This document shows, piece by piece, positions 1 to 64,000 of a stretch of 64,000 nucleotides of DNA. Source of the DNA: Agrococcus sediminis (lineage in GTDB: Bacteria; Actinomycetota; Actinomycetes; Actinomycetales; Microbacteriaceae); NCBI RefSeq assembly GCF_007923295.1, contig NZ_VOIR01000015.1, forward strand, positions 138,161 to 202,160. Reading direction: 5' to 3'. The position numbers and the translations under genes were made by a program. Below the pieces are notes generated by a model that saw only the letters and a program-made list of their open reading frames with translations, did not search any database and was not told where the DNA came from. Positions within the stretch are counted from its first letter, which is position 1. Each line of letters opens with the position of its first letter.

Positions 1-51
1 CCGGGATACGGTGGCGAGGCGGCCACGGCGGCCGGCGCACCGAGGAGGATC

Positions 52-1371
52 ATGTCCGAGCACCAGCTCCACCCGGCCGACGGCGACCGCGCGCGCGAGC
101 TCGACCGCCTCATCCTCCACTCCTGGTCGAAGCACGGCTCGACGAACCCCTTCACCGTCGCGCGCGGCGAGGGCGTGCGGCTCTGGGACCACGACGGGCG
201 CGAGTACCTCGACTTCTCGAGCCAGCTCGTCAACACCAACATCGGCCACGCGCATCCGCGGGTCGTCGAGGCCATCCAGCGCCAGGCGGCCGAGCTCGCC
301 ACCGTCGCCCCCGCCACCACGAACCTGCGCCGCAGCGAGGCCGCCGAGCGCATCCTCTCGACGATCGATGGCCTCGCGGCGGTCTTCTTCACGAACGGCG
401 GGGCGGATGCGGTCGAGAACGCCATCCGGATGGCGCGCGTGCACACCGGCCGCACGAAGGTGCTCTCGCACTACCGGTCGTACCACGGCAACACCGGCGC
501 CGCGATCAACGCGACCGGCGACCACCGCCGCCTCGGCAACGAGTTCGCGCTCGGCCACGTGCACTGCTTCGGGCCGTTCCTCTACCGCTCGGAGTTCTGG
601 GCGACGAGCGAGGAGCAGGAGGGCGAGCGGGCGCTGCAGCATGCGCGCCGCGTGATCGAGTCGGAGGGCCCGGAGACGTTCGCCGCCATCCTCGTCGAGC
701 CCGTGCCCGGCACCGCCGGCATCCTCGTGCCGCCGCCCGGCTACCTGCAGGGGCTGCGCGAGCTCGCCGACCGCCACGGCATCGTGCTCATCCTCGACGA
801 GGTGATGGCGGGCTTCGGCCGCACGGGGCACTGGTTCGCGCACCAGCACGACGGCGTGCGGCCCGACCTCGTCACCTTCGCGAAGGGCGTGAACTCGGGC
901 TACGTGCCGGTCGGCGGCGTCATCATCGCCGAGCACATCCTCGGCACCTTCCGCGAGCGGCCCATCCCCGGCGGCCTCACCTACGCGGGCCACCCGCTCG
1001 CCGCCGCCTCGATCGTCGCCACCATCGACGCGATGACCGACGAGCGCATCGTCGAGCGCGCCGCCCACCTCGGCGCCGACATCCTCGGCCCGGGCCTGCG
1101 CGCGCTCGCCGAGCGGCACCCCATCATCGGCGAGGTGCGCGGCCGCGGCTGCTTCTGGGCGCTCGACCTCGTGGCCGACCGCGGCACGCGCGAGCCCGTC
1201 GACGCATCCGTCGTCGCGCGGCTGAAGGCCCTGCTGCTCGAGCGCGGCTACGTGCCGTTCACCGCCGACAACCGCATCCACGTGACGCCGCCGCTCGTGA
1301 TGGGCGACGACGACGCGCGCGTGGGCCTCGCGATCCTCGACGAGGCGCTCGCGGCGCTCGGGTCGCCCTGA
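52..1371 (+). CDS. Class III PLP-dependent aminotransferase
   Basis: A 439-residue fold-type I aminotransferase of class III (the family of taurine/beta-alanine-pyruvate, 4-aminobutyrate and ornithine aminotransferases). It should move an amino group from an omega-amino donor to a keto acid in the cytoplasm. Visible landmarks are the LDEVMAGFGRTG segment with Asp249, which contacts the PLP ring nitrogen, and the FAKG motif whose Lys278 would form the Schiff base. Length is normal for the family. The ATG follows a strong GAGGAGGAT ribosome site. The frame stays open to the window edge, so an upstream start cannot be excluded. The substrate cannot be told from sequence, and the following gene has its own promoter. 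Confidence 0.9.
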   Translation: MSEHQLHPADGDRARELDRLILHSWSKHGSTNPFTVARGEGVRLWDHDGREYLDFSSQLVNTNIGHAHPRVVEAIQRQAAELATVAPATTNLRRSEAAERILSTIDGLAAVFFTNGGADAVENAIRMARVHTGRTKVLSHYRSYHGNTGAAINATGDHRRLGNEFALGHVHCFGPFLYRSEFWATSEEQEGERALQHARRVIESEGPETFAAILVEPVPGTAGILVPPPGYLQGLRELADRHGIVLILDEVMAGFGRTGHWFAHQHDGVRPDLVTFAKGVNSGYVPVGGVIIAEHILGTFRERPIPGGLTYAGHPLAAASIVATIDAMTDERIVERAAHLGADILGPGLRALAERHPIIGEVRGRGCFWALDLVADRGTREPVDASVVARLKALLLERGYVPFTADNRIHVTPPLVMGDDDARVGLAILDEALAALGSP

Positions 1372-1470
1372 CCCTCGTCCGTCGACCGGCTCCGTGCGCC
1401 GTCGACCGGATGGTCCGGTCGGGCGCGCACCTGGCCGGTCGACGCACGCGGCTCCGCAGCGAACGGCTGG

Positions 1471-1476
1471 CAGACT
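1471..1476 (+). promoter_or_regulatory. Leaderless -10 hexamer CAGACT
   Basis: CAGACT lies at -13 to -8 of the ATG at 1484, where a -10 element sits if transcription begins at the start codon. No Shine-Dalgarno sequence precedes this ATG. Confidence 0.45.
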
Positions 1477-1483
1477 GGCCCGC

Positions 1484-2200
1484 ATGAGCATCCACCTGCT
1501 GGGCGGCGGCTGGGCCGACGACGAGTCGCGCTGGACCGGCCGCTTCGTCGCCGAGGCCCGCGAACGCGCCGAGGGCGCCCCCGTCATCGTCTGCGTGCTG
1601 TGGGCGAAGACCGAGTCGGAGGGCGCCGGCTGGCACGACGACTACGTCGACGACCTGACGAAGCTCGGCGCCGGCGAGGTGCGCATCGTGCAGCTCAGCC
1701 CGGAGCGGCAGCTGCAGCCGACCGACCTCGGCAACGCGGAGGGCATCTTCGTCGGCGGCGGGCTCACGCCCGGCTACCACGCCGCGATCATGCCGGCGGC
1801 CGACACGATCCGCGGCCTCGTCGCATCCGGCGTGCCCTACGCGGGCTTCTCGGCCGGCGCGATGATCGCGGGCGACGTGGCGCTGCTCGGCGGCTGGCGC
1901 ATCGGCGGCGTGCCGGTGTGCGCCGAGACGAGCGGCGAGGGCCTCGACGAGGTGACGCTCGACGCGGGCCTCGGCCTCGTCGACCTCGTCGTCGACGTGC
2001 ACGCCGCGCAGTACGGAACGCTCTCGCGGGCCGTCGCGATCGTGCACGCGGGGCTCGCCGAGCGGGTGGTGGCGATCGACGAGAACACCTCGCTCATCGT
2101 CGGCTCCGGCGGGCTGCAGGTCGCGGGCGACGGCTCCGTCTGGACCGCCGACCGCGCCGGCGACACCGACCGGGTCGCCGTCGGCGTGCTGGCCGCATGA
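1484..2200 (+). CDS. Peptidase S51 / cyanophycinase-like protein
   Basis: A 238-residue member of the S51 (class I glutamine amidotransferase-like) fold. The nucleophile-elbow sequence GFSAGA places the catalytic Ser at about residue 123, and GGGLTPGYH resembles the oxyanion-side loop. Family members include alpha-aspartyl dipeptidase and cyanophycinase, so hydrolysis of Asp-containing dipeptides is possible but unproven. The ATG at 1484 is chosen because the protein begins directly with the first beta strand (SIHLLGGGW) and a leaderless-type hexamer precedes it. Its stop overlaps the ung start by 4 bases (ATGA), so the two are co-translated. Confidence 0.8.
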
Positions 2201-2913
2201 CGCCGCGGCCGCTCGCCGAGCTCATCGACCCGGGGTGGGCGGATGCGCTCGCGGGCGTCGAGGAGGTCGTGCACGGCCTCGGCGACCGGCTGCGCGCGGA
2301 GGCCGCCGAGGGGCGGCCGTGGCTGCCCGCGGGCGACGCGGTGCTGCGCGCGTTCGCGCAGCCGATGGACGACGTGAAGGCGCTCATCGTCGGCCAGGAC
2401 CCGTACCCGACGCCGGGGCACCCGATCGGGCTGTCGTTCGCGGTCGAGCGGCACGTGCGCCCGCTGCCGCGCTCGCTGCAGAACATCTACCGCGAGCTGC
2501 GCGACGACCTGGGCCACGAGCCGGCCGCCCACGGCGACCTGACCGCGTGGAGCGAGCAGGGCGTGCTGCTGCTGAACCGCGTGCTCACGGTCGGCGCGGG
2601 AGCGCCCGCCTCGCACCGCGGCTGGGGCTGGGAGCAGGTGACCGAGGCCGCGATCCGCGCGCTCGTCGCCCGTCGGCGCCCCGACGGCTCGCGTGCGCCG
2701 CTCGTCGCGATCCTGTGGGGTGCGCAGGCGCAGTCCCTCGCGCCGCTCCTCGACGACGTGCCGACGATCGCCTCCCCGCACCCGTCACCGCTGAGCGCGA
2801 GCCGCGGCTTCTTCGGCTCGCGGCCCTTCTCGCGCGCCGACGCCGCGCTCGCGGCGCAGGGAGCGGCGCCCGTCGACTGGCGCATCCCGGCCGAGGCCGA
2901 GGCGGCCGGCTGA
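2197..2913 (+). CDS. ung: Uracil-DNA glycosylase, family 1
   Basis: Removes uracil from DNA as the first step of base excision repair. The 238-residue protein has the family-1 water-activating motif [16 protein letters not shown], with the catalytic Asp at residue 68, and the minor-groove loop [17 protein letters not shown] with His195. Both match active enzymes. It overlaps the S51-like gene upstream by 4 bases and shares its final A with the ATG of the acetyltransferase downstream. These three genes therefore form a translationally coupled unit, though no functional link is obvious. Confidence 0.96.
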
Positions 2914-3500
2914 TGCTGCCCGAGGAGTACGAGCGCCGCCGCCGCCTGCCCCGCCACCTGCGCGACCCCGAGCACCGCGACCCCGACTTCGCCTTCCGCA
3001 TCCGGCCCGCCGAGGCGGCCGACCTGCCCGCGATCCGCGACATCTACCGCCACTTCGTGCTCAACTCGACGGTCACCTTCGACGAGCGGCCGAAGACGCT
3101 CGGCCAGTGGCGGCGCACGCTGCGGGAGACGGGCGAGCTGCGGCTGCCGTTCCTCGTGGCCGAGAGCGCGACCGGCACGGTGCTCGGCTACGCGCTGACG
3201 CAGCCGTGGAAGCAGCGCAGCGCCTACCGCTACACGGTCGAGTCGTCGGTCTACCTCGCGCCGGCGGCCGCCGGCCGCGGCCTCGGCCGCGCCCTCATGG
3301 AGGCGCTCATCGAGGCGACCCGCGAGCGCGGCGTGCGCGAGATGATCGCGGTGATCGCCGATCAGGGGGCGGATGCGTCGATCGCGCTGCACGAGCGCCT
3401 CGGCTTCGAGGAGATCGGGCGGATGGGCCGGGTCGGCGTGAAGTTCGGGCGGGAGCTCGGGATCGTGCTGCTGCAGAAGTCGTTGCGCAAGCGGCGCTGA
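2913..3500 (+). CDS. GNAT family N-acetyltransferase, phosphinothricin-acetyltransferase-like
   Basis: A 195-residue GNAT acetyltransferase. After a charged N-terminal tail of about 28 residues, the fold runs from FRIRPAEAADLPAIRDIY to the C-terminus. AAAGRGLGRALMEALI supplies the Q/RxxGxG/A acetyl-CoA pyrophosphate-binding loop. The core NSTVTFDERPKT and YALTQPWKQRSAYRYTVESSVYL resemble the Pat/Bar subgroup that acetylates phosphinothricin or related amino compounds. The natural substrate is unknown. It overlaps ung by one base (TGATG) and ends the short operon. Confidence 0.85.
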   Translation: MLPEEYERRRRLPRHLRDPEHRDPDFAFRIRPAEAADLPAIRDIYRHFVLNSTVTFDERPKTLGQWRRTLRETGELRLPFLVAESATGTVLGYALTQPWKQRSAYRYTVESSVYLAPAAAGRGLGRALMEALIEATRERGVREMIAVIADQGADASIALHERLGFEEIGRMGRVGVKFGRELGIVLLQKSLRKRR

Positions 3501-3602
3501 GGGTAGCCGCAGGGTTCCGTAACAGCGTTTGCGAATGCCGGCCGCGGCGGAGGATGCTGACGCTGAGCGGCGGTGCACCACCGCTGCAGGAAGGTCGTCG
3601 CC

Positions 3603-3998
3603 ATGGCCGTCGCGCAGCATCGAGCCCCCACCGTCTTCGCCGTGCCGACCGGGTGGGCGGTCGCCGCCGCGCTCGGCGCGGGCGTGCTCATCGGAGTCCT
3701 GCTCGGGGTGCTGTTCTCGCCCGACGCGCAGGGCCTGCAGGTCGGCGTCACGTACGGCGCGATCCTCGGGCTGCCCGCGGCGGTCGCCGTCGTCTTCTCG
3801 CGCCGGTCGATGCAGCAGGGCACCCAGCTGTGGATGCTCGGCCTCGTCGCGGTGGCCTCGGTCGCGATCATGGCGGCGCTGCTGTTCGCGCTCTCGCAGC
3901 TCAGCCTCGCGATGGCGCCGGCAGGCCTCGTGCTCGGCGCCGCGACCGCGATCGTGGCGCTGCTGGTCGGGCTCTGGACGGCGCACCGGAGCGCGTAG
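3603..3998 (+). CDS. Small hypothetical membrane protein with four helices
   Basis: 131 residues, mostly hydrophobic, with four predicted transmembrane segments at roughly residues 15-36, 45-63, 71-95 and 100-125 and a short cytoplasmic-like N-terminus. The ATG at 3603 has a GGAAGG ribosome site 8 bases upstream; an earlier GTG at 3573 lacks one. Similar small integral membrane proteins are common in Microbacteriaceae, but I recognise no functional domain. It is transcribed separately from ung and the acetyltransferase after a gap of about 100 bases. Confidence 0.65.
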   Translation: MAVAQHRAPTVFAVPTGWAVAAALGAGVLIGVLLGVLFSPDAQGLQVGVTYGAILGLPAAVAVVFSRRSMQQGTQLWMLGLVAVASVAIMAALLFALSQLSLAMAPAGLVLGAATAIVALLVGLWTAHRSA

Positions 3999-4091
3999 GC
4001 AGGGCGGCGCGCGCGCTCGCGACATCGTCCGGCCGCGCCGCGCTCCGGGGCATGGCCGCGCCACAGCGGCCCGCGGGAGACTGAGCGCACC

Positions 4092-5084
4092 ATGCACCGC
4101 ACCCTCGTCTGGCTCGCCGCGCTCGTGCTGGCGCTGCCGCCGCTCGTCATCGCCGCGAGCTGGGCGGTGCTCGCGCCCGAGCTGCCGAGCCGCATCGCGA
4201 CCCACTGGTCCGACGCGGGGGTCGCCGACGGCGTCTCGGAGACGACGCCGATGGGCATCGGGCTGCTCGCCGCGACCGGGGCGATGCTCGTCGCGGCGCT
4301 CGTGCTCGCGGCGCTGCGCATCGACGACGGCGCGCGCGCCGTGGTGCTGTCGATCATGGCCGGCGTCAGCGCCATGCTCGCGGCCGCCTGGGTGATCTCG
4401 GCGGTGACGACGATCGAGGCGGGCAGCGCCGAGCAGGCGGTGCTCGGGCCGTGGCTCGCGCTGCTCCTCGGCTCGGTGCTCCTGCTCGTGGTGCCGTGGC
4501 TCATCCACCCTCGCGGCGAGGTGCGGGTGCGCGACACCGATCCGCCGCTGCCGCTCGAGCCGACCGACGCCGAGGGCTGGAGCGCCGACGCGCAGTCGCC
4601 CGCATTCTTCCTGCTCGGCATCGCGCTGCTCCTCGGCGGCATCCTCGCGGCGCTGCTGCTCCCGCTCGGCGACGGGCCGGTGGCGCGGGTGCTGCTCGCG
4701 CTCGTGCTGCTGCTGGCGGCCGCCGTGGTGATCGGCATCGCCCGCATCCGCGTCGTCGTCGACGCGGACGGGCTGCGCGTGCGCAGCGCCCTGCTCGGCT
4801 TCCCGCTGCGGCGCATCCCGACCGCGCGCATCCGCGTCGCCGAGGCGAGGCTCGTCGAGCCGCTGCACTGGGGCGGATGGGGCTACCGGGGCCTGCCGGG
4901 GCACGTGGCGGTCGTGCTGCGGCGCGGCCCCGGCATCGTCGTCACCACGCGCGAGGGCGCGCGCTTCGCCGTCACCGTCGACGGAGCCCAGGCGGGCGCG
5001 GCGGTGCTGGCCGGCGTCGTCGCCCGGCACCGCGCGGGGGAGCGCGAGGCCGACGACGGGCCGTGGGCGCAGCCCGAGCCGTGA
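4092..5084 (+). CDS. DUF1648-domain membrane protein
   Basis: 330 residues. The N-terminus has a hydrophobic helix followed by the DUF1648 signature ELPSRIATHWSDAGVADG (residues about 29-46), as in SdpI-type and related membrane proteins. Four or five more transmembrane segments follow, with a loop rich in Asp/Pro around 140-170. The last 100 residues look like a membrane-associated PH-like beta domain (DADGLRVRSALLGFPLRRIP and GGWGYRGLPG), a common actinobacterial arrangement. No enzymatic motif is visible. It may act in envelope homeostasis, which is a guess from the domain pairing only. Confidence 0.75.
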   Translation: MHRTLVWLAALVLALPPLVIAASWAVLAPELPSRIATHWSDAGVADGVSETTPMGIGLLAATGAMLVAALVLAALRIDDGARAVVLSIMAGVSAMLAAAWVISAVTTIEAGSAEQAVLGPWLALLLGSVLLLVVPWLIHPRGEVRVRDTDPPLPLEPTDAEGWSADAQSPAFFLLGIALLLGGILAALLLPLGDGPVARVLLALVLLLAAAVVIGIARIRVVVDADGLRVRSALLGFPLRRIPTARIRVAEARLVEPLHWGGWGYRGLPGHVAVVLRRGPGIVVTTREGARFAVTVDGAQAGAAVLAGVVARHRAGEREADDGPWAQPEP

Positions 5085-5114
5085 GCGTCGGCGCGCCGTG
5101 TCGGTGCGCGGTGC

Positions 5115-5120
5115 CACGAT
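5115..5120 (+). promoter_or_regulatory. Leaderless -10 hexamer CACGAT
   Basis: CACGAT lies at -13 to -8 of the ATG at 5128; no ribosome site is present. The hexamer resembles the TACGAT found at the same distance before argS. Confidence 0.4.
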
Positions 5121-5127
5121 GGACGGC

Positions 5128-5529
5128 ATGACGGAGTTCGAGGCCTGGCGGGCGTCGCGGGAGCAGGCAGACGTGAGCGCAGCGGCGGCGGCCGCGGCCG
5201 ACGACGTGCGCGCGACGGTCACCGACCTGGGCCCCGGCTTCTGGATGGTGTCGGTCGCGGGCGCCACGCGCGGCTTCATCACGCAGATCGAGGTGAAGGG
5301 CGAGGTGCGCTTCGAGGCGCGCCTGCGCCACGTGAACCCCGGCCAGGGCACGCGCATCGGCGAGTACTGGGAGATCGAGAAGGCGGTGCTCGCGATCCTC
5401 GCCGAGCCGTCGCGGGTCGTCGGCCGCGACCCGTTCCGCGAGCTGACGAACTACGCGACCCGCGACGAGATGCGCGAGCGCACCGAGCGCAGGCGCCTGC
5501 AGCGGCGCGCGGGCCGGTACTTCGGGTGA
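5128..5529 (+). CDS. Conserved hypothetical protein, 133 aa
   Basis: A soluble protein of 133 residues with an Ala-rich N-terminal helix, a central beta-rich part (GFWMVSVAGATRGFITQIEVKG) and a very basic C-terminal tail (RERTERRRLQRRAGRYFG). I recognise no family. The ATG at 5128 is preferred over an in-frame ATG nine bases earlier because of the hexamer spacing. The stop overlaps the GTG of the amidase by 4 bases, so the pair is probably co-translated. Confidence 0.65.
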   Translation: MTEFEAWRASREQADVSAAAAAAADDVRATVTDLGPGFWMVSVAGATRGFITQIEVKGEVRFEARLRHVNPGQGTRIGEYWEIEKAVLAILAEPSRVVGRDPFRELTNYATRDEMRERTERRRLQRRAGRYFG

Positions 5530-6956
5530 GCGCGCTCCACGAGCTGGGCGCCCTCGACCTGTGGCGGCACCTGCACGCGCGCGACGTGAGCGCCGTCGAG
5601 GTCGCGCAGCACTTCCTCGAGCGCATCGAGCGCGTCGACGACGCGCACGCCTTCGTGCACGTCGACGCCGAGCTCGCGCTCGCCCGCGCCCGAGCCGTCG
5701 ACGACGCAGACGACCGCACCGGGCTCATCCACGGCCTGCCCTTCGCCGACAAGGACCTCACGCAGCGCGCCGGGCAGCCGGCGACGTTCGCGAGCCGCTG
5801 GATGGCCGGCAACGTCGCCGACGCGACCGACCCGGTCGCGCAGGTGCTCGACGACGCGGGCGGCGTCACGCTCGGCCGCACCGCCGCGCCCGAGCTCGGC
5901 TTCGCCGGCTACACCCGCTCGGCGCTGCACGGTCCGACGACGCTGCCGGGCCACCCCGGGCTCCACGCCGGCGGCTCATCGGGCGGCGCCGCGGCGGCCG
6001 TCGCGCAGGGGCTGCTGCCGTTCGCGCCCGGCTCCGACGGCGGCGGCTCCATCCGCATCCCGGCCGCCACGTGCGGCCTCGTGGGGCTGAAGCCCACCCG
6101 CGGCCGCATCCCCGCGCAGGGCGGCGTCGGCACGATCGGCGGGCTCGTCACCGCCGGCGCGATCGCGCGCTCCGTCATCGACGTCGCGCTGCTGACCGAC
6201 GCCCTCATCGGCCGCGTCAACGGCGTCGCGCCGCACGCGCTCACGCTCCGCTCGCCCGAGCGCGACGACGGCTCGCTGCTCGCCGCGGCGGTGCGCGGCG
6301 AGGGCCGCTACCGCATCGCGGTCATGACCGGCGGCACGCCCTGGGACGAGACCGACGACGTCCGCATCTCGCCCGAGGCCACGGCGGCCGTCGACGCGAC
6401 CGTCGCGGCGCTGACCGCCTTCGGGCACGAGGTGGGCGAGGTGGCGCTGCCGGATGCGTCGGGGTACCCCGAGGCGTTCACGGCGCTCTGGCGAGGCGGT
6501 GCGGCGGCGGCGCCCATCGCGCGCGAGCGCCGGCACCTGCTCGAGCCGCTCGCGCGCTGGATCGTCGAGACGAGCGACGGCCTCACCGCCGGCGGGCTCG
6601 CGCGGGCCCAGCTGTGGGCGACCGCCTTCGAGCGGCGCGTGCTCGCGGCGTTCGCGCCGTGGGACGCCGTGCTCACGCCGGCGACGGCGCTCACGCCGCG
6701 CCCCCTCGACTGGTACCCGGAGGACGGCGAGGCCGACTTCCGGCACCAGGTGCTCCACACCCCGCACACGTCGTTCGTCAACGTGACGGGGCTGCCGGCG
6801 ATCGCGCTGCCGGTGCACCGCACCACCGAGGGGCTGCCGATGGGCGTGCAGCTGATCGGCAGGCCGGGGGAGGAGGCGACGCTGCTCGCCATCGGCCGCC
6901 AGCTCGAGCGGCGCATCCCCTGGCCGCAGCGCGTCGTCGACGCGATGCGGCCCTAG
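5526..6956 (+). CDS. Amidase signature family hydrolase
   Basis: A 476-residue amidase-signature enzyme that hydrolyses carboxamides through a Ser-cisSer-Lys triad. All three residues are visible: Lys76 in FADKDL, Ser151 in GGSSGG and Ser175 in GGGSIRIPAA. Their spacing (75 and 24 residues) matches well-studied family members. The Gly/Ser-rich stretch and the GLKPTRGRIP motif are typical. It is not adjacent to gatC or gatB, so it is unlikely to be the GatA subunit; the substrate is unknown. It starts with GTG overlapping the upstream gene, and its TAG shares a CTAG palindrome with the stop of the convergent gene. Confidence 0.92.
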   Translation: MSALHELGALDLWRHLHARDVSAVEVAQHFLERIERVDDAHAFVHVDAELALARARAVDDADDRTGLIHGLPFADKDLTQRAGQPATFASRWMAGNVADATDPVAQVLDDAGGVTLGRTAAPELGFAGYTRSALHGPTTLPGHPGLHAGGSSGGAAAAVAQGLLPFAPGSDGGGSIRIPAATCGLVGLKPTRGRIPAQGGVGTIGGLVTAGAIARSVIDVALLTDALIGRVNGVAPHALTLRSPERDDGSLLAAAVRGEGRYRIAVMTGGTPWDETDDVRISPEATAAVDATVAALTAFGHEVGEVALPDASGYPEAFTALWRGGAAAAPIARERRHLLEPLARWIVETSDGLTAGGLARAQLWATAFERRVLAAFAPWDAVLTPATALTPRPLDWYPEDGEADFRHQVLHTPHTSFVNVTGLPAIALPVHRTTEGLPMGVQLIGRPGEEATLLAIGRQLERRIPWPQRVVDAMRP

Positions 6957-7456
6957 GCCGGGGGCTCGCCCGGGCGGCCGCCGGCGCGCTCAGCTGCGCG
7001 CCCGCCGGGGCGTCGCGCGGGCTTCGGCAGGTAGCCGCCCTTCACGAGGTCCGCCTCGATCTCGAAGCGGTTGCGCAGCCCGTCCTGGCCGGCGGCGAGG
7101 TACATGGGGATGAACCACAGCCCGTAGCGCTCCCACTGGCGCCGGTGCACGTCCTCGTGCTCGAGGATCTCGGGCGAGAGGGCGCTGCGCGTGAGGAACG
7201 TCGCGCCGATGGTGGTGCCGCCTCGGCCGAAGGCCCACGTGGGCAGCCCCGAGATGACGGTCAGTTCGCCCACCTGCTGCTCCTCACCGCCGAGCAGCCG
7301 CCCCCAGAGGCGTGCCGCCCGCGTCGCGAAGCGGTGCCCGGCGCGCGCCACCGGCGGCGCCGTGAGCGCCCGGAGCGCGGGCCCCGAGGCCGAGCGGCCG
7401 AGGGCGCCGATCGCGGCCCCGACCGCGTGGAGCGGGCCCGGTCGCGAATCTGCCAT
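6953..7456 (-). CDS. Hypothetical protein with an HExxH motif
   Basis: 167 residues. An Ala/Gly-rich N-terminal half leads to ILEHEDVHRRQWERYG, in which His100-Glu-Asp-Val-His104 is a perfect zincin HExxH motif. A second acidic cluster, NRFEIEADL (Glu132/Glu134), lies about 30 residues later, as in gluzincin metalloproteases. The part between is hydrophobic (LWFIPMYLAAG). This suggests a small zinc metallopeptidase or a degenerate relative, though similar actinobacterial proteins are usually left unannotated. The basic C-terminal tail is probably disordered. It starts from a leaderless-type promoter facing mshA, and its stop overlaps the amidase stop by two bases. Confidence 0.7.
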   Translation of the reverse strand: MADSRPGPLHAVGAAIGALGRSASGPALRALTAPPVARAGHRFATRAARLWGRLLGGEEQQVGELTVISGLPTWAFGRGGTTIGATFLTRSALSPEILEHEDVHRRQWERYGLWFIPMYLAAGQDGLRNRFEIEADLVKGGYLPKPARRPGGRAAERAGGRPGEPPA

Positions 7457-7463
7457 GCGGCCG

Positions 7464-7469
7464 ACGATA
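7464..7469 (-). promoter_or_regulatory. Leaderless -10 hexamer TATCGT
   Basis: Read on the minus strand, TATCGT lies at -13 to -8 of the ATG at 7456. It is divergent from the mshA hexamer; the two start codons are only 34 bases apart. Confidence 0.5.
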
Positions 7470-7478
7470 GCGCCCGGA

Positions 7479-7484
7479 TACGCT
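7479..7484 (+). promoter_or_regulatory. Leaderless -10 hexamer TACGCT for mshA
   Basis: TACGCT lies at exactly -12 to -7 of the ATG at 7491, with no Shine-Dalgarno sequence. This fits transcription starting at the A of the start codon. Confidence 0.55.
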
Positions 7485-7490
7485 GGGTGC

Positions 7491-8741
7491 ATGCGCCAGG
7501 AGCCGTACGGCCACACCCCTGGGACGCCCCTCAGGATCGCGATCGTGTCGATGCACACGTCGCCCGCCGACCGCCCGGGCAAGGGCGACGCAGGCGGGCT
7601 GAACGTGCTCGTGCTCGAGAGCGCGATGGCGCTCGCCGGCCGCGGCAACCACGTCGACGTCTTCACCCGCTCGGTCGGCGCCCCGCACGCGCACTCGCTC
7701 GCGCCGGGCGTCACGCTCTACGCGCTCGAGACGGGCGGCGGCATCGTGCGCAAGCACGAGCTGCCCAACCTCGCCGACGCCTTCGGCGACCAGCTGCAGC
7801 GCGCGGCGCTCGCCGCGACCGACCCGTACGACGTGATCCACGCGCACTACTGGCTCTCCGGGCTCGCGGTGCTGCCCGTCTCGCTCTCGCTCGGCATCCC
7901 GATCGTGCAGACGTTCCACACGCTCGCCGAGGAGAAGAACCGCCGCCTCGCCGACGGCGACCGGCCCGAGCCCGAGCGCCGCCTCCTCACCGAGCGGTAC
8001 CTCGCGAGCGAGGTCGACGCGATCGCGGCCGTCTCGCGCGCCGAGATCGACGTGCTGTGCGACGGCGTCGGCGCGCCGGCCGAGCGCGTCTGGCTCGTGC
8101 CGCCCGCGGTCGACACGACCGTCTTCCACCCCGCGCCCGTCTCCTCGCGCGAGGCGGTGCGCGCACGGCTCGGGGTGCGCGCCGACGACGGGCTCGTCGT
8201 GTGCGTCGGCCGCGTGCAGGCGGCGAAGGGCCAGGACCTCGCGGTGCGGATGCTGCCGCACCTGCCCGGCGCGGTGCTCGTGCTCGCGGGCGACGCGACG
8301 CCCGGCTCGGAGCGCTACCTCGAGTCGCTGCACGACCTCGCGCGCGAGCTCGGCGTCGCCTACCGCGTCCGTCACATCGGCAGCCTCGAGCGGCCGGCGC
8401 TCGCGCAGCTGCTCGACGCGGCCGACGTCGTCGTGGTGCCCAGCCGCACGGAGTCGTTCGGCCTGGTGCCGCTCGAGGCCGCCGCGAGCGGCACCCCGGT
8501 CGTCGCCGCGCGCGTGGGGGGCCTCATGGAGTCGGTCATCGACGGCGAGACGGGCGTGCTCGTCGACGGGCGCGACCCGGCAGAGTGGGCGGAGGCGGTG
8601 GGCGCGATCCTCGACGATGTCGACCTGCAGCTCGAGCTCGGCCTCGCCGGCCGCCGCGCCGCGAGCCGCCGCGACTGGCAGGACGTCGCGCACGAGCTCG
8701 AGGACGTCTACCGCGCGACCGCGGCGGCGCGGGCGCTGTAG
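7491..8741 (+). CDS. mshA: D-inositol-3-phosphate glycosyltransferase
   Basis: First committed enzyme of mycothiol synthesis: it transfers GlcNAc from UDP-GlcNAc to 1D-myo-inositol 3-phosphate. The 416-residue protein is a GT-B retaining glycosyltransferase of family GT4. The N-terminal SMHTSPADRPGKGDAGGLNV contains the nucleotide-sugar/inositol loop typical of MshA. The C-terminal half carries VVCVGRVQAAKGQDLAVRML and the E-x7-E motif in SRTESFGLVPLEAAASGTPV. Mycothiol is the main low-molecular-weight thiol of Actinobacteria, so the gene supports that assignment. It ends 33 bases from a convergent crotonase gene. Confidence 0.88.
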   Translation: MRQEPYGHTPGTPLRIAIVSMHTSPADRPGKGDAGGLNVLVLESAMALAGRGNHVDVFTRSVGAPHAHSLAPGVTLYALETGGGIVRKHELPNLADAFGDQLQRAALAATDPYDVIHAHYWLSGLAVLPVSLSLGIPIVQTFHTLAEEKNRRLADGDRPEPERRLLTERYLASEVDAIAAVSRAEIDVLCDGVGAPAERVWLVPPAVDTTVFHPAPVSSREAVRARLGVRADDGLVVCVGRVQAAKGQDLAVRMLPHLPGAVLVLAGDATPGSERYLESLHDLARELGVAYRVRHIGSLERPALAQLLDAADVVVVPSRTESFGLVPLEAAASGTPVVAARVGGLMESVIDGETGVLVDGRDPAEWAEAVGAILDDVDLQLELGLAGRRAASRRDWQDVAHELEDVYRATAAARAL

Positions 8742-8774
8742 CAGGTCGGCGCGCTGCAGCGCCGCCGTCCGGCG

Positions 8775-9560
8775 TCAGCTCCCCTCGAACGCGACGGGCG
8801 TCACCGTCAGGTACGACTCCGCGGCGCGCCGCGCATCGCCGGTCGCGGCGAGCCGCTGCGCGGCGGGCAGCAGCCCGGCCACCGCATCCGTCGTCGCCGG
8901 CTGTGCCGCCCGGGCGGCGGCGAGCGTCGCCTGCACCGCGAGCGGCGCCTGCGCCGCGACGCGCTCGGCGAGCGCGAGCGCGCGCTCGAGCTCGGTGCCG
9001 TGCGGCACGACCTCCTGCACGAGCCCGATCCGCAGCGCCTCGGCGGCGTCGAAGCGGTCGCCGGTGAGCATCCAGCGCATGGCGTCGCCCCAGCCGAGCC
9101 GCGGGAAGCGCACCGTCGCGCCGCCGAAGGGCATGATGCCTCGCGCCACCTCGAGCTGCGCGAAGACCGTCGAGTCGGCGGCCACCACCACGTCGCTCGC
9201 GAGCGCGAGCTCGATGCCGAGCGTGAAGCACGTGCCCTGCACCGCGAGCACGACGGGCTTCGACACCGGCCGCGTCTGCAGGCCCCACGGGTCGAGCCCG
9301 CCCTCGGGCACGAGCTCCGGCCTGCCCGTCGCGATCCGAGGCGCGATGTCGGCGAGGTCGAGGCCGGCGGTGAAGTGGTCGCCCGCGGCCGAGACGACGC
9401 CGACCCGCAGCGCCGGGTCGCGGTCGAGCTCGCCGTAGGCGAGCGCGAGCTCGTGCAGCATGCGCTGGTCGGCGGCGTTGCGCTTGCCGACCCGGTCGAG
9501 CCGGATGTGGAGGATGGGTCCGCGCCGCTCGAGGGCGACGCGCGGTGTCGTGTCGGTCAC
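8775..9560 (-). CDS. Enoyl-CoA hydratase/isomerase (crotonase) family protein
   Basis: 261 residues with the crotonase fold: N-terminal beta-beta-alpha units, the CoA oxyanion-hole segment AAGDHFTAGLDLADIAP (about 56-72), and a second loop VQGTCFTLGIELALASDVVVAA (about 108-129). The position usually held by catalytic Glu in hydratases cannot be assigned with certainty, so it could be a hydratase, isomerase or CoA hydrolase. The GTG start at 9560 is preceded by a perfect leaderless-type hexamer. It stands alone, convergent with mshA. Confidence 0.88.
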   Translation of the reverse strand: MTDTTPRVALERRGPILHIRLDRVGKRNAADQRMLHELALAYGELDRDPALRVGVVSAAGDHFTAGLDLADIAPRIATGRPELVPEGGLDPWGLQTRPVSKPVVLAVQGTCFTLGIELALASDVVVAADSTVFAQLEVARGIMPFGGATVRFPRLGWGDAMRWMLTGDRFDAAEALRIGLVQEVVPHGTELERALALAERVAAQAPLAVQATLAAARAAQPATTDAVAGLLPAAQRLAATGDARRAAESYLTVTPVAFEGS

Positions 9561-9566
9561 GCCGTC

Positions 9567-9572
9567 AACCTA
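9567..9572 (-). promoter_or_regulatory. Leaderless -10 hexamer TAGGTT
   Basis: On the minus strand TAGGTT lies at -12 to -7 of the GTG at 9560. There is no ribosome site. Confidence 0.5.
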
Positions 9573-9586
9573 GCCCGGGCAGGCGA

Positions 9587-9616
9587 GGAGGGGGCGGACG
9601 GTCGTCCGCCCCCTCC
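9587..9616 (-). terminator. Strong hairpin after the PspA-like gene
   Basis: A near-perfect 30-base palindrome: 14-base arms (9587-9600 and 9603-9616) separated by GT. It lies 25 bases after the pspA-like stop and just upstream of the crotonase promoter. There is no T-tract, as is common in high-GC actinobacterial terminators. Confidence 0.65.
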
Positions 9617-9640
9617 AAGGCCGTGCGCGCGAGCGCGCGA

Positions 9641-10453
9641 TCAGCGGTCGACGACCTCCGCCTCGACGTGGTCGCCCGCGCCCTGCGAGCCGCCCTGCGA
9701 GCCGCCGAGGGCCGCGTTGGCGCCGGAGCCCAGCTGCCCCTGCGCGCCGCCCTGCTTGAGCGCGGCGAGGCGCGCCTCGATCTCGGTCTCGCGGCCGACG
9801 TCCTCGAGCGCCTCGAACTGCGCGTCGAGCGTCGAGGCGGCGAGCTCCTGCTGGCCCATGACCTTGGCCTCCTCGCGACGGATCTTCTCCTCGAAGCGGC
9901 CGATCTCGCTCGTGGGGTCGAGGATGTCGATCGACTTCACCGCGTCGTGCACCTGCGACTGCGCGTCGGCGACCTTCGCGCGCGCGATCAGCTCGGAGCG
10001 CTTCGACTTCAGCTGATCGAGCTTGCCCTTCATCGTCTCGAGGCCGGTCTTCAGCTTGTCGACGACCTCGTTCTGCGACTGGATCGACGGCTCGGCCGCG
10101 CGGGCCTCCGACTCCGACTGCATCTGCTTGCCGATGGCGACCTTGGCGAGGTTGTCGAACTTCGCGGCGTCTGCCGGGTGCTCGGCGCGCATCTCGTCGG
10201 CGCGCTGCGAGGCGGCGAGCGCCTTGCGGCCCCAGTCCTCGGCGGCGCGCACGTCCTCCTGGTAGTCCTGCTCCTGCAGGCGCAGGTTGCCGATGGTCTG
10301 GGCGATGGCGGCCTCGGCCTCGGCGATCGAGTTCGTGTAGTCGCGAACCATCTGGTCGAGCATCTTCTCGGGGTCCTCGGCCTGGTCGAGGAGCGCGTTG
10401 ATGTTGGCCTTCGCGAGCTGCGCGATGCGGCCGAGGATGGACTGCTTGGACAT
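9641..10453 (-). CDS. PspA/IM30 family protein
   Basis: 270 residues, nearly all alpha-helical and predicted to form long coiled coils, beginning MSKQSILGRIAQLAKANINALLDQAEDPEKMLDQMVRD, the amphipathic N-terminus and early helix of PspA/IM30/Vipp1 (ESCRT-III-like) proteins. These assemble on the cytoplasmic membrane under envelope stress. The C-terminal 40 residues are Gly/Gln/Ser-rich and probably flexible. A clear AGGAAGGA ribosome site precedes the ATG. It follows the TPM-domain gene in the same direction after 92 bases; PspA and TPM proteins often neighbour each other in actinobacteria, which suggests a shared membrane-stress role. Confidence 0.9.
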   Translation of the reverse strand: MSKQSILGRIAQLAKANINALLDQAEDPEKMLDQMVRDYTNSIAEAEAAIAQTIGNLRLQEQDYQEDVRAAEDWGRKALAASQRADEMRAEHPADAAKFDNLAKVAIGKQMQSESEARAAEPSIQSQNEVVDKLKTGLETMKGKLDQLKSKRSELIARAKVADAQSQVHDAVKSIDILDPTSEIGRFEEKIRREEAKVMGQQELAASTLDAQFEALEDVGRETEIEARLAALKQGGAQGQLGSGANAALGGSQGGSQGAGDHVEAEVVDR

Positions 10454-10545
10454 GGTGTTCCTTCCTGCGGGTGCCGCCTGAGCGGCCGGTCGTCGTGTGT
10501 TGGACAGTGGTGTGGGATGCGCTGCGAGGCCCGGGCGGGCCGGCG

Positions 10546-12642
10546 TCAGTCGCCGAAGGAGCCGCCTCCGCCGCCGAAGCCGCCGCCTCCGCCGCCGAAG
10601 CCGCCCCCGAAGAAGCCGCCGCCTCCGCCGCCGAACGAGCCGCCGCCGCCGGAGAACAGGTCGCCGAGGCCGCCGCCCCCGCCGCCGGAGCCGCCCGCGA
10701 AGGGGTCGCTGTACTGGCCGGGCGCAGCGCCGCCGCCGTGGCCGCCGCCGGAGAGCATGTCGCCGAGGATGTAGCCGAGCAGGCCGCCCGTGAGCATGTC
10801 CTGGCCGCGCCCACCCTGGCGGTAGTAGGGGTTGCGGGGCTGGCCGCCCCAGCCGCCCACGTCGCCCGAGGCGTCCTGCATCGCCTGCTCGGCGTGCTCG
10901 GACGCCGCCTGCGCGTACTGCGCGGCCGTGTGCGGGTCGGCCTCGCGGAGCCGCAGTGCCTGCGCGAGCTCCTGCTGCGCGGTCGAGAGCAGCTGGCGGG
11001 CGTGCATGCCGACGCCGATGCGGCGGGTGTGGATGAAGTCCTCGGCGCGGTCGATGTTGGCGCGCGCCGACTCGATCCAGCGATCGAGGGTCATCTGCTG
11101 CCGCTGCACCTGCGCGCCGCCCTCGCGCAGCTGCCCGGCCGCCTCGTCGAGGCGCTGGTTCGCGCGCTGCAGGTTGCTGAGCACGGTGAGCGTGTCGGTG
11201 GGGCGCCGCTGGGCGATGGCCACCTGCTCCTCGACGTGCTGGATGAGCGGGGCCAGGTCGATCGTCGACGTGCTGCGGAGCGTCTTGGCCGCCGCGATGT
11301 CGCCGATGGAGTCCTGCACGAGCTCGCCGAGCTGCTGCCTCGAGTGCTCGAGGTCGCGCTCGGCGCGCTCGACCGCGGCGAGCAGCCCGGAGGCCTGCGC
11401 GAGCGCCGCCTCGGCGGCGTGCACGGCGAGCGCAGCGTTGGCGCCGTTGCCGGCCTGCACGGCGTCGCGGCCGGCCGCGAGCGACTGGTCGATGTTGGGC
11501 AGCTGCCGCTCGGCGCCGGCGATGTTCTCGCGCACCGGGTCGATCGAGGCTCCCGAGTGCAGGTCGTCGAGCCGCTCGAGGATCTGCCGCGCGCTCGCGA
11601 TGCGGCCGTCGAGCGCCCGCCTCGACTGCGCGACCGTCTCGAGCACCTGGGGCGCGTTCTGCTCGAGGTTGCGCAGCTGCTCGAAGGAGGCGGCGTGGCT
11701 CGCGAGCTCGCGGCCCGCGCCCTCGGTGATCTGCAGGATGCGGCTCGACCAGTCGTGGCGCTCCTGGTCGCTGTCGGGGAACGCGTCGTCGAGCTGCTGC
11801 TGCAGCCCGAACGCCTCGGCGAGCCCGCCCTTCGCCTTCTCGAGCGCCTGCCGGTAGGGCGCGACGGCATCCTCGCCGAACTGCGCGTTCGCGAACGCGA
11901 GCTCCTGCTCGCTCTGCTGCACGGTGTCGTCGAGCTGCACGAGCGCGATGTCGGCGCGCTGCTTGAGCTCCTCGAGGCTCAGCTGCTGCTGCTGCACGGC
12001 GGCCTGCTCGCCCCGGCGCTTGCGGTTCGCGCGCACGCCGCGCGAGATCGCCCACGCGCCGCCGCCGACGACGGCCGCGCCGCCGACGAGCGCCACGACC
12101 GGCCAGACGGCCGAGCCGTCGACGTTGACGTCGGTGCCCCCGTCGCCGCCGCCCTCGTTCGCCGCGATCTGGTCGCTGAACTGCGTGATGCCGCCGGCGA
12201 AGTCGCCCGAGTTGAGGGCCGGCAGCAGCACGCCCTGCAGCGCGTCGTTCACCTGGGAGGTGTCGCGCGGGAAGCCGTTCGCGACCGAGTAGGCGTACTG
12301 GCCGTCGTCGACCGCGATCGCGAGCAGCATCGACGACTGGTCGAGCCCGCTCTGCTCGGCGCTCGTGTTGGCCCACTCGTCGCGCGCCATGCCGTCGAAG
12401 GAGTCGACGAAGACCGCGTACACGTCGGCGTCGCTCTCGGCGTTGTTGCGCTCGAGGTGCTCGGCGATCTCGGCGGCGTCGGCCGAGAGCTGCCCGGTCG
12501 TGTCGACGAAGACGTCGCCGCCCAGGTCGACGGGCGCCTCGGTGGCGAGCGAGCCGGCAGAGAGCCCCAGGAGCCCGGCGGCACCGAGTGCCACCACCGC
12601 GAACGGGCGGACGATCCGGACCTGCATCTGCGCTCCCTTCAT
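10546..12642 (-). CDS. TPM-domain membrane protein with Gly-rich tail
   Basis: 698 residues. An N-terminal signal peptide (VVALGAAGLLGLSAGSLA) leads to an extracytoplasmic TPM domain (about 40-165, with DVFVDTTGQLSADAAEIAEHL and IAVDDGQYAYSVANGF). A transmembrane helix at about 180-200 (AVWPVVALVGGAAVVGGGAWAI) is followed by a long coiled-coil cytoplasmic part and a low-complexity tail of Gly/Phe/Ser. Related proteins are annotated TPM domain-containing protein; TPM domains occur in photosystem-II repair phosphatases, but the function here is unknown. Two ATGs (12642 and 12627) each have an identical ribosome site because of a 15-bp duplication. The longer form is given. Confidence 0.85.
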   Translation of the reverse strand: MKGAQMQVRIVRPFAVVALGAAGLLGLSAGSLATEAPVDLGGDVFVDTTGQLSADAAEIAEHLERNNAESDADVYAVFVDSFDGMARDEWANTSAEQSGLDQSSMLLAIAVDDGQYAYSVANGFPRDTSQVNDALQGVLLPALNSGDFAGGITQFSDQIAANEGGGDGGTDVNVDGSAVWPVVALVGGAAVVGGGAWAISRGVRANRKRRGEQAAVQQQQLSLEELKQRADIALVQLDDTVQQSEQELAFANAQFGEDAVAPYRQALEKAKGGLAEAFGLQQQLDDAFPDSDQERHDWSSRILQITEGAGRELASHAASFEQLRNLEQNAPQVLETVAQSRRALDGRIASARQILERLDDLHSGASIDPVRENIAGAERQLPNIDQSLAAGRDAVQAGNGANAALAVHAAEAALAQASGLLAAVERAERDLEHSRQQLGELVQDSIGDIAAAKTLRSTSTIDLAPLIQHVEEQVAIAQRRPTDTLTVLSNLQRANQRLDEAAGQLREGGAQVQRQQMTLDRWIESARANIDRAEDFIHTRRIGVGMHARQLLSTAQQELAQALRLREADPHTAAQYAQAASEHAEQAMQDASGDVGGWGGQPRNPYYRQGGRGQDMLTGGLLGYILGDMLSGGGHGGGAAPGQYSDPFAGGSGGGGGGLGDLFSGGGGSFGGGGGGFFGGGFGGGGGGFGGGGGSFGD

Positions 12643-12654
12643 CTGCGCTCCCTT
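12625..12654 (-). repeat. 15-bp tandem duplication of ribosome site plus start codon
   Basis: Positions 12625-12639 and 12640-12654 are identical. Read on the coding strand each unit is AAGGGAGCGCAG followed by ATG. The duplication is in frame and adds MKGAQ to the protein, giving the TPM gene two equivalent initiation signals. Confidence 0.85.
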
Positions 12655-12743
12655 GCGGCCGGCCTGTCGGGCTGCCGACTCGGCGCGAGTCTAGCCAGCG
12701 GATCTGGCCGCGAGCCTGGGAGATCGCGCCGACGGTGGCGCTC

Positions 12744-13454
12744 TCAGCGAACGTCCTCCCAGGGCTCGCCCACGACCGCGACCGGCGCCGACCCGTCGAG
12801 CGCGACGAGCGCGACGGGGGAGGGGCCGGATGGCGTCCCGGGCCCGCACGCGTCGGCCGCGAGCACGCCGGTGGTCACCCCGAGCACCCCCGAGGCGCCG
12901 CCCGCCAGGCGCGCGTCCTGCTCGGTGGTGCCGGCCGTCGCTCGCGCGACGCCGCCGTCGACGACGAGCGCGTCCACGTCGACGAACGTCGCGATGGCGG
13001 CCGTGAGCCCCGCGCCTCGCGCCTCGACCCGACCCGGGGGCACCACCGACGCATCCGCCGGGTCCTCGAGGAGCCGCAGCACCAGGCCGATGTCGCCGGC
13101 GCGCGTGAGGCCGCACAGCCCGATCGGCGTCGACTCCTCGGCGCCGGCACCGCCGTCGCCGCCCTCGACCGGCGCGCCCTCGGTCTCGGCGCTCGGCTGC
13201 GCCGCCTCGGGCGCCGCGCCGCCGTCGTCGCCCTCGCTGAGCACCGACGAGTCGCTCGAGGGCGACAGGGGCTTGAGCCCGGGCGCCACGAACGGCGCGA
13301 CGATCAGCACGCCCGCGCCGGTCGCAGCGGCCGTGAGCGCCGCGACCTTCGGGCGGCGCCGCCGCTTCGCGCCGTCGATCGCGGCGGCCGCGTCGAGCCT
13401 CGCGCGCGGCGCGGGGATCTCCTGCAGCCGCCGCCGCAGCTCGTCGTCGCTCAC
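12744..13454 (-). CDS. Hypothetical single-span membrane protein coupled to the sigma factor
   Basis: 236 residues starting with GTG. A cytoplasmic N-terminal stretch (SDDELRRRLQEIPAPRARLD, then basic KRRRRPK) precedes one transmembrane helix at about 35-55. An Asp/Ser/Glu/Pro-rich linker and an extracytoplasmic domain of about 140 residues containing two Cys follow. The start overlaps the stop of the ECF sigma gene by 4 bases (GTGA). That position and topology are what an anti-sigma or sigma-partner protein would have. The N-terminus lacks a recognisable zinc-finger anti-sigma motif, so the role is inferred from context only. Confidence 0.65.
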   Translation of the reverse strand: MSDDELRRRLQEIPAPRARLDAAAAIDGAKRRRRPKVAALTAAATGAGVLIVAPFVAPGLKPLSPSSDSSVLSEGDDGGAAPEAAQPSAETEGAPVEGGDGGAGAEESTPIGLCGLTRAGDIGLVLRLLEDPADASVVPPGRVEARGAGLTAAIATFVDVDALVVDGGVARATAGTTEQDARLAGGASGVLGVTTGVLAADACGPGTPSGPSPVALVALDGSAPVAVVGEPWEDVR

Positions 13455-13978
13455 GGCCGGCCCCTCTCGTCGCGCTGCCCGCGCTCCTGCTCCCGCTCGA
13501 GCATCCCGCGCAGCTTGCCGAGCGCATCCGACAGGTAGCGCTTCACCGCGCCCGCCGAGATGCCGAGCTCGGCGGCCACCTGCTCGACGGTGCGGTCCTC
13601 GTCGTAGCGCAGCACGACGCACGCGCGCTCGCGCGGCGTGAGCCGCTGCAGCCGGTGCGCCATGTCGAGCCGCTCTCCGGTGAGCGTCGAGCCCGAGTCG
13701 ACCCGCTCGCGATCGACGACGAGCGGCGCGATCCGCCGCCACCGCTGGCCGCGCCGGGCGCGGTCGAGGAACCGGTTCGCGATCGCGCGCCGCACGTAGG
13801 CCTCGGCCTGCTCGACCTCGAAGCCGTTGCGCAGCCGGCCGAAGGTCGCCGTCAGGGCGTCCTGCACCATGTCGCGGGCCTCCTCCTCGTCACCGGTCAG
13901 GAGCATCGCGTAGCGCACGAGCGCCTCGCCGCGCTGGGCGACGAGCTCGGCGACGACCAGCTCCCAGCCGGCTGCCAC
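13451..13978 (-). CDS. ECF RNA polymerase sigma factor, SigE-like actinobacterial group
   Basis: 175 residues. Region 2 (EALVRYAMLLTGDEEEARDMVQDALTATFGRL) and region 4 (LTPRERACVVLRYDEDRTVEQVAAELGISAGAVKRYLSDALGKL) are both clear and lie in the usual order with a short linker, as in SigE-type ECF factors of the sigma-70 family. It would redirect RNA polymerase to a small regulon in response to an extracytoplasmic signal. GTG start with GGGAG ribosome site 8 bases upstream. The overlapping downstream membrane protein is the likely signalling partner. Confidence 0.9.
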   Translation of the reverse strand: MAAGWELVVAELVAQRGEALVRYAMLLTGDEEEARDMVQDALTATFGRLRNGFEVEQAEAYVRRAIANRFLDRARRGQRWRRIAPLVVDRERVDSGSTLTGERLDMAHRLQRLTPRERACVVLRYDEDRTVEQVAAELGISAGAVKRYLSDALGKLRGMLEREQERGQRDERGRP

Positions 13979-14029
13979 GCGAGTCTCCCTCTGCTCTCTA
14001 GGACGAACGACGGCCGTCGACGGTTGGGG

Positions 14030-14677
14030 TCAGGCCTCGCGCGCCGGCGCGGCGTCGCGGTCGGCCTCGCGCATGCGCTCGGCGAGGGCGGGGTGGGATG
14101 CGTCGAGGTGCGCGAGCACGGAGGCCCGGGTGTCGGCCGACTTGTTCTGGCTCATCTTCGACTTCGCGTCGAAGGAGCGCACGCGCAGCCGCAGCCCGAC
14201 CGTCCCCATCGCCATGCCGCGATTGCCGTCGTCGTCGATGTCGAGCGCGACGCCGCCCTCGGGCGCGTACCGCGACTCGAAGTGCGCGACGAGCTTCCGG
14301 AGCGTGCGCATGTTCGCGTCCGCGTCGAGCACCTCCACGTCGCACGTCATGCTCGCCATCTCGAAGTTCCACGTCGGGATCTGCCCCGCGTCGGTCCCGA
14401 CGTACCACGACGGCGAGATGTACCCGTGCTCGCCTTGCGCGACCACGAGCATCCGGTGCTCGCCGGGCTCGAGCAGCCCGTGCAGGCGCGCGTCGGCGCG
14501 GCCGAGGTGCGTCACGAGCACGAGCCCGTCGCCCTCGTGCTCGTCGTCGAGCAGCACGGGGGAGGGGGATGCGACGGGTCCGGACGCGGGATGCGACACC
14601 AGCAGCATCCACGGCGCGCGCGCGACGAGGTCGCGCACCTCGGCCTCGCCGATGCGGTAGAGCGGATTCGGCTGCAT
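14030..14677 (-). CDS. FMN-binding negative regulator, PaiB family
   Basis: 215 residues resembling the PaiB/FMN-binding split-barrel family. Typical elements are the N-terminal MQPNPLYRIGEAEVRDLV, the segment ASPSPVLLDDEHEGDGLVLVTHLGRAD with the barrel strands, HGYISPSWY and PTWNFEMASMTCDVEVL. PaiB was named for repression of protease and sporulation genes in Bacillus, but biochemical function in most members is uncertain. The ATG at 14677 is preferred over 14686 because GGAGG lies at the right distance for the former only. It is transcribed away from the DUF559 gene. Confidence 0.85.
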   Translation of the reverse strand: MQPNPLYRIGEAEVRDLVARAPWMLLVSHPASGPVASPSPVLLDDEHEGDGLVLVTHLGRADARLHGLLEPGEHRMLVVAQGEHGYISPSWYVGTDAGQIPTWNFEMASMTCDVEVLDADANMRTLRKLVAHFESRYAPEGGVALDIDDDGNRGMAMGTVGLRLRVRSFDAKSKMSQNKSADTRASVLAHLDASHPALAERMREADRDAAPAREA

Positions 14678-14758
14678 GCGCCCCATCCTCCACCACCCGC
14701 CGCGGCGCGGGGGCGCGCGCGCCGCGCGCGCCCCCTCTACGCCGCTCCGCCGCTCATC

Positions 14759-14821
14759 CGCAGATATAGGGCCAACGGCTCGAATGCCGCCCCGATGAGC
14801 GCCACTGTCCCTATATCTGCG
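14759..14821. repeat. Palindrome upstream of the DUF559 gene
   Basis: Perfect 13-base arms (14759-14771 and 14809-14821, core GCAGATATAGGG) with further partial pairing inwards. It shares the core CAGATRTAGGGCCA with the longer palindrome at 15897-15955 on the other side of the gene. It lies between two divergent genes, so it is not an obvious terminator. Confidence 0.7.
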
Positions 14822-14933
14822 CACGGTCTGCGCCGACACAGGCATGCCCATCCGCCCGCGCCGCCGCGCGCGGCCGTCCACAGCTGCCGCCGCCCTCCGC
14901 TCGCGCTGCGCGGAGTCGCGGCATCCTGCGCGG

Positions 14934-15863
14934 ATGCGCCCCTCGACCCCGCTCCCCGAGCCGTTCGATCTCGGCGCGTTCCGCGTCGGCGAGGCGCTCG
15001 ACGAGGGCGTCGGGCGCGGCCGACTGCGCGGCTCCGACCTCGAGGCGCCCTTCCGCGGCGTGCGATCGCGCCCGATCACCGACGTCCAGGCGCTCGCGCT
15101 CGCCTACGCGGCGGCGATGCCTTCGCACCAGCTGTTCGGCGGCATCACCGCCGCCCGGCTCTGGGGCCTCCCCATCGCCGAGCGGTGGTCGCGCGGCGAG
15201 CCGCTCGTCGTCGCCCGGCCGCACCGCACCGCGCCCAGCGTCGTGCCCGGCACGCGACACATCGCCTTCGACCCGTCGCGGCTGCGGTCCACCGAGCTCG
15301 AGGGGCTCCGGCTCCTCGGCCCGCTCGCGACTGCGCTGACGCTCGCGCGCGAGCTGTCGCACGAGGCGCTCGTGCAGGTCGCCGATGCGCTGCTCACGCC
15401 GTCGCGCTCCTACCCGGGCCTGCGACTGGAGCGGAAGCCCGAGCGCGGCTATGCCACCCCACAGGAGCTCGACGCCTTCATCGCTCGGTGCGGGGGGCTG
15501 GCCGGGGTCGCGGCGCTGCGCGCTGCCGCGGCGGATGCGCGGGTCGGCGTCGACTCGAGGTTCGAGACGATCACGCGGCTGCTGATGGTCGAGGCGGGGC
15601 TGCCCGAGCCGGTCGTGCACCCGCCTGTCGTCGTCGACGGAGAGGAGTGGCACCCGGACCTCGGCTACCCGGAGCTGCGGATCGCGATCGAGTTCGAGGG
15701 CGACGGCCACCGCGACGAGCGGCAGTGGCACGTCGACATCGATCGCTACGCGCGCTTCGAGGCAGCCGGATGGACGACCGTGCGGGTCACGCGCAAGCAC
15801 ATGGCACGGCGTGGCGCGCACTTCGTGGAGCGCGTGCGCGCAGCGCGCGCCCGACGCGAGTGA
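14934..15863 (+). CDS. DUF559 / AbiEi-like protein with a nuclease-like C-terminus
   Basis: 309 residues. The first 200 resemble the actinobacterial AbiEi-type (type IV antitoxin-like) proteins: PITDVQALALAYAAAMPSHQ, then GGITAARLWGLPI. The C-terminal 100 residues match DUF559, a Vsr/PD-(D/E)xK-like fold, with HPDLGYPELRIAIEFEGDGH supplying candidate metal ligands. No cognate AbiEii toxin gene is next to it. Such genes often occur in several scattered copies in Microbacteriaceae. The ATG at 14934 is chosen because CATCCT sits at -12 to -7; an upstream ATG at 14844 is possible but codes for a low-complexity tail. Related palindromes flank the gene. Confidence 0.7.
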   Translation: MRPSTPLPEPFDLGAFRVGEALDEGVGRGRLRGSDLEAPFRGVRSRPITDVQALALAYAAAMPSHQLFGGITAARLWGLPIAERWSRGEPLVVARPHRTAPSVVPGTRHIAFDPSRLRSTELEGLRLLGPLATALTLARELSHEALVQVADALLTPSRSYPGLRLERKPERGYATPQELDAFIARCGGLAGVAALRAAAADARVGVDSRFETITRLLMVEAGLPEPVVHPPVVVDGEEWHPDLGYPELRIAIEFEGDGHRDERQWHVDIDRYARFEAAGWTTVRVTRKHMARRGAHFVERVRAARARRE

Positions 15864-15896
15864 CGCATCCGCCCCCTCCGTGCTTCTCGGCCATCA

Positions 15897-15955
15897 CAGA
15901 TGTAGGGCCAGTGGCTCCTACCCTCGCGGGATGGGAGCCACTGGCCCTACATCTG
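15897..15955. terminator. Very long perfect hairpin between convergent genes
   Basis: 22-base perfectly complementary arms at 15897-15918 and 15934-15955 around a 15-base loop that itself can form CCC/GGG. It lies between the convergent DUF559 gene and pckG, so a bidirectional terminator is plausible. The arm sequence CAGATGTAGGGCCA also occurs, with one change, in the palindrome at 14759-14821, suggesting a mobile or recognised element rather than only a terminator. Confidence 0.7.
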
Positions 15956-15980
15956 CAGCGGGCGGCGCGGGCCACGCGGC

Positions 15981-17867
15981 TCAGACCGCGACGGGCTGCT
16001 GCTGCGCGTGCTGCGCCTGCTGCACGTGCTCGAGGCGCCACCGCACGTGGTTCAGCTGGCGCACGAGGCCCGTGGGCAGCGCGCGGCCGAACTGGCCGAA
16101 GAAGGCCTCCACGTCGACGAGCTCCGACAGCCACGCCTTCGGGTCGATCTCGAAGAGCTCGTCCATCACGGCCTCGTCGATGTCGAGCCCGTCGAGGTTC
16201 AGCGCGCCCTCGGCGGGCAGCACGCCCACGGCGGTGTCGACGCCCGGCGCGGTGCCGGCCACGCGGCCCGCGATCCACTCGAGCACCCGCGCGTTCTCGC
16301 CGAAGCCCGGCCACAGGAATCCGCCGTCCTCGTCGCGACGGAACCAGTTGACCGAGAAGATCTTGGGCGCGTGGCGGCCGAGGCGGTGCCCCATGTCGAT
16401 CCAGTGCGTGAAGTAGTCGCCCATGTTGTAGCCGCAGAAGGGCAGCATCGCGAACGGGTCACGGCGGATCTCGCCCACCGGGCCCTCGGCGGCGGCCGTC
16501 TGCTGGCTCGACACCGTCGCGCCGACGTAGACGCCGTGCTCCCAGTCGCGCGCCTGCAGCACGAGCGGCACCTGCGTCGGGCGGCGGCCGCCGAAGATGA
16601 TCGCGTCGAGCGGCACGCCCTCGGGCGCGTCCCAGTCGGGCGCGATCGACGGCGCCTGCTCGGCGCGCACGGTGAAGCGGGCGTTGGGGTGGGCAGCCGG
16701 GCCGTTGGCCGGGTCGTAGGGGCGGCCCTGCCAGTCGATGAGGCCCTCGGGGACATCCTTCGTCATCCCCTCCCACCACACGTCGCCGTCGGGCGTCATC
16801 GCCACGTTCGTGAAGATCGTGTCGTGGTCCATCATCGCCATCGCGGTCGCGTTGGTGGCCTCGCTCGTGCCGGGCGCGACGCCGAAGAAGCCGTTCTCGG
16901 GGTTGATGGCCCACAGCCGCCCATCGGGTCCGGGACGCATCCAGACGATGTCGTCGCCGAGCGTCTCGACCGTCCAGCCGGGGATCGTCGGCTGCAGCAT
17001 CGCCAGGTTGGTCTTGCCGCACGCCGACGGGAAGGCGCCGGCGAGGTGGATCTGGCGGCCGTCGTCGTGCTTCATGCGCAGCAGCAGCATGTGCTCGGCG
17101 AGCCAGCCCTCGTCGCGCGCCTGCACCGAGGCGATGCGCAGCGCGAAGCACTTCTTCGCCAGCAGGGCGTTGCCGCCGTAGGCGGAGCCGAACGACCAGA
17201 TCTCGCGCGTCTCCGGGAAGTGCGAGATGTAGCGGGTGGGGTTGCACGGCCACGGCACGTCCTGCTGGCCGTCGGCGAGCGGCGCGCCGATCGAGTGCAC
17301 CGCCGGCACCCAGTCGCGCGTGCCGTGCATCGCCTCGAGCGCGGCGGTGCCGACGCGCGTCATGTAGTGCATGGATGCGACGACGTACGGGGAGTCGGTG
17401 ATCTCGATGCCGAGCTTCGAGATGGGGCCGCCGACCGGGCCCATCGAGAAGGGGATGACGTACATGGTGCGGCCGCGCATGGCACCGTCGAAGAGGCCGC
17501 CGAGCACCTGCCGCATCGAGGCCGGGTCGCGCCAGTTGTTCGTGGGGCCGGCGTCCTCGGCGTCGTCGGCGCAGATGAAGGTGCGGTCCTCCATGCGGGC
17601 GACGTCGTCGGGGTTCGAGCGGGCGAGGTAGCTGCCGGGCCGCTTCGGCACGGGCACGATCGTGCCCGCCTCGAGCATGATGTCGATGAGGCGCTGCAGC
17701 TCCTCCTGCGAGCCGTCGCACCAGACGATGTCGCGCGGCTCGGTGAGCTCGGCGACGCTCGCGACCCACGAGACGACGCCCGGGTCGGCGCCCTCGGGCG
17801 CGCCGACGCGCTTGGGCTTCACGGGCTTGGCGGATGCGCGAGTCGGGGCGGCGGGGAGAATCGTCAT
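15981..17867 (-). CDS. pckG: Phosphoenolpyruvate carboxykinase, GTP-dependent
   Basis: Converts oxaloacetate and GTP to PEP, GDP and CO2, the entry step of gluconeogenesis from TCA intermediates and acetate. 628 residues. Landmarks are the GTP/P-loop kinase motif [13 protein letters not shown], the substrate region [20 protein letters not shown], and the downstream [35 protein letters not shown]. The ATG at 17867 has no strong ribosome site; GAGACT at -12 to -7 would allow a leaderless message. It is divergent from a RamB/ScfR-type regulator, the class that controls acetate and gluconeogenic genes in Corynebacterium, so regulation by that neighbour is likely. Confidence 0.97.
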
Positions 17868-18000
17868 GGTTCGAGTCTCACCCGCGCGCGGCCGCCGAGG
17901 GCGAGCAAGCGCCAGAAGGAACGGCGCATTCTTCCCTTCGACGAAACTTGCGCCCCGAAGCGTCCCTCTCGGAGGCGGTCGCGGCCGCAAGCTGCGCACA

Positions 18001-18016
18001 TGGCGAAGATTCGCCA
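18001..18016. promoter_or_regulatory. Candidate operator TGGCGAA-GA-TTCGCCA
   Basis: A 7+2+7 perfect inverted repeat. It covers -37 to -22 relative to the regulator's start codon, on top of the expected -35 region, so a bound dimer would block the promoter. It also lies 134 bases upstream of pckG. Autoregulation is the simplest reading; this is inference. Confidence 0.55.
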
Positions 18017-18025
18017 GATGTTTCG

Positions 18026-18031
18026 TACACT
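18026..18031 (+). promoter_or_regulatory. Leaderless -10 hexamer TACACT
   Basis: TACACT lies at exactly -12 to -7 of the ATG at 18038; no ribosome site precedes the gene. Confidence 0.55.
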
Positions 18032-18037
18032 GGTCGC

Positions 18038-19471
18038 ATGGTCGACGCAGCAGTCCTCGGGCACCGCATCCGGCACTTCCGCACCGCCGCCGAGCTCACG
18101 CTCGACGCGCTGGGGGAGCGCATCGGGCTCGCGGGCAGCCAGCTCTCCCTCATCGAGAACGGGCACCGGGAGCCGAAGCTCAGCCACCTGCAGGCGATCG
18201 CCGAGGTGCTGCAGGTGCCCACCGCGCAGCTGCTCGACCCCGAGCCGCCGAGCGAGCGCTCGCGGCTCGAGCTCGACCTGCAGCGGCTGCAGGAGGGCGC
18301 GAGCTACAAGCGGCTCGGCCTGCCGACCGTGCGCCCGACGCGCTCGATGGGCGACGACCAGCTGCGCGCGCTCGTCGGCCTGCACCGCGAGCTCGACCGC
18401 CGCGCCCGCGAGGCGATCGCCACCCCCGAGCAGGCACGGCGCGACGCGACCGCGCTGCGGCTGCGCATGCGCGAGCAGGCCAACTCGCTGCCGCACATCG
18501 ACGAGCTCGCCGACGAGCAGCTGCGGGCCGTCGGCTACGAGGGCGGCAGCCTCACGCACCGCACGGTGAGCGAGATGGCGGCGCGCCTCGGCTTCGAGCT
18601 CGTCTACGTCACCGACCTGCCGCACTCGACGCGCTCGGTCACCGATCTCGAGAACGGCCGCATCTACCTGCCGCCGGCCTCGATCCCGGGTGGCCACGGA
18701 CTCCGCTCGATGGCGCTGCAGGCGCTCGCGCACCGGCTGCTCGGGCACCACGAGCCGCGCGACTACAGCGAGTTCCTGCAGCAGCGGCTCGAGATCAACT
18801 ACTTCGCGGCCGCGACCCTCATGCCGCGCTCGCGCGCGATCGAGTACTTGCGCAAGGCGAAGAAGGAGCGGAACCTCGCGGTCGAGGACTTCCGCGACGC
18901 GTTCGGCGTCACGCACGAGACGGCGGCGATGCGCTTCACCAACCTCGCCACCACGCACCTCGACCTGCGCGTGCACTTCCTGCGGGTCGCCGAGGACGGC
19001 GCGCTCTCACGCGTCTACGAGAACGACGGGATGCCCATCCCGGTCGACGCATCCGGCCACGCCGAGGGCCAGGTCGTGTGCCGCAAGTTCGCCGCCCGCA
19101 GCGCCTTCGAGCGCACGTCGCGGACGACGGAGTTCTACCAGTACACCGACACGCCCGCGGGCACCTTCTGGTGCTCGACGCAGATCGGCGCCGGCACCGA
19201 CGGCGAGTTCTCGATCTCGTTCGGCGTGCGGTTCGACGACGCGAAGTACTTCCGCGGCGCCCAGACGGCGTTCCGCCAGACCTCGACCTGCCCCGACGAG
19301 CGGTGCTGCGCCCGCCCCGACGACGCGCTGCAGCGGCGCTGGCGCAACAACGCGTGGGCGTCGGCGCGCATGCACCAGCACACACTCGCGCCCTTGCCGT
19401 CGGGCACCTACCCGGGCGTCGACGACGCAGAGCTCTACGAGTTCCTGGAGCGGCACGCGCCGGTGCTCTGA
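18038..19471 (+). CDS. RamB/ScfR-type XRE-family transcriptional regulator
   Basis: 477 residues. An N-terminal helix-turn-helix of XRE type (about 8-62; [20 protein letters not shown] and [19 protein letters not shown]) is followed by a linker, a middle IrrE/ImmA-like domain (about 165-290, with [11 protein letters not shown] and [14 protein letters not shown]), and a C-terminal Cys-rich domain ([12 protein letters not shown]). This architecture is the short-chain fatty acyl regulator family that includes RamB, regulator of acetate metabolism in Corynebacterium. Members bind acyl-CoA-type effectors. Its position divergent from pckG and the palindrome in its own promoter suggest it controls both. 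It is not an enzyme despite the peptidase-like middle domain. Confidence 0.88.
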
Positions 19472-19487
19472 CGCGCGCTCGAGGCTC

Positions 19488-19517
19488 TTGGCACGGCATC
19501 CTGCCCGGCCGTAGCCT
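19488..19517 (+). promoter_or_regulatory. Promoter TTGGCA-18-TAGCCT
   Basis: A vegetative-type promoter: TTGGCA at 19488-19493 and TAGCCT at 19512-19517, 18 bases apart. It should drive the gene at 19548, which has a GGAGGAG ribosome site. Confidence 0.55.
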
Positions 19518-19547
19518 GGAGGCGCCACGTCGACCGGAGGAGCCGAC

Positions 19548-20180
19548 ATGACCCGCGAGCAGCACGGACTCGATTCGCCCGACGAGACGCTGCGCCGCGG
19601 CGCGGCCCATCTCGCGAAGCTCCATCCCGAGCTCGAGCCGACGCTCATCGAGCGCATCGTCTTCGAGTCGCATGCCACCCTCGCGCGCGGGGCGCGCATC
19701 CGCACCCACCTCCCGGCGCTCGCGCTGAAGTTCGCCGCGGACCGCCTCAAGGCGCTGGAGGCGGGCGAGGGGCGCCGCGAGGATGGCGCGCCGCTGCGCG
19801 TGCTCGTCGAGTCGATCCGCAACGACGGCATCTCGCAGATGGCCGCCGCCTACCTCAACGCGCTGAGCGACGGGCGCGTCGAGGCGCTCTCGGCCGCCCT
19901 GAACCCCGCCGACGAGGTGCTGCGCACCGTCGTCGGGGTGATGGAGGAGGACGGCGTGCCGCTGACCGAGAGCTACCCGAAGCCCGTCACCGACGACGTC
20001 GCGCGGGCCGCCGACGTCATCATCACGATGCTCATCGACCACCCGTTCGAGCTGCAGCCCGAGCAGGAGGTGCTCTCGTGGGACTTCGACGACCCGGCCG
20101 GGCTCTCGACGGACGAGGTGCGTCGCATCCGCGACCGCGTGCGGCGGCAGGTGCAGCAGTACCTCGACGCGCTGGACTGA
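19548..20180 (+). CDS. Arsenate-reductase/LMW-phosphatase-like protein lacking catalytic residues
   Basis: 210 residues in two parts. Residues 10-72 match the three-helix-bundle dimerisation domain often fused to actinobacterial arsenate reductases (HLAKLHPELEPTLIERIVFE). Residues 83-210 align along their whole length with thioredoxin-coupled ArsC / low-molecular-weight tyrosine phosphatases: ISQMAAAYL, GRVEALSAALNPADEV, PKPVTDDVARAADVIIT and a DDPAGLSTDEVRRIRD tail. The P-loop CxxNxGRSQ, however, reads SIRNDGISQ: the nucleophilic Cys is Ser89 and the essential Arg is Ile95. The distal redox Cys pair is also missing. It should be catalytically inactive, perhaps a binding or regulatory protein. 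It has its own good promoter and ribosome site, so it is probably expressed. Confidence 0.8.
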   Translation: MTREQHGLDSPDETLRRGAAHLAKLHPELEPTLIERIVFESHATLARGARIRTHLPALALKFAADRLKALEAGEGRREDGAPLRVLVESIRNDGISQMAAAYLNALSDGRVEALSAALNPADEVLRTVVGVMEEDGVPLTESYPKPVTDDVARAADVIITMLIDHPFELQPEQEVLSWDFDDPAGLSTDEVRRIRDRVRRQVQQYLDALD

Positions 20181-20215
20181 GCGCGCCGCCCAGGGCGGGC
20201 GACGCGCTCGTGCGG

Positions 20216-21064
20216 CTACAGCGCCGCGACGATCGCCGCAGCGTACGCCCGCTGGCCCGGCCAGTTGAGGTGGAGGCTGCGATCGGACGTGCGCTGGCCG
20301 TTGACGAGGCCGCTCACCCAGGGGCCGCTGGTGTCGCAGAGACCGTGCCCGTCGAATGCTGCGCCGATGTCGACGTAGGTGCCGCCGGCGGCCATCGCCC
20401 CTGCGCGGATCGCGAGGTTGATCTGCTCCACCCCGAGGTTGGCGAGCGCGGCCTGGGCCGGGCTCACGTCGATCGGCGTGCCCTGGAAGGAGCCGATCGA
20501 GCACGACGTCGCGAGGTCGCCGAAGAGCAACGGGTAGCCGCCGACCGCGATGCTCCCGTCGAAGCCTGGCACGGCCCGCACCGTCGCGACGATCGTGCCG
20601 ATGCTCGTCGGCAGCGACTGCCCGAGGAGCATCGCGCGATCGAACGCCGTCTGGCATGCCGGCACGGTGCCCGAGCTGCTGCAGGCCAGCAGCACCGACT
20701 GCCATCCGACGTCGTTCATGCCGACGGTGATGGTCACGAGCTCCGTCGCGGCGCCGAGCCTGCCGGCGGCGATCGCCGTGCGCGCCTGCGTGAGCGCGTC
20801 GGCGCTGGTGGCGCCGGCACAGGCGTGCGACGCCACGCCGCCGTAGGTCGGCGCGAGCACGATCGGGTAGGCCTTGATCGAGCGGAGGCAGTCCATCTGC
20901 ACCGCCGGGAGCAGGCCTGTGCCTGCAGCCTCGGAGTCGCCGAGCGCCACGTATGCGTAGCCGCCGGGCGGAGGCGGCTCGGCCGCTGAGGCTGGCGCGG
21001 CTCCGAGCAGTGCGGTTGCGCCGAGCGCGACCGCGGTGGCGACTGCGAGCATGCGACGTTGCAT
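20216..21064 (-). CDS. Secreted SGNH/GDSL-type esterase or lipase
   Basis: 282 residues with a Sec signal peptide (MLAVATAVALGATALLGAAPASA) and an SGNH hydrolase domain. Block I is VALGDSEAAGTG with nucleophile Ser44. GMNDVGW gives the block III Asn, and a C-terminal DRSLHLNWPGQRAYA gives the block V Asp-x-x-His pair. Eight Cys in the mature part could form the disulfides seen in Streptomyces-type lipases. It would hydrolyse esters outside the cell. The ATG at 21064 is chosen because it directly precedes the signal peptide; in-frame upstream ATGs would bury it. Confidence 0.85.
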   Translation of the reverse strand: MQRRMLAVATAVALGATALLGAAPASAAEPPPPGGYAYVALGDSEAAGTGLLPAVQMDCLRSIKAYPIVLAPTYGGVASHACAGATSADALTQARTAIAAGRLGAATELVTITVGMNDVGWQSVLLACSSSGTVPACQTAFDRAMLLGQSLPTSIGTIVATVRAVPGFDGSIAVGGYPLLFGDLATSCSIGSFQGTPIDVSPAQAALANLGVEQINLAIRAGAMAAGGTYVDIGAAFDGHGLCDTSGPWVSGLVNGQRTSDRSLHLNWPGQRAYAAAIVAAL

Positions 21065-21180
21065 GATGTCCGCTTTCGATCCGGCGATGGGAGATCGATT
21101 CCGTAACATCGTCGCGGAACGGTCTGCGGCTGATGCTAGACCCGCCGCCACGTCGCGGATAGCCCCCCCATACGACGCGA

Positions 21181-21208
21181 GAGCGCCGGCCCCGCAGGGC
21201 CGGCGCTC
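21181..21208 (-). terminator. Hairpin terminator of the csoR-copZ operon
   Basis: A 12-base perfect stem (21181-21192 with 21197-21208) and a CGCA loop, 17 bases after the copZ stop. No T-tract follows. Confidence 0.6.
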
Positions 21209-21224
21209 CCGGAGCGGATCGGGC

Positions 21225-21539
21225 TCAGACCAGCGAGTAGCCGGCCTCCGAGACCGCGGCGCGCACGTCCTCGACGCGCAGCGGGCTGTCGGATGCGACG
21301 GTGACGGTCGAGCGGCCGCCGGGCACGAGCGCCACGTCGACGCCCTCGACGCCGGCGAGGCCCGAGATCTCCTCGGTCACCGACGAGACGCAGTGGCCGC
21401 AGGTCATGCCCTCGACCTCGAAGGTCTGCGACGTCGCGGCCGACTGGGCCGACGCATCCGTCGTGGAGCAGGCGCCGCCGCCGCAGCAGCCGCCGGCCTG
21501 GGGCTCGGGGGTGGAGGTGATCTCGATGTCCTGCAGCAT
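21225..21539 (-). CDS. copZ: Copper chaperone / heavy-metal-associated (HMA) domain protein
   Basis: 104 residues. The C-terminal 68 form one HMA (ferredoxin-like) domain, with the Cu(I) motif MTCGHC (Cys47, Cys50) and the usual VEGVDVALVPGGRSTV and EAGYSLV strands. An unusual N-terminal extension carries three more Cys (GGCCGGGAC, residues 16-24) that could bind another metal ion. It lies 32 bases after csoR in the same direction and would be induced by copper with it. It should deliver Cu(I) to an exporter, but no CopA ATPase lies in this window. Confidence 0.88.
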   Translation of the reverse strand: MLQDIEITSTPEPQAGGCCGGGACSTTDASAQSAATSQTFEVEGMTCGHCVSSVTEEISGLAGVEGVDVALVPGGRSTVTVASDSPLRVEDVRAAVSEAGYSLV

Positions 21540-21571
21540 GGTGTCCTTCCGGTGGTGGATGCTTCGGGGTA

Positions 21572-21868
21572 TCAGGAGCGCACGAGGCGCGCGATGGCGG
21601 CGCTCGCCTCGGCGAGCTTCGCCTCGGCGACCGGGCCGCCCGTGGAGGAGGCCTCGGCGACGCAGTGCGCGAGATGATCCTCGAGCAGCTGCAGCGCCAC
21701 GGTCTCGAGCGCCTTGGTGGCGGCAGAGACCTGCGTGAGGATGTCGATGCAGTACTTGTCCTCGTCGACCATGCGGGCGACGCCGCGCACCTGGCCCTCG
21801 GCGCGACGGAGCCGCTTGAGGAGGGCATCCTTGTCGGCCGTGTAGCCGTGGGTGGTGTGCGTGCTCAT
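21572..21868 (-). CDS. csoR: Copper-sensing repressor, CsoR family
   Basis: 98-residue all-helical repressor. The Cu(I) ligands of the family are present in the expected pattern: Cys40, His65 and Cys69 (the C-H-C fingerprint). The N-terminal ALLKRLRRAEGQVRGVARMV is the conserved DNA-contact helix. When copper binds, the repressor leaves its operator and csoR-copZ is expressed. A matching GC-rich palindrome (21880-21898) lies directly in front of the gene. Confidence 0.9.
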   Translation of the reverse strand: MSTHTTHGYTADKDALLKRLRRAEGQVRGVARMVDEDKYCIDILTQVSAATKALETVALQLLEDHLAHCVAEASSTGGPVAEAKLAEASAAIARLVRS

Positions 21869-21879
21869 GATGGCACGAT

Positions 21880-21898
21880 GATACCCCGGAGGGGTATC
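21880..21898. promoter_or_regulatory. CsoR operator GATACCCC-GGA-GGGGTATC
   Basis: A perfect 8+3+8 palindrome of the classic CsoR type, 12 bases in front of the csoR start codon. Its right half provides TATCAT as a -10 element on the minus strand. A half-site GGGGTATC occurs again at 21566-21573, at the end of csoR. Confidence 0.75.
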
Positions 21899-21924
21899 TC
21901 CCGGCAAGAGGCGCCGACGTCGCT

Positions 21925-22773
21925 TCAGTCCAGCGTATGCGCCGCATCTGCGGGCGCAGCGCTGGATGCCTGCGCGGCTGGCGGCCTCGACCTGAAGAGG
22001 TTGCCGAGCGGCGGTCTGGAGAGGAAGAGCCAGTAGGTGCTCATGGATGCCGCTGCGAAGCCCGTAAGCACCAACGTCTGCTCCGCCAGCCCGATCACGA
22101 TCCCCGCATGGAGGCCGACGCCGGCGACGACCGCGAACGCTCGAAGACGTGGGATCCACAGCGCGACGGCCAGGAAGAGCTCGGTCACGACGGTTGCGAA
22201 GGCGAGCGACTGGAACATCCACAACGGCCAGTCGATCCACATCCACTCTTGGAGCGGGTGGCCGGAGAGGAAGCGGGGGTTGATCTTCGACAGTGCGGCG
22301 AAGAGGTAGAGCGCCGTGACCTGCGTCATCATCAGCGCCTGGGGCCACCATCGGACGGTGGCGCCCGGCGGGCTTCGCAAGGCGCCGACACCCCATCTGC
22401 GACCCGCCTCAGCGAAGGCGAGATAGGCGAGCAGGAGCGTGGCCAGGAGGTGGTGGCTCGAGTATGTCTGCTGATCCCAGAGCAGGGCGGCTGCGAGCGC
22501 GACGCTGCCGGTTGCGGCCGCGGCCCCCGTGAGCAGGCCAACCAGCAGGCACACGGCGGCGATCAGTCCTACGACGAGGTATACCTGCACGCCGAACGGG
22601 GTCGGTCCCGGCAGCGCCGGGAAGACCGGATACTGCAGCTTGCCTGCAGCGATGCTTCCGAGGACCGCGGATGCCTCGAGCACGGTGACGCCAAGGGCGA
22701 AGGAGAGGAGGATGCGCGCAAAGGCGACCGGTCGGGGATCGACCCGCAGGTCGAGCGCGTCGCTCAATCGCAC
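21925..22773 (-). CDS. HTTM-domain integral membrane protein
   Basis: 282 residues with about eight to nine transmembrane segments. Its layout matches the HTTM family (horizontally transferred transmembrane domain, related to vitamin-K-dependent gamma-carboxylase): ARILLSFALGVTVLEAS near the start, WDQQTYSSHHLLATLLLAYLAF in the middle, and LYLFAALSKINPRFLSGHPL. No enzymatic role has been proven for bacterial members. The GTG at 22773 overlaps the end of the small secreted protein gene (stop 22764-22766), so the two are translationally coupled. A TTG at 22767 is an alternative start. Codon choice is less strictly G/C than in neighbouring genes. Confidence 0.75.
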   Translation of the reverse strand: MRLSDALDLRVDPRPVAFARILLSFALGVTVLEASAVLGSIAAGKLQYPVFPALPGPTPFGVQVYLVVGLIAAVCLLVGLLTGAAAATGSVALAAALLWDQQTYSSHHLLATLLLAYLAFAEAGRRWGVGALRSPPGATVRWWPQALMMTQVTALYLFAALSKINPRFLSGHPLQEWMWIDWPLWMFQSLAFATVVTELFLAVALWIPRLRAFAVVAGVGLHAGIVIGLAEQTLVLTGFAAASMSTYWLFLSRPPLGNLFRSRPPAAQASSAAPADAAHTLD

Positions 22774-23051
22774 GGCAGCGTCGACCTTCCCGTCAAGTCC
22801 TGCTCGATCACGATGGTGGCGGCATGGGGAAGTTGCGCGCACAGGTGTTCAGGCACGTAGCGCGTCCAGTCGAGCTCCGGCCTCAGGGATCGGGGAAAGA
22901 CATCGCTGAGTTCGAAGTCGATCTCAGCGTCAGTGTCGTCCAGCACGGTGATCGTGCCTACCCCGTAGCCCGAGTACATCTGGAACCCGAAGCGTGCCGG
23001 CTTCTCCTGCGTGAGCGCGATGGCGGGAACAGCGAACTGAGCCAGGACCAC
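22764..23051 (-). CDS. Small exported protein coupled to the HTTM gene
   Basis: From the GTG at 23051 the product has 95 residues and begins inside a hydrophobic helix (LAQFAVPAIALTQEK). Continuing upstream in frame to 23090 adds ISKRRALIWTLIAV, which completes a normal signal peptide (KRR followed by a hydrophobic core). The codon at 23090 is ATC, with GGAAGGGG five bases before it and a promoter just upstream, so translation may really begin there. The mature part has two Cys and no recognisable domain. Small partners of this type are seen next to HTTM genes in related bacteria. Confidence 0.55.
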   Translation of the reverse strand: MVLAQFAVPAIALTQEKPARFGFQMYSGYGVGTITVLDDTDAEIDFELSDVFPRSLRPELDWTRYVPEHLCAQLPHAATIVIEQDLTGRSTLPCD

Positions 23052-23113
23052 CGCGATCAGTGTCCAGATCAGCGCGCGTCTCTTCGAGATTGCCGCCCCT
23101 TCCGTCAGGGGGC

Positions 23114-23143
23114 AGGCTAGAGCCGCACAGACGGCGCGAGCAA
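23114..23143 (-). promoter_or_regulatory. Promoter TTGCTC-18-TAGCCT for the HTTM operon
   Basis: On the minus strand TTGCTC (23143-23138) and TAGCCT (23119-23114) are separated by 18 bases. Expected transcription start is near 23107, a few bases before the GGAAGGGG ribosome site at 23103-23096. Confidence 0.6.
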
Positions 23144-23165
23144 CACTTCCTTGCGCTTAGTAGCG

Positions 23166-23756
23166 TCAGGCGACGGCGCTGACGTGCTCGGGCGTGGCCC
23201 AGCTGCGCCAGATGGCCGCGAGCTGCGCGTCGAAGAGCGCGTCGGCCTGGTCAGCCGGGTAGAGGCCGAGCAGCTCGAGCGTGATGAAGCCGTGCACGCC
23301 GGCGAAGATGGTGCCGGTCGCGACGACCGGGTCGCCGTGCAGCACACCCGCCTCGGTGGCCTCCGTGACCGCGCGCAGCAGCGGCTCGGTCGTGCTGTCG
23401 CGCGCCTCGCCGACCGCGGGCGAGTCGGCGCTGCGGCCGAAGACGACCTGGAACATCGCGGCGTGCTCCTTGGCCCAGGCGCGGATCGCGTGGGCGAGGC
23501 CGGAGATGTGCTGGGCGGGGTCGTCGACCCGGGCGGCCTCCTGTGCGTCGACGAACGAGCGCGCGGCGCGGAGCGTGATCGCCTCGAGCAGCTCGCCGCG
23601 CGAGCCGAACAGCGAGTAGACGGCCGACGTCGAGGTGCCGACGGAGGCCACCAGCGGGCGCAGCGAGAAGTCGGGCCCGTCCACCGCCATCAGGTCGGTG
23701 GCGGCCTCGAGCAGGCGCTGGCGCAGGTGCTCGTCGTGGAGTCGAGGTCGTCCCAT
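23166..23756 (-). CDS. TetR/AcrR family regulator with WHG-type C-terminus
   Basis: 196 residues. The N-terminal helix-turn-helix spans about 10-55 (LRQRLLEAATDLMAVDG; SVGTSTSAVYSLFGSRGELLEAI). The C-terminal ligand-binding part (AIRAWAKEHAAMFQVVFG; GVHGFITLELLGLYP) matches the WHG TetR subfamily. The effector is unknown. TACGCT at -13 to -8 suggests a leaderless transcript, and the palindrome AGCGTACGCT overlaps it, which would give autorepression. Confidence 0.85.
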   Translation of the reverse strand: MGRPRLHDEHLRQRLLEAATDLMAVDGPDFSLRPLVASVGTSTSAVYSLFGSRGELLEAITLRAARSFVDAQEAARVDDPAQHISGLAHAIRAWAKEHAAMFQVVFGRSADSPAVGEARDSTTEPLLRAVTEATEAGVLHGDPVVATGTIFAGVHGFITLELLGLYPADQADALFDAQLAAIWRSWATPEHVSAVA

Positions 23757-23763
23757 GACGGTA

Positions 23764-23773
23764 AGCGTACGCT
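23764..23773. promoter_or_regulatory. Palindrome AGCGTACGCT over the tetR -10 region
   Basis: A perfect 10-base palindrome that includes the minus-strand hexamer TACGCT at -13 to -8 of the TetR start. It is a candidate core of the autoregulatory operator. Confidence 0.45.
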
Positions 23774-23840
23774 GTTTCCGAGCGCCGTTTCGCGATCGAC
23801 ACGAGATTGCGATGCTCGCACACGTGCGATCCGGGAAGTT

Positions 23841-23916
23841 TGGTGCCCCCAGCAGGATTCGAACCTGCGGCCTTCTGCTCCGGAGGCAGACGCTCTATCC
23901 CCTGAGCTATGGGGGC
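23841..23916 (-). tRNA. tRNA-Arg (anticodon CCG)
   Basis: Read on the minus strand it folds as a normal tRNA: 7-bp acceptor stem GCCCCCA/TGGGGGC, D-arm with AGCTCAGGGGATAGAGC, anticodon loop CTCCGGA with anticodon CCG (reads CGG, Arg), T-arm GCAGGTTCGAATCCTGC and an encoded CCA end. 76 bases including CCA. Confidence 0.96.
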
Positions 23917-23958
23917 CGGGCTGCCGAGGCAGCGTCGTCCAATCTACCACCGCGAGGG

Positions 23959-24597
23959 CTACGCCCCGACCGCCGCCCAGCCCAGGCCTGCCGCCGCCCC
24001 GAGGATCATCCAGGGGCCGAAGGCCAGGTCGGCGCGCAGCGACGTGCGGCGCAGCGCCAGCATCGCCAGCGCCACGAGCGCGAACACCAGGAACCCGCCG
24101 AGGATGCCCAGCAGCACCGCCTGCCAGCCGAACCACCCGAGCGTCAGCCCCAGCACGACTGACAGCTTCACGTCCCCGAGGCCGAGGCTCGACGGGGCGA
24201 ACCACGCGAGCGCGAAGTAGCCGACCCCGACGACGAGCATCGCCAGCAGCGCGGTGCCGAGCCGCCCCCAGTCGCCCGTGATCGCCGCGGCGACCACGAG
24301 CATCCCGAGCACGGCTCCCGTGATCGGCCAGACGATCGCATCCGGGAGGCGGAAGACGGCGAGGTCGACCGCGATGAGGAGGCCGCAGCCCACGGCGAGG
24401 GCGCCGAGCGCGGCCGCGACCGCCCAGTGGTCTGCGACGGCGGCGCCCGCGGCCCCGAGCAGCGCGGCGAGCGAGGCGGGCACGGCGGGCCGCAGCCAGC
24501 GCGACTCGCTCTCGGCGATCCGGCGTGCGCGCGGCGTCAGCAGCCAGGCCGCGACAGCGCACAGCGCTGCCGCGATCGCGATCGCAAGGGGTGGCAT
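23959..24597 (-). CDS. Type IV prepilin peptidase, TadV/CpaA-like
   Basis: 212 residues, membrane-embedded aspartic protease of family A24. The two catalytic Asp are in AVDLAVFRLPD (Asp78) and SLGLGDVKL (Asp142, the GxGDxK motif). It lacks the N-terminal methyltransferase domain of PilD, as TadV/CpaA enzymes do. It should cleave the Flp pilin and pseudopilins encoded from 25633 onward and so serves that pilus, although a TetR gene lies between and it faces the other way. Confidence 0.88.
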   Translation of the reverse strand: MPPLAIAIAAALCAVAAWLLTPRARRIAESESRWLRPAVPASLAALLGAAGAAVADHWAVAAALGALAVGCGLLIAVDLAVFRLPDAIVWPITGAVLGMLVVAAAITGDWGRLGTALLAMLVVGVGYFALAWFAPSSLGLGDVKLSVVLGLTLGWFGWQAVLLGILGGFLVFALVALAMLALRRTSLRADLAFGPWMILGAAAGLGWAAVGA

Positions 24598-24638
24598 CGA
24601 AGCGGTTGCTCTGGGTGACGCAAGGTTCTCCGGCGCCC

Positions 24639-25262
24639 TCAGGCGTCGGGGCTCAAGCCGGCCTCAAGGTCGTGGAACGCCTGCTCGACGAGGTCGGCGA
24701 TCTTCGACGCCCCTCCGTCGGTGTTCACCCAGACGCGGATCGCGGTCTTGATGGCCGCGGCCGCGACGCCCGCGATGAGGCGGGGGAAGGCGGATGTCTC
24801 GGGGTCGACGCCGCTGCGCGCGGCGACCGCCAGGCGCACCGCGTCCTCGAACTCGTCGTACTGCGCCATGCGGTGGGGGAGCAGGGCCGGGAAGCGCTCG
24901 ACGAGATCCTCCTTGGCCTTCAGCATCTTCAGCTGCTCCTTCGACCAGCCGCTGATCGAGGCGGTGAGCACCTCGCTCAGCGAGTGCAGCGGCGCCTCGT
25001 CGGCGGGCCGCTCCTCGAGGCCGGCGAGCATGTCGATCGGCGAGATGTCGCCGGCCGCCACGAGCGCCGCTTCCTTGGAGGGGAAGTAGTTCGAGACGGT
25101 GCGAGGGGAGACGAAGGCGCGCTCTGCGATCTGGTCGATCGTGACGTCGTCGAGCCCCTTCTCCGACACAAGGGCGAACGCTGCGTCGGCGATGGTGCGA
25201 CGGGTGAAGAGCTTCTTGCGCTCGCGCAGGCCGGGCTCAGGAGTGGGGGCGGATTGAGGCAT
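24639..25262 (-). CDS. TetR/AcrR family transcriptional regulator
   Basis: 207 residues. The helix-turn-helix is at about 18-65 (TRRTIADAAFALVSEKGLDDVTIDQIAERAFVSPRTVSNYFPSKEAAL); the C-terminal ligand-binding part is poorly conserved. It sits between the prepilin peptidase and the pilus operon, so it might control them. The segment CCGTAACAGTG just before its start shares the GTAAC half-site with the palindrome at 25430-25442 upstream of the pilin. TACGGT at -14 to -9 is a possible -10 element. Confidence 0.88.
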   Translation of the reverse strand: MPQSAPTPEPGLRERKKLFTRRTIADAAFALVSEKGLDDVTIDQIAERAFVSPRTVSNYFPSKEAALVAAGDISPIDMLAGLEERPADEAPLHSLSEVLTASISGWSKEQLKMLKAKEDLVERFPALLPHRMAQYDEFEDAVRLAVAARSGVDPETSAFPRLIAGVAAAAIKTAIRVWVNTDGGASKIADLVEQAFHDLEAGLSPDA

Positions 25263-25632
25263 GGGCGGCAACCGTAACAGTGTCGGCAATGAAGCGCGTC
25301 GGTGCGCCCGATGGGCTGGCTTCGCGCTTGATCGGGGCGGGGAGCTGCATGGCTCCTCCTGTCGTGCGTGGGGACCTCGTCCCGCTGTGCGAGCCGGCTC
25401 GTGCGGGCTCTGTGGTGCAAGTCTGAGGCGTAACGACGTTACCGTCAAATCAACATGCCGTTTCGGGATTAATGCTGAGGTTGCAACTTCCAGGCTGAGG
25501 GAATCTTGAGACTCTGCAATGTTGCCCGATCCGCAACCCCTGTGTCACGATCTTCCTCGTTGGTTCACCTGGACTGACATCCCGAACAGCACCGGAACCC
25601 CAGCCCCGGGCCTGTCAAGTAAGGAACCCTCC
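25263..25632. promoter_or_regulatory. 370-base divergent control region before the Flp pilin
   Basis: No gene is visible here. Contents: a GTAAC half-site next to the TetR start, the palindrome GTAACG-A-CGTTAC (25430-25442), a low-GC stretch at about 25430-25510, and a weak promoter candidate TTGCCC (25522-25527), 18 bases, CACGAT (25546-25551) ahead of a pilin leader of about 75 bases with AAGGA before the ATG. Confidence 0.45.
25430..25442. promoter_or_regulatory. Palindrome GTAACG-A-CGTTAC
   Basis: A perfect 6+1+6 inverted repeat in the space between the TetR gene and the pilin gene. Size and symmetry fit a TetR-family operator, but nothing proves which protein binds it. Confidence 0.4.
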
Positions 25633-25827
25633 ATGTACGCATTCCTGAGCGCTGTCAGCGCTTTCGTCTCCGACCGCTTCGACAAGAAGGACCGCGGCGC
25701 GACCGCCGTCGAGTACGGCCTCATCGTCGCCGGCATCGCAGTCGCGATCGTCGCCATCGTCTTCACGCTGGGTGACGAGATCGCAGCCATGTTTGGCGAC
25801 GTCGAGACTGCCATCGTTAACCGCTAG
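25633..25827 (+). CDS. Flp/Fap family type IVb pilin
   Basis: 64-residue prepilin. A short leader ends at RFDKKDRG (Gly22) and is followed by ATAVEYGLIVAGIAVAIVAIVF: the prepilin-peptidase site with Glu at +5 and Tyr at +6, then the hydrophobic assembly helix. It is the main subunit of the Tad pilus encoded downstream. A strong terminator-like hairpin directly after the stop should make the pilin message much more abundant than that of the assembly genes. Confidence 0.93.
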   Translation: MYAFLSAVSAFVSDRFDKKDRGATAVEYGLIVAGIAVAIVAIVFTLGDEIAAMFGDVETAIVNR

Positions 25828-25840
25828 GACCTTCGAGAAG

Positions 25841-25878
25841 GCGCGGCGTCCAACGTGTTGGGCGCCGCGCAATCGTTT
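25841..25878 (+). terminator. Partial terminator between pilin and assembly genes
   Basis: 14-base arms (25841-25854 and 25857-25870) pair except for one G-T wobble, and AATCGTTT follows. It lies between the pilin stop and tadE, so it probably lets only part of the transcripts read through. Confidence 0.75.
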
Positions 25879-25904
25879 AGCAGCAGCTCTCGTAGGGAGG
25901 CGCC

Positions 25905-26288
25905 ATGCCTGGAATAAGAGATAGAGGAGCGGCGGCAGTTGAGTTCGCACTTGTCCTGCCACTGCTCGCTCTGTTGACGTTCGGCATCATCGGCTTCGGC
26001 TACACCTTCCACGTCCAGACAACGATCGACAACGCGGCACGAGACGGCGTCAGGATCTTCGCCTTGACCGACGGCTCTACCGCGCCGGCCGACGCGCGCG
26101 CAGCTACACGAGCTGCAGCGGCACCGACGCTTGCACTGACAGACGCTCAGATCGCGGTCGGCCCGGCCGGCTGTCCCGCTGGCGAGACTGCCCGCGTCAC
26201 CGTCACTCTGGCGGACTTCGAGCCGCTCGGCGGCTTCTTCGGAACTTTGACTCTGACCGGAACCGGGAGCATGCGATGCAACGGTTGA
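25905..26288 (+). CDS. TadE-like pseudopilin
   Basis: 127 residues. DRGAAAVEFALVLPLLALLTFGIIGFGYTF is the TadE motif, a pseudopilin processing site plus transmembrane helix; the rest is extracytoplasmic with two Cys. It should be processed by the prepilin peptidase and help start or modulate Flp pilus assembly. A GGGAGG ribosome site precedes it. The 3' end overlaps the next gene by 13 bases. Confidence 0.85.
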   Translation: MPGIRDRGAAAVEFALVLPLLALLTFGIIGFGYTFHVQTTIDNAARDGVRIFALTDGSTAPADARAATRAAAAPTLALTDAQIAVGPAGCPAGETARVTVTLADFEPLGGFFGTLTLTGTGSMRCNG

Positions 26289-27361
26289 CATTCCTTCGCG
26301 AGGACCGCGGCGCCGTCGCCGTGTGGGTTGCGATCATGCTGATTCCCTTCATGGGATTCGCTGCGCTCGCCATCGACATCGGCGCGGCACACGCGGATCG
26401 GCAGCGACTCCAGATCGGCGCCGATGCAGCCGCTCTGGCGGTGGCCCAAGACTGCGCAGTGGGCGCCTGCGGCGACCCTGACGCCACTGCACAAGCGCTC
26501 GCTACGGCCAACGACCCGTTCGGCGGCCCCGCCACTGGCGAGGTGACCGATCAGTCGGATCTTGCCGGCGGCTATGTACACGTCGAGACGACCTCGCACC
26601 GCGACTACTGGTTCGCGCCAGCGATCGCGCCCGCGCTGGCCGACGTCGAGCCGTGGGCCGAGTCGGCTGCCACCTGGGGGCCGCCGAGCGGCGGCCGCTC
26701 CTCGATCCCATTCGCGTTCGCGGCATGCGAGATGGCAGGCTTCGGCGTCCTGCAGCTCGGCGCCAATGGAGACCCCGTGGGGTTGAATGACGCGGCCGTG
26801 GGACAGCGATTCCGACTCGAGCAATCGAAGGTGACGAATCCGACGACGTGCCCGCAGAAGCCGCAGAGCGGGAACTGGGCGCCGGGAGGGTTCGGATGGC
26901 TAGCACCTGACCTCGCTGCCAGCGAGGAGCCGTGCAGCGTGCAGACGGAGATCGGTCAACCGGTCGACTCCGCCAACGGCAACTCCCAGGGCAGTCACGA
27001 CAGCGATTGCTACGTAGCTCTGCGCCGCGCCATCGACCTCGCTGATGCCGACCCGACCGCGGCCGCGCTGCTCCCGGTATTCCGATCGAACACGGCCGAA
27101 TCGATCAACGATCCGAAGACGTACCTCGTCGTCGGTTACGTCGCTGTCACGCTCGAGGGGTACCACTTCCAGGGAAACCGGTGCTACGGCGAGACGGAGA
27201 CCGGCGGAAGCGCCTGCGCTGCGTCTGCTCGTGGCAACGGCGGCTGGATCGTGATCGAGCCCCAGCGGTACATCGCGAGCGAAGCCGACTTCGAGACCAG
27301 TCCGAGCGCGCCCGACCTGGGCTCGGCCGTCGTCACCCTCACTCTCCCAAGAGAGGACTGA
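26276..27361 (+). CDS. TadG-like Flp pilus assembly protein
   Basis: 361 residues. EDRGAVAVWVAIMLIPFMGFAALAIDIGAAHADRQRLQIGADAAALA is the TadE/TadG N-terminal membrane segment plus the conserved helix that follows it. The C-terminal 290 residues are extracytoplasmic, with Cys pairs and no clear von Willebrand domain. It probably anchors or stabilises the pilus at the membrane. Overlap with tadE shows translational coupling. Codons are more relaxed than in the flanking housekeeping genes. Confidence 0.8.
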   Translation: MQRLTFLREDRGAVAVWVAIMLIPFMGFAALAIDIGAAHADRQRLQIGADAAALAVAQDCAVGACGDPDATAQALATANDPFGGPATGEVTDQSDLAGGYVHVETTSHRDYWFAPAIAPALADVEPWAESAATWGPPSGGRSSIPFAFAACEMAGFGVLQLGANGDPVGLNDAAVGQRFRLEQSKVTNPTTCPQKPQSGNWAPGGFGWLAPDLAASEEPCSVQTEIGQPVDSANGNSQGSHDSDCYVALRRAIDLADADPTAAALLPVFRSNTAESINDPKTYLVVGYVAVTLEGYHFQGNRCYGETETGGSACAASARGNGGWIVIEPQRYIASEADFETSPSAPDLGSAVVTLTLPRED

Positions 27362-27364
27362 ACG

Positions 27365-28108
27365 ATGATCCGCAGACTGATCGTCGCGCTCGTCGCACTG
27401 CTGATAGCCGCCGTCGGGGGAGTGCTCACATACCTCTACGCTGCCGGAGCCGACTCCCGAGCGATGGCTCGGATGACCCCGACTCAGGTGCTTGTCGTGG
27501 CCGAACCCATCGAAGCCGGCACCGCGGCGGACGCGATCGCTCGATCGGTCGTGGTCTCCGAGATCCCGCAGGGAGTCGTGGTGCCTGGAGCGGTCACCGA
27601 TCTGGCCGATGTCGCGGGCTTGATCGCCAGCACCGACCTTCTGCCAGGGGAGCAGCTACTCGCTTCCCGATTCGTGGAACCCGAGACCTTGGACGGCGAG
27701 TTCGAAGTTCCTCTTGACATGCATCAGCTCTCCATCCAGCTGGACCGGCAACGGGTCATCGGGGGTGAGCTGCGGCCGGGCCAAACTGTCGCCGTGTTCG
27801 TCTCGGGCACGGTGACAGGAAGTGGTCCAGACGGTTCGGACGCGGAGGCGGACATGACGCGCCTGCTGCTGCACAAGGTACTTGTCACTGCTGTGCACGG
27901 TGGGTCATCCATCACCACCGACGAGAGTGGTGAAGAGGTCGAGGAAGCGGCGGCGGACACCCTGATCGTGACACTCGCGTTGTCTGCTGCAGACTCCGAG
28001 CTCGTGGTGTTCAGCCAAGAGTTCGGTTCGGTATGGCTGTCCCTCGAGGGCGCGGAGGTGCCCGAGGGCGGCACGCGCGTCGTCACGCCTGAGGAGGTCT
28101 TCGGATGA
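27365..28108 (+). CDS. CpaB/RcpC-like pilus assembly protein
   Basis: 247 residues with an N-terminal membrane anchor (LIVALVALLIAAVGGVLTYLYA) followed by a SAF domain (TQVLVVAEPIEAGTAADAI to GEQLLASRFVEP, about 40-110) and a second beta domain (LSIQLDRQRVIGGELRPGQTVAVFV). This is the CpaB layout of Tad systems. In Gram-negative bacteria CpaB guides pilus secretion through the outer membrane; in this monoderm lineage it may act in the cell wall. The stop overlaps the cpaE start by 4 bases. Confidence 0.83.
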   Translation: MIRRLIVALVALLIAAVGGVLTYLYAAGADSRAMARMTPTQVLVVAEPIEAGTAADAIARSVVVSEIPQGVVVPGAVTDLADVAGLIASTDLLPGEQLLASRFVEPETLDGEFEVPLDMHQLSIQLDRQRVIGGELRPGQTVAVFVSGTVTGSGPDGSDAEADMTRLLLHKVLVTAVHGGSSITTDESGEEVEEAAADTLIVTLALSAADSELVVFSQEFGSVWLSLEGAEVPEGGTRVVTPEEVFG

Positions 28109-29274
28109 GCAATGTGCTCCTGTCATCGGACTCTAACGAGTTGCATGAGCGGGTTCTCGAAGCGTCTGACGGGGCCTGCGTGGCGCTAGCTGTCGGCGAC
28201 GTGCTGGAGTCGGCGCCTGCGGATCTGATCGCACGTGCGGGACAATCGTCGCTGCCTGACGTCGTCGTGCTCGACGCCACCGACAACCCGGAGCACGCGC
28301 TGGGCCTTGCTGCCAGATTCGATCTGGAGCTGCCGGGCACCGGTGTCGTGCTCATCGGCGACCCCGACGCGCTCGCAATCGCGGCGCTGCGTGTGGGTGC
28401 TCGAGACGTGCTGCCGCCTGACGTTGATGCCGACCTGCTTCGGTCGACGCTGGAGCGCGTCCACGCGGCTGTGCGGGTGCGTCGCGGTGCCGCAGGGGAC
28501 AATGCGCCGCACACGATCGCGGCCGTTCCCGCCAAGGTGATCACTGTGCTGTCTCCCAAGGGGGGCGCAGGGAAGACTACGATCGCGACGAACCTCGCCG
28601 TCGGACTCGCGAGGACGGCGCCCGGCTCCACGGTGCTCGTCGATCTCGACGTGCAGTTCGGTGACGTCGCGACTGCGCTCGGTCTCGAGCCGGAGTTCAC
28701 GCTCGAAGACGTCGTCCACGGTGCAGCGCTACGGGATCCGATCGCGCTCAAGACGCATCTCTCGCTCCACGACTCGGGGCTCTCGGTGGTCTGCGCTCCG
28801 GAAAGCCCAGTCGCTGCGGACTCCGTGACGCCGGACCAGGTGGGCGCCCTGCTCAGCATGCTGGCGATGCAGTTCCGCTATGTCGTGGTGGACACCGCAG
28901 CTGGACTGGAGCCGCGCACACTCGCGGCCCTCGATCAGACCACCGATCCGGTGCTGCTCACGACGTTCGACGTGACCGGTGCTCGTGGCCTGCGCAAGGA
29001 AGTCGATACCCTGCGTGAGCTGGGCATGCTGAACAACGCACGGCAGGTGCTGTTGAACTTCGCAGACTCCAAGTCCGGCCTGTCCGTCTCGGATGTCGAA
29101 GCGACGATTCGCACTCGAGTGGACATCACGGTGCCCTTCTCGAGAGCCGTCACCTCATCGCTCAACACCGGAACCCCCTTGGTCCTGCAGCGGCCGCGGG
29201 ATCCCGTGGCCCGGCAACTGGGCCAGCTGATAGTGCACTTCTCAGGGATTCGCGCCTCCGGGAGCCGACGGTGA
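28105..29274 (+). CDS. CpaE/TadZ-like pilus localisation ATPase
   Basis: 389 residues. An N-terminal receiver-like domain (VVVLDATDNPEHALGLAARF; VLPPDVDADLLRSTLERV) precedes a MinD/ParA-type ATPase with deviant Walker A SPKGGAGKTTIATNLA (Lys152 signature lysine, Lys157). Walker B-like segments STVLVDLDVQFGD and YVVVDTAAGL follow. TadZ proteins place the Tad machinery at its cell site. It overlaps the genes on both sides by 4 bases. Confidence 0.88.
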   Translation: MSNVLLSSDSNELHERVLEASDGACVALAVGDVLESAPADLIARAGQSSLPDVVVLDATDNPEHALGLAARFDLELPGTGVVLIGDPDALAIAALRVGARDVLPPDVDADLLRSTLERVHAAVRVRRGAAGDNAPHTIAAVPAKVITVLSPKGGAGKTTIATNLAVGLARTAPGSTVLVDLDVQFGDVATALGLEPEFTLEDVVHGAALRDPIALKTHLSLHDSGLSVVCAPESPVAADSVTPDQVGALLSMLAMQFRYVVVDTAAGLEPRTLAALDQTTDPVLLTTFDVTGARGLRKEVDTLRELGMLNNARQVLLNFADSKSGLSVSDVEATIRTRVDITVPFSRAVTSSLNTGTPLVLQRPRDPVARQLGQLIVHFSGIRASGSRR

Positions 29275-30722
29275 GCTCGCTCAGCGAGCGGCTGGCCGCC
29301 CAGAAGCCACAGCCCGCGACGCAGGTTGCGTCAGCCGGAACACGGCGGGCGGCCCGGGTCGCGTCGCCGCTGCCTGCAGAACCCGCTACGGAAGCGCCGG
29401 CGGACGCTGAGCCGACGGAGCCTCTTGTTCAGGCCGACGGTGAGAGCGATGGTCTCGCCCGAGTGAAGCAGCGCGCGGCGGTCGCTCTGTACGCGCGGAT
29501 CGGCACGCGCCTCAACGACCCCAATCTCTCCGAGGAGCAGCTGCATCAGCTTGTTCGGGACGAGCTGCATCGCGTGGTCGAGGCTGAACAGGCGCCTCTG
29601 ACCGGCGAAGAGCGCCAGCGCCTGATCACCGAGGTTCGAGCCGACGTGCTCGGACTCGGACCTCTCCAGAAGCTGCTCGACGACGTCGCGGTCACCGAGA
29701 TCATGGTGAACGGCCCGGATTACGTGTACGTCGAGCGCGACGGCAAGATCACGCGTGCCCCTGTCCGGTTCACCTCCGAGCAGCACCTGCGCCAGATCAT
29801 CGAGCGCATCGTGACGCGGATCGGTCGCCGGATCGACGAGTCGTCGCCAATGGTCGACGCCCGGCTCGAGGACGGATCGCGCGTCAACGCGATCATTCCG
29901 CCACTGGCTTTCACCGGTTCGACCCTCACGATCCGCAAGTTCGCCAAGGACCCCTTCAAGGTCGCGGATCTCATCCGGTTCGGGACGTTGACCTCTCCCA
30001 TGGCGCGGCTGCTCGAAGCGTGCGTGCACGGAAAGCTCAACATCATCGTCTCGGGCGGTACCGGAACAGGAAAGACGACGCTGCTCAACGTGCTCTCGTC
30101 GTTCATCCCCGACCGCGAACGCATCATCACCATCGAGGATGCGGTGGAGCTACAGCTGCAGCAGGATCACATCGTTCGTCTCGAGTCCCGCCCGCAGAAC
30201 AGCGAAGGGAAGGGCGAGATCACGATCCGTGATCTCGTGCGCAACTCGCTCCGCATGAGACCCGATCGGATCGTCGTCGGCGAGGTTCGCGGCGGCGAGA
30301 CGCTCGACATGCTGCAGGCCATGAACACGGGTCATGACGGCTCGCTGTCCACCGTCCACGCGAACAGCCCCCGCGACGCCATCTCGCGACTGGAGACACT
30401 GGTCCTCATGGCAGGGATGGATCTGCCACTCCGAGCGATCCGCGAGCAGATCGCTTCTGCTGTCGACCTGATCGTGCAGCTCGATCGACTCCGTGACGGC
30501 ACTCGCCGAGTCGTCGCGGTCACGGAGGTGGTTGGCATGGAGGGGCAGGTGGTGACGCTCCAAGACGTCTTTGCCTTCGACTTCGCCGCGGGCACCGACG
30601 AGTCCGGCCGATTCCTGGGCGTACCGCGCCCAACGGGCGTACGCCCGAAGTTCTCTGAGCGTCTCCAGGACCTCGGGATCCGGCTTCCCGCTGACGCCTT
30701 CGAAGATCGCGCCCTGCGATGA
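29271..30722 (+). CDS. CpaF/TadA secretion ATPase
   Basis: 483 residues, hexameric motor of the Tad pilus. After a disordered Pro/Ala-rich N-terminus of about 65 residues come the all-alpha and PAS-like domains ([20 protein letters not shown]) and the ATPase core. That core holds Walker [14 protein letters not shown] (Lys268), an Asp box ([11 protein letters not shown]), Walker B ([15 protein letters not shown]) and a His box ([16 protein letters not shown]). All motifs are intact. GTG start with 4-base overlap. Confidence 0.95.
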
Positions 30723-31645
30723 GTCCGGCAGTCGTCGCGTTCGTCGTCGCCCTCGGTATGGCTGTCGCGGCATTCGTCGTCGCCGATCCGGGCCGCGTGC
30801 GGCTGCCCCGCAGCCGGCGCCGACCGTTCGAGCGTCACGATGACGGTGTGCTCGCGGAAGCGGCTGAGGCAGCGACGACGCTCATGGGCCGTCTGATCGG
30901 TCGACGCGGACACACGCTCGCGATGGTGCTCGACCTCGCGGGAGTGAAGAGTCGACCGCAGGACTTCGCCTTCTTGACGGCTGTCTGCGGCGTTGTCGCC
31001 GGGGCTCTCGTGCTCCTGCTCGGGGGCGGTTGGCTCGCGCTCGTGGTCGTCGCGTCGGCGCCATTGGTGGCCGCGCTGGTGCTGCGCTTTCGCACCGAGC
31101 GTCGACGGAAGCAGTTCGGCCAGCAGCTCGACGGAACGCTGCAGCTCATGGCATCGAACCTCCGGGCTGGCTACAGCACGATGCAGGCGCTCGCCTCGGT
31201 CACGCGCGACTCCGAGGAGCCCACGGCGACGGAGTTCGCGCGCGCGGTGAATGAGGCGCGCGTGGGCCGTCCCGTGGTGACCTCGCTTGAGGTCGTCGCA
31301 GACCGCATGAAGAGCGAAGATTTCGGGTGGGCCGTGCAGGCCATCGCAATCAACCGCGAGGTCGGTGGCAGCCTTGCCGAGGTGCTCGATGGCGTCGCAG
31401 CGACCATCCGTGAGCGCGGGCAGATCCGCCGCCACGTCGAGGGGCTGAGCGCTGAGGGGAAGCTCTCCGCGATGATCCTCATGTTCTTGCCGTTCGGAGT
31501 CGGGGCCCTGATGCTCCTGACGAATCCGGGATACCTTGCGCCCTTGCTGACCTCGCCGATCGGTATCGGCATGATGGTGGTGGGCGTCGTGCTGCTCATC
31601 ATCGGTGGCCTCTGGATGAAGAAGACGGTCGAGGTGAAGTTCTGA
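30719..31645 (+). CDS. TadB-like platform protein (GspF domain)
   Basis: 308 residues with helices at the N-terminus and at about 80-120, a cytoplasmic GspF/T2SSF domain (LDGTLQLMASNLRAGYSTMQAL; TSLEVVADRMKSEDFGWAVQAIAINREVGGSLAEVLD) and two C-terminal membrane helices. It forms the inner-membrane platform of the Tad machine together with TadC. It overlaps both neighbours by 1-4 bases. Confidence 0.9.
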   Translation: MSPAVVAFVVALGMAVAAFVVADPGRVRLPRSRRRPFERHDDGVLAEAAEAATTLMGRLIGRRGHTLAMVLDLAGVKSRPQDFAFLTAVCGVVAGALVLLLGGGWLALVVVASAPLVAALVLRFRTERRRKQFGQQLDGTLQLMASNLRAGYSTMQALASVTRDSEEPTATEFARAVNEARVGRPVVTSLEVVADRMKSEDFGWAVQAIAINREVGGSLAEVLDGVAATIRERGQIRRHVEGLSAEGKLSAMILMFLPFGVGALMLLTNPGYLAPLLTSPIGIGMMVVGVVLLIIGGLWMKKTVEVKF

Positions 31646-32529
31646 TGTCAGCCGAAGCGCTGCTACCAGCGCTGCTCGTCGCGACTGCGCTGGCCGCGCT
31701 TGCCTGGACGCTCGCGGTCTCTGTCAGCCCCACCCGCGCTCGTAGCCTTGCGAACCTGCGGCGAGGTGACAGCTCGGGCGCTGAGATGGCCTCAGCGCGC
31801 TCGGAGACCCTCTTGCAGCTCGCCCGGCGCCTCACGCCCCGTGCGCTCGTTGATCTGCTCGACCGCCAGCACGCGCGAGCGGGCCGACCGTCGGATTGGA
31901 CCGTCGACCGCCTGCTGCTCGTGAAGCTCGGGCTAGTGCCTGCCGTGACAATCGTCGTCGTGTTGCTGATCGCGTCGCGCGCCGACAGACCGCTCGTGCT
32001 GCTCGCCGCTGGAGTGGGACTGGTCGGCTACTTCCTTCCCGATCTCTTGCTGTACAACCGGGGGCTGACGCGTGATCAGCAGATGGAGTTGGAGCTGGCC
32101 GACACCCTCGATCAGATGACCATCGCCGTCGAGGCCGGCCTGGCCTTCGACGCTGCGATGTCGCGTGCGGCAAGCAACGGAAAGGGCGTGCTCGCTCAGG
32201 AGCTGACTCGCACACTGCAGGACATGAGGATGGGCAAGCCTCGAAGAGACGCTTTCGCGGACCTTGCGAATCGGACCCGCGTGAGCGATCTGCGTCAGTT
32301 CGTGCGAGCGATCATGCAGGCGGACGCAAACGGCATCTCGGTGGGCGATGTGCTCCGAACGCAGGCGGCCGAGATGCGTCTCAAGCGACGACAGCGCGCG
32401 GAGATGAAGGCGCAGCAGGTGCCGGTGAAGGTGCTGATGCCGCTGATCCTCTGCATCATGCCGGTGCTGTTCATTGTTATCATCGGCCCCGCAGCCCTCA
32501 GTATCATCGACACCTTCAGCAGCGTGTAG
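31645..32529 (+). CDS. TadC-like platform protein (GspF domain)
   Basis: 294 residues with N-terminal and middle membrane helices and a GspF domain (LELADTLDQMTIAVEAGLAFDAAMSRAA; DLRQFVRAIMQADANGISVGDVLRTQAAEMRLKRRQRAE). It closes with MPLILCIMPVLFIVIIGPA, the usual C-terminal helix. It pairs with TadB. Last gene of the pilus operon; no TadD, secretin or RcpA gene is present, as expected for Gram-positive Tad loci. Confidence 0.9.
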   Translation: MSAEALLPALLVATALAALAWTLAVSVSPTRARSLANLRRGDSSGAEMASARSETLLQLARRLTPRALVDLLDRQHARAGRPSDWTVDRLLLVKLGLVPAVTIVVVLLIASRADRPLVLLAAGVGLVGYFLPDLLLYNRGLTRDQQMELELADTLDQMTIAVEAGLAFDAAMSRAASNGKGVLAQELTRTLQDMRMGKPRRDAFADLANRTRVSDLRQFVRAIMQADANGISVGDVLRTQAAEMRLKRRQRAEMKAQQVPVKVLMPLILCIMPVLFIVIIGPAALSIIDTFSSV

Positions 32530-32562
32530 CGGAGGCGCGGCCTGTGGGAGGATCGCACTCAA

Positions 32563-33354
32563 ATGCGCACCGCCCACGCCACCTTCTCCATGTCCCTCGT
32601 GGGCGAGACCGACGTCAACCTGCTCGTCCTGCCTGCCGAGGCCTACGCATCCGATGACCAGATCTCGGTGAGCGTCGACGGCGCTCCTCTCGAGTGGCAG
32701 ATCGCGCCCGCTGCGCACGACACGCGGCAGCTGCTGTTCACGGCGCCCGCGGGCCGGCTCGACGTCGACGTGCGCACGAGCCTCGAGGGGCTCACCCGGC
32801 CGCTCGACGACGGCGACCCGGCGCGCTACCTCGAGGACTCCCGCTACGTCGAGGCCAGCGCGCTCCGCGGCTTCGTCGACGAGCGGTTCGGCCGCGTCGC
32901 GGGCTTCGACGCGATCGCGGCGATGCGCCAGTGGATCGCGCGCGGCTTCACCTACTCGCCGGCGCTGTCGGGCATCGACGACACCGCGGTCACGTCGCTC
33001 GAGAAGAGCGGCGGCATGTGCCGTGACTACGCGCACGTCATGATCGGGCTCGCGCGCGCCGCGGGCATCCCCGCCCGCTACGTCGGCGTCTACGCGCCCG
33101 GGCTGCAGCCGCCCGACTTCCACGCGGTCGCCGAGGTGCACCTCGACGGCGAGTGGTGGGTGGTCGACGCGACCGGCCTCGCCCCTCGGCAGAGCCTCAT
33201 CCGCATCGCGACCGGGGCGGATGCGCTCGAGACGGCCTGGGCGACGACGATGCGGAGCCCCGTGGTGCTGCAGTCGGTGATGGTGCGGGCGAGCGACGAT
33301 GCGCTCGAGGAGGGCGCGGTCGACGACGTGGGCGCGCGGGTGCGGATCGCGTAG
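32563..33354 (+). CDS. Transglutaminase-like domain protein
   Basis: 263 residues. An N-terminal beta domain (about 1-90) precedes a transglutaminase/protease-like core with the catalytic triad in place: Cys153 in SGGMCRDYAH, His187 in DFHAVAEVHL and Asp202 in VVDATG. AGIPARYVGVYAPG is also typical. Such proteins may act as cysteine peptidases or amidases; the substrate is unknown. A GGGAGGA ribosome site precedes the ATG. Codon usage returns here to the strict G/C-ending pattern of the chromosome. Confidence 0.87.
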   Translation: MRTAHATFSMSLVGETDVNLLVLPAEAYASDDQISVSVDGAPLEWQIAPAAHDTRQLLFTAPAGRLDVDVRTSLEGLTRPLDDGDPARYLEDSRYVEASALRGFVDERFGRVAGFDAIAAMRQWIARGFTYSPALSGIDDTAVTSLEKSGGMCRDYAHVMIGLARAAGIPARYVGVYAPGLQPPDFHAVAEVHLDGEWWVVDATGLAPRQSLIRIATGADALETAWATTMRSPVVLQSVMVRASDDALEEGAVDDVGARVRIA

Positions 33355-33362
33355 ACGGGCGG

Positions 33363-33434
33363 GTGGTCTCGGCTCGACCGGCGGGAAGCTGGTGGTCTCG
33401 ACTCGACGGCCTGCGGCCGTCGGCTCGACCAGCG
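33363..33434. repeat. Extragenic palindromic element (GGTCTCGACTCG...CGGCTCGACCAG family)
   Basis: Two adjoining units between the convergent transglutaminase and lipoprotein genes. The second (33391-33434) has GGTCTCGACTCG at one end, CGGCTCGACCAGCGG at the other and a GACGGCC/GGCCGTC palindrome between. The ends match those of the 67-bp units at 35873-37602. Similar elements are scattered in Microbacteriaceae genomes. Confidence 0.75.
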
Positions 33435-33453
33435 GGGCCCAGCGGTCGCGGAG

Positions 33454-34065
33454 TTACTGCAGGTTCGCCGCGACGTCGTCGATGACCGGCTGCGCATCCT
33501 GCGCGGCGCCGAAGTACTGCGAGGCGGCAGCGATCGCGAGGTCGCCCTCGATCGAGGTGGCGACGCCCAGGTCGCCCACGCTCTGGAACTCGACCGCCGT
33601 GAAGCCGTCGGCCTGCTGCAGCACGCCGATCACGAGACGGTCGGGGCCCGTGACGTGCTGGAAGGCGCAGACGGTGCCGCCCGCGTCGGCGATGTCGCCG
33701 ATCGCGCCCGGCAGCGTGCCTTCCTCGGCGGTGGCGGCGAAGTTGGGGTTGAACTCGTAGAGCTGCTCGGCGCTCAGCACGTCGGTGCAGGGCAGCTCGC
33801 CCGCGATGGGCGGCGTCGTCGGCAGATCGCTGCCCGTGGGCGCCGGCGTCGGCGTGGGCGAGGGCACGACCTCCGAGGCGGTCGGCGTGGGCGTCGGCTC
33901 GGCCGACTCGGTCGCCGTCGCCGAGGCCCCGGGGGTCTCGCTCGGCGCGAAGACGCCCGGCTCGCAGCCCGTGAGCGCCAGCGCCGTCGCGGCCGCCACG
34001 ACGACGGCAGGGAGGAGACGGCGGATGCGCGGGGCGGCCGGGGCCGACGGGCTCAGGGCAGACAT
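33454..34065 (-). CDS. Lipoprotein of unknown function
   Basis: 203 residues. A lipoprotein signal peptide ends in the lipobox ALTGC (Cys34). A Thr/Pro/Ser-rich spacer of about 55 residues (probably a cell-wall linker) leads to a globular C-terminal domain of about 110 residues with two Cys (ELPCTDVL and GTVCAFQHV), similar to the DUF3558-type actinobacterial lipoproteins. No enzymatic motif. TAGCCT at -12 to -7 of the ATG suggests a leaderless transcript. Confidence 0.78.
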
Positions 34066-34071
34066 GGCCCC

Positions 34072-34077
34072 AGGCTA
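34072..34077 (-). promoter_or_regulatory. Leaderless -10 hexamer TAGCCT
   Basis: On the minus strand TAGCCT lies at exactly -12 to -7 of the lipoprotein ATG at 34065. Confidence 0.5.
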
Positions 34078-34114
34078 GGGGTCGCCCGCGACCGGGCGCG
34101 GGCGGCGCGCGGAC

Positions 34115-34120
34115 TACGAT
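34115..34120 (+). promoter_or_regulatory. Leaderless -10 hexamer TACGAT for argS
   Basis: TACGAT lies at -13 to -8 of the argS ATG at 34128; no ribosome site is seen. Confidence 0.5.
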
Positions 34121-34127
34121 CGAGGCC

Positions 34128-35786
34128 ATGCAGCCTTCTGAGATCTCCGCCATCGTGCACGCCGCCGTCCGCTCCGCGGTCGCGCGACGAGTGGCCGAGG
34201 TGGAGGTCGGCGCGGGCGACATCGTGCTCGAGCGGCCCCGCAACCGCGACCACGGCGACTGGGCGACGAACGCCGCGATGCGCTTCGCGAAGAAGGCCGG
34301 CGTCGCGCCGCGCGAGCTCGCCGAGGAGGTCGCCGCCGAGCTGGCCGCGGTCGATGGCATCGAGCGCGCCGACGTCGCCGGTCCCGGCTTCATCAACCTG
34401 ACGCTCGCGGCCGGCGCGGCGGGCGAGCTGGCCCGCACAATCGTGGAGGCGGGCGACGCGTACGGCTCCGGCGAGACCCTCGCGGGCGTGCGCATCAACC
34501 TCGAGTTCGTCTCGGCCAACCCGACCGGGCCCATCCACATGGGCGGCACCCGCTGGGCCGCCGTCGGCGACAGCCTGGGCCGGGTGCTCGAGAAGCAGGG
34601 CGCGCTCGTCACCCGCGAGTACTACTTCAACGACCACGGCGCGCAGATCGACCGCTTCGCGAAGAGCCTCATCGCGGCCTTCCGCGGCGAGCCGACCCCC
34701 GAGGACGGCTACGGCGGCGCCTACATCGCTGAGATCGCCAAGCGCGTCGACGACTCGTACGACGGCGACCTGCTCGACCTCGACGACCAGACGCTGCAGG
34801 AGACGTTCCGCGAGCGCGGCGTCGCGCTCATGTTCGCCGAGATCAAGCGCGACCTGCACGAGTTCGGCGTCGACTTCGACGTCTACTTCCACGAGCACCA
34901 GGTGCAGTCCGACGGCTCGGTGCAGCGCGCGATCGACGTGCTGCGCGAGCGCGGCCACGTCTTCGAGGAGGACGGCGCGCTCTGGCTGCGCACCACCGAC
35001 TTCGGCGACGACAAGGATCGCGTGATCGTGCGCTCCAACGGCGCCCCCGCCTACTTCTCCGGCGATCTCGGCTACTACCAGAACAAGCGCGAGCGCGGCT
35101 TCGAGCAGAACATCATCATGCTCGGCGCCGACCACCACGGCTACGTCGGCCGCATGATGGCGATGTGCGCCGCCTTCGGCGACACCCCGCACCAGCACCT
35201 CGAGATCCTCATCGGCCAGATGGTCAACCTCATGCGCGAGGGTGTGCCGGTGCGCATGTCGAAGCGCGCGGGCACGATCGTGACGATGGAGGACCTCGTC
35301 GACGCGGTGGGCGTCGACGCGGCCCGCTACGCGCTCGTGCGCTCGAGCGCCGACACGCCCCTCGACATCGACCTCGAGCTGCTCACGCAGCGCACGAACG
35401 ACAACCCCGTCTACTACGTGCAGTACGCGCACGCCCGCATGTCGGCCGTCGCGCGGAACGCGGTCGCGGCCGGCGTCGACCGCAGCGAGTTCGACCCGTC
35501 GCTGCTGACGCACGAGTCGGAGTCGGCGCTGCTCGGCGCCCTCGCCGACTTCCCGCGCGTGCTCGCGCAGGCCGCCGAGCTGCGCGAGCCGCACCGCGTC
35601 GCGCGCTTCGCCGAGGAGCTCGCGGGGCTGTACCACCGCTGGTACGACGCGTGCCGCGTCGCGCCGCAGGGCGACGAGGAGGTCACGGCGCTGCACCGCA
35701 CGCGCCTGTGGCTGAACGACGCGACCGGTCAGGTGCTGCGCACGGCGCTGTCGACGGTCGGCGTGGGCGCGCCGGAGCGGATGTAG
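34128..35786 (+). CDS. argS: Arginine-tRNA ligase
   Basis: Charges tRNA-Arg with arginine at the cost of ATP. 552 residues, class I synthetase. The N-terminal Add1 domain ([20 protein letters not shown]) contacts the tRNA elbow. The HIGH-equivalent signature is [20 protein letters not shown] and the KMSKS-equivalent is [14 protein letters not shown]-type anticodon-binding domain closes the protein ([27 protein letters not shown]). Length is normal. In other actinobacteria argS directly precedes lysA-hom-thrC-thrB; here an IS, a repeat array and a glycosylase gene lie between. Confidence 0.97.
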
Positions 35787-35803
35787 CAGAGCCGGCCCCC
35801 GCC

Positions 35804-35849
35804 GGTCGAGCCGAGCGGCGGCCGGAGGCCGCTGCGCGAGTCGAGACCA
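35804..35849. repeat. Inverted copy of the palindromic element
   Basis: Starts GGTCGAGCCGAG and ends CGAGTCGAGACC, the reverse orientation of the elements at 33363 and 35873, with an inner GCGGCGGCC/GGCCGCTGC stem. It lies 18 bases after the argS stop and could act as its terminator. Confidence 0.65.
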
Positions 35850-35872
35850 GGTGTCGCAGCGTGCGCCGGAGT

Positions 35873-35917
35873 GGTCTCGACTCGGTCCGCGCGCTGCGCG
35901 CACGGACCGGCTCGACC
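35873..35917 (+). repeat. First part of a 67-bp repeat unit split by the IS
   Basis: 45 bases of a unit that begins GGTCTCGACTCGG and ends in GGCTCGACC, the left target-site copy (35909-35917). Joined to 37329-37350 it gives exactly 67 bases, the period of the array to the right of the IS. Confidence 0.85.
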
Positions 35918-37319
35918 GGTGACGTCCCCTGGGGTGGTGTAGTTCTCGGTGCTGAGTGTCACGTCGTTGACGTGGTGAGCCATCGTGCGATGGTCAGTGA
36001 GAACCGACTAAAGCTACTCACAGAAGGACACAACGCACGATGGCTCTTGACCAGTCTGCCCTCCTCGAGCTCCTCGGGGAGCTGAAACTCACCGATGTCA
36101 CCGATCGGATCCGGTCCGCGACCGAGACGCTCTACCAGGAGCTGATCGATGCGGAGGCGGCCGCGTTCATCGGCGCGGCCCCGTTCGAGCGCAGCCCGGA
36201 CCGGGTGGCGCAGCGCAACGGCGCCCGCCCGCGCACGCTCACGACGACGGCGGGCGAGCTCGACCTGCGGATCCCGAAGCTGCGGCAGGGATCGTTCTTC
36301 CCGTCGCTGCTGGAGCGGCGCCGCCGCGTCGACCAGGCGCTGTTCGCGGTGGTGATGGAGGCGTACGTGCACGGCGTCTCCACCCGCAAGGTCGACGATC
36401 TCGTCAAGGCGCTCGGCGCCGACACCGGCATCTCCAAGTCCGAGGTGTCTCGCATCTGCGCCAACCTCGACGAGGACGTCGCCGCGTTCCGCGACCGGCC
36501 GCTGGCCGGGCAGGCGTACCCGTACGTGTTCCTCGACGCCACCTACTGCAAGGCGCGGGTGGGCCGCCGGGTGGTGTCGCAGGCGATCGTGGTCGCCGTC
36601 GGCGTGGCCGCGGACGGGCGCCGCGAGATCCTCGGCTTCGAGGTCGGCGAGACCGAGTCGCAGCCGTTCTGGACCACGTTCCTGCGGTCGTTGAAGGCGC
36701 GCGGGCTCGGCGGCGTGCAGCTGGTCATCTCCGACGCCCACACCGGCCTGATCGCGGCGATCGAGGCCGTGTTCGCCGGCGCCTCCTGGCAGCGCTGCCG
36801 CGTTCACTTCATGCGCAACGTGCTCTCGAACGTGCCGAAGACGGCCGGGCCGATGGTCGCCTCGATCATCCGCACGATCTTCGCCCAGCCGGACGCCGAG
36901 CACGTGCTGGGCCAGTTCGGAGAGGTCGCCGCGATGCTCACCCGCTCCCACCCGAAGATCGCCGCGATGCTCGACGACGCCCGCGACGACCTGCTCGCGT
37001 TCAGGCAGTTCCCGGTCGCGCACTGGCGACAGATCTGGTCCACGAACCCGCTCGAGCGCGTCAACAAGGAGATCAAGCGCCGCACCGACGTGGTCGGCAC
37101 CTTCCCCAACCCCGCCGCGCTGCTGCGCCTGGCAGGCCACGTCCTCATCGAGCAGCACGACGAATGGGACGGCGCCGACCGCCGCTACTTCAGCGAACGC
37201 TCCATGGCACTGCTGACCGCCGAACACGAGGAGGTAGCCATCCCCGAACTCGCCGCCGCATAATGAACCAACTGACCCGCACGGTGTCGACAAACTCCAC
37301 CACTCAGCGGGACGTCACC
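35918..37319 (+). mobile_element. Complete IS256-family insertion sequence, 1402 bp
   Basis: Terminal inverted repeats start GGTGACGTCCC (35918) and end GGGACGTCACC (37319): 11 perfect bases, then a further 16 with about two-thirds matching. A 9-base direct repeat GGCTCGACC flanks it (35909-35917 and 37320-37328), the usual duplication size for IS256 elements. One intact transposase gene fills it. The same 9 bases occur in every unit of the surrounding array, so recombination between units is a less likely alternative to true target duplication. Confidence 0.93.
36040..37263 (+). CDS. IS256-family transposase
   Basis: 407 residues, full length. DDE catalytic residues are visible: Asp166 in YVFLDATY, Asp232 in LVISDAHTG and Glu339 in STNPLERVNKEIKRRT. 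The C/H pattern WQRCRVHFMRN between the second Asp and the Glu is a family hallmark. It moves the element by a cut-and-paste or circular route. No frameshift or stop is seen, so it is probably active. ATG preceded by AGAAGGA. Confidence 0.96.
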   Translation: MALDQSALLELLGELKLTDVTDRIRSATETLYQELIDAEAAAFIGAAPFERSPDRVAQRNGARPRTLTTTAGELDLRIPKLRQGSFFPSLLERRRRVDQALFAVVMEAYVHGVSTRKVDDLVKALGADTGISKSEVSRICANLDEDVAAFRDRPLAGQAYPYVFLDATYCKARVGRRVVSQAIVVAVGVAADGRREILGFEVGETESQPFWTTFLRSLKARGLGGVQLVISDAHTGLIAAIEAVFAGASWQRCRVHFMRNVLSNVPKTAGPMVASIIRTIFAQPDAEHVLGQFGEVAAMLTRSHPKIAAMLDDARDDLLAFRQFPVAHWRQIWSTNPLERVNKEIKRRTDVVGTFPNPAALLRLAGHVLIEQHDEWDGADRRYFSERSMALLTAEHEEVAIPELAAA

Positions 37320-37328
37320 GGCTCGACC

Positions 37329-37602
37329 AGCGGAGTGGCGGCGACGGAGTGGTCTCGACTCGGTCCGCGCGCTGCGCGCACGGACCGGCTCGACCAGCGG
37401 AGTGGCGGGCGCCGGAGTGGTCTCGACTCGGTCCGCGCGCTGCGCGCACGGACCGGCTCGACCAGCGGAGTGGCGGCGACGGGGTGGTCTCGACTCGGGC
37501 CGCGCGCTGCGCGCACGGACCGGCTCGACCAGCGGAGTGGCGGCGCCGGAGTGGTCTCGACTCGGGCCGCGCGCTTCGCGCACGGACCGGCTCGACCAGC
37601 GG
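37329..37602 (+). repeat. Tandem array of 67-bp palindromic units
   Basis: The motif GGTCTCGACTCGG starts at 37351, 37419, 37486 and 37553 (steps 68, 67, 67). Each unit contains a GGTCCGCGCGC/GCGCGCACGGACC inner palindrome and ends CGGCTCGACCAGCGG. With the split unit left of the IS there are five copies. The array separates the convergent argS and mpg-type genes. Confidence 0.9.
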
Positions 37603-37612
37603 GGCGGCGGCG

Positions 37613-38287
37613 TCAGGCGCGACGCGTGCGCGGCGCTGCCGCGCGGTAGGCCGAGACGCTCGGCTCGCCCGGGATCCAGAAGCGCCACGGGAAGGCGGAT
37701 GCGTCGCCGCCGGGACCGCTGACGCCCACGCGCGGGCCCGTGCGGAAGGCGGGCGGGGCGTCGGCGGGGGTGAACGACCAGGCGGCGGTCATCCCAGCAC
37801 GGGCCTCCGGCCCTGCTGGTTGCGCGGGGGAGTCGTCGGCGAACGCCGCGCCGTCGTCGGCGAGCGTCGCACCGAGTGCCTGGGCCACGTTGCCCGGTCC
37901 GCGCGCGAGCTCGCCCGCGATGCGCGTCGCGCGGCGCACGTGCCGCCGTTCGGCCGCGAGCTCGGCGCCCTCGACGACCTCGCCGGCGCGCACGAGCACG
38001 CCCCAGCCGGAGCCCGCGGGGCCCGCGACGATGTTCACCGCGTGGTGCATGCCGTAGGTGAAGTAGCAGTACACGTGTCCGCCGGGGCCGAACATCGTGG
38101 CGTTCCTGGCCGTCTTCCCCCGGAACGTGTGGGCGCCCGGGTCGTCGCTGCCGCGGTAGGCCTCCACCTCGGTGAGGCGCAGCGCGACGGCGCCCGACGC
38201 ATCCGCCCGCCGCAGCACGCCGCCGAGCAGCAGCGGCGCGAGCTCGACGGGGTCGCGCTCGAACCAGGCTGCATCGGGGGAGGGCAC
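37613..38287 (-). CDS. 3-methyladenine DNA glycosylase (AAG/MPG family)
   Basis: 224 residues, the Mpg/AAG fold that removes alkylated purines from DNA. Recognisable parts are RLTEVEAYRGSDDPGAHTFRGKTARNATMFGPGGHVYCYFTYGMHHAVNIV, with the active-site Glu of TEVEAY and the minor-groove Tyr of YGMH, and RGPGNVAQALG. Ending in basic RTRRA. GTG start with TAGCGT at exactly -12 to -7. Length is normal for bacterial members. Confidence 0.92.
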   Translation of the reverse strand: MPSPDAAWFERDPVELAPLLLGGVLRRADASGAVALRLTEVEAYRGSDDPGAHTFRGKTARNATMFGPGGHVYCYFTYGMHHAVNIVAGPAGSGWGVLVRAGEVVEGAELAAERRHVRRATRIAGELARGPGNVAQALGATLADDGAAFADDSPAQPAGPEARAGMTAAWSFTPADAPPAFRTGPRVGVSGPGGDASAFPWRFWIPGEPSVSAYRAAAPRTRRA

Positions 38288-38293
38288 GCCAGC

Positions 38294-38299
38294 ACGCTA
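38294..38299 (-). promoter_or_regulatory. Leaderless -10 hexamer TAGCGT
   Basis: On the minus strand TAGCGT lies at -12 to -7 of the glycosylase GTG at 38287. Confidence 0.5.
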
Positions 38300-38466
38300 C
38301 CCGCCGGTCACCGGTCGAGGATGCGTCGCGGAACGAGGACGGCGCGTCCTCGGCTCGTGGGCGCAACCACGATCCGTCCTCGAACCGTGCCACCCGGCGC
38401 GCGCCGCACGAGCGCGCCCGCGTCACGCGGCGTCACGACCGCGCCGGAGCGCGCACGCGCGTTCCG

Positions 38467-38472
38467 TAGGAT
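38467..38472 (+). promoter_or_regulatory. Probable -10 element TAGGAT of the lysA-hom-thr operon
   Basis: TAGGAT predicts a start near 38479 and a 5' leader of about 65 bases with a small GCCTG/CAGGC hairpin (38501-38515). No clear -35. I see no known riboswitch or leader peptide in it. Confidence 0.4.
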
Positions 38473-38543
38473 GGAGGGCAGCGCCACAAGCGCAGACGCC
38501 GCCTGCTCGTCAGGCCCACAGCAACCACCCGGACGGAGTCCCC

Positions 38544-39959
38544 GTGCCGCATCCGCTCGCCCCGCAGCTGCCCGACGCAGCCGACGCCGACGCCCTCGTC
38601 GAGGGGGTGTGGCCCGCCTCCGCCGAGCGCGTCGACGGCGCCCTGCACGTCGGCGGCGCCGACGTGCGCGCGATCGCGGCCGAGCACGGCACCCCGTTCC
38701 TGCTGGTCGACGAGGCCGTCGTGCGCGACCGGGCCCGGCGCATCCGCCTCGCGTTCGAAGCCGCGTTCGGCGACGCGCGCGTCGACGTCTACTACGCCGG
38801 CAAGGCGCTGCTCACCGCCGACGTGGCGCGGTGGATGCGCGAGGAGGGCCTCGTGCTCGACGTGGCCACCGGCGGCGAGCTCGCCGTCGCGCTGCGCGCG
38901 GGCGTCGAGCCGGCGGCCATCGGGTTCCACGGCAACAACAAGAGCGAGGCCGAGATCGCGGCGGGCGTCGAGGCGGGCGTGGGCACCTTCGTGCTCGACT
39001 CGCCCATCGAGGCCGAGCGCGTCGCCGCGGCCGCCGAGCGCGCGGGCCGCGTGCAGCGGGTGCGGCTGCGCATCTCGGTGGGCGTGCACGCGTCGACGCA
39101 CGAGTTCCTCGCCACGAGCCATGAGGACCAGAAGTTCGGCGTGCCGCTCGACGAGGCGCCGGCGCTCGTCGCGCGCATCCGCGAGCTGCCGGGCCTCGAG
39201 CTCGTCGGCCTCCACACGCACATCGGCTCGCAGATCTTCGACGCCGACGGCTTCGCCGAGTCGGCCCGCCGCATGCTCGCCCTGCACGCGAGCCTCGGCG
39301 CCGACGGCCAGCTGCCCGAGCTCAACCTCGGCGGCGGGTTCGGCATCGCCTACACCGCCGCCGACAGCCCCGAGCCGATCGAGGCGATCGCCGCCGGGCT
39401 CGCCGACGCGGTGCGCACCGCCGCCGACGAGCTCGGCATCCCGGTGCCCCGCATCGCGATCGAGCCCGGCCGCTGGATCGTCGGCCCGGCGGGCATCTCC
39501 GTCTACACCGTCGGCACCGTGAAGCCCGTGCGCCTCGGCGAGGGCACGCGCACGTACGTCTCGGTCGACGGAGGCATGGGCGACAACCCGCGCCCCGCGC
39601 TCTACGGCGCGCAGTACTCGGCCCGGATCGCCTCCCGCTCGAGCGACGCCGAGCCGGCGCTCGTGCGGGTCGCCGGACGCCACTGCGAGTCGGGCGACAT
39701 CGTCGTCGACGCCGAGTGGCTGCCCGGCGACGTCGCCCCCGGCGACCTGCTCGCCGTCGCCGCGACCGGCGCCTACTGCCACTCGCTCGCCTCCAACTAC
39801 AACCTCGCGCCGCGCCCGCCCGTGCTCGCCGTGCGCGACGGGGAGGTGCGCGCGCTCGTGCGGCGCGAGTCGATCGACGACCTGCTCGCCCGCGACGCGG
39901 GCCTCGAGCGCCCCGCCGGACGCCACGCATCCGCCACCACCGACGACGGAGCCGCATGA
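38544..39959 (+). CDS. lysA: Diaminopimelate decarboxylase
   Basis: Last step of lysine synthesis: meso-diaminopimelate to L-lysine and CO2. 471 residues, fold-type III PLP enzyme. YYAGKALL holds the PLP lysine (Lys87); HTHIGSQIFD, NLGGGFGIAY, IEPGRWIVGPAG and the dimer motif GRHCESGDI are all present. GTG start with GGAG ribosome site. It heads an operon with hom, thrC and thrB, all of the aspartate family of amino acids; its stop overlaps hom by 4 bases. Confidence 0.96.
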   Translation: MPHPLAPQLPDAADADALVEGVWPASAERVDGALHVGGADVRAIAAEHGTPFLLVDEAVVRDRARRIRLAFEAAFGDARVDVYYAGKALLTADVARWMREEGLVLDVATGGELAVALRAGVEPAAIGFHGNNKSEAEIAAGVEAGVGTFVLDSPIEAERVAAAAERAGRVQRVRLRISVGVHASTHEFLATSHEDQKFGVPLDEAPALVARIRELPGLELVGLHTHIGSQIFDADGFAESARRMLALHASLGADGQLPELNLGGGFGIAYTAADSPEPIEAIAAGLADAVRTAADELGIPVPRIAIEPGRWIVGPAGISVYTVGTVKPVRLGEGTRTYVSVDGGMGDNPRPALYGAQYSARIASRSSDAEPALVRVAGRHCESGDIVVDAEWLPGDVAPGDLLAVAATGAYCHSLASNYNLAPRPPVLAVRDGEVRALVRRESIDDLLARDAGLERPAGRHASATTDDGAA

Positions 39960-41248
39960 ACTCGTACCGCAGCCTCCGCATCGCGCTGCTCGGCGCCGGC
40001 AGCGTCGGCGCGCAGGTCGCGCGCATCCTGCTCGAGCACGGCGACGAGCTCGCCGCCCGCGTCGGCGCGCCGCTCGAGCTCGTCGGCATCGGCGTGCGCG
40101 ACGTCGACGCGAAGCGCGACGTCGAGCTGCCGCGCGAGCTGCTCACGACCGACCTCGCGACGCTCGTCGCGGGCGCCGACGTCGTCGTCGAGCTGCTCGG
40201 CGGCATCGAGCCGGCGCGCACCCTGCTGCTCGACGCGCTCGCGGCCGGCGCCGACGTCGTCACCGCCAACAAGGCCCTCGTCGCCGCGCACGGCCCGGAG
40301 CTCTTCCAGGCGGCCGAGACCGTCGGGGCGCAGGTCGCCTACGAGGCGGCCGTCGGCGGCGCCATCCCCATCATCCGGCCGCTCGAGCAGTCGCTCGCCG
40401 GCGACCGCGTGCTGCGCGTGATGGGCATCGTCAACGGCACCACCAACTTCATCCTCGACCGCATGCACACCGAGGGCTCCACGCTCGAGGACGCGCTCGC
40501 GACCGCGACGGCGCTCGGCTACGCCGAGGCCGACCCGACCGCCGACATCGAGGGCTACGACGCCGCCTCGAAGGCGACGATCCTCGCCTCCCTCGCCTTC
40601 CACACCGAGGTGCCCGCCGCGTGCGTGCACCGCGAGGGCATCACCGGGGTGACGGATGCGATGGTGCAGCAGGCGGAGCGCACGGGCCGGGTGCTCAAGC
40701 TCGTCGCCATCTGCGAGCGCCTCGAGGGCGACGCGGGCGACCGCGTCTCGGCCCGCGTGCATCCCGTCTCGCTGCCGTCGACGCATCCGCTCGCCGCCGT
40801 GCACGAGGCGAAGAACGCGATCTTCGTCACCGCCGAGGCCGCGGGCGACCTCATGTTCTACGGCGCGGGCGCCGGCGGCCCCGAGACGGCGTCGGCGGTG
40901 CTCGGCGACCTCGTCTCGATCGCGCGCCGGCACGTGCTCGGCGGCCCGGGCGGCCCGGCGTCGACGCACGCCGATCTGGCGATCGCGCCCTTCGACGAGG
41001 TGCTCGCGCGGCACGAGCTCGGGCTCACCGTCGCCGACCGGCCGGGCGTGCTCGCCGCGGTCGCGGGCCTCTTCGCCGAGCACGACGTCTCGGTCGAGTC
41101 GGTGCGGCAGGATCCGGGCGACGGCTCGGCGTCGCTCGTGCTCGGCACCCACACCGCGACCGAGGGCCGCATCGCGGCCGTGCTCGAGGCGCTCGCGGCG
41201 CACACCGACGTGGAGCGGATCGACAGCGTGATCCGGCTCATCGACTAG
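39956..41248 (+). CDS. hom: Homoserine dehydrogenase
   Basis: Reduces aspartate semialdehyde to homoserine, the branch point to threonine and methionine. 430 residues: NAD(P)-binding Rossmann domain (RIALLGAGSVGAQVARIL), the catalytic domain (GGAIPIIRPLEQSLAGDRVLRVMGIVNGTTNFIL; GYAEADPTADIEGYDAASKATILA) and a C-terminal ACT domain (GLTVADRPGVLAAVAGLFAEHDVSVESV) that usually gives feedback inhibition by threonine. Translationally coupled to lysA. Confidence 0.96.
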   Translation: MNSYRSLRIALLGAGSVGAQVARILLEHGDELAARVGAPLELVGIGVRDVDAKRDVELPRELLTTDLATLVAGADVVVELLGGIEPARTLLLDALAAGADVVTANKALVAAHGPELFQAAETVGAQVAYEAAVGGAIPIIRPLEQSLAGDRVLRVMGIVNGTTNFILDRMHTEGSTLEDALATATALGYAEADPTADIEGYDAASKATILASLAFHTEVPAACVHREGITGVTDAMVQQAERTGRVLKLVAICERLEGDAGDRVSARVHPVSLPSTHPLAAVHEAKNAIFVTAEAAGDLMFYGAGAGGPETASAVLGDLVSIARRHVLGGPGGPASTHADLAIAPFDEVLARHELGLTVADRPGVLAAVAGLFAEHDVSVESVRQDPGDGSASLVLGTHTATEGRIAAVLEALAAHTDVERIDSVIRLID

Positions 41249-41259
41249 GAGGCATCAAG

Positions 41260-42345
41260 ATGGCGAAGCAGGGTTCACGCAACCAGTGGCGAGGCGTGCT
41301 GCACGAGTGGGCCGACGTGCTCGGCGTGACGGATGCGTCGACGGTCGTCACGCTCGGCGAGGGCGGCACGCCGCTCATCGAGTCGAAGGCGCTGTCGGCC
41401 ATGACCGACGCGCGCGTGCTCGTGAAGTTCGAGGGGCTGAACCCGACCGGCTCGTTCAAGGACCGCGGCATGACCGTCGCCGTCTCGCGCGCCGTCGAGC
41501 GCGGCGCGAAGGCGATCGCGTGCGCGTCGACCGGCAACACCTCGGCCGCCGCGGCGGCCTACGCGGCGGCGGCCGGCATCCAGGCGATCGTGCTGGTGCC
41601 CGAGGGCAGGATCTCGATGGGCAAGCTCGCGCAGTCGGTCGTGCACGGCGCGCGCATCGTGCAGATCCGCGGCAACTTCGACGACTGCCTCGAGATCTCG
41701 AAGGAGCTCGCCGACCGCTATCCGGTGCACCTGGTGAACTCGGTGAACGACGACCGCATCGAGGGCCAGAAGACCGCGGCGCTCGAGATCGTCGACGTGC
41801 TGGGCGACGCCCCCGACATCCACTGCATCCCGGTCGGCAACGCCGGCAACATCACGAGCTACTGGCGCGGCTACTCGCTCGCCGAGACGACGGGCATGGC
41901 CACGAAGCGGCCCCGGATGCTCGGGTTCCAGGCGGCGGGCGCGGCCCCCATCGTGCGCGGCGAGGTCGTGCGCGAGCCCGACACGGTCGCCACGGCCATC
42001 CGGATCGGCAACCCCGCCTCGTGGCAGCAGGCGATCGACGCGCGCGACGAGTCGGGCGGCTTCATCGGCGCCATCGACGACGCGGCGATCCTGCGCGCGC
42101 AGCGGCTCCTCGCCTCGTCGACCGGCGTCTTCGTCGAGCCGGCCTCGGCCATCTCGGTCGCGGGCCTGCTCGAGCGGCACTCGGCCGGCGAGATCCCGGC
42201 CGGCTCGACCATCGCGCTCACCGTCACCGGCCACGGCCTGAAGGACGCCGCCTACGGGCTGCGGCTCGACGACGGCTCCGAGGCCCGGCCGGAGTCGGCC
42301 GATGCCGACACCGCGCAGGTCGCCCAGATGCTGGGTCTGGCATGA
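41260..42345 (+). CDS. thrC: Threonine synthase
   Basis: Converts O-phosphohomoserine to threonine. 361 residues, fold-type II PLP enzyme with Lys67 in NPTGSFKDRGM, the phosphate-binding PVGNAGNITSYW loop and STGNTSAAAAAYA. GGAGG lies just before the ATG, 11 bases after hom. Its stop overlaps thrB by 4 bases. Confidence 0.95.
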   Translation: MAKQGSRNQWRGVLHEWADVLGVTDASTVVTLGEGGTPLIESKALSAMTDARVLVKFEGLNPTGSFKDRGMTVAVSRAVERGAKAIACASTGNTSAAAAAYAAAAGIQAIVLVPEGRISMGKLAQSVVHGARIVQIRGNFDDCLEISKELADRYPVHLVNSVNDDRIEGQKTAALEIVDVLGDAPDIHCIPVGNAGNITSYWRGYSLAETTGMATKRPRMLGFQAAGAAPIVRGEVVREPDTVATAIRIGNPASWQQAIDARDESGGFIGAIDDAAILRAQRLLASSTGVFVEPASAISVAGLLERHSAGEIPAGSTIALTVTGHGLKDAAYGLRLDDGSEARPESADADTAQVAQMLGLA

Positions 42346-43316
42346 CGGCGGCCGAGCCCGGGGCCCGGGTGCCGGTCGGCCGCAGCGTGCGCGTGCGCGT
42401 GGCGGCGACGAGCGCCAACCTCGGCCCGGGCTTCGACACGCTCGGGCTCGCGCTCAACGTGCACGACGAGCTCGAGGTGACCGCGACCGAGGCCGGCGTG
42501 CGCGTCGACGTCACGGGCGTCGGCGCCGACGGCGAGCACGGCGTGCCCACCGACGAGACGAACCTCGTCGCCCGCTCGCTGCTGCACGTGCTCGACCGCG
42601 TCGGCGTCGAGGCGCCGGGGCTGCGCATCACCGCGACCAACGCCATTCCGCACGGCCGCGGCATGGGCTCCTCCGGCGCCGCGATCGTCTCCGGCGTGCT
42701 CGCCGCGAAGGGCCTCCTCGAGGGCGTCGTCGACGTCACCGACGAGGATGTGCTGCGCTGGGCCACCGAGCTCGAGGGCCACCCCGACAACGTCGCGCCC
42801 GCCATCTTCGGCGGCCTCACCATCGCGTGGGTCGACGAGACCGGCCCCCGGCACAAGCAGCTCGCCGTGCACCGCGGCGTCTCGCTGCTCGTCGCCGTGC
42901 CCGAGGCGACGATGTCGACGTCGCTCGCCCGCAGCCTGCAGCCCGACGCGGTGCCGCACGCCGACGCCGTCTTCAACCTCTCGCGCTCGGCGCTGCTCGT
43001 CGCCGCGCTCACGCAGAGCCCCGAGCTGCTCTTCGACGCCACCGAGGACCGCCTCCACCAGGCCTACCGGGCGAGCGCGATGCCCGAGACGAGCGCGCTC
43101 GTGCGCGAGCTGCGCGCCGCGGGCCACGCGGCCGTCGTGTCGGGCGCGGGGCCCTCGGTGCTCGTGCTCGCGAGCGACCCGGCGGCCCGCCTCGAGGCGG
43201 CCAGGATCGTCGAGGAGCGGCCCGGCGGCGCGGCCGGCGGGTGGCACGCGCGCCTGCTCGCCGTCGACATCCGCGGTGGTACAGTGGAGCCCATCCCCAG
43301 CAGCGCCGTGGCCTAG
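42342..43316 (+). CDS. thrB: Homoserine kinase
   Basis: Phosphorylates homoserine with ATP. 324 residues of the GHMP kinase superfamily: VAATSANLGPGFDTLGLAL at the N-terminus, the ATP-binding loop IPHGRGMGSSGAAIVSG and a C-terminal VVSGAGPSVLVLAS. It completes the threonine branch and is the last gene of the operon. The rho promoter appears to lie inside its final codons. Confidence 0.95.
   Translation: MTAAEPGARVPVGRSVRVRVAATSANLGPGFDTLGLALNVHDELEVTATEAGVRVDVTGVGADGEHGVPTDETNLVARSLLHVLDRVGVEAPGLRITATNAIPHGRGMGSSGAAIVSGVLAAKGLLEGVVDVTDEDVLRWATELEGHPDNVAPAIFGGLTIAWVDETGPRHKQLAVHRGVSLLVAVPEATMSTSLARSLQPDAVPHADAVFNLSRSALLVAALTQSPELLFDATEDRLHQAYRASAMPETSALVRELRAAGHAAVVSGAGPSVLVLASDPAARLEAARIVEERPGGAAGGWHARLLAVDIRGGTVEPIPSSAVA
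43280..43285 (+). promoter_or_regulatory. Probable rho -10 element TACAGT
   Basis: TACAGT lies within the last codons of thrB and predicts a rho leader of about 165 bases. No convincing -35. Confidence 0.4.
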
Positions 43317-43409
43317 CCCGGCGGGGGAGCATCTGACTCCTCTCTCCGCAATCTGATGCGCCCGACGACCGCTCCACGGCCGTGAGCGCAGCGGGAGACA
43401 TGGTCCCAC

Positions 43410-43432
43410 GCCCGCGAGCATCGCGCGCGGGC
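43410..43432 (+). promoter_or_regulatory. Hairpin in the rho leader
   Basis: GCCCGCG (43410-43416) pairs with CGCGGGC (43426-43432), just before the AAGGAGCG ribosome site. rho genes are commonly autoregulated through their leaders, so this may matter; inference only. Confidence 0.4.
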
Positions 43433-43456
43433 CGACATTGAAGGAGCGCTCGCGCA

Positions 43457-45589
43457 ATGACCAGCGAGACCATCGACAGCATCCCCGCGACCGACGACGG
43501 CGCGACCGCCCCCGCCGCAGAGGCCCCCAAGCGCCGCTCGCGCCGCGCGACCTCCACGTCGGTCGCCGCCAAGGCCGAGGCCGCCGCCGAGGCGCCGGCC
43601 GAGCAGCCCGCGCCGCAGGCGACCGCCGAGGCCCCCGCCGAGCAGGCGACGGCCGACGCGCCCGCCGAGCAGGCGACCGCCGCCGCGCCGAAGCGCCGCG
43701 CCTCGACCCGCCGCACGAAGGCGCAGCAGGCCGAGGACGCCGCCGCCGAGCAGCCGCAGGCCGAGGCCGCCGAGGCCCAGCCGGTCCAGGCGGCGCAGCC
43801 CGCCGCCGACGAGGCGCCCGCCGCCGCGGAGGGCGACGACGCCCCCGCCAAGGCCGAGCGCCCCGCGCGCACCCGCGCGAGCCGCTCGCGCTCGAAGGCG
43901 AAGGACGCCGGCGCCGACGAGACGACGGCTGCGCCCGAGGGCGCCGCCGACCAGCCCGCCGCCGAGTCCGCCGAGCGCGGCTCGGCCGACGACGCCGGCC
44001 GTGCCGGCGAGTCCGGTGCCGGCGAGCCCCGTGCCGACGAGTCCCGTGCAGACGACGCGCGCCAGGACGACCGCCAGCGGGCCGACGTGCGCCAGGCCGA
44101 CGACGCATCCGGCACCGACGCCGAGGGCGACGACCAGCAGCAGCGCGAGGGCACCTCGCGCCGCCGTCGCAGCCGCGGCAAGGGCGGCCAGAACGGCCAG
44201 CAGGCCGACGAGCAGCAGCAGGACGACGAGGACGGCTCGCGCCGCCGTCGCGGCCGCGGCCAGAACGACCGCCAGGGCGACCGCGAGCAGGGCGGCCGCG
44301 CGCAGGGCGACCGCGACCGCGACCAGGGCGGCCAGCGCGCGCAGCAGCAGGCCGACGCCGACGGCTCGCGCCGCGGGCGCGGCCGCGAGCGCACCCGCGG
44401 GCGCAGCGGCCAGGACGCCGAGCTCGAGATCCACGAGGACGACGTGCTGCTGCCCGTCGCCGGCATCGTCGACCTGCTCGACAACTACGCGTTCGTGCGC
44501 ACCTCCGGCTACCTGCCCGGCCAGAACGACGTCTACGTCTCGCTCGCCCAGGTCAAGAAGCACGGGCTGCGCAAGGGCGACGCCGTCGTCGGCGCCATCA
44601 AGCAGCCTCGCGAGGGCGAGCAGCAGTCGGGCCGCCAGAAGTTCAACGCGCTCGTGCGCGTCGACTCGGTGAACGGCCAGACGGTCGAGGAGTCGCTGAA
44701 CCGCGTCGAGTTCTCGAAGCTCACGCCGCTCTACCCCCAGGAGCGCCTGCGCCTGGAGACGACGCCCAACAAGCTCTCGACGCGCGTGATCGACCTCGTG
44801 GCGCCGATCGGCAAGGGCCAGCGCGGCCTCATCGTCTCGCCGCCCAAGGCCGGCAAGACCCTCGTGATGCAGGCCATCGCCAACGCGATCGCCGAGAACA
44901 ACCCCGAGGTGCACCTGATGATCGTGCTCGTCGACGAGCGCCCCGAGGAGGTCACCGACTTCCAGCGCACCGTCAAGGGCGAGGTCATCGCGTCGACCTT
45001 CGACCGGCCCGCCGAGGACCACACGATCGTCGCCGAGCTCGCGATCGAGCGCGCCAAGCGCCTCGTCGAGCTCGGGCACGACGTCGTCGTGCTGCTCGAC
45101 GGCATCACCCGCCTCGGCCGCGCCTACAACCTGTCGGCGCCGGCCTCCGGCCGCATCCTCTCCGGCGGCGTCGACTCGAGCGCGCTCTACCCGCCGAAGA
45201 AGTTCTTCGGCGCCGCGCGCAACATCGAGCACGGCGGCTCGCTCACGATCCTCGCGACCGCGCTCGTCGAGACGGGCTCGAAGATGGACGAGGTGATCTT
45301 CGAGGAGTTCAAGGGCACCGGCAACATGGAGCTCCGCCTCTCGCGCCAGATGGCCGACAAGCGCATCTTCCCCGCCGTCGACGTCAACGCATCCGGCACC
45401 CGCCGCGAGGAGATGCTCATGGGCGTCGAGGAGACGAAGGTCATGTGGAAGCTCCGCAGGGCACTCGCCGGCCTCGAGACCCAGCAGGCGCTCGAGCTCG
45501 TGCTCAAGCAGCTCAAGGAGACGCAGTCGAACGTCGAGTTCCTGATGAAGGTCTCGAAGTCGGTGCCCGGCCAGCACGACAAGGACTGA
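43457..45589 (+). CDS. rho: Transcription termination factor Rho
   Basis: Hexameric RNA helicase that ends transcription. 710 residues, much longer than E. coli Rho (419). The first 330 residues are a low-complexity extension: Ala/Glu/Gln-rich, then Arg/Gly/Asp/Gln-rich with repeated QGDR/RRRG patterns. The cold-shock RNA-binding domain (about 335-400), Walker A PPKAGKTL (Lys467), [25 protein letters not shown] and the Q-loop/R-loop regions follow. Such insertions are typical of actinobacterial Rho and add RNA affinity. It is followed one base later by prfA. Confidence 0.97.
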
Positions 45590-45590
45590 C

Positions 45591-46670
45591 GTGTTCGAGT
45601 CGGTCTCGGGCCTCATCGCCGAGCACGCCGACCTCGAGCTGCAGCTCGCCGACCCGGCGCTGCACGCCGATGCGGGCCGTGCGCGCCGGGTGAACCGGCG
45701 CTACGCCGAACTCAGCCAGATCAAGGCCGCGCACGAGCGCTGGGTGCAGTCGACCGACGACCTCGCCGCCGCGCGCGAGCTCGCCCGCGAGGACGAGGCG
45801 TTCGCCGAGGAGGTGCCCTCGCTCGAGGAGGCGGCGCACCAGGCCGAGGAGCGCCTGCGGCGCCTGCTGATCCCGCGCGACCCCGACGACGGGCGCGACG
45901 TGATCATGGAGGTCAAGGGCGGCGAGGGCGGCGAGGAGTCGGCGCTGTTCGCGGCCGACCTCGTGCGCATGTACACGCACTACGCCACGAGCCGCGGCTG
46001 GAAGGTCGAGATGCTCGAGTCGACGCCGTCCGACATGGGCGGCTTCAAGGACGTGCAGATCGCCGTCAAGGGCTCGTCGAGCGACCCGTCGGAGGGCGTC
46101 TGGGCGTCGCTCAAGTACGAGGGCGGCGTGCACCGCGTGCAGCGGGTGCCCGCGACCGAGACGCAGGGGCGCATCCACACCTCCACCACCGGCGTGCTCG
46201 TCTTCCCCGAGGTCGACGAGCCCGAGGAGGTGCAGATCGATCAGAACGACCTGAAGATCGACGTCTTCCGCTCCTCCGGCCCCGGCGGCCAGTCGGTCAA
46301 CACCACCGACTCCGCCGTGCGCATCACGCACCTGCCGACCGGCATCACCGTCTCGATGCAGAACGAGAAGAGCCAGCTGCAGAACCGCGAGGCGGGCATG
46401 CGCGTGCTGCGCGCCCGGCTGCTCGCGCGGCAGCAGGAGGAGCTCGACGCGGCGGCGTCGGATGCGCGCAGGTCGCAGATCCGCGGCATGGACCGGTCGG
46501 AGCGCATCCGCACCTACAACTTCCCCGAGAACCGCATCGCCGACCACCGCACGGGCTTCAAGGCGTACAACCTCGACAGCGTGCTCGACGGCGCGCTGCA
46601 GCCGGTGATCGACTCGTGCATCCAGGCCGACGAGGAGGCGCGGCTCGCGGCTCTCGGCGGCGACGCCTGA
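45591..46670 (+). CDS. prfA: Peptide chain release factor 1
   Basis: Recognises UAA and UAG stop codons and triggers peptide release. 359 residues. The stop-recognition motif PAT (in [18 protein letters not shown]) identifies RF1 rather than RF2. The catalytic GGQ is at 232-234 ([14 protein letters not shown]). GTG start one base after the rho stop, so the two are coupled. Its usual partner prmC, which methylates the GGQ glutamine, lies about 6 kb downstream behind an accessory block. Confidence 0.97.
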
Positions 46671-46711
46671 GCCCGGCGTGAGCGCGGGACCGGGGCGGAT
46701 GCGTCCCGGTC

Positions 46712-47955
46712 GTGCGCGGGCCGCCCGCCGCCCGCGAGCGGATGGGCGGCGCGTTCTGGCGCTTCTGGAGCGTCGAGGTCGCGACCGAGACGGGTCTCGG
46801 GCTCGCGGTGATCGCGCTGCAGACGATGGTCGTGCTCGACCTCGGCGGGGGAGCGACCGAGGTCGGCTGGCTGTCGTCGGCGCGGTTCCTGCCCTACGTG
46901 GTGCTCGGGCTGCTCGTCGGGGCGCTCGTCGAGGGGATGCGCCGGCGCACCGTGATGCTCGTGAGCGACGTCGTGCGCGCGCTCGTGCTCGGCGGCCTCG
47001 CGGCGGTGTGGCTCGCGGGCGGCGGAGCGCTGTGGGTGCTGCTGCTGGCGGCGGTGCTGCTCGGCGCGGCGAGCCTCGTGAACGACGCCGCGTCGCAGGC
47101 GTTCGTGCCGCGGCTCGTCGACCGCGCCCGGCTGCTGCCGGCGCACCAGCGGCTCGACGCCGGCTCGAACGCGGCGCAGTCGGCGGGGCCTGCCGTCTCG
47201 GGCGCGGTGATCGCGTGGCTCGGCGCTCCGGTGTCGCTGCTGGCGGCCGCCGCCGCGCACCTCGTGTCGGCGGCGTGCTCGCGACGCTCCCGGTCGACGA
47301 GCCCGCGCCGCGGCGATCCGCCGGCCTCGGGCGCGCGATCGTCGGCGGGCTGCGCTTCGTGCACCGGCATCCGCGGCTCGGCCCCTTCGCGCGCTGGACG
47401 CACGCGTGGTTCCTCTGCAACGGCGCCGCGATGACGCTGCTCGTGCCTCTCGTGCTGCTCGAGCTCGACGCGGGGCCGGCGGGCCTCGGGCTCGCGCTCG
47501 GCGTGCTGGGCGCCGCGACGCTCGTCGGCACGGTTCTCGCGGGCGTCGTCGCGGCGCGCCTCGGCATGGCGCGCACGGTGATCCTCGAGCACGCGACGAT
47601 GCCGATCGGGTGGGGCATGGTCGCGGCGGCCGCGCTGCTGCCGCTGCCGTCGGCCTCGCTCGCGGTCGGGCTCGTGCTCGCCGGGCTGACGGTGACGGGC
47701 GTCGCGATGGGGCTCGCGAACCCGAGCGAGATGGCGCTCCGCCAGCGCGCGACGCCCGACCGGATGCAGTCGCGGATGAACGCGACGATGCGCACGGTCA
47801 ACCGCGCCATGATCGTCGTCGCGGCGCCGCTCGGCGGCCTGCTGGGCGACGCGATCGGCATCGGGCCCGCGCTCGTCGCGGTCTGCGCCGGCTTCGCGAT
47901 GACCGCGATCGGCATGGCGGCGTCGCCGCTCGCTCGCGGCCGCACCGCCGCGTAG
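46712..47955 (+). pseudogene. Frameshifted MFS transporter
   Basis: Two halves of one major-facilitator protein in different frames. The first frame gives helices 1-6, from GGAFWRFWSVEVATETGLGLAVI to VSLLAAAAAHLVSA. The second continues VLATLPVDEPAPRRSAGLGR, then helices 7-12 to SPLARGRTAA at 47955. Reading passes from one to the other at about 47262-47280, as if one base were missing. Frame 1 otherwise runs into non-MFS sequence and stops at 47434. Both halves keep normal hydrophobic segments, so the event is recent, a sequencing error, or a programmed shift. The substrate of the intact ancestor is unknown. Start may be GTG 46712 or ATG 46742. Confidence 0.75.
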
Positions 47956-47984
47956 CCGTCGGGCGCGGAAGGCACGCGGAAGAC

Positions 47985-48004
47985 GGGGGCTTGTCGGCGC
48001 CCCC
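47985..48004 (+). terminator. Hairpin after the MFS pseudogene
   Basis: GGGGGC (47985-47990) pairs with GCCCCC (47999-48004) around an 8-base loop, about 30 bases after the stop. Confidence 0.45.
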
Positions 48005-48072
48005 TGGGTGCGGGATCTTTGGCGGCAGCGGCCCCGGCACCTGCCTGGCCGCACCTCGCGAAGGAGCGTCCC

Positions 48073-49191
48073 ATGTCTCGCAGATCCCGGACGACAGCGA
48101 CCGCGGCCACCGCCGCCCTCGTGCTCGGACTGGCGGCCCTCGGGGGCCTCCCGGCGAGCGCCGCCCCGCCCGGCGAGCCCGTCACCGTGGCGACCGGGCT
48201 CAACAACCCGCGCCAGCTGTCGATCGGCCCCGGCCACACCCTCTACGTCGCCGAGGCCGGCAGCGCGGCCGCGTGCGAGCCGATCCCCGGCGTCGACGCC
48301 GCGTACGCGCTCTGCGGCATGACCGGGTCGGTGACCGAGGTCAGCCGCTCCGGCCAGCGGCGCGTCGTCACCGACCTGCCCGCCCTCGGCTTCAACGGCG
48401 AGGTGCTGGGCGCATCCGACGTCCAGGTGCGCGGCACGAGCATCGCCGTGCTCATCGGCGGCATGGCCGGCGCGGCGACGGCGCGCGACGGCCTGGCCGA
48501 CGCGTTCGCCGACTTCGGCACGCTGCAGACGGGGTCGCTGCGCTCGGCGCCGCTCACCGCGGACGACCTCGCCCTCGTGGCGGACATCAACGCCTTCGAG
48601 GTCGCGAGCAACCCCGACGGCAACGACCCGCCCGACAGCAACGCCGTAGGCTTCGCCCCGCTCGGCGCGAAGCACTGGGCGGTCACCGACGCCGGCGGCA
48701 ACACGCTGCTGACCGCCGGTGACGACGGCGTGAGCACGGTCGCGGTGTTCCCCAACGGCGACCTCGTGCCCAACCCGTTCGGTCCCGGGATGATCCCGCC
48801 GCAAGCGGTGCCGACGGATGTCGCGGTGGGGCCTGACGGCGCGTACTACGTGTCGCAGCTGACCGGCTTCCCCTTCCCGACGGGCGCCTCGACCATCTGG
48901 CGCGTGACGTCCGACGGGCAGGTGTCCGCCTACGCGACGGGGCTGACGATGGTGACGAGCCTCGCCTGGCGCGATGGCGTGCTCTACGCCGTGCAGCTCG
49001 ACGACGGCAGCTTCTTCGACGGGCACGTCGGATCGCTGCGCGAGGTGACGCCGGGAGGCTCGATGCACGACGCGGTCGTCGACGGGCTGTCGGCGCCGTA
49101 CGGCCTGGCGATCCGCGGCACCTCCGCCTTCGTCACCGTCGACTCGGTGTCGTCGGGCGGGGGCTCGGTGCTGCAGATCGACCTGCGCTGA
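48073..49191 (+). CDS. Secreted ScyD/ScyE-like beta-propeller protein
   Basis: 372 residues with a Sec signal peptide (TAALVLGLAALGGLPASAAP) and a repeated six-bladed propeller-like pattern: GLNNPRQLSIGPGHTLYVAEAG, TDVAVGPDGAYYVSQLTGFPFP, MVTSLAWRDGVLYAVQ and LSAPYGLAIRGTSAFVTV. This matches the ScyD/ScyE family, named from cyanobacterial scytonemin clusters but widespread in Actinobacteria with unknown role. AAGGAG ribosome site. Nothing nearby suggests pigment synthesis. Confidence 0.85.
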   Translation: MSRRSRTTATAATAALVLGLAALGGLPASAAPPGEPVTVATGLNNPRQLSIGPGHTLYVAEAGSAAACEPIPGVDAAYALCGMTGSVTEVSRSGQRRVVTDLPALGFNGEVLGASDVQVRGTSIAVLIGGMAGAATARDGLADAFADFGTLQTGSLRSAPLTADDLALVADINAFEVASNPDGNDPPDSNAVGFAPLGAKHWAVTDAGGNTLLTAGDDGVSTVAVFPNGDLVPNPFGPGMIPPQAVPTDVAVGPDGAYYVSQLTGFPFPTGASTIWRVTSDGQVSAYATGLTMVTSLAWRDGVLYAVQLDDGSFFDGHVGSLREVTPGGSMHDAVVDGLSAPYGLAIRGTSAFVTVDSVSSGGGSVLQIDLR

Positions 49192-49229
49192 GCGGTCGGG
49201 GGCCGCACGGCGCGTCTCGGGCGCGGGCG

Positions 49230-49235
49230 TAGGCT
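49230..49235 (+). promoter_or_regulatory. Leaderless -10 hexamer TAGGCT
   Basis: TAGGCT lies at -13 to -8 of the ATG at 49243. Confidence 0.45.
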
Positions 49236-49242
49236 CGCGCCC

Positions 49243-49704
49243 ATGGCCCAGGTGACGCTGCTGTGCGGGCCCTCGTGCGCGGGCAAGTCGACGCTCGCGC
49301 GCGAGCTCGAGGCCGCCGGCGCGCTCATGCTGTCGTACGACCGCGAGGCCTGGGCGCGCGGCGTGCGCGACGGGCGGCCGTCGCAGGCGCTCATGGCGCA
49401 GATCGACGCCGACTTCCTCGAGCTGCTCGAGCGGGTGCTGCCCACCGGCCGCCCCGTGGTGCTCGACGCGTCGCTGTCGACGCGCGCGGTGCGCGATCGG
49501 TGGCGGATGCGGCTGGGCGCGATGGCGGTGGAGTGCGAGCTCGTGGTCGTGCGCGCGCCGCTGCCGACGCTGCTCGACCGGGCGCACGGTCGCGAGCCCG
49601 GGCCGGAGTCCGTGGTGCTCGACGACGCGGCGCTCACCGCCTACGTCGCGGGGTTCGAGTGGCCGGGGGAGCGCGAGGCGCACCGCGTGGTCGAGACCGG
49701 CTGA
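49243..49704 (+). CDS. Small AAA/P-loop kinase-like protein
   Basis: 153 residues with Walker A LLCGPSCAGKSTLAREL (Lys15), a DRE at 36-38, and VVLDASLSTRAVRDRWR, a Walker-B-like strand followed by Arg-rich lid residues. The layout is that of the zeta-toxin/chloramphenicol-phosphotransferase/polynucleotide-kinase 5' type of small kinases. It could phosphorylate a small molecule or nucleic acid end; no antitoxin-like gene is adjacent. Confidence 0.75.
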   Translation: MAQVTLLCGPSCAGKSTLARELEAAGALMLSYDREAWARGVRDGRPSQALMAQIDADFLELLERVLPTGRPVVLDASLSTRAVRDRWRMRLGAMAVECELVVVRAPLPTLLDRAHGREPGPESVVLDDAALTAYVAGFEWPGEREAHRVVETG

Positions 49705-49763
49705 CGCGGCCGGGCCCCGCGCATCCGCCGTCCTCGGCCCGGTGCGCGCGGCCGCCAGCATGC

Positions 49764-49769
49764 CAGGAT
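49764..49769 (+). promoter_or_regulatory. Leaderless -10 hexamer CAGGAT
   Basis: CAGGAT lies at exactly -12 to -7 of the ATG at 49776. Confidence 0.45.
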
Positions 49770-49775
49770 GAGCGC

Positions 49776-50147
49776 ATGGGACCGGTGCTCGCGATGCCGC
49801 TCGGCTCGCTCGCGCTCGCGCTCGCGGCGATCGCGATCGGCGTGGTCGTGCACCTCGCCGGGCTCGGGCGCATCGCGCCTGCCGGCCCGATCGGCCTGCC
49901 CGGCAGGCGGCTGCGGGCGGATGCGACGGCCTACGCGCGCTCGCACCGCGCGGCCACGCCGCTCACGTGGCTCGCGACCTCGGTCGCGGCGGTCGCGGCG
50001 CTCGGGTCGCTCGTCGCCGGCCTCCAGGCGGGGGTCGAGGAGTGGGCCGTGCTCGCCGTGCTCGCCGCGATCGTGCTCGTCGTGGGGCTCGCGCTCGCCA
50101 CCTGGCGGGCGCACGCCTCGCTGCCCGACGCGGATGGCGCCAGGTAG
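49776..50147 (+). CDS. SdpI-like small membrane protein
   Basis: 123 residues with three transmembrane helices. A conserved loop (GPIGLPGRRLRADATAYARSHRAATP) resembles the IGIRTP...SHRAA motif of the SdpI family, whose founding member protects Bacillus from the SdpC killing peptide. Here it stands alone; no sdpC-like gene is visible. Its TAG overlaps the -10 element of the riboswitch transcript. Confidence 0.65.
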   Translation: MGPVLAMPLGSLALALAAIAIGVVVHLAGLGRIAPAGPIGLPGRRLRADATAYARSHRAATPLTWLATSVAAVAALGSLVAGLQAGVEEWAVLAVLAAIVLVVGLALATWRAHASLPDADGAR

Positions 50148-50150
50148 CCT
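50145..50150 (+). promoter_or_regulatory. -10 element TAGCCT of the riboswitch-SMR transcript
   Basis: TAGCCT overlaps the SdpI-like stop codon. Transcription would start near 50157, just ahead of the guanidine-III aptamer. Confidence 0.5.
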
Positions 50151-50173
50151 GGTGACGAGCCCGAGGGCGGGCC

Positions 50174-50214
50174 CGCGGACGAGGGAGCCGTACCCGCACA
50201 GCGACAAGACGGCC
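50174..50214 (+). ncRNA. Guanidine-III riboswitch (ykkC-III)
   Basis: The sequence GCGGACGAGG...GCCGTACCCGC...GACAAGACGGC keeps the invariant blocks of the ykkC-III class in order. Two pairings of the compact pseudoknot can be drawn: GCGG (50175-50178) with CCGC (50194-50197), and GCCGT (50187-50191) with ACGGC (50209-50213). The ribosome site GGTGGGG (50215-50221) begins one base after the aptamer, so guanidine binding would act on translation of the SMR genes. Members of this class occur mainly in Actinobacteria in front of SMR exporter genes, as here. Confidence 0.9.
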
Positions 50215-50228
50215 GGTGGGGACTCGTC

Positions 50229-50543
50229 ATGTCGTGGGTGATCCTGATCGCGTCCGGCCTCCTCGAGGCCGTCTGGGCTGCCGCGATGCAGTCGTCGCAG
50301 GGCTTCCGGCGCTGGCGGCCGACCGTGCTCTTCGCCGCCGCCATGCTCGCCTCGATGTGCGGTCTCGCCTGGGCGATGCTCGAGATCCCGACCGGCACCG
50401 CCTACGCGGTGTGGGTGGGGGTCGGCGCCGTCGCGACGGTCGTGCTGCAGGTCGCGCGGGGCGCCGAGCGGCTCACGCTCGTGCGCGCGCTGCTGCTCGT
50501 GCTGCTCGTCGGCTGCCTCGTCGGCCTGAAGCTGGTGAGCTGA
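50229..50543 (+). CDS. SMR-family exporter subunit under guanidine control
   Basis: 104 residues, four transmembrane helices. The essential proton/substrate-coupling Glu13 is in SGLLEAVWAAAM. PTGTAYAVWVGVGAVATVVL is the family's helix 3. Controlled by a guanidine-III riboswitch and followed one base later by a second SMR gene, it is probably one half of a heteromeric guanidinium exporter (Gdx/SugE-type) that uses the proton gradient. Confidence 0.88.
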   Translation: MSWVILIASGLLEAVWAAAMQSSQGFRRWRPTVLFAAAMLASMCGLAWAMLEIPTGTAYAVWVGVGAVATVVLQVARGAERLTLVRALLLVLLVGCLVGLKLVS

Positions 50544-50544
50544 G

Positions 50545-50925
50545 ATGCGCCCCCGCACCGGGTGGGCCGTGCTGCTCGGCAGCGCCGTGCTCGAGGCCGT
50601 CTGGGCGACGGCGATGGGGGAGTCGGAGGGCTTCAGCCGACCGATCCCGACCCTGGTGTTCGCCGTCGCAGCGATCGCGAGCTTCATCGGCCTCGAGCGG
50701 GCCGTGCAGACGCTCCCGCTCGCGACCGGCTACGCCGTCTGGACGGGCGTCGGCGGCGCCCTCACCGTGCTCTGGGCGATCGCCACGGGCGCGCAGCCGT
50801 GGAGCCCGCTGACGCTCCTCTTCCTCGCCGGGATCCTGGTCGCGGTGGCGGGCCTCGCGCTCACCGAGCGCCCGCATGCTGCGCCCGCGTCCCCGGACCG
50901 GCCCGCCGCATCCGACCCCGCCTGA
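50545..50925 (+). CDS. SMR-family exporter subunit, partner
   Basis: 126 residues, four helices with Glu17 in GSAVLEAVWATAM and LATGYAVWTGVGGALTVLW in helix 3. A 20-residue Pro/Ala/Asp tail extends beyond helix 4. It starts one base after the first SMR stop. Paired SMR genes encode proteins that insert in opposite orientations and function as heterodimers; this arrangement fits. Confidence 0.88.
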   Translation: MRPRTGWAVLLGSAVLEAVWATAMGESEGFSRPIPTLVFAVAAIASFIGLERAVQTLPLATGYAVWTGVGGALTVLWAIATGAQPWSPLTLLFLAGILVAVAGLALTERPHAAPASPDRPAASDPA

Positions 50926-50950
50926 CCTGGCCCTCCGCGCCGCCTCGCCC

Positions 50951-51086
50951 TGAGTGGCGCTCCCGGCGATCGAGTGGCGCCCTGCAGCATCGAGTGGCGC
51001 TTCCCGGCATCGAGTGGCGCCTGCGGCGATCGAGTGGCGCCACTCGACCGCACAGCGCGCCACTCGATCGCGCAAGGCGCCACTCG
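50951..51086. repeat. 20-bp-phased array that switches orientation at a perfect palindrome
   Basis: The nonamer GAGTGGCGC starts at 50952, 50972, 50992, 51012 and 51032 (exactly 20 bases apart). Its reverse complement GCGCCACTC starts at 51037, 51057 and 51077, again 20 apart. The turning point is the perfect 18-base palindrome 51030-51047. Most copies extend to the 12-mer ATCGAGTGGCGC, separated by 8 variable bases. It fills the gap between the convergent SMR pair and cysE. See findings. Confidence 0.93.
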
Positions 51087-51139
51087 ATGGCGCGAGCCCG
51101 GCACGCGGCGCGCGGCCGCCGCGGCTCAGAGCGAGCGGC

Positions 51140-51694
51140 TCAGATCGAGTACTCGATCTGCGGCAGCTCGGCGGGCGACGTGCGCGCGACCGGCTTGGCG
51201 GGCACGCCCACGAGCGTCGTCCCGGAGGGCGCGTCGTGCAGCACGACGGCGTTCGCGCCGACCCGCACGTCGTCGCCGAGCGCGATCGGCCCGAGGATCT
51301 TGGCGCCGGCGCCCACGAGCACGCGGTGCCCGAGCGTCGGGTGCCGCTTCACGGCCGCGTTCGCCGTGCCGCCGAGCGTCACGCCGTGGTAGAGCATCAC
51401 GTCGTCGCCGACCTCGGCGGTCTCGCCGATCACGACGCCCATGCCGTGGTCGATGAAGAACCGCCGCCCGAGCCGCGCGCCCGGGTGGATCTCGACGCCC
51501 GTCATGAAGCGCGCGAACTGGCTGCCGGCGCGCGCGATCGAGCGCGCTCCGGCGTGCCAGAGGCGGTGGTTGACGCGGTGGGCCCACACGGCGTGGAGGG
51601 TCGAGTAGGTGAGCGCGATCGACAGCGCCCCGCGGGCGGCAGGATCGTGCCGCCGCGCGTTCTCGATGTCCTCGCGGACGTTGAGCAGGCCCAT
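51140..51694 (-). CDS. cysE: Serine O-acetyltransferase
   Basis: Makes O-acetylserine from serine and acetyl-CoA, the acceptor for sulfide in cysteine synthesis. 184 residues, the short EpsC-type. An N-terminal helical part precedes a left-handed beta helix of hexapeptide repeats (VEIHPGARLGRRFFIDHGMGVVIGETAEVGDDVMLYHGVTLGG, with the catalytic His/Asp region). It ends PQIEYSI, whose C-terminal Ile is what inserts into the CysK active site in cysteine synthase complexes. It follows cysK by 11 bases in the same operon. Confidence 0.94.
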   Translation of the reverse strand: MGLLNVREDIENARRHDPAARGALSIALTYSTLHAVWAHRVNHRLWHAGARSIARAGSQFARFMTGVEIHPGARLGRRFFIDHGMGVVIGETAEVGDDVMLYHGVTLGGTANAAVKRHPTLGHRVLVGAGAKILGPIALGDDVRVGANAVVLHDAPSGTTLVGVPAKPVARTSPAELPQIEYSI

Positions 51695-51705
51695 CCGTCC
51701 TCCGC

Positions 51706-52635
51706 TCAGGCCAGGTCGGCGTAGATCGGCATCGACAGGTAGCGCTCGCCGGTGTCGCAGACGATCGCGACGATCGTCTTGCCCGCCGACTCGGGGCGGC
51801 GCGCGATCTCGAGCGCGGCCCAGACGATCGCGCCCGACGAGATGCCCGCGAAGATGCCCTCCGTCGCGGCGAGCTCGCGGCCGACGCGCACGGCGTCGTC
51901 GAGCTCGACGTCGACGACCTCGTCGTAGACGCCGGTGTCGAGGATCTCGGGCACGAAGTTCGCGCCGAGGCCCTGGATCTTGTGCGGTCCGGCCTGGCCC
52001 TTCGTCAGCAGCGGCGAGTCGGCCGGCTCGACGGCGACGACGCGGATGTCGGGGTTCAGCTCCTTGAGGCGGCCGCCGGCGCCGGTGATGGTGCCGCCGG
52101 TGCCGATGCCCGCGATGAAGATGTCGACCTCGCCGTCGGTGTCGGCCCAGACCTCCTCGGCGGTGGTCTCGCGGTGCACGCGGATGTTCGCCTCGTTCTC
52201 GAACTGCCGGGCGAGGATGGCGCCGGGCGTCTCGGCGACGATCTGGCGGGCGCGCTCGACGGCGCCGCGCATGCCGTCGGGGCCGGGGGTGAGCACGAGC
52301 TCGGCGCCGTAGGCCTTGAGGATCGCGCGGCGCTCGACCGACATCGTCTCGGGCATCGAGAGGATTACGCGGTAGCCGCGGGCGGCGCCGACCATCGCGA
52401 GGGCGATGCCGGTATTGCCGCTCGTGCCCTCGACGATCGTGCCGCCGGGCTTCAGGGAGCCGTCGGCCTCGGCGGCGTCGATGATCGCGCGGCCGATGCG
52501 GTCCTTGACGGATGCGCCGGGGTTGAAGGACTCGAGCTTCACGAGCACGGTGGCGTCGGTGTCGTCGAGCCGCTGGAGGCGCACGAGGGGCGTGCCGCCG
52601 ATCGTGGCGGTGATGTCGTCGAAGATGCGCGCCAT
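51706..52635 (-). CDS. cysK: Cysteine synthase A (O-acetylserine sulfhydrylase)
   Basis: Joins sulfide to O-acetylserine to form cysteine. 309 residues, fold-type II PLP enzyme with Lys44 in NPGASVKDRIG, the substrate loop EGTSGNTGIALA and the PLP-phosphate loop GIGTGGTITGAG. First gene of the cysK-cysE operon. The ATG at 52635 has AAAGGAA ahead of it. A 13-base palindrome near the expected transcription start suggests a sulfur-responsive repressor. Confidence 0.95.
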   Translation of the reverse strand: MARIFDDITATIGGTPLVRLQRLDDTDATVLVKLESFNPGASVKDRIGRAIIDAAEADGSLKPGGTIVEGTSGNTGIALAMVGAARGYRVILSMPETMSVERRAILKAYGAELVLTPGPDGMRGAVERARQIVAETPGAILARQFENEANIRVHRETTAEEVWADTDGEVDIFIAGIGTGGTITGAGGRLKELNPDIRVVAVEPADSPLLTKGQAGPHKIQGLGANFVPEILDTGVYDEVVDVELDDAVRVGRELAATEGIFAGISSGAIVWAALEIARRPESAGKTIVAIVCDTGERYLSMPIYADLA

Positions 52636-52656
52636 GCGGATTCCTTTCATCGGGTG

Positions 52657-52677
52657 GAAGCAGTGCTTCTCACCATA
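52657..52677 (-). promoter_or_regulatory. cysK promoter region with palindrome GAAGCA-G-TGCTTC
   Basis: On the minus strand TATGGT (52677-52672) is a good -10 element. The perfect 6+1+6 palindrome at 52657-52669 covers the expected start site, a typical place for a repressor. The regulator is not identified. Confidence 0.5.
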
Positions 52678-52747
52678 CGGGACAGCACCCGAGCAAGCGC
52701 TCCGCGGCGGCTCCGCATTCCCGCAGGGCGCGGGCCCGTCGCGGCAC

Positions 52748-52753
52748 TACCGT
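52748..52753 (+). promoter_or_regulatory. Leaderless -10 hexamer TACCGT for prmC
   Basis: TACCGT lies at exactly -12 to -7 of the GTG at 52760. Confidence 0.5.
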
Positions 52754-52759
52754 GGTGCC

Positions 52760-53620
52760 GTGACGGAACCGACGGTCGGCGATGCGGTGCGGCAGGCGCG
52801 CACGCGGCTCTCGGCCGCGGGCATCGAGGGCCCGGACGCCGAGCTGCTCGCCGCGTGGGCCGCGGGCACCGGGCTCGGCGAGATCCGCGTCGACATGGCG
52901 ATGGGCCGCTCGTTCCCGGCGGATGCGCTGGCCCGCTTCGCGCACGGCGTCGCGCGCCGTGAGGCTCGCGAGCCCCTGCAGCGCATCACGGGCCTCGCGC
53001 CGTTCCGGCACGTCGACCTGCGGGTCGGGCCAGGCGTCTTCACCCCGCGGCCCGAGACCGAGCTGCTCGTCGACGTCGTGCTCGAGCACGTGCGCGGCAC
53101 GGTCTCGCCGCTCGTGCTCGACGTGGGCACCGGCACGGGCGCCGTCGCGATCGCGCTCGCGCGCGAGGCCGGAGCCCGGGTCGTCGCCGTCGAGCAGAGC
53201 CCCGCCGCCTACGTCTGGGCCCGCCGCAACATCGCCGAGCTCGCGCCCGGCACTGTGCTGCTCCACGCCGACGCGCGCGACGTCGCGGCACTCGCGGCCG
53301 TCGGGGTGCAGCCCGGCTCCCTCGACGCCCTCGTGTCGAACCCGCCCTACGTGCCGGCCGCATCCGTGCCCGCCGACCACGAGGTGCGGGCCTTCGATCC
53401 GCACGGCGCGCTCTACTCGGGCGCCGACGGGCTCGACCTCATCCGCGACCTCGCGCCGCTCGCGGCCGACCTCGTCGCCCCCGGCGGCATCGTCGCGGTC
53501 GAGCACGCCGAGCACCAGTCGGCCGCCGTGCGCGGCATGCTCGAGGACGCCGGGTTCACGGATGCGCGCACGCGGGTCGACCTGACGGGTCGCGACCGCG
53601 TCACCTCCGCCGTCCGCTGA
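52760..53620 (+). CDS. prmC: Peptide chain release factor N5-glutamine methyltransferase
   Basis: Methylates the GGQ glutamine of release factors using SAM. 286 residues: N-terminal helical domain, then a Rossmann methyltransferase domain with VLDVGTGTGAVAIALA and the catalytic NPPY at Asn194 (LVSNPPYVPA). GTG start with a leaderless-type promoter. Normally adjacent to prfA; here it has its own promoter because a block of about 6 kb intervenes. Confidence 0.95.
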   Translation: MTEPTVGDAVRQARTRLSAAGIEGPDAELLAAWAAGTGLGEIRVDMAMGRSFPADALARFAHGVARREAREPLQRITGLAPFRHVDLRVGPGVFTPRPETELLVDVVLEHVRGTVSPLVLDVGTGTGAVAIALAREAGARVVAVEQSPAAYVWARRNIAELAPGTVLLHADARDVAALAAVGVQPGSLDALVSNPPYVPAASVPADHEVRAFDPHGALYSGADGLDLIRDLAPLAADLVAPGGIVAVEHAEHQSAAVRGMLEDAGFTDARTRVDLTGRDRVTSAVR

Positions 53621-53649
53621 CGGCCCCGGCGGGCGCTCCCGGGCGGCAC

Positions 53650-53655
53650 TACGAT
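53650..53655 (+). promoter_or_regulatory. Leaderless -10 hexamer TACGAT
   Basis: TACGAT lies at exactly -12 to -7 of the GTG at 53662. Confidence 0.5.
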
Positions 53656-53661
53656 TGCGGG

Positions 53662-54333
53662 GTGGCCGCCACGATCTACGACTGCTCCGACCCCGCATCC
53701 CTGCTCGACGGGGTGCGCGCGGCGCGGACGGCGATCGCGGCCGGCCAGTGCATCGTGATGCCGACCGACACGGTCTACGGCATCGCCGCCGACGCGTTCT
53801 CGCACAGCGCCGTCGCGGGCCTGCTCGCGGCGAAGGGCAGGGACCGCGGCTTCCCGCCGCCCGTGCTCGTCGCCGACCGGCACATGGCCACCGCGCTCGC
53901 CGAGTCGGTGCCCGCCGCGATCGAGCCGCTGCTCGACGCGCACTGGCCGGGCCCCCTCACCGTCATCCTGCGCGCGCAGCCCTCGCTCACCTGGGACCTC
54001 GGCGACACCGGGGGCACCGTCGCGATCCGGGTGCCCGACCACCCGATCGCGATCGGCCTGCTGCGCGAGACGGGGCCGCTCGCGGTCTCGAGCGCCAACC
54101 TCCACGGCATGCCGGCGCCGACCGAGGCGGCAGCCGCCGCCGAGATGCTCGGCGACCGCGTCGCCGCGGTGCTCGACGCGGGCGCCGTCGGCGGCAGCGC
54201 GGCGCCGGGGGAGCAGAACGGCTCGACGATCCTCGACTGCTCCACCGAGGGCGTCGTGCGCATCGTGCGCCAGGGCGTGCTGCCGCGGGAGACCGTCGCC
54301 GTCGCGCTCGGCGAGCTGCTCGCCCCGGAGTGA
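53662..54333 (+). CDS. L-threonylcarbamoyladenylate synthase (Sua5/TsaC family)
   Basis: Forms threonylcarbamoyl-AMP from threonine, bicarbonate and ATP for the t6A modification of ANN-decoding tRNAs. 223 residues of the YrdC fold: VMPTDTVYGIAADA, AAKGRDRGFPPPVLV, HWPGPLTVIL, VAIRVPDHPIAIGLL and LAVSSANLHGMPAPT. It lacks the extra Sua5 C-terminal domain, so TsaC-like length plus a short tail. Standard position between prmC and wecA. Confidence 0.93.
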   Translation: MAATIYDCSDPASLLDGVRAARTAIAAGQCIVMPTDTVYGIAADAFSHSAVAGLLAAKGRDRGFPPPVLVADRHMATALAESVPAAIEPLLDAHWPGPLTVILRAQPSLTWDLGDTGGTVAIRVPDHPIAIGLLRETGPLAVSSANLHGMPAPTEAAAAAEMLGDRVAAVLDAGAVGGSAAPGEQNGSTILDCSTEGVVRIVRQGVLPRETVAVALGELLAPE

Positions 54334-54337
54334 CGCC

Positions 54338-55540
54338 GTGATCTTCCTGCTCATCACCGCGGTCGCGGCGGTCGTGACCTTCGTCGCGACGCGCGTGGTG
54401 CTGGCAGTGGCGCTCAAGCACGGCATCCACCCGCCCGTGCGCGACCGCGACGTGCACTCGCGGCCCACACCGCGCCTCGGCGGGGTGGCGATGTGCATCG
54501 GCGTGCTCGGCGCGTTCGGCGTCGCCGCCCTCATCCCCGAGCTCTCGGGCGTCTTCGCCGAGCCCGCCCGCATCTGGACGCTGCTGGCCGGCGCGGTGGC
54601 GATCTGCGGCATCGGCGTGCTCGACGACCTCGTCGACCTCGACTGGATGCTGAAGCTCGGCGCGCAGATCCTCGTCGCCACCGGCGTCGCGCTCTTCGGC
54701 GTGCAGATCGTGAGCCTCCCGATCGCCGGCATCACGGTGCCGTCGGCGACCACGGCGATCATGCTGACGGTGCTCATCATCGTGCTCGTGATGAACGCGC
54801 TGAACTTCATCGACGGGCTCGACGGCCTCGTCGCGGGCACCACGATCATCGGCTCGACGGCGTTCTTCGGCTACATCTTCATCATCAGCCAGAACCTCGG
54901 GCAGCAGAACGCCTACTTCTCGCTCGCGAGCCTCATCACGTCGATCATCGTCGGCGTGTGCCTCGGCTTCCTGCCGGTGAACTGGCATCCCGCGCGCATG
55001 TTCATGGGCGACGGCGGCGCGCTCATGCTGGGCCTCCTCACCGCCGCGAGCGCCATCGCCGTCACCGGGCAGATCGACATCGGCACGATGGGCGGGCGCA
55101 GCCAGATCCTGCCCGCGTTCATCCCGGTGCTGCTGCCGCTCGCGATCCTGCTGCTGCCGCTGACGGACTTCGTGCTCGCGGTCGTGCGGCGCCTCCTGAA
55201 CGGCTCGAGCCCCTTCGCCGCCGACCGCAAGCACCTCCACCACCGGCTGCTCGACATGGGGCACTCGCACCTCGGCGCGGTGCTCATCTTCTACGCGTGG
55301 ACGGCGGTCGTCTCGGTCGGCTGCCTCGTGTTCCTCATGCAGCCCTGGTGGGTGGCCGTCGGTATCATGGCGGTCGGGTTCATCGTGTGCGCCCTGCTGA
55401 CGGCGGCGCCCGTCAGCCGCAGGGTGTGGCGCACGTTCCTGCGCGTGCTGCGCGAGCGCCGTGCAGCTCGCAGGGGACTCGAGCCGACCACGATCGACGC
55501 CCGCGTCGAGACCAGCATCGACCAGGGGGAATCCCGGTGA
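54338..55540 (+). CDS. Undecaprenyl-phosphate sugar-1-phosphate transferase (WecA/TagO, MraY family)
   Basis: Transfers a sugar-1-phosphate, usually GlcNAc-1-P, from UDP-sugar to undecaprenyl phosphate, starting cell-wall glycopolymer synthesis. 400 residues with about eleven transmembrane helices. The catalytic Asp-rich motifs are LDDLVDLDW, NFIDGLDGLVAG and the cytoplasmic HLHHRLLDMG loop. A basic C-terminal tail follows. GTG start four bases after the sua5 stop; the stop overlaps the AtpI-like gene. Confidence 0.92.
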   Translation: MIFLLITAVAAVVTFVATRVVLAVALKHGIHPPVRDRDVHSRPTPRLGGVAMCIGVLGAFGVAALIPELSGVFAEPARIWTLLAGAVAICGIGVLDDLVDLDWMLKLGAQILVATGVALFGVQIVSLPIAGITVPSATTAIMLTVLIIVLVMNALNFIDGLDGLVAGTTIIGSTAFFGYIFIISQNLGQQNAYFSLASLITSIIVGVCLGFLPVNWHPARMFMGDGGALMLGLLTAASAIAVTGQIDIGTMGGRSQILPAFIPVLLPLAILLLPLTDFVLAVVRRLLNGSSPFAADRKHLHHRLLDMGHSHLGAVLIFYAWTAVVSVGCLVFLMQPWWVAVGIMAVGFIVCALLTAAPVSRRVWRTFLRVLRERRAARRGLEPTTIDARVETSIDQGESR

Positions 55541-55998
55541 CCACCAACCAGATCATGCAGCGCATCCTGCTGTGGGGCGGCATCCTCGCCGCCGCCGTGG
55601 CCGTCGTGGGCGGGATCGTCGGCTGGCTGCTCGCCGCCGGCGCCGGGGTCGCCTCGGCGCTCGTGGGCACCGCCCTCGCGATCGTCTTCTGCATGCTCAC
55701 CGCCGCGAGCATCCTGCTCGCCTTCAAGGTCTCGAAGGGCGCCATGATCTCGGGCGCCTTCTTCGGCATCGTGCTGGGCGGCTGGCTGCTGAAGTTCGTG
55801 CTGTTCATCGTGCTCGTGTTCGTGCTCGGCGACCAGGACTGGCTGCACCGCGGCGTCGCCTTCGGCGCGCTCGTGGCGGCGGTCATCGGCTCGCTCGTCA
55901 TCGACTGCGTGGTCATCATGACGAGCCGGCAGCCGACGATCGACAGCGACGCCGACGACGAGACGCAGGGCCGCCCCGCGTCCGGTGCGCGCGCCTGA
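55537..55998 (+). CDS. AtpI-like membrane protein ahead of the ATP synthase operon
   Basis: 153 residues with four transmembrane helices in two hairpins (ILAAAVAVVGGIVGWLLAAG; GVASALVGTALAIVFCMLTAASILL; ISGAFFGIVLGGWLLKFVLFIVLVFVL; GVAFGALVAAVIGSLVIDCVVIM) and a polar tail. Its position before atpB and its fold fit AtpI (ATP synthase protein I), which helps c-ring assembly. GTG start overlaps wecA by 4 bases. Confidence 0.78.
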   Translation: MTTNQIMQRILLWGGILAAAVAVVGGIVGWLLAAGAGVASALVGTALAIVFCMLTAASILLAFKVSKGAMISGAFFGIVLGGWLLKFVLFIVLVFVLGDQDWLHRGVAFGALVAAVIGSLVIDCVVIMTSRQPTIDSDADDETQGRPASGARA

Positions 55999-56038
55999 TG
56001 GAGGCCCCGGGAGTGTCGGTCGCAGCCGACCTCTCTGA

Positions 56039-56044
56039 TAGTGT
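56039..56044 (+). promoter_or_regulatory. Possible -10 element of the atp operon
   Basis: TAGTGT lies about 115 bases before atpB in the 160-base gap after the AtpI-like gene. No good -35. Low confidence. Confidence 0.3.
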
Positions 56045-56158
56045 CGTAGCCGTTCCCCCCACTGCCTCGCTCAGCTTCGAGCGTGTCCGCGCGAGGGGGA
56101 TCGACGACGTCGAACCGGCGCCAGGCGCCCTGAGGTTGAGGAAGAGACGCTGAACGCC

Positions 56159-57266
<1,108 letters not shown>

Positions 57267-57273
57267 GCCACTG

Positions 57274-57825
57274 ATGCTCACCACTCCTCTCTTCCTCGTG
57301 GAAGATGCGGGGGAAGCAACGCCGAACCCGCTCCTTCCAACCCCGTACGACATCATCTGGTCGGCGGTCATCTTCGTCGTCCTCCTGCTGATCTTCTGGA
57401 AGGTCGTCCTCCCGCGCATGCAGGCGCTGCTCGACGAGCGCGCCGCTGCCATCGAGGGCGGCATCAAGAAGGCCGAGGAGGCTCAGGCCGAGGCCGCTGC
57501 AGCGCTGGAGTCGTACAACACCCAGCTCGCTGAGGCTCGCGCCGAGGCCGGTCGCATCAAGGACCAGGCTCGCGCCGACGCCGCCAAGATCGAGGCCGAC
57601 CTCAAGGCTCGCGCCATCGACGAGGCCGAGCGCATCACCGTCCAGGCGCACCAGCGCATCGAGGCCGAGCGCCAGGCGGCGTTCAGCTCGCTGAAGACCG
57701 AGGTCGGCACGCTCGCCCTCGGCCTCTCCGAGAAGGTCGTCGGCGAGTCGATGGACGACGCGCGCTCCGCAGCGATCGTCGACCGCTTCCTGGCCGACCT
57801 CGAGCACGACACGGCGACCCGCTAG
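57274..57825 (+). CDS. atpF: ATP synthase F0 subunit b
   Basis: 183 residues: one N-terminal membrane helix ([27 protein letters not shown]) and a long cytoplasmic coiled coil rich in Ala/Glu/Lys (stator stalk). Its last base is the first base of the atpH GTG. Confidence 0.95.
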
Positions 57826-58607
57826 TGGGCAGCGCGACCAGCCAGGCGCGAGCCGGCATCGAGGGCGCTGTCAGCGCGCAGCCGCACGCGGGCATCGACG
57901 ACGCGCGCGACCTGTTCCGGGCGTCGCGCGCCATCGAGCGGAGCCCCCAGGTGCTCTCGTCGCTGGCCGACCCCGCCTCGACGCCCGACGCTCGCGCGGC
58001 CCTCGCGGCGCGCGTGCTCGGGCAGCTCGGAGCACCTGCGGTCGCGATCGTCGCGCACCTCGCGCGCCAGCGCTGGTCCGCTCCCGCCGACCTGCTCGCG
58101 GGCATCGACGACGCGGCCATCCGCATCGCCGTGCGCTCGTCGCAGGCCGACGTCGCCGGCGAGATCGCCTCGTTCGAGCGCACCGTCGCCTCCGACGCGC
58201 AGCTCGAGCTCGCGCTCGGCGGCCTGCTCGGCTCCGCCGACGCCAAGGCTGCGCTCGTCGAGCGGCTGCTCGGCGGCCGGGCGAGCGAGGCGGCCGCCTC
58301 GATCCTCGATCACCTCGTGCGCGCGCCCCGCGGCCGTCGCATCGGCCAGCGGCTGCGCAGCACCGCGAAGCAGGTGGCCGAGGCCTCCGGCAGCTCGCTC
58401 GCGACCGTCACGACGGCCCGCGAGATCCCCGCGGCGCAGCTCGACCGACTCCGCGTCGGCCTCGAGCGGCAGTACGGCCGCGCCCTGCAGCTCCAGCAGA
58501 TCGTCGACCCGGCCGTCCTCGGCGGCCTGCGCGTCGCGATCGGCGACGACGTCATCGACGGCACCGTCCGTTCCAAGTTCACCGACCTGCGCCTGAAGCT
58601 CGGCTAG
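57825..58607 (+). CDS. atpH: ATP synthase F1 subunit delta
   Basis: 260 residues, stator cap linking b to alpha. The helical N-terminus and the C-terminal [54 protein letters not shown] are typical. It is longer than E. coli delta (177) because of about 70 extra N-terminal residues, as in many actinobacteria. GTG start overlapping atpF. Confidence 0.93.
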
Positions 58608-58633
58608 GTCGACAGCCCACCAGAGGAAGACAC

Positions 58634-60268
<1,635 letters not shown>

Positions 60269-60291
60269 CGCGAGCTCGCTGAGGAGGCGGA

Positions 60292-61176
60292 ATGGGAGCC
60301 CAGCTCCGGGTCTACACGCAGAAGATCAAGTCTGCGCAGACGACCAAGAAGATCACGAAGGCGATGGAGCTCATCGCTGCATCGCGCATCCAGAAGGCGC
60401 TCGCACGCGTGCACGCGTCGACGCCGTACGCCAGGGCGCTGACGCGCGCCGTGAGCGCGGTCGCCACGTACTCCAACGAGGCGCACCCGCTCACGGTCGA
60501 GCGTCCGCAGCTGAAGCGCGCGGCGATCGTCGTGCTGACGAGCGACCGCGGCCTGGCCGGCGCGTTCAACTCGCAGATCATCCGCGAGGCGAGCGAGCTC
60601 CGGGTGAAGCTGGAGTCCGAGGGCAAGGAGGTCGACCACTACCTGGTCGGCAACAAGGCCGTCGGCTACTTCAAGTTCCGCAAGCGCGCGTCCATCCAGG
60701 CGTGGACGGGGCAGTCGGAGACGCCGAGCCCCGAGCTCGCGCAGGAGATCGCCGAGGCGGTGCTCGAGGCGTACGTCTCCGAGCAGGTCGATGAGATCCA
60801 CATCGTCTACAACCGCTTCGTCAGCATGATGACGCAGGAGCCCACCTCGGTGCGGCTGCTGCCGCTGGAGGTCGTCGAGGCCGAGAGCGCCGAGAGCGCG
60901 GAGCACTTCCCGCTGTACGAGTTCGAGCCCGAGCCCGCACAGGTGCTCGACGCGCTCCTGCCGGTGTACGTCGAGAGCCGCATCTTCAACGCCCTGCTGC
61001 AGTCGGCCGCCGCGAAGCAGGCGGCGACGCAGAAGGCCATGAAGTCGGCCTCCGACAACGCCGACAAGCTCATCACCGACTACACCCGCCTGCGCAACAA
61101 CGCGCGCCAGGCCGAGATCACGACGCAGATCTCCGAGATCGTGGGCGGCGCGGACGCCCTCGCCTCGGCGAAGTAG
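60292..61176 (+). CDS. atpG: ATP synthase F1 subunit gamma
   Basis: 294 residues, central rotor shaft. N-terminal coiled coil [36 protein letters not shown], central [15 protein letters not shown], and C-terminal [41 protein letters not shown]. The loop around residue 195-220 ([20 protein letters not shown]) is an actinobacterial-type insertion. Confidence 0.97.
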
Positions 61177-62657
<1,481 letters not shown>

Positions 62658-62658
<1 letters not shown>

Positions 62659-62915
62659 TGGCTCTGACCGTCAGCATCGTGTCGGCCGCCTCCGAGGTGT
62701 GGTCGGGCGAGGCCTCGCAGGTCATCGCCCGCACCACCGAGGGCGAGATCGGCATCCTGACGGGCCACGAGCCGGTGCTGGCCGTGCTCGCCGAGGGTCA
62801 GGTGCGCGTCACCGACTCGACCGGCACGGTGCACAGCGTCGAGGCCGAGGACGGCTTCCTGTCGGTCGACCACGACCGCGTGGAGATCGTCGCCAGGAAC
62901 GCAAAGCTCGCGTGA
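62658..62915 (+). CDS. atpC: ATP synthase F1 subunit epsilon, short form
   Basis: 85 residues. Only the N-terminal beta sandwich is present (VSIVSAASEVWSGEASQVIARTTEGEIGILTGHEPVLAVLAEG); the protein ends at IVARNAKLA. The usual C-terminal pair of helices (about 45 residues), which inhibits ATP hydrolysis in other bacteria, is missing. The stop overlaps the yaaA GTG by 4 bases, so this is the true end, not a truncation of the read. Short epsilon subunits are known in related actinobacteria. Confidence 0.93.
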
Positions 62916-63631
62916 TCGTCCTGCTGCCGCCCAGCGAGACGAAGGCGGCAGGCGGGACGGCGGAGCCGCTGTCGACGGCCAGCCTGGGGTTCCCCGGGCT
63001 GGCCGTCGCCCGTTCCCGGGCCCTCGCGGCCCTCGACCGCCTCGTCGCCGCCGGCCAGGACGTCTCGACGCCCGCGAAGGCGCGCGCCGCCGCCGACAAC
63101 GCCGCTGTGCGCGATGCGCCGACGATGCCGGCGATCGAGCGCTACACGGGCGTGCTCTACGACGCGCTGGGCGCCGCATCCCTCGACGCCGATGCGCGCG
63201 ACTGGGTCGACGCCCACGTCGTGATCCAGTCGGCCCTGCTCGGCTTCGTGCGCGCATCCGACCGCATCCCGGCTTACAAGGTGTCGGAGCACACGCGCCT
63301 GCCGGGGGAGCGGATGCGCGAGCTGTGGTCGGGAGCGGGCGACGCGATCGAGGGCTTCGCGCTCGACCTGCGCTCGAAGGCGTACGCGGCCGTGGCGCCG
63401 GTCGCCGGCGCGGTGCCCGTCGAGATCGTCTCGCCCGATGGCAGGGCGCTCAACCACTGGAACAAGGCGGGCAAGGGCGCGCTCGTGCGTTCGCTCGCGC
63501 TGGCGGGCGTCGAGGCGCCGTCGGCGGATGCGCTCGTGGCGTGGGCGGCGTCGGCCGACGTGCCGCTCACGCGCGCCGAGGGCGGCCTGCGGCTCGTCGT
63601 GCAGGACCCGCGGCTCGTCGCCGCGCGCTGA
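62912..63631 (+). CDS. yaaA: Peroxide stress protein YaaA (DUF328/UPF0246)
   Basis: 239 residues. LLPPSETKAAGG at the start, AIERYTGVLYDALG, QSALLGFVRASDRIPAYKVS and the conserved NHWNKAGKGALVR near the end are the UPF0246 landmarks. E. coli YaaA limits free iron and protects against hydrogen peroxide; the biochemical activity may be DNA binding. GTG start coupled to atpC, so it is the last gene of the ATP synthase transcript. Confidence 0.92.
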   Translation: MIVLLPPSETKAAGGTAEPLSTASLGFPGLAVARSRALAALDRLVAAGQDVSTPAKARAAADNAAVRDAPTMPAIERYTGVLYDALGAASLDADARDWVDAHVVIQSALLGFVRASDRIPAYKVSEHTRLPGERMRELWSGAGDAIEGFALDLRSKAYAAVAPVAGAVPVEIVSPDGRALNHWNKAGKGALVRSLALAGVEAPSADALVAWAASADVPLTRAEGGLRLVVQDPRLVAAR

Positions 63632-63668
63632 GGGGCCCGCGGTGCAGGTCGTGATCAGCCGGCCGATC

Positions 63669-63674
63669 TAGCAT
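63669..63674 (+). promoter_or_regulatory. Leaderless -10 hexamer TAGCAT
   Basis: TAGCAT lies at exactly -12 to -7 of the ATG at 63681. Confidence 0.5.
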
Positions 63675-63680
63675 CGCTGC

Positions 63681-64000
63681 ATGCCTGTCCGCACCATCCG
63701 TGACGATGCCGGCCCCGACGCGGAGGAGGCGGTCGACGAGCGGATCCTGGAGGCGGCGCGCGGCTACGGCTGGCCGAGCCTCCGGCCAGGGCAGGCCGAG
63801 GCCGTGCGGGCGCTGCTCGACGGCCATGACGTGCTCGCCGTCATGCCGACCGGGCACGGCAAGTCGGCGATCTACCAGCTCGCCGCGAAGCTCCTCGACG
63901 GGCTGACGGTCGTCGTCTCGCCGCTCATCGCGCTGCAGCACGACCAGGTCGAGCAGCTCGAGGGCCTCGGGGCCGACCCGGCGGTCGCCGTGAACTCGTC
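63681..64000 (+). CDS. RecQ-like DEAD/DEAH helicase (5' part, cut by window end)
   Basis: 106 residues visible. YGWPSLRPGQAEAVRALLDG is the Q-motif region; MPTGHGKSAIYQ is motif I (Lys61); VVVSPLIALQHDQVEQL is motif Ia. This pattern is that of RecQ-family ATP-dependent DNA helicases. Motif I has GHGKS where GGGKS is usual. The rest lies outside the window, so the domain content and length are unknown. Confidence 0.8.
   Translation, partial: MPVRTIRDDAGPDAEEAVDERILEAARGYGWPSLRPGQAEAVRALLDGHDVLAVMPTGHGKSAIYQLAAKLLDGLTVVVSPLIALQHDQVEQLEGLGADPAVAVNS

Follow-up and report, generated by a model that had tools for sequence, protein, structure and literature searches.

A phased array of short repeats in the window, a 64,000-nucleotide stretch of DNA from Agrococcus sediminis, is probably a dispersed repeat copy of a module in which a nuclease-like gene is flanked by inverted repeats. 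The gene, N1, is located outside the window in the same genome (G000). When the sequences are compared across Agrococcus, the arrays are seen to form a genome-wide family whose phasing, inward order, location at gene ends and dialects are shared features, and which brackets N1 and co-occurs with it. That N1 or a partner would bind, cut and copy the repeats is the reading developed below.

The array in the window lies between the convergent ends of an SMR gene (+) and a cysE-like gene (-), as the preliminary description, made from the letters alone, had claimed (Table 1). That description also counted five direct and three inverted copies of one motif at an exact 20-bp step, and all positions were confirmed: GAGTGGCGC has eight exact matches in the window, all of them in this array, and within each half one unit follows the next at precisely 20 bp. 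The 12-mer said to be mostly shared, ATCGAGTGGCGC, is intact in 6 of the 8 units, with deviations in the first direct and the first inverted units, and the halves do meet in a perfect 18-bp palindrome, which is also present at two other sites, L059 and L063, and in a form differing by a single base at L058. Judged by eye, the array is oriented inward. The repeats were held to be too short for CRISPR, and this is borne out by a core of 9-12 bp and recurring spacers of 8-11 bp; CRISPR repeats are described as 24-48 bp long with non-repetitive spacers between them (PMC3733652), and a CRISPR-like array was rejected on unit size.

Table 1. Features of the window array, the nuclease-like gene N1 and the related gene N3 (window coordinates unless a contig is given)
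Feature	Position	Strand	Basis or remark
Five direct units, cores starting at 50952, 50972, 50992, 51012, 51032	50952..51040	+	exact-match search
Three inverted units, cores starting at 51037, 51057, 51077	51037..51087	-	exact-match search
18-bp palindrome TCGAGTGGCGCCACTCGA	51030..51047	.	junction of array halves
SMR (small multidrug resistance) gene, left convergent neighbour	50545..50925	+	PF00893
cysE-like hexapeptide transferase gene, right convergent neighbour	51140..51694	-	hexapeptide repeats
N3, second DUF559/MTES_1575-type nuclease-like gene, start maybe 14844	14934..15863	+	31% identical to N1
Left inverted repeat of N3, CGCAGATATAGGGCCA ... TGTCCCTATATCTGCG	14759..14821	.	
Right inverted repeat of N3, CAGATGTAGGGCCAGTGGCTC ... 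GAGCCACTGGCCCTACATCTG	15897..15955	.	
N1, nuclease-like gene, 296 aa	G000 C13:138082-138972 (beyond the window)		weak C-terminal domain match

By searching G000 (2.74 Mb, 19 contigs) for GAGTGGCGC-N11-GAGTGGCGC, 56 pairs were found at 11 sites, none of them on the 660-kb contig C1. The reversed-pattern control gave 0 pairs against these 56, and chance is therefore ruled out for the window array. Among the 60 genomes searched, the exact phased pair occurs in 13 of 24 Agrococcus genomes (G000 included) and in 0 of 36 others. A sequence-only model of three array units (R1), for which the best 150 candidates per Agrococcus genome were scored, was combined with the pattern, and together they place arrays in 19 of the 24 genomes; sites in G012 and G016 beyond those of the first search number at least 20. 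The preliminary description would have been refuted by a motif confined to this one place and not conserved in close relatives; the motif is in fact widespread and conserved. As for the remaining five genomes, G002 and G013 gave no model match genome-wide (best 150 candidates scored), and the incomplete genomes G003, G010 and G015 have no exact phased pair genome-wide and gave weak model matches at most at the examined loci. A 279-kb portion of G010 holds one weak model match, at cysE, and no N1 relative. G010 has no array at rpsT where its sister G001 has one, keeps short remnants at cysE and pdtaR where G001 has arrays, and at the fourth G001 array site has a single inverted pair, CAGTGGTCACG ... 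CGTGACCACTG, of the G001 dialect. In the array-less G002 and G010, GGTACCG inverted repeats are located at rpsT (both) and at cysE (G002); they resemble a repeat beside L490, one of the genes related to N1.

In a public scan, the phased pair was present in 99 stretches; among the 80 listed, 46 are from Agrococcus and 34 from other organisms, and 33 of these 34 hold a single matching pair. Runs of at least three units occur at 5 of the 34 outside loci listed (L078, L098, L104, L116 and L139), and no N1 relative was found at the outside loci carrying short 20-bp GAGTGGCGC arrays. Short 20-bp-stepped arrays arise outside Agrococcus too, by chance or otherwise. In the family sample, R1 matched at least 5 of 6 Agrococcus genomes and at least 5 of 293 others, with the best 18 candidates per genome scored, so that weak cases may escape; among the five non-Agrococcus genomes, just one matched more than once within these candidates. 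No exact phased pair occurs in viral_contigs and no N1 homologue was present among phage records, and on these grounds a phage origin was rejected. GAGTGGYGC repeats with a 20-bp step are present at L139 (Cellulomonas telluris) and at L094 and L125 (Aeromicrobium endophyticum), where each locus has two direct units and then an inverted one; in both genera they may be related or due to chance. L320, from a different genus of the same family, carries a 20-bp repeat, TGAGTGGCCCCCTCGGTCCC, in about 9.6 copies, adjoining a TGAGCTTGTCGAAGG inverted repeat.

The order and spacing of the units are highly regular. Among 77 clusters in twelve genomes, 45 two-sided ones were scored for order: 42 point inward, 1 points outward and 2 have a mixed order. 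A further 19 have units on one side alone, and 13, including the window array, were left unscored because their cores overlap on both strands. Consecutive cores no more than 70 bp apart are separated by exactly 20 bp in 666 of 767 cases and by a multiple of 20 in 704. Of the 137 spacings in five deep-branching genomes, 55 do not fall on a multiple of 20 and mostly measure 10, 21-22, 32, 41-42 or 61-63 bp. These odd spacings cluster helically, with a best period of 10.3 and an R of 0.82 at 10.5 bp; since some stem from copied modules, the set is partly non-independent. In the main clade, 47 of 728 spacings are odd and helical clustering is absent (R 0.16). By comparing the array consensuses of G000, it was found that positions 1-8, 19 and 20 of the unit never differ and that positions 11-14, 16 and 17 differ in 27-53% of array pairs; core conservation is somewhat overstated here, since units were located by the core pattern, and the comparison excludes L348, L350 and L354, whose cores match on either strand, as well as runs that fall out of phase anywhere or contain under 3 units. 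These data bear on the idea that the arrays are neutral minisatellites which grow by slippage and are tolerated at gene ends. Slippage-like growth is seen in ABAB higher-order repeats and in runs of up to 45 copies, but slippage does not account for the unequal conservation of unit positions, between and within arrays, for a spacing that holds at 20 although the spacers have diverged, or for the inward order; we regard this explanation as highly improbable. The longest run seen, with 45 units, is L073:3921-4820 in G012.

Copy number differs between species and the core is conserved; orthologous gene ends (rpsT, pdtaR-like, cysE and rsfS) keep the array while the core changes. Three core dialects were distinguished, namely GAGTGGCGC, GAGYGGTCAC and GAGTGGCCAC/GATTGGCCAC. 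With GGCG-pattern sites and model-found sites counted together, one dialect dominates in G000 (19/19 arrays), G001 (17/18), G006 (11/11), G011 (9/9) and G012 (24/25), and G016 (22 and 4), G020, G014 and G008 are mixed. On a species tree built from five proteins of the 24 genomes (812 columns), the dialects show a scattered distribution: the GGCG genome G019 has the GGCC pair G011 plus G018 as its sister group, and the mostly GGTC genome G016 falls together with G014 and G022, which are mostly GGCG.

The preliminary description raised the question of whether the arrays always lie at convergent gene ends, and this is mostly so. At 40 distinct sites in four genomes (41 minus L361, which duplicates L071), 25 gene pairs are convergent, 13 codirectional and 2 divergent, compared with 74 convergent pairs among 529 at least 60 bp apart in the G000 stretches examined; the contexts come from a simple custom gene caller and the background from one genome. 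Such a context is what would be expected of a bidirectional terminator or 3'-end stabiliser, in which the opposed arms pair as a long RNA hairpin and the nuclease gene is incidental, and a hairpin had indeed been put forward as an alternative in the preliminary description. Two-sided sites fit the proposal: their predicted folding is much stronger than that of dinucleotide shuffles (mean z -10.6, n=18), and the window array itself folds at -89.7 kcal/mol (z -6.9). By a crude scan, 4 of the 40 sites have a separate hairpin plus T-rich tail and 36 have none, with none outside the array at the window site; the same scan overlooked the terminator of L061. In addition, other species carry different inverted repeats at the same gene ends, and 3 of 14 one-sided sites fold (L347, L356 and L364; z -4.4 to -5.1). 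On the other hand, the folding of half-arrays on average barely exceeds that of shuffles (mean z -0.94, n=61), 9 of the 14 one-sided sites have z values from -0.8 to +1.7, including one with 16 units, and at rpsT an intrinsic terminator, identified by eye, already precedes the array in G000, G001, G012, G017 and G018. An ordinary terminator as the sole account was rejected on the basis of the rpsT terminators and the mostly unfolded half-arrays. Moreover, hairpin formation would not call for exact 20-bp steps, for a uniform core at unlinked sites or for joint absence with N1. Taken as a whole, the terminator or stabiliser explanation is unlikely; it is possible that two-sided arrays end transcription from both sides.

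The gene linked to the arrays, N1, is located between convergent thioesterase-like and pdtaR-like genes (named by eye from sequence). Its C-terminal third matches PF18741 (REase_MTES_1575) weakly in G000, at 24.9 bits against a cut-off of 38.2; PF04480 (DUF559) is matched weakly in G000 (20.1 bits, cut-off 20.6) and above the cut-off in G019 (21.7 bits). Searches of NCBIfam (G000) and of PHROGs and PADLOC (G019) returned weak matches, some to endonucleases, and a PDB profile search gave 7 weak matches, the best being to the endonuclease-like 3hrl (E 0.12). The AlphaFold model of the G019 orthologue, built from a six-sequence alignment, has a pLDDT of 46.8, too low to inform on the fold. From these weak matches, the C-terminal domain is putatively of the PD-(D/E)XK type and DUF559/MTES_1575-like.

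N1 occupies one conserved site in 19 of the 24 Agrococcus genomes, and these are the same 19 that carry arrays. It is missing at its locus in G002, G003, G010, G013 and G015, where it was sought at that locus and, for G010, in the 279 kb as well. On the species tree, G002 and G010, which lack both arrays and N1, are placed beside the carriers G007 and G001. At E values up to 0.01, array-model matches flank N1 on both sides in 16 of the 19 carriers, one of the two matches being weak in G005 and G008, on a single side in G009 and G017, and on neither in G023; by eye, the arms beside N1 are shorter or diverged in these last three genomes. In G000, the arrays around N1 form an inward pair. In G006, N1 is frame-shifted near residue 155 (L400) and the genome has at least 46 array-model matches, which counts against a constant need for N1.

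The relation of the N1 allele to the dialect was also considered. The N1 tree unites the main-clade GGTC genomes G001, G006 and G020 (support 89), which the species tree keeps separate, and that tree is rejected by the N1 alignment (AU p 1.2e-7); given this conflict, the gene has probably been exchanged between species. With dialects assigned from the flanking arrays, 5 changes are required on the N1 tree (shuffled mean 7.3, P 0.018), and with dialects assigned by genome majority, 6 (P 0.059); on the species tree the corresponding numbers are 6 (P 0.13) and 7 (P 0.23). These comparisons are suggestive, not strong, evidence that the N1 allele tracks the array dialect, and the flank result could reflect the fact that N1 is physically linked to the arrays beside it. 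In G016, 22 of 26 arrays are GGTC, but its N1 allele falls with those of G014 and G022, both GGCG genomes, and is flanked by GGCG arrays. Residue 99 of N1, chosen by eye from a ranked list and offered as a lead only, is R in 8/8 GGTC/GGCC genomes and H, Q or V in 10/11 GGCG genomes (G023 is the exception).

In iterons and other phased regulator sites, direct sites lie about two helical turns apart. The Agrococcus arrays share this spacing, but they are dispersed at gene ends and consist of two facing halves. If the arrays instead bound, cooperatively, a roadblock or chromosome-organising protein of the host and N1 played no part, this would suit the conserved core, the variable spacers, the strict two-turn step and the largely genome-wide dialects. 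However, it leaves unexplained the bracketing of N1 in 16 of 19 carriers, its joint absence with the arrays, and the unrelated inverted repeats that bracket homologous genes elsewhere, and we consider it distinctly unlikely.

Such bracketing was found around further genes. Four DUF559/MTES_1575-type nuclease-like genes were found in 1.32 Mb of G000: N1, L498, N3 and L490. The L498 copy (54% identity to N1) is bracketed by TCGATTGGTCACGAA inverted repeats that are similar in sequence to N1's core, and two further copies of this repeat are dispersed. N3, in the window, has CAGATRTAGGGCCA inverted repeats on both sides plus one dispersed copy elsewhere, and no match among plasmid records; it is a parallel module, not a partner of the window array. 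L490 has an inverted repeat of this type on a single side. In G011 and G019, a further gene, N2, adjoins a phosphoglycerate-mutase-like gene and has AGTTGAGG ... CCTCAACT on both sides, with two arms 19 bp apart in G019. Among six homologues outside the genus, all from plasmid records, inverted repeats of their own families bracket 3 of 3 in Arthrobacter, 2 of 2 in Tsukamurella and 0 of 1 in Nonomuraea, and the copy of Arthrobacter ERGS1:01 has three direct arms at 31-bp steps. In all, related repeats bracket 9 of 11 distinct modules (N1, L498, N3, N2, H1-H3, H11 and H12; not L490 or H13).

How unusual such flanks are was gauged with a score, the best local alignment of a gene's 300-bp flanks, for 1061 genes; it was adopted after the result of a strict test for inverted repeats (exact 10-mers), judged too strict, had been seen, in which 2 of 9 nuclease loci and 1 other of 1058 genes passed. 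The number of genes scoring at least as high as the module flanks is 0 for N1, 10 for L498, 12 for N3 and 107 for L490; it is 7, 7 and 5 for the Arthrobacter copies and 6 and 4 for N2. The Tsukamurella copies score 47.5 and 45.5 and the Nonomuraea copy 14.5. About 1% of ordinary genes reach the scores found for the modules. At the top of the list stand three GIY-YIG nucleases (ranks 1, 2 and 4) and a Mutator-family transposase (rank 3), followed by a Na+/H+ exchanger, an acyl-CoA dehydrogenase and a STAND-type ATPase (ranks 5 to 7); from these last three it follows that dispersed repeats bracket some ordinary genes as well. Small GIY-YIG nuclease genes of G000 (L506:2355-2651, L456:14107-14463 and L482:10600-10908) have related inverted repeats on both sides, for example GCTGGTCGAGCC ... 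GAGTCGAGACC, and GTCTCGACTCG occurs 30 times in the G000 stretches examined. These genes may represent another class of enzyme that shares this layout.

To our knowledge, REP/RAYT is the main model of one bacterial enzyme gene shaping a population of short repeats at gene ends. REPs and REPINs are, according to the parts of the literature consulted, dispersed short inverted-repeat elements at mostly convergent or codirectional gene ends (PMC2817692; PMC3733652; PMC1525189), and RAYT genes are described as always flanked by two inverted REPs (PMC2817692), a layout like that of N1 in the 16 carriers with matches on both sides. The enzyme of the Agrococcus modules is instead DUF559/MTES_1575-like, and the arms are multiplied in phased direct arrays. 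The Y1 (HUH) transposase PF01797 was found in 0 of 24 Agrococcus genomes by a search positive in 5 of 14 controls, and by eye neither the GTAG nor the CGTC tag of REP is present in the unit consensus GAGYGGYSRCTYCCGC; membership of REP/RAYT was rejected for these two reasons.

Other dispersed short repeats were compared in the same manner. The uptake sequences (DUS) of Neisseriaceae also combine a short motif, genome-wide dialects and inverted pairs at terminators, and neisserial genomes are described as holding thousands of copies (PMC3630211); Agrococcus has tens of sites, arrayed at a 20-bp step, and a bracketed nuclease-like gene. An uptake-type signal akin to DUS/USS of Neisseria and Haemophilus would fit the short motif, the dialects and the frequent inverted pairs at gene ends, but G000 contains 132 GAGTGGCGC copies in 2.74 Mb against 163 of the reversed motif, and 83 of the 132 are in the 11 array sites. 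Since there is no genome-wide excess, a DNA uptake sequence was rejected, and we regard it as extremely improbable. The TAACTGA direct repeats of Beggiatoaceae likewise form many intergenic sets of short direct repeats, but these heptamers lie mostly just upstream of start codons, and neither inward array pairs nor a 20-bp step are mentioned in the parts consulted (PMC4679880). The preliminary description named no known element of this form, and open-access full text agrees with this: among the matches listed, there was no description of such arrays, of DUF559 with inverted repeats or of GIY-YIG with extragenic palindromic repeats, an absence that is a weak sign of novelty.

Based on the results presented above, the account that seems to us the most economical, and that we moderately favour, is a nuclease with its own gene-end repeat module, RAYT/REP-like, whose arms have been multiplied in helical phase. 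In such a mechanism, N1 or a partner would bind the arm (core GAGYGGYSNC), and bound copies would sit side by side on one DNA face, about two helical turns apart. Nicking or cutting, followed by repair, would copy the inverted-arm element to other gene ends and would also multiply the arms in 20-bp steps. Elements would then persist where harm is least, chiefly between convergent genes, and two-sided forms there may also terminate transcription from either side. Like binding, cutting and copying, any benefit to the host is a matter of inference.

A broader reading, to which we assign about an even chance, is that widespread and apparently undescribed modules, either mobile or domesticated, exist in Actinomycetes, in which small orphan nuclease genes of the DUF559/MTES_1575 type and, independently, of the GIY-YIG type are bracketed by their own families of inverted repeats and spread these to gene ends. 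As part of that reading, and with equal reserve, the Agrococcus arrays may be the form in which the arms have been multiplied into a helically phased binding platform, with recognition dialects passing between species along with the nuclease allele. Should an enzyme class unrelated to RAYT prove to act in this manner, the relation of an enzyme gene to gene-end repeats would have evolved more than once; orphan DUF559-type genes would gain a role, and species-specific inverted repeats at convergent gene ends would be partly explained. Dialects that differ between close species offer a natural test of protein-DNA co-evolution.

Two smaller observations concern the surroundings of these genes. A DnaA-box-like sequence, TTATCCACA, is located near the start of the Arthrobacter copies with 0 mismatches in 3 of 3, a state seen in none of 236 control genes; upstream of N1 in the 19 genomes it has 1 mismatch in 8, 2 in 7, 3 in 3 and 4 in 1. 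In the window, a Mutator-family transposase gene at 36040-37263 is adjoined at 37317-37612 by 4.4 copies of a 67-bp repeat containing GAGTGG and GTCTCGACTCG, and the gene has a similar repeat on the opposite side.
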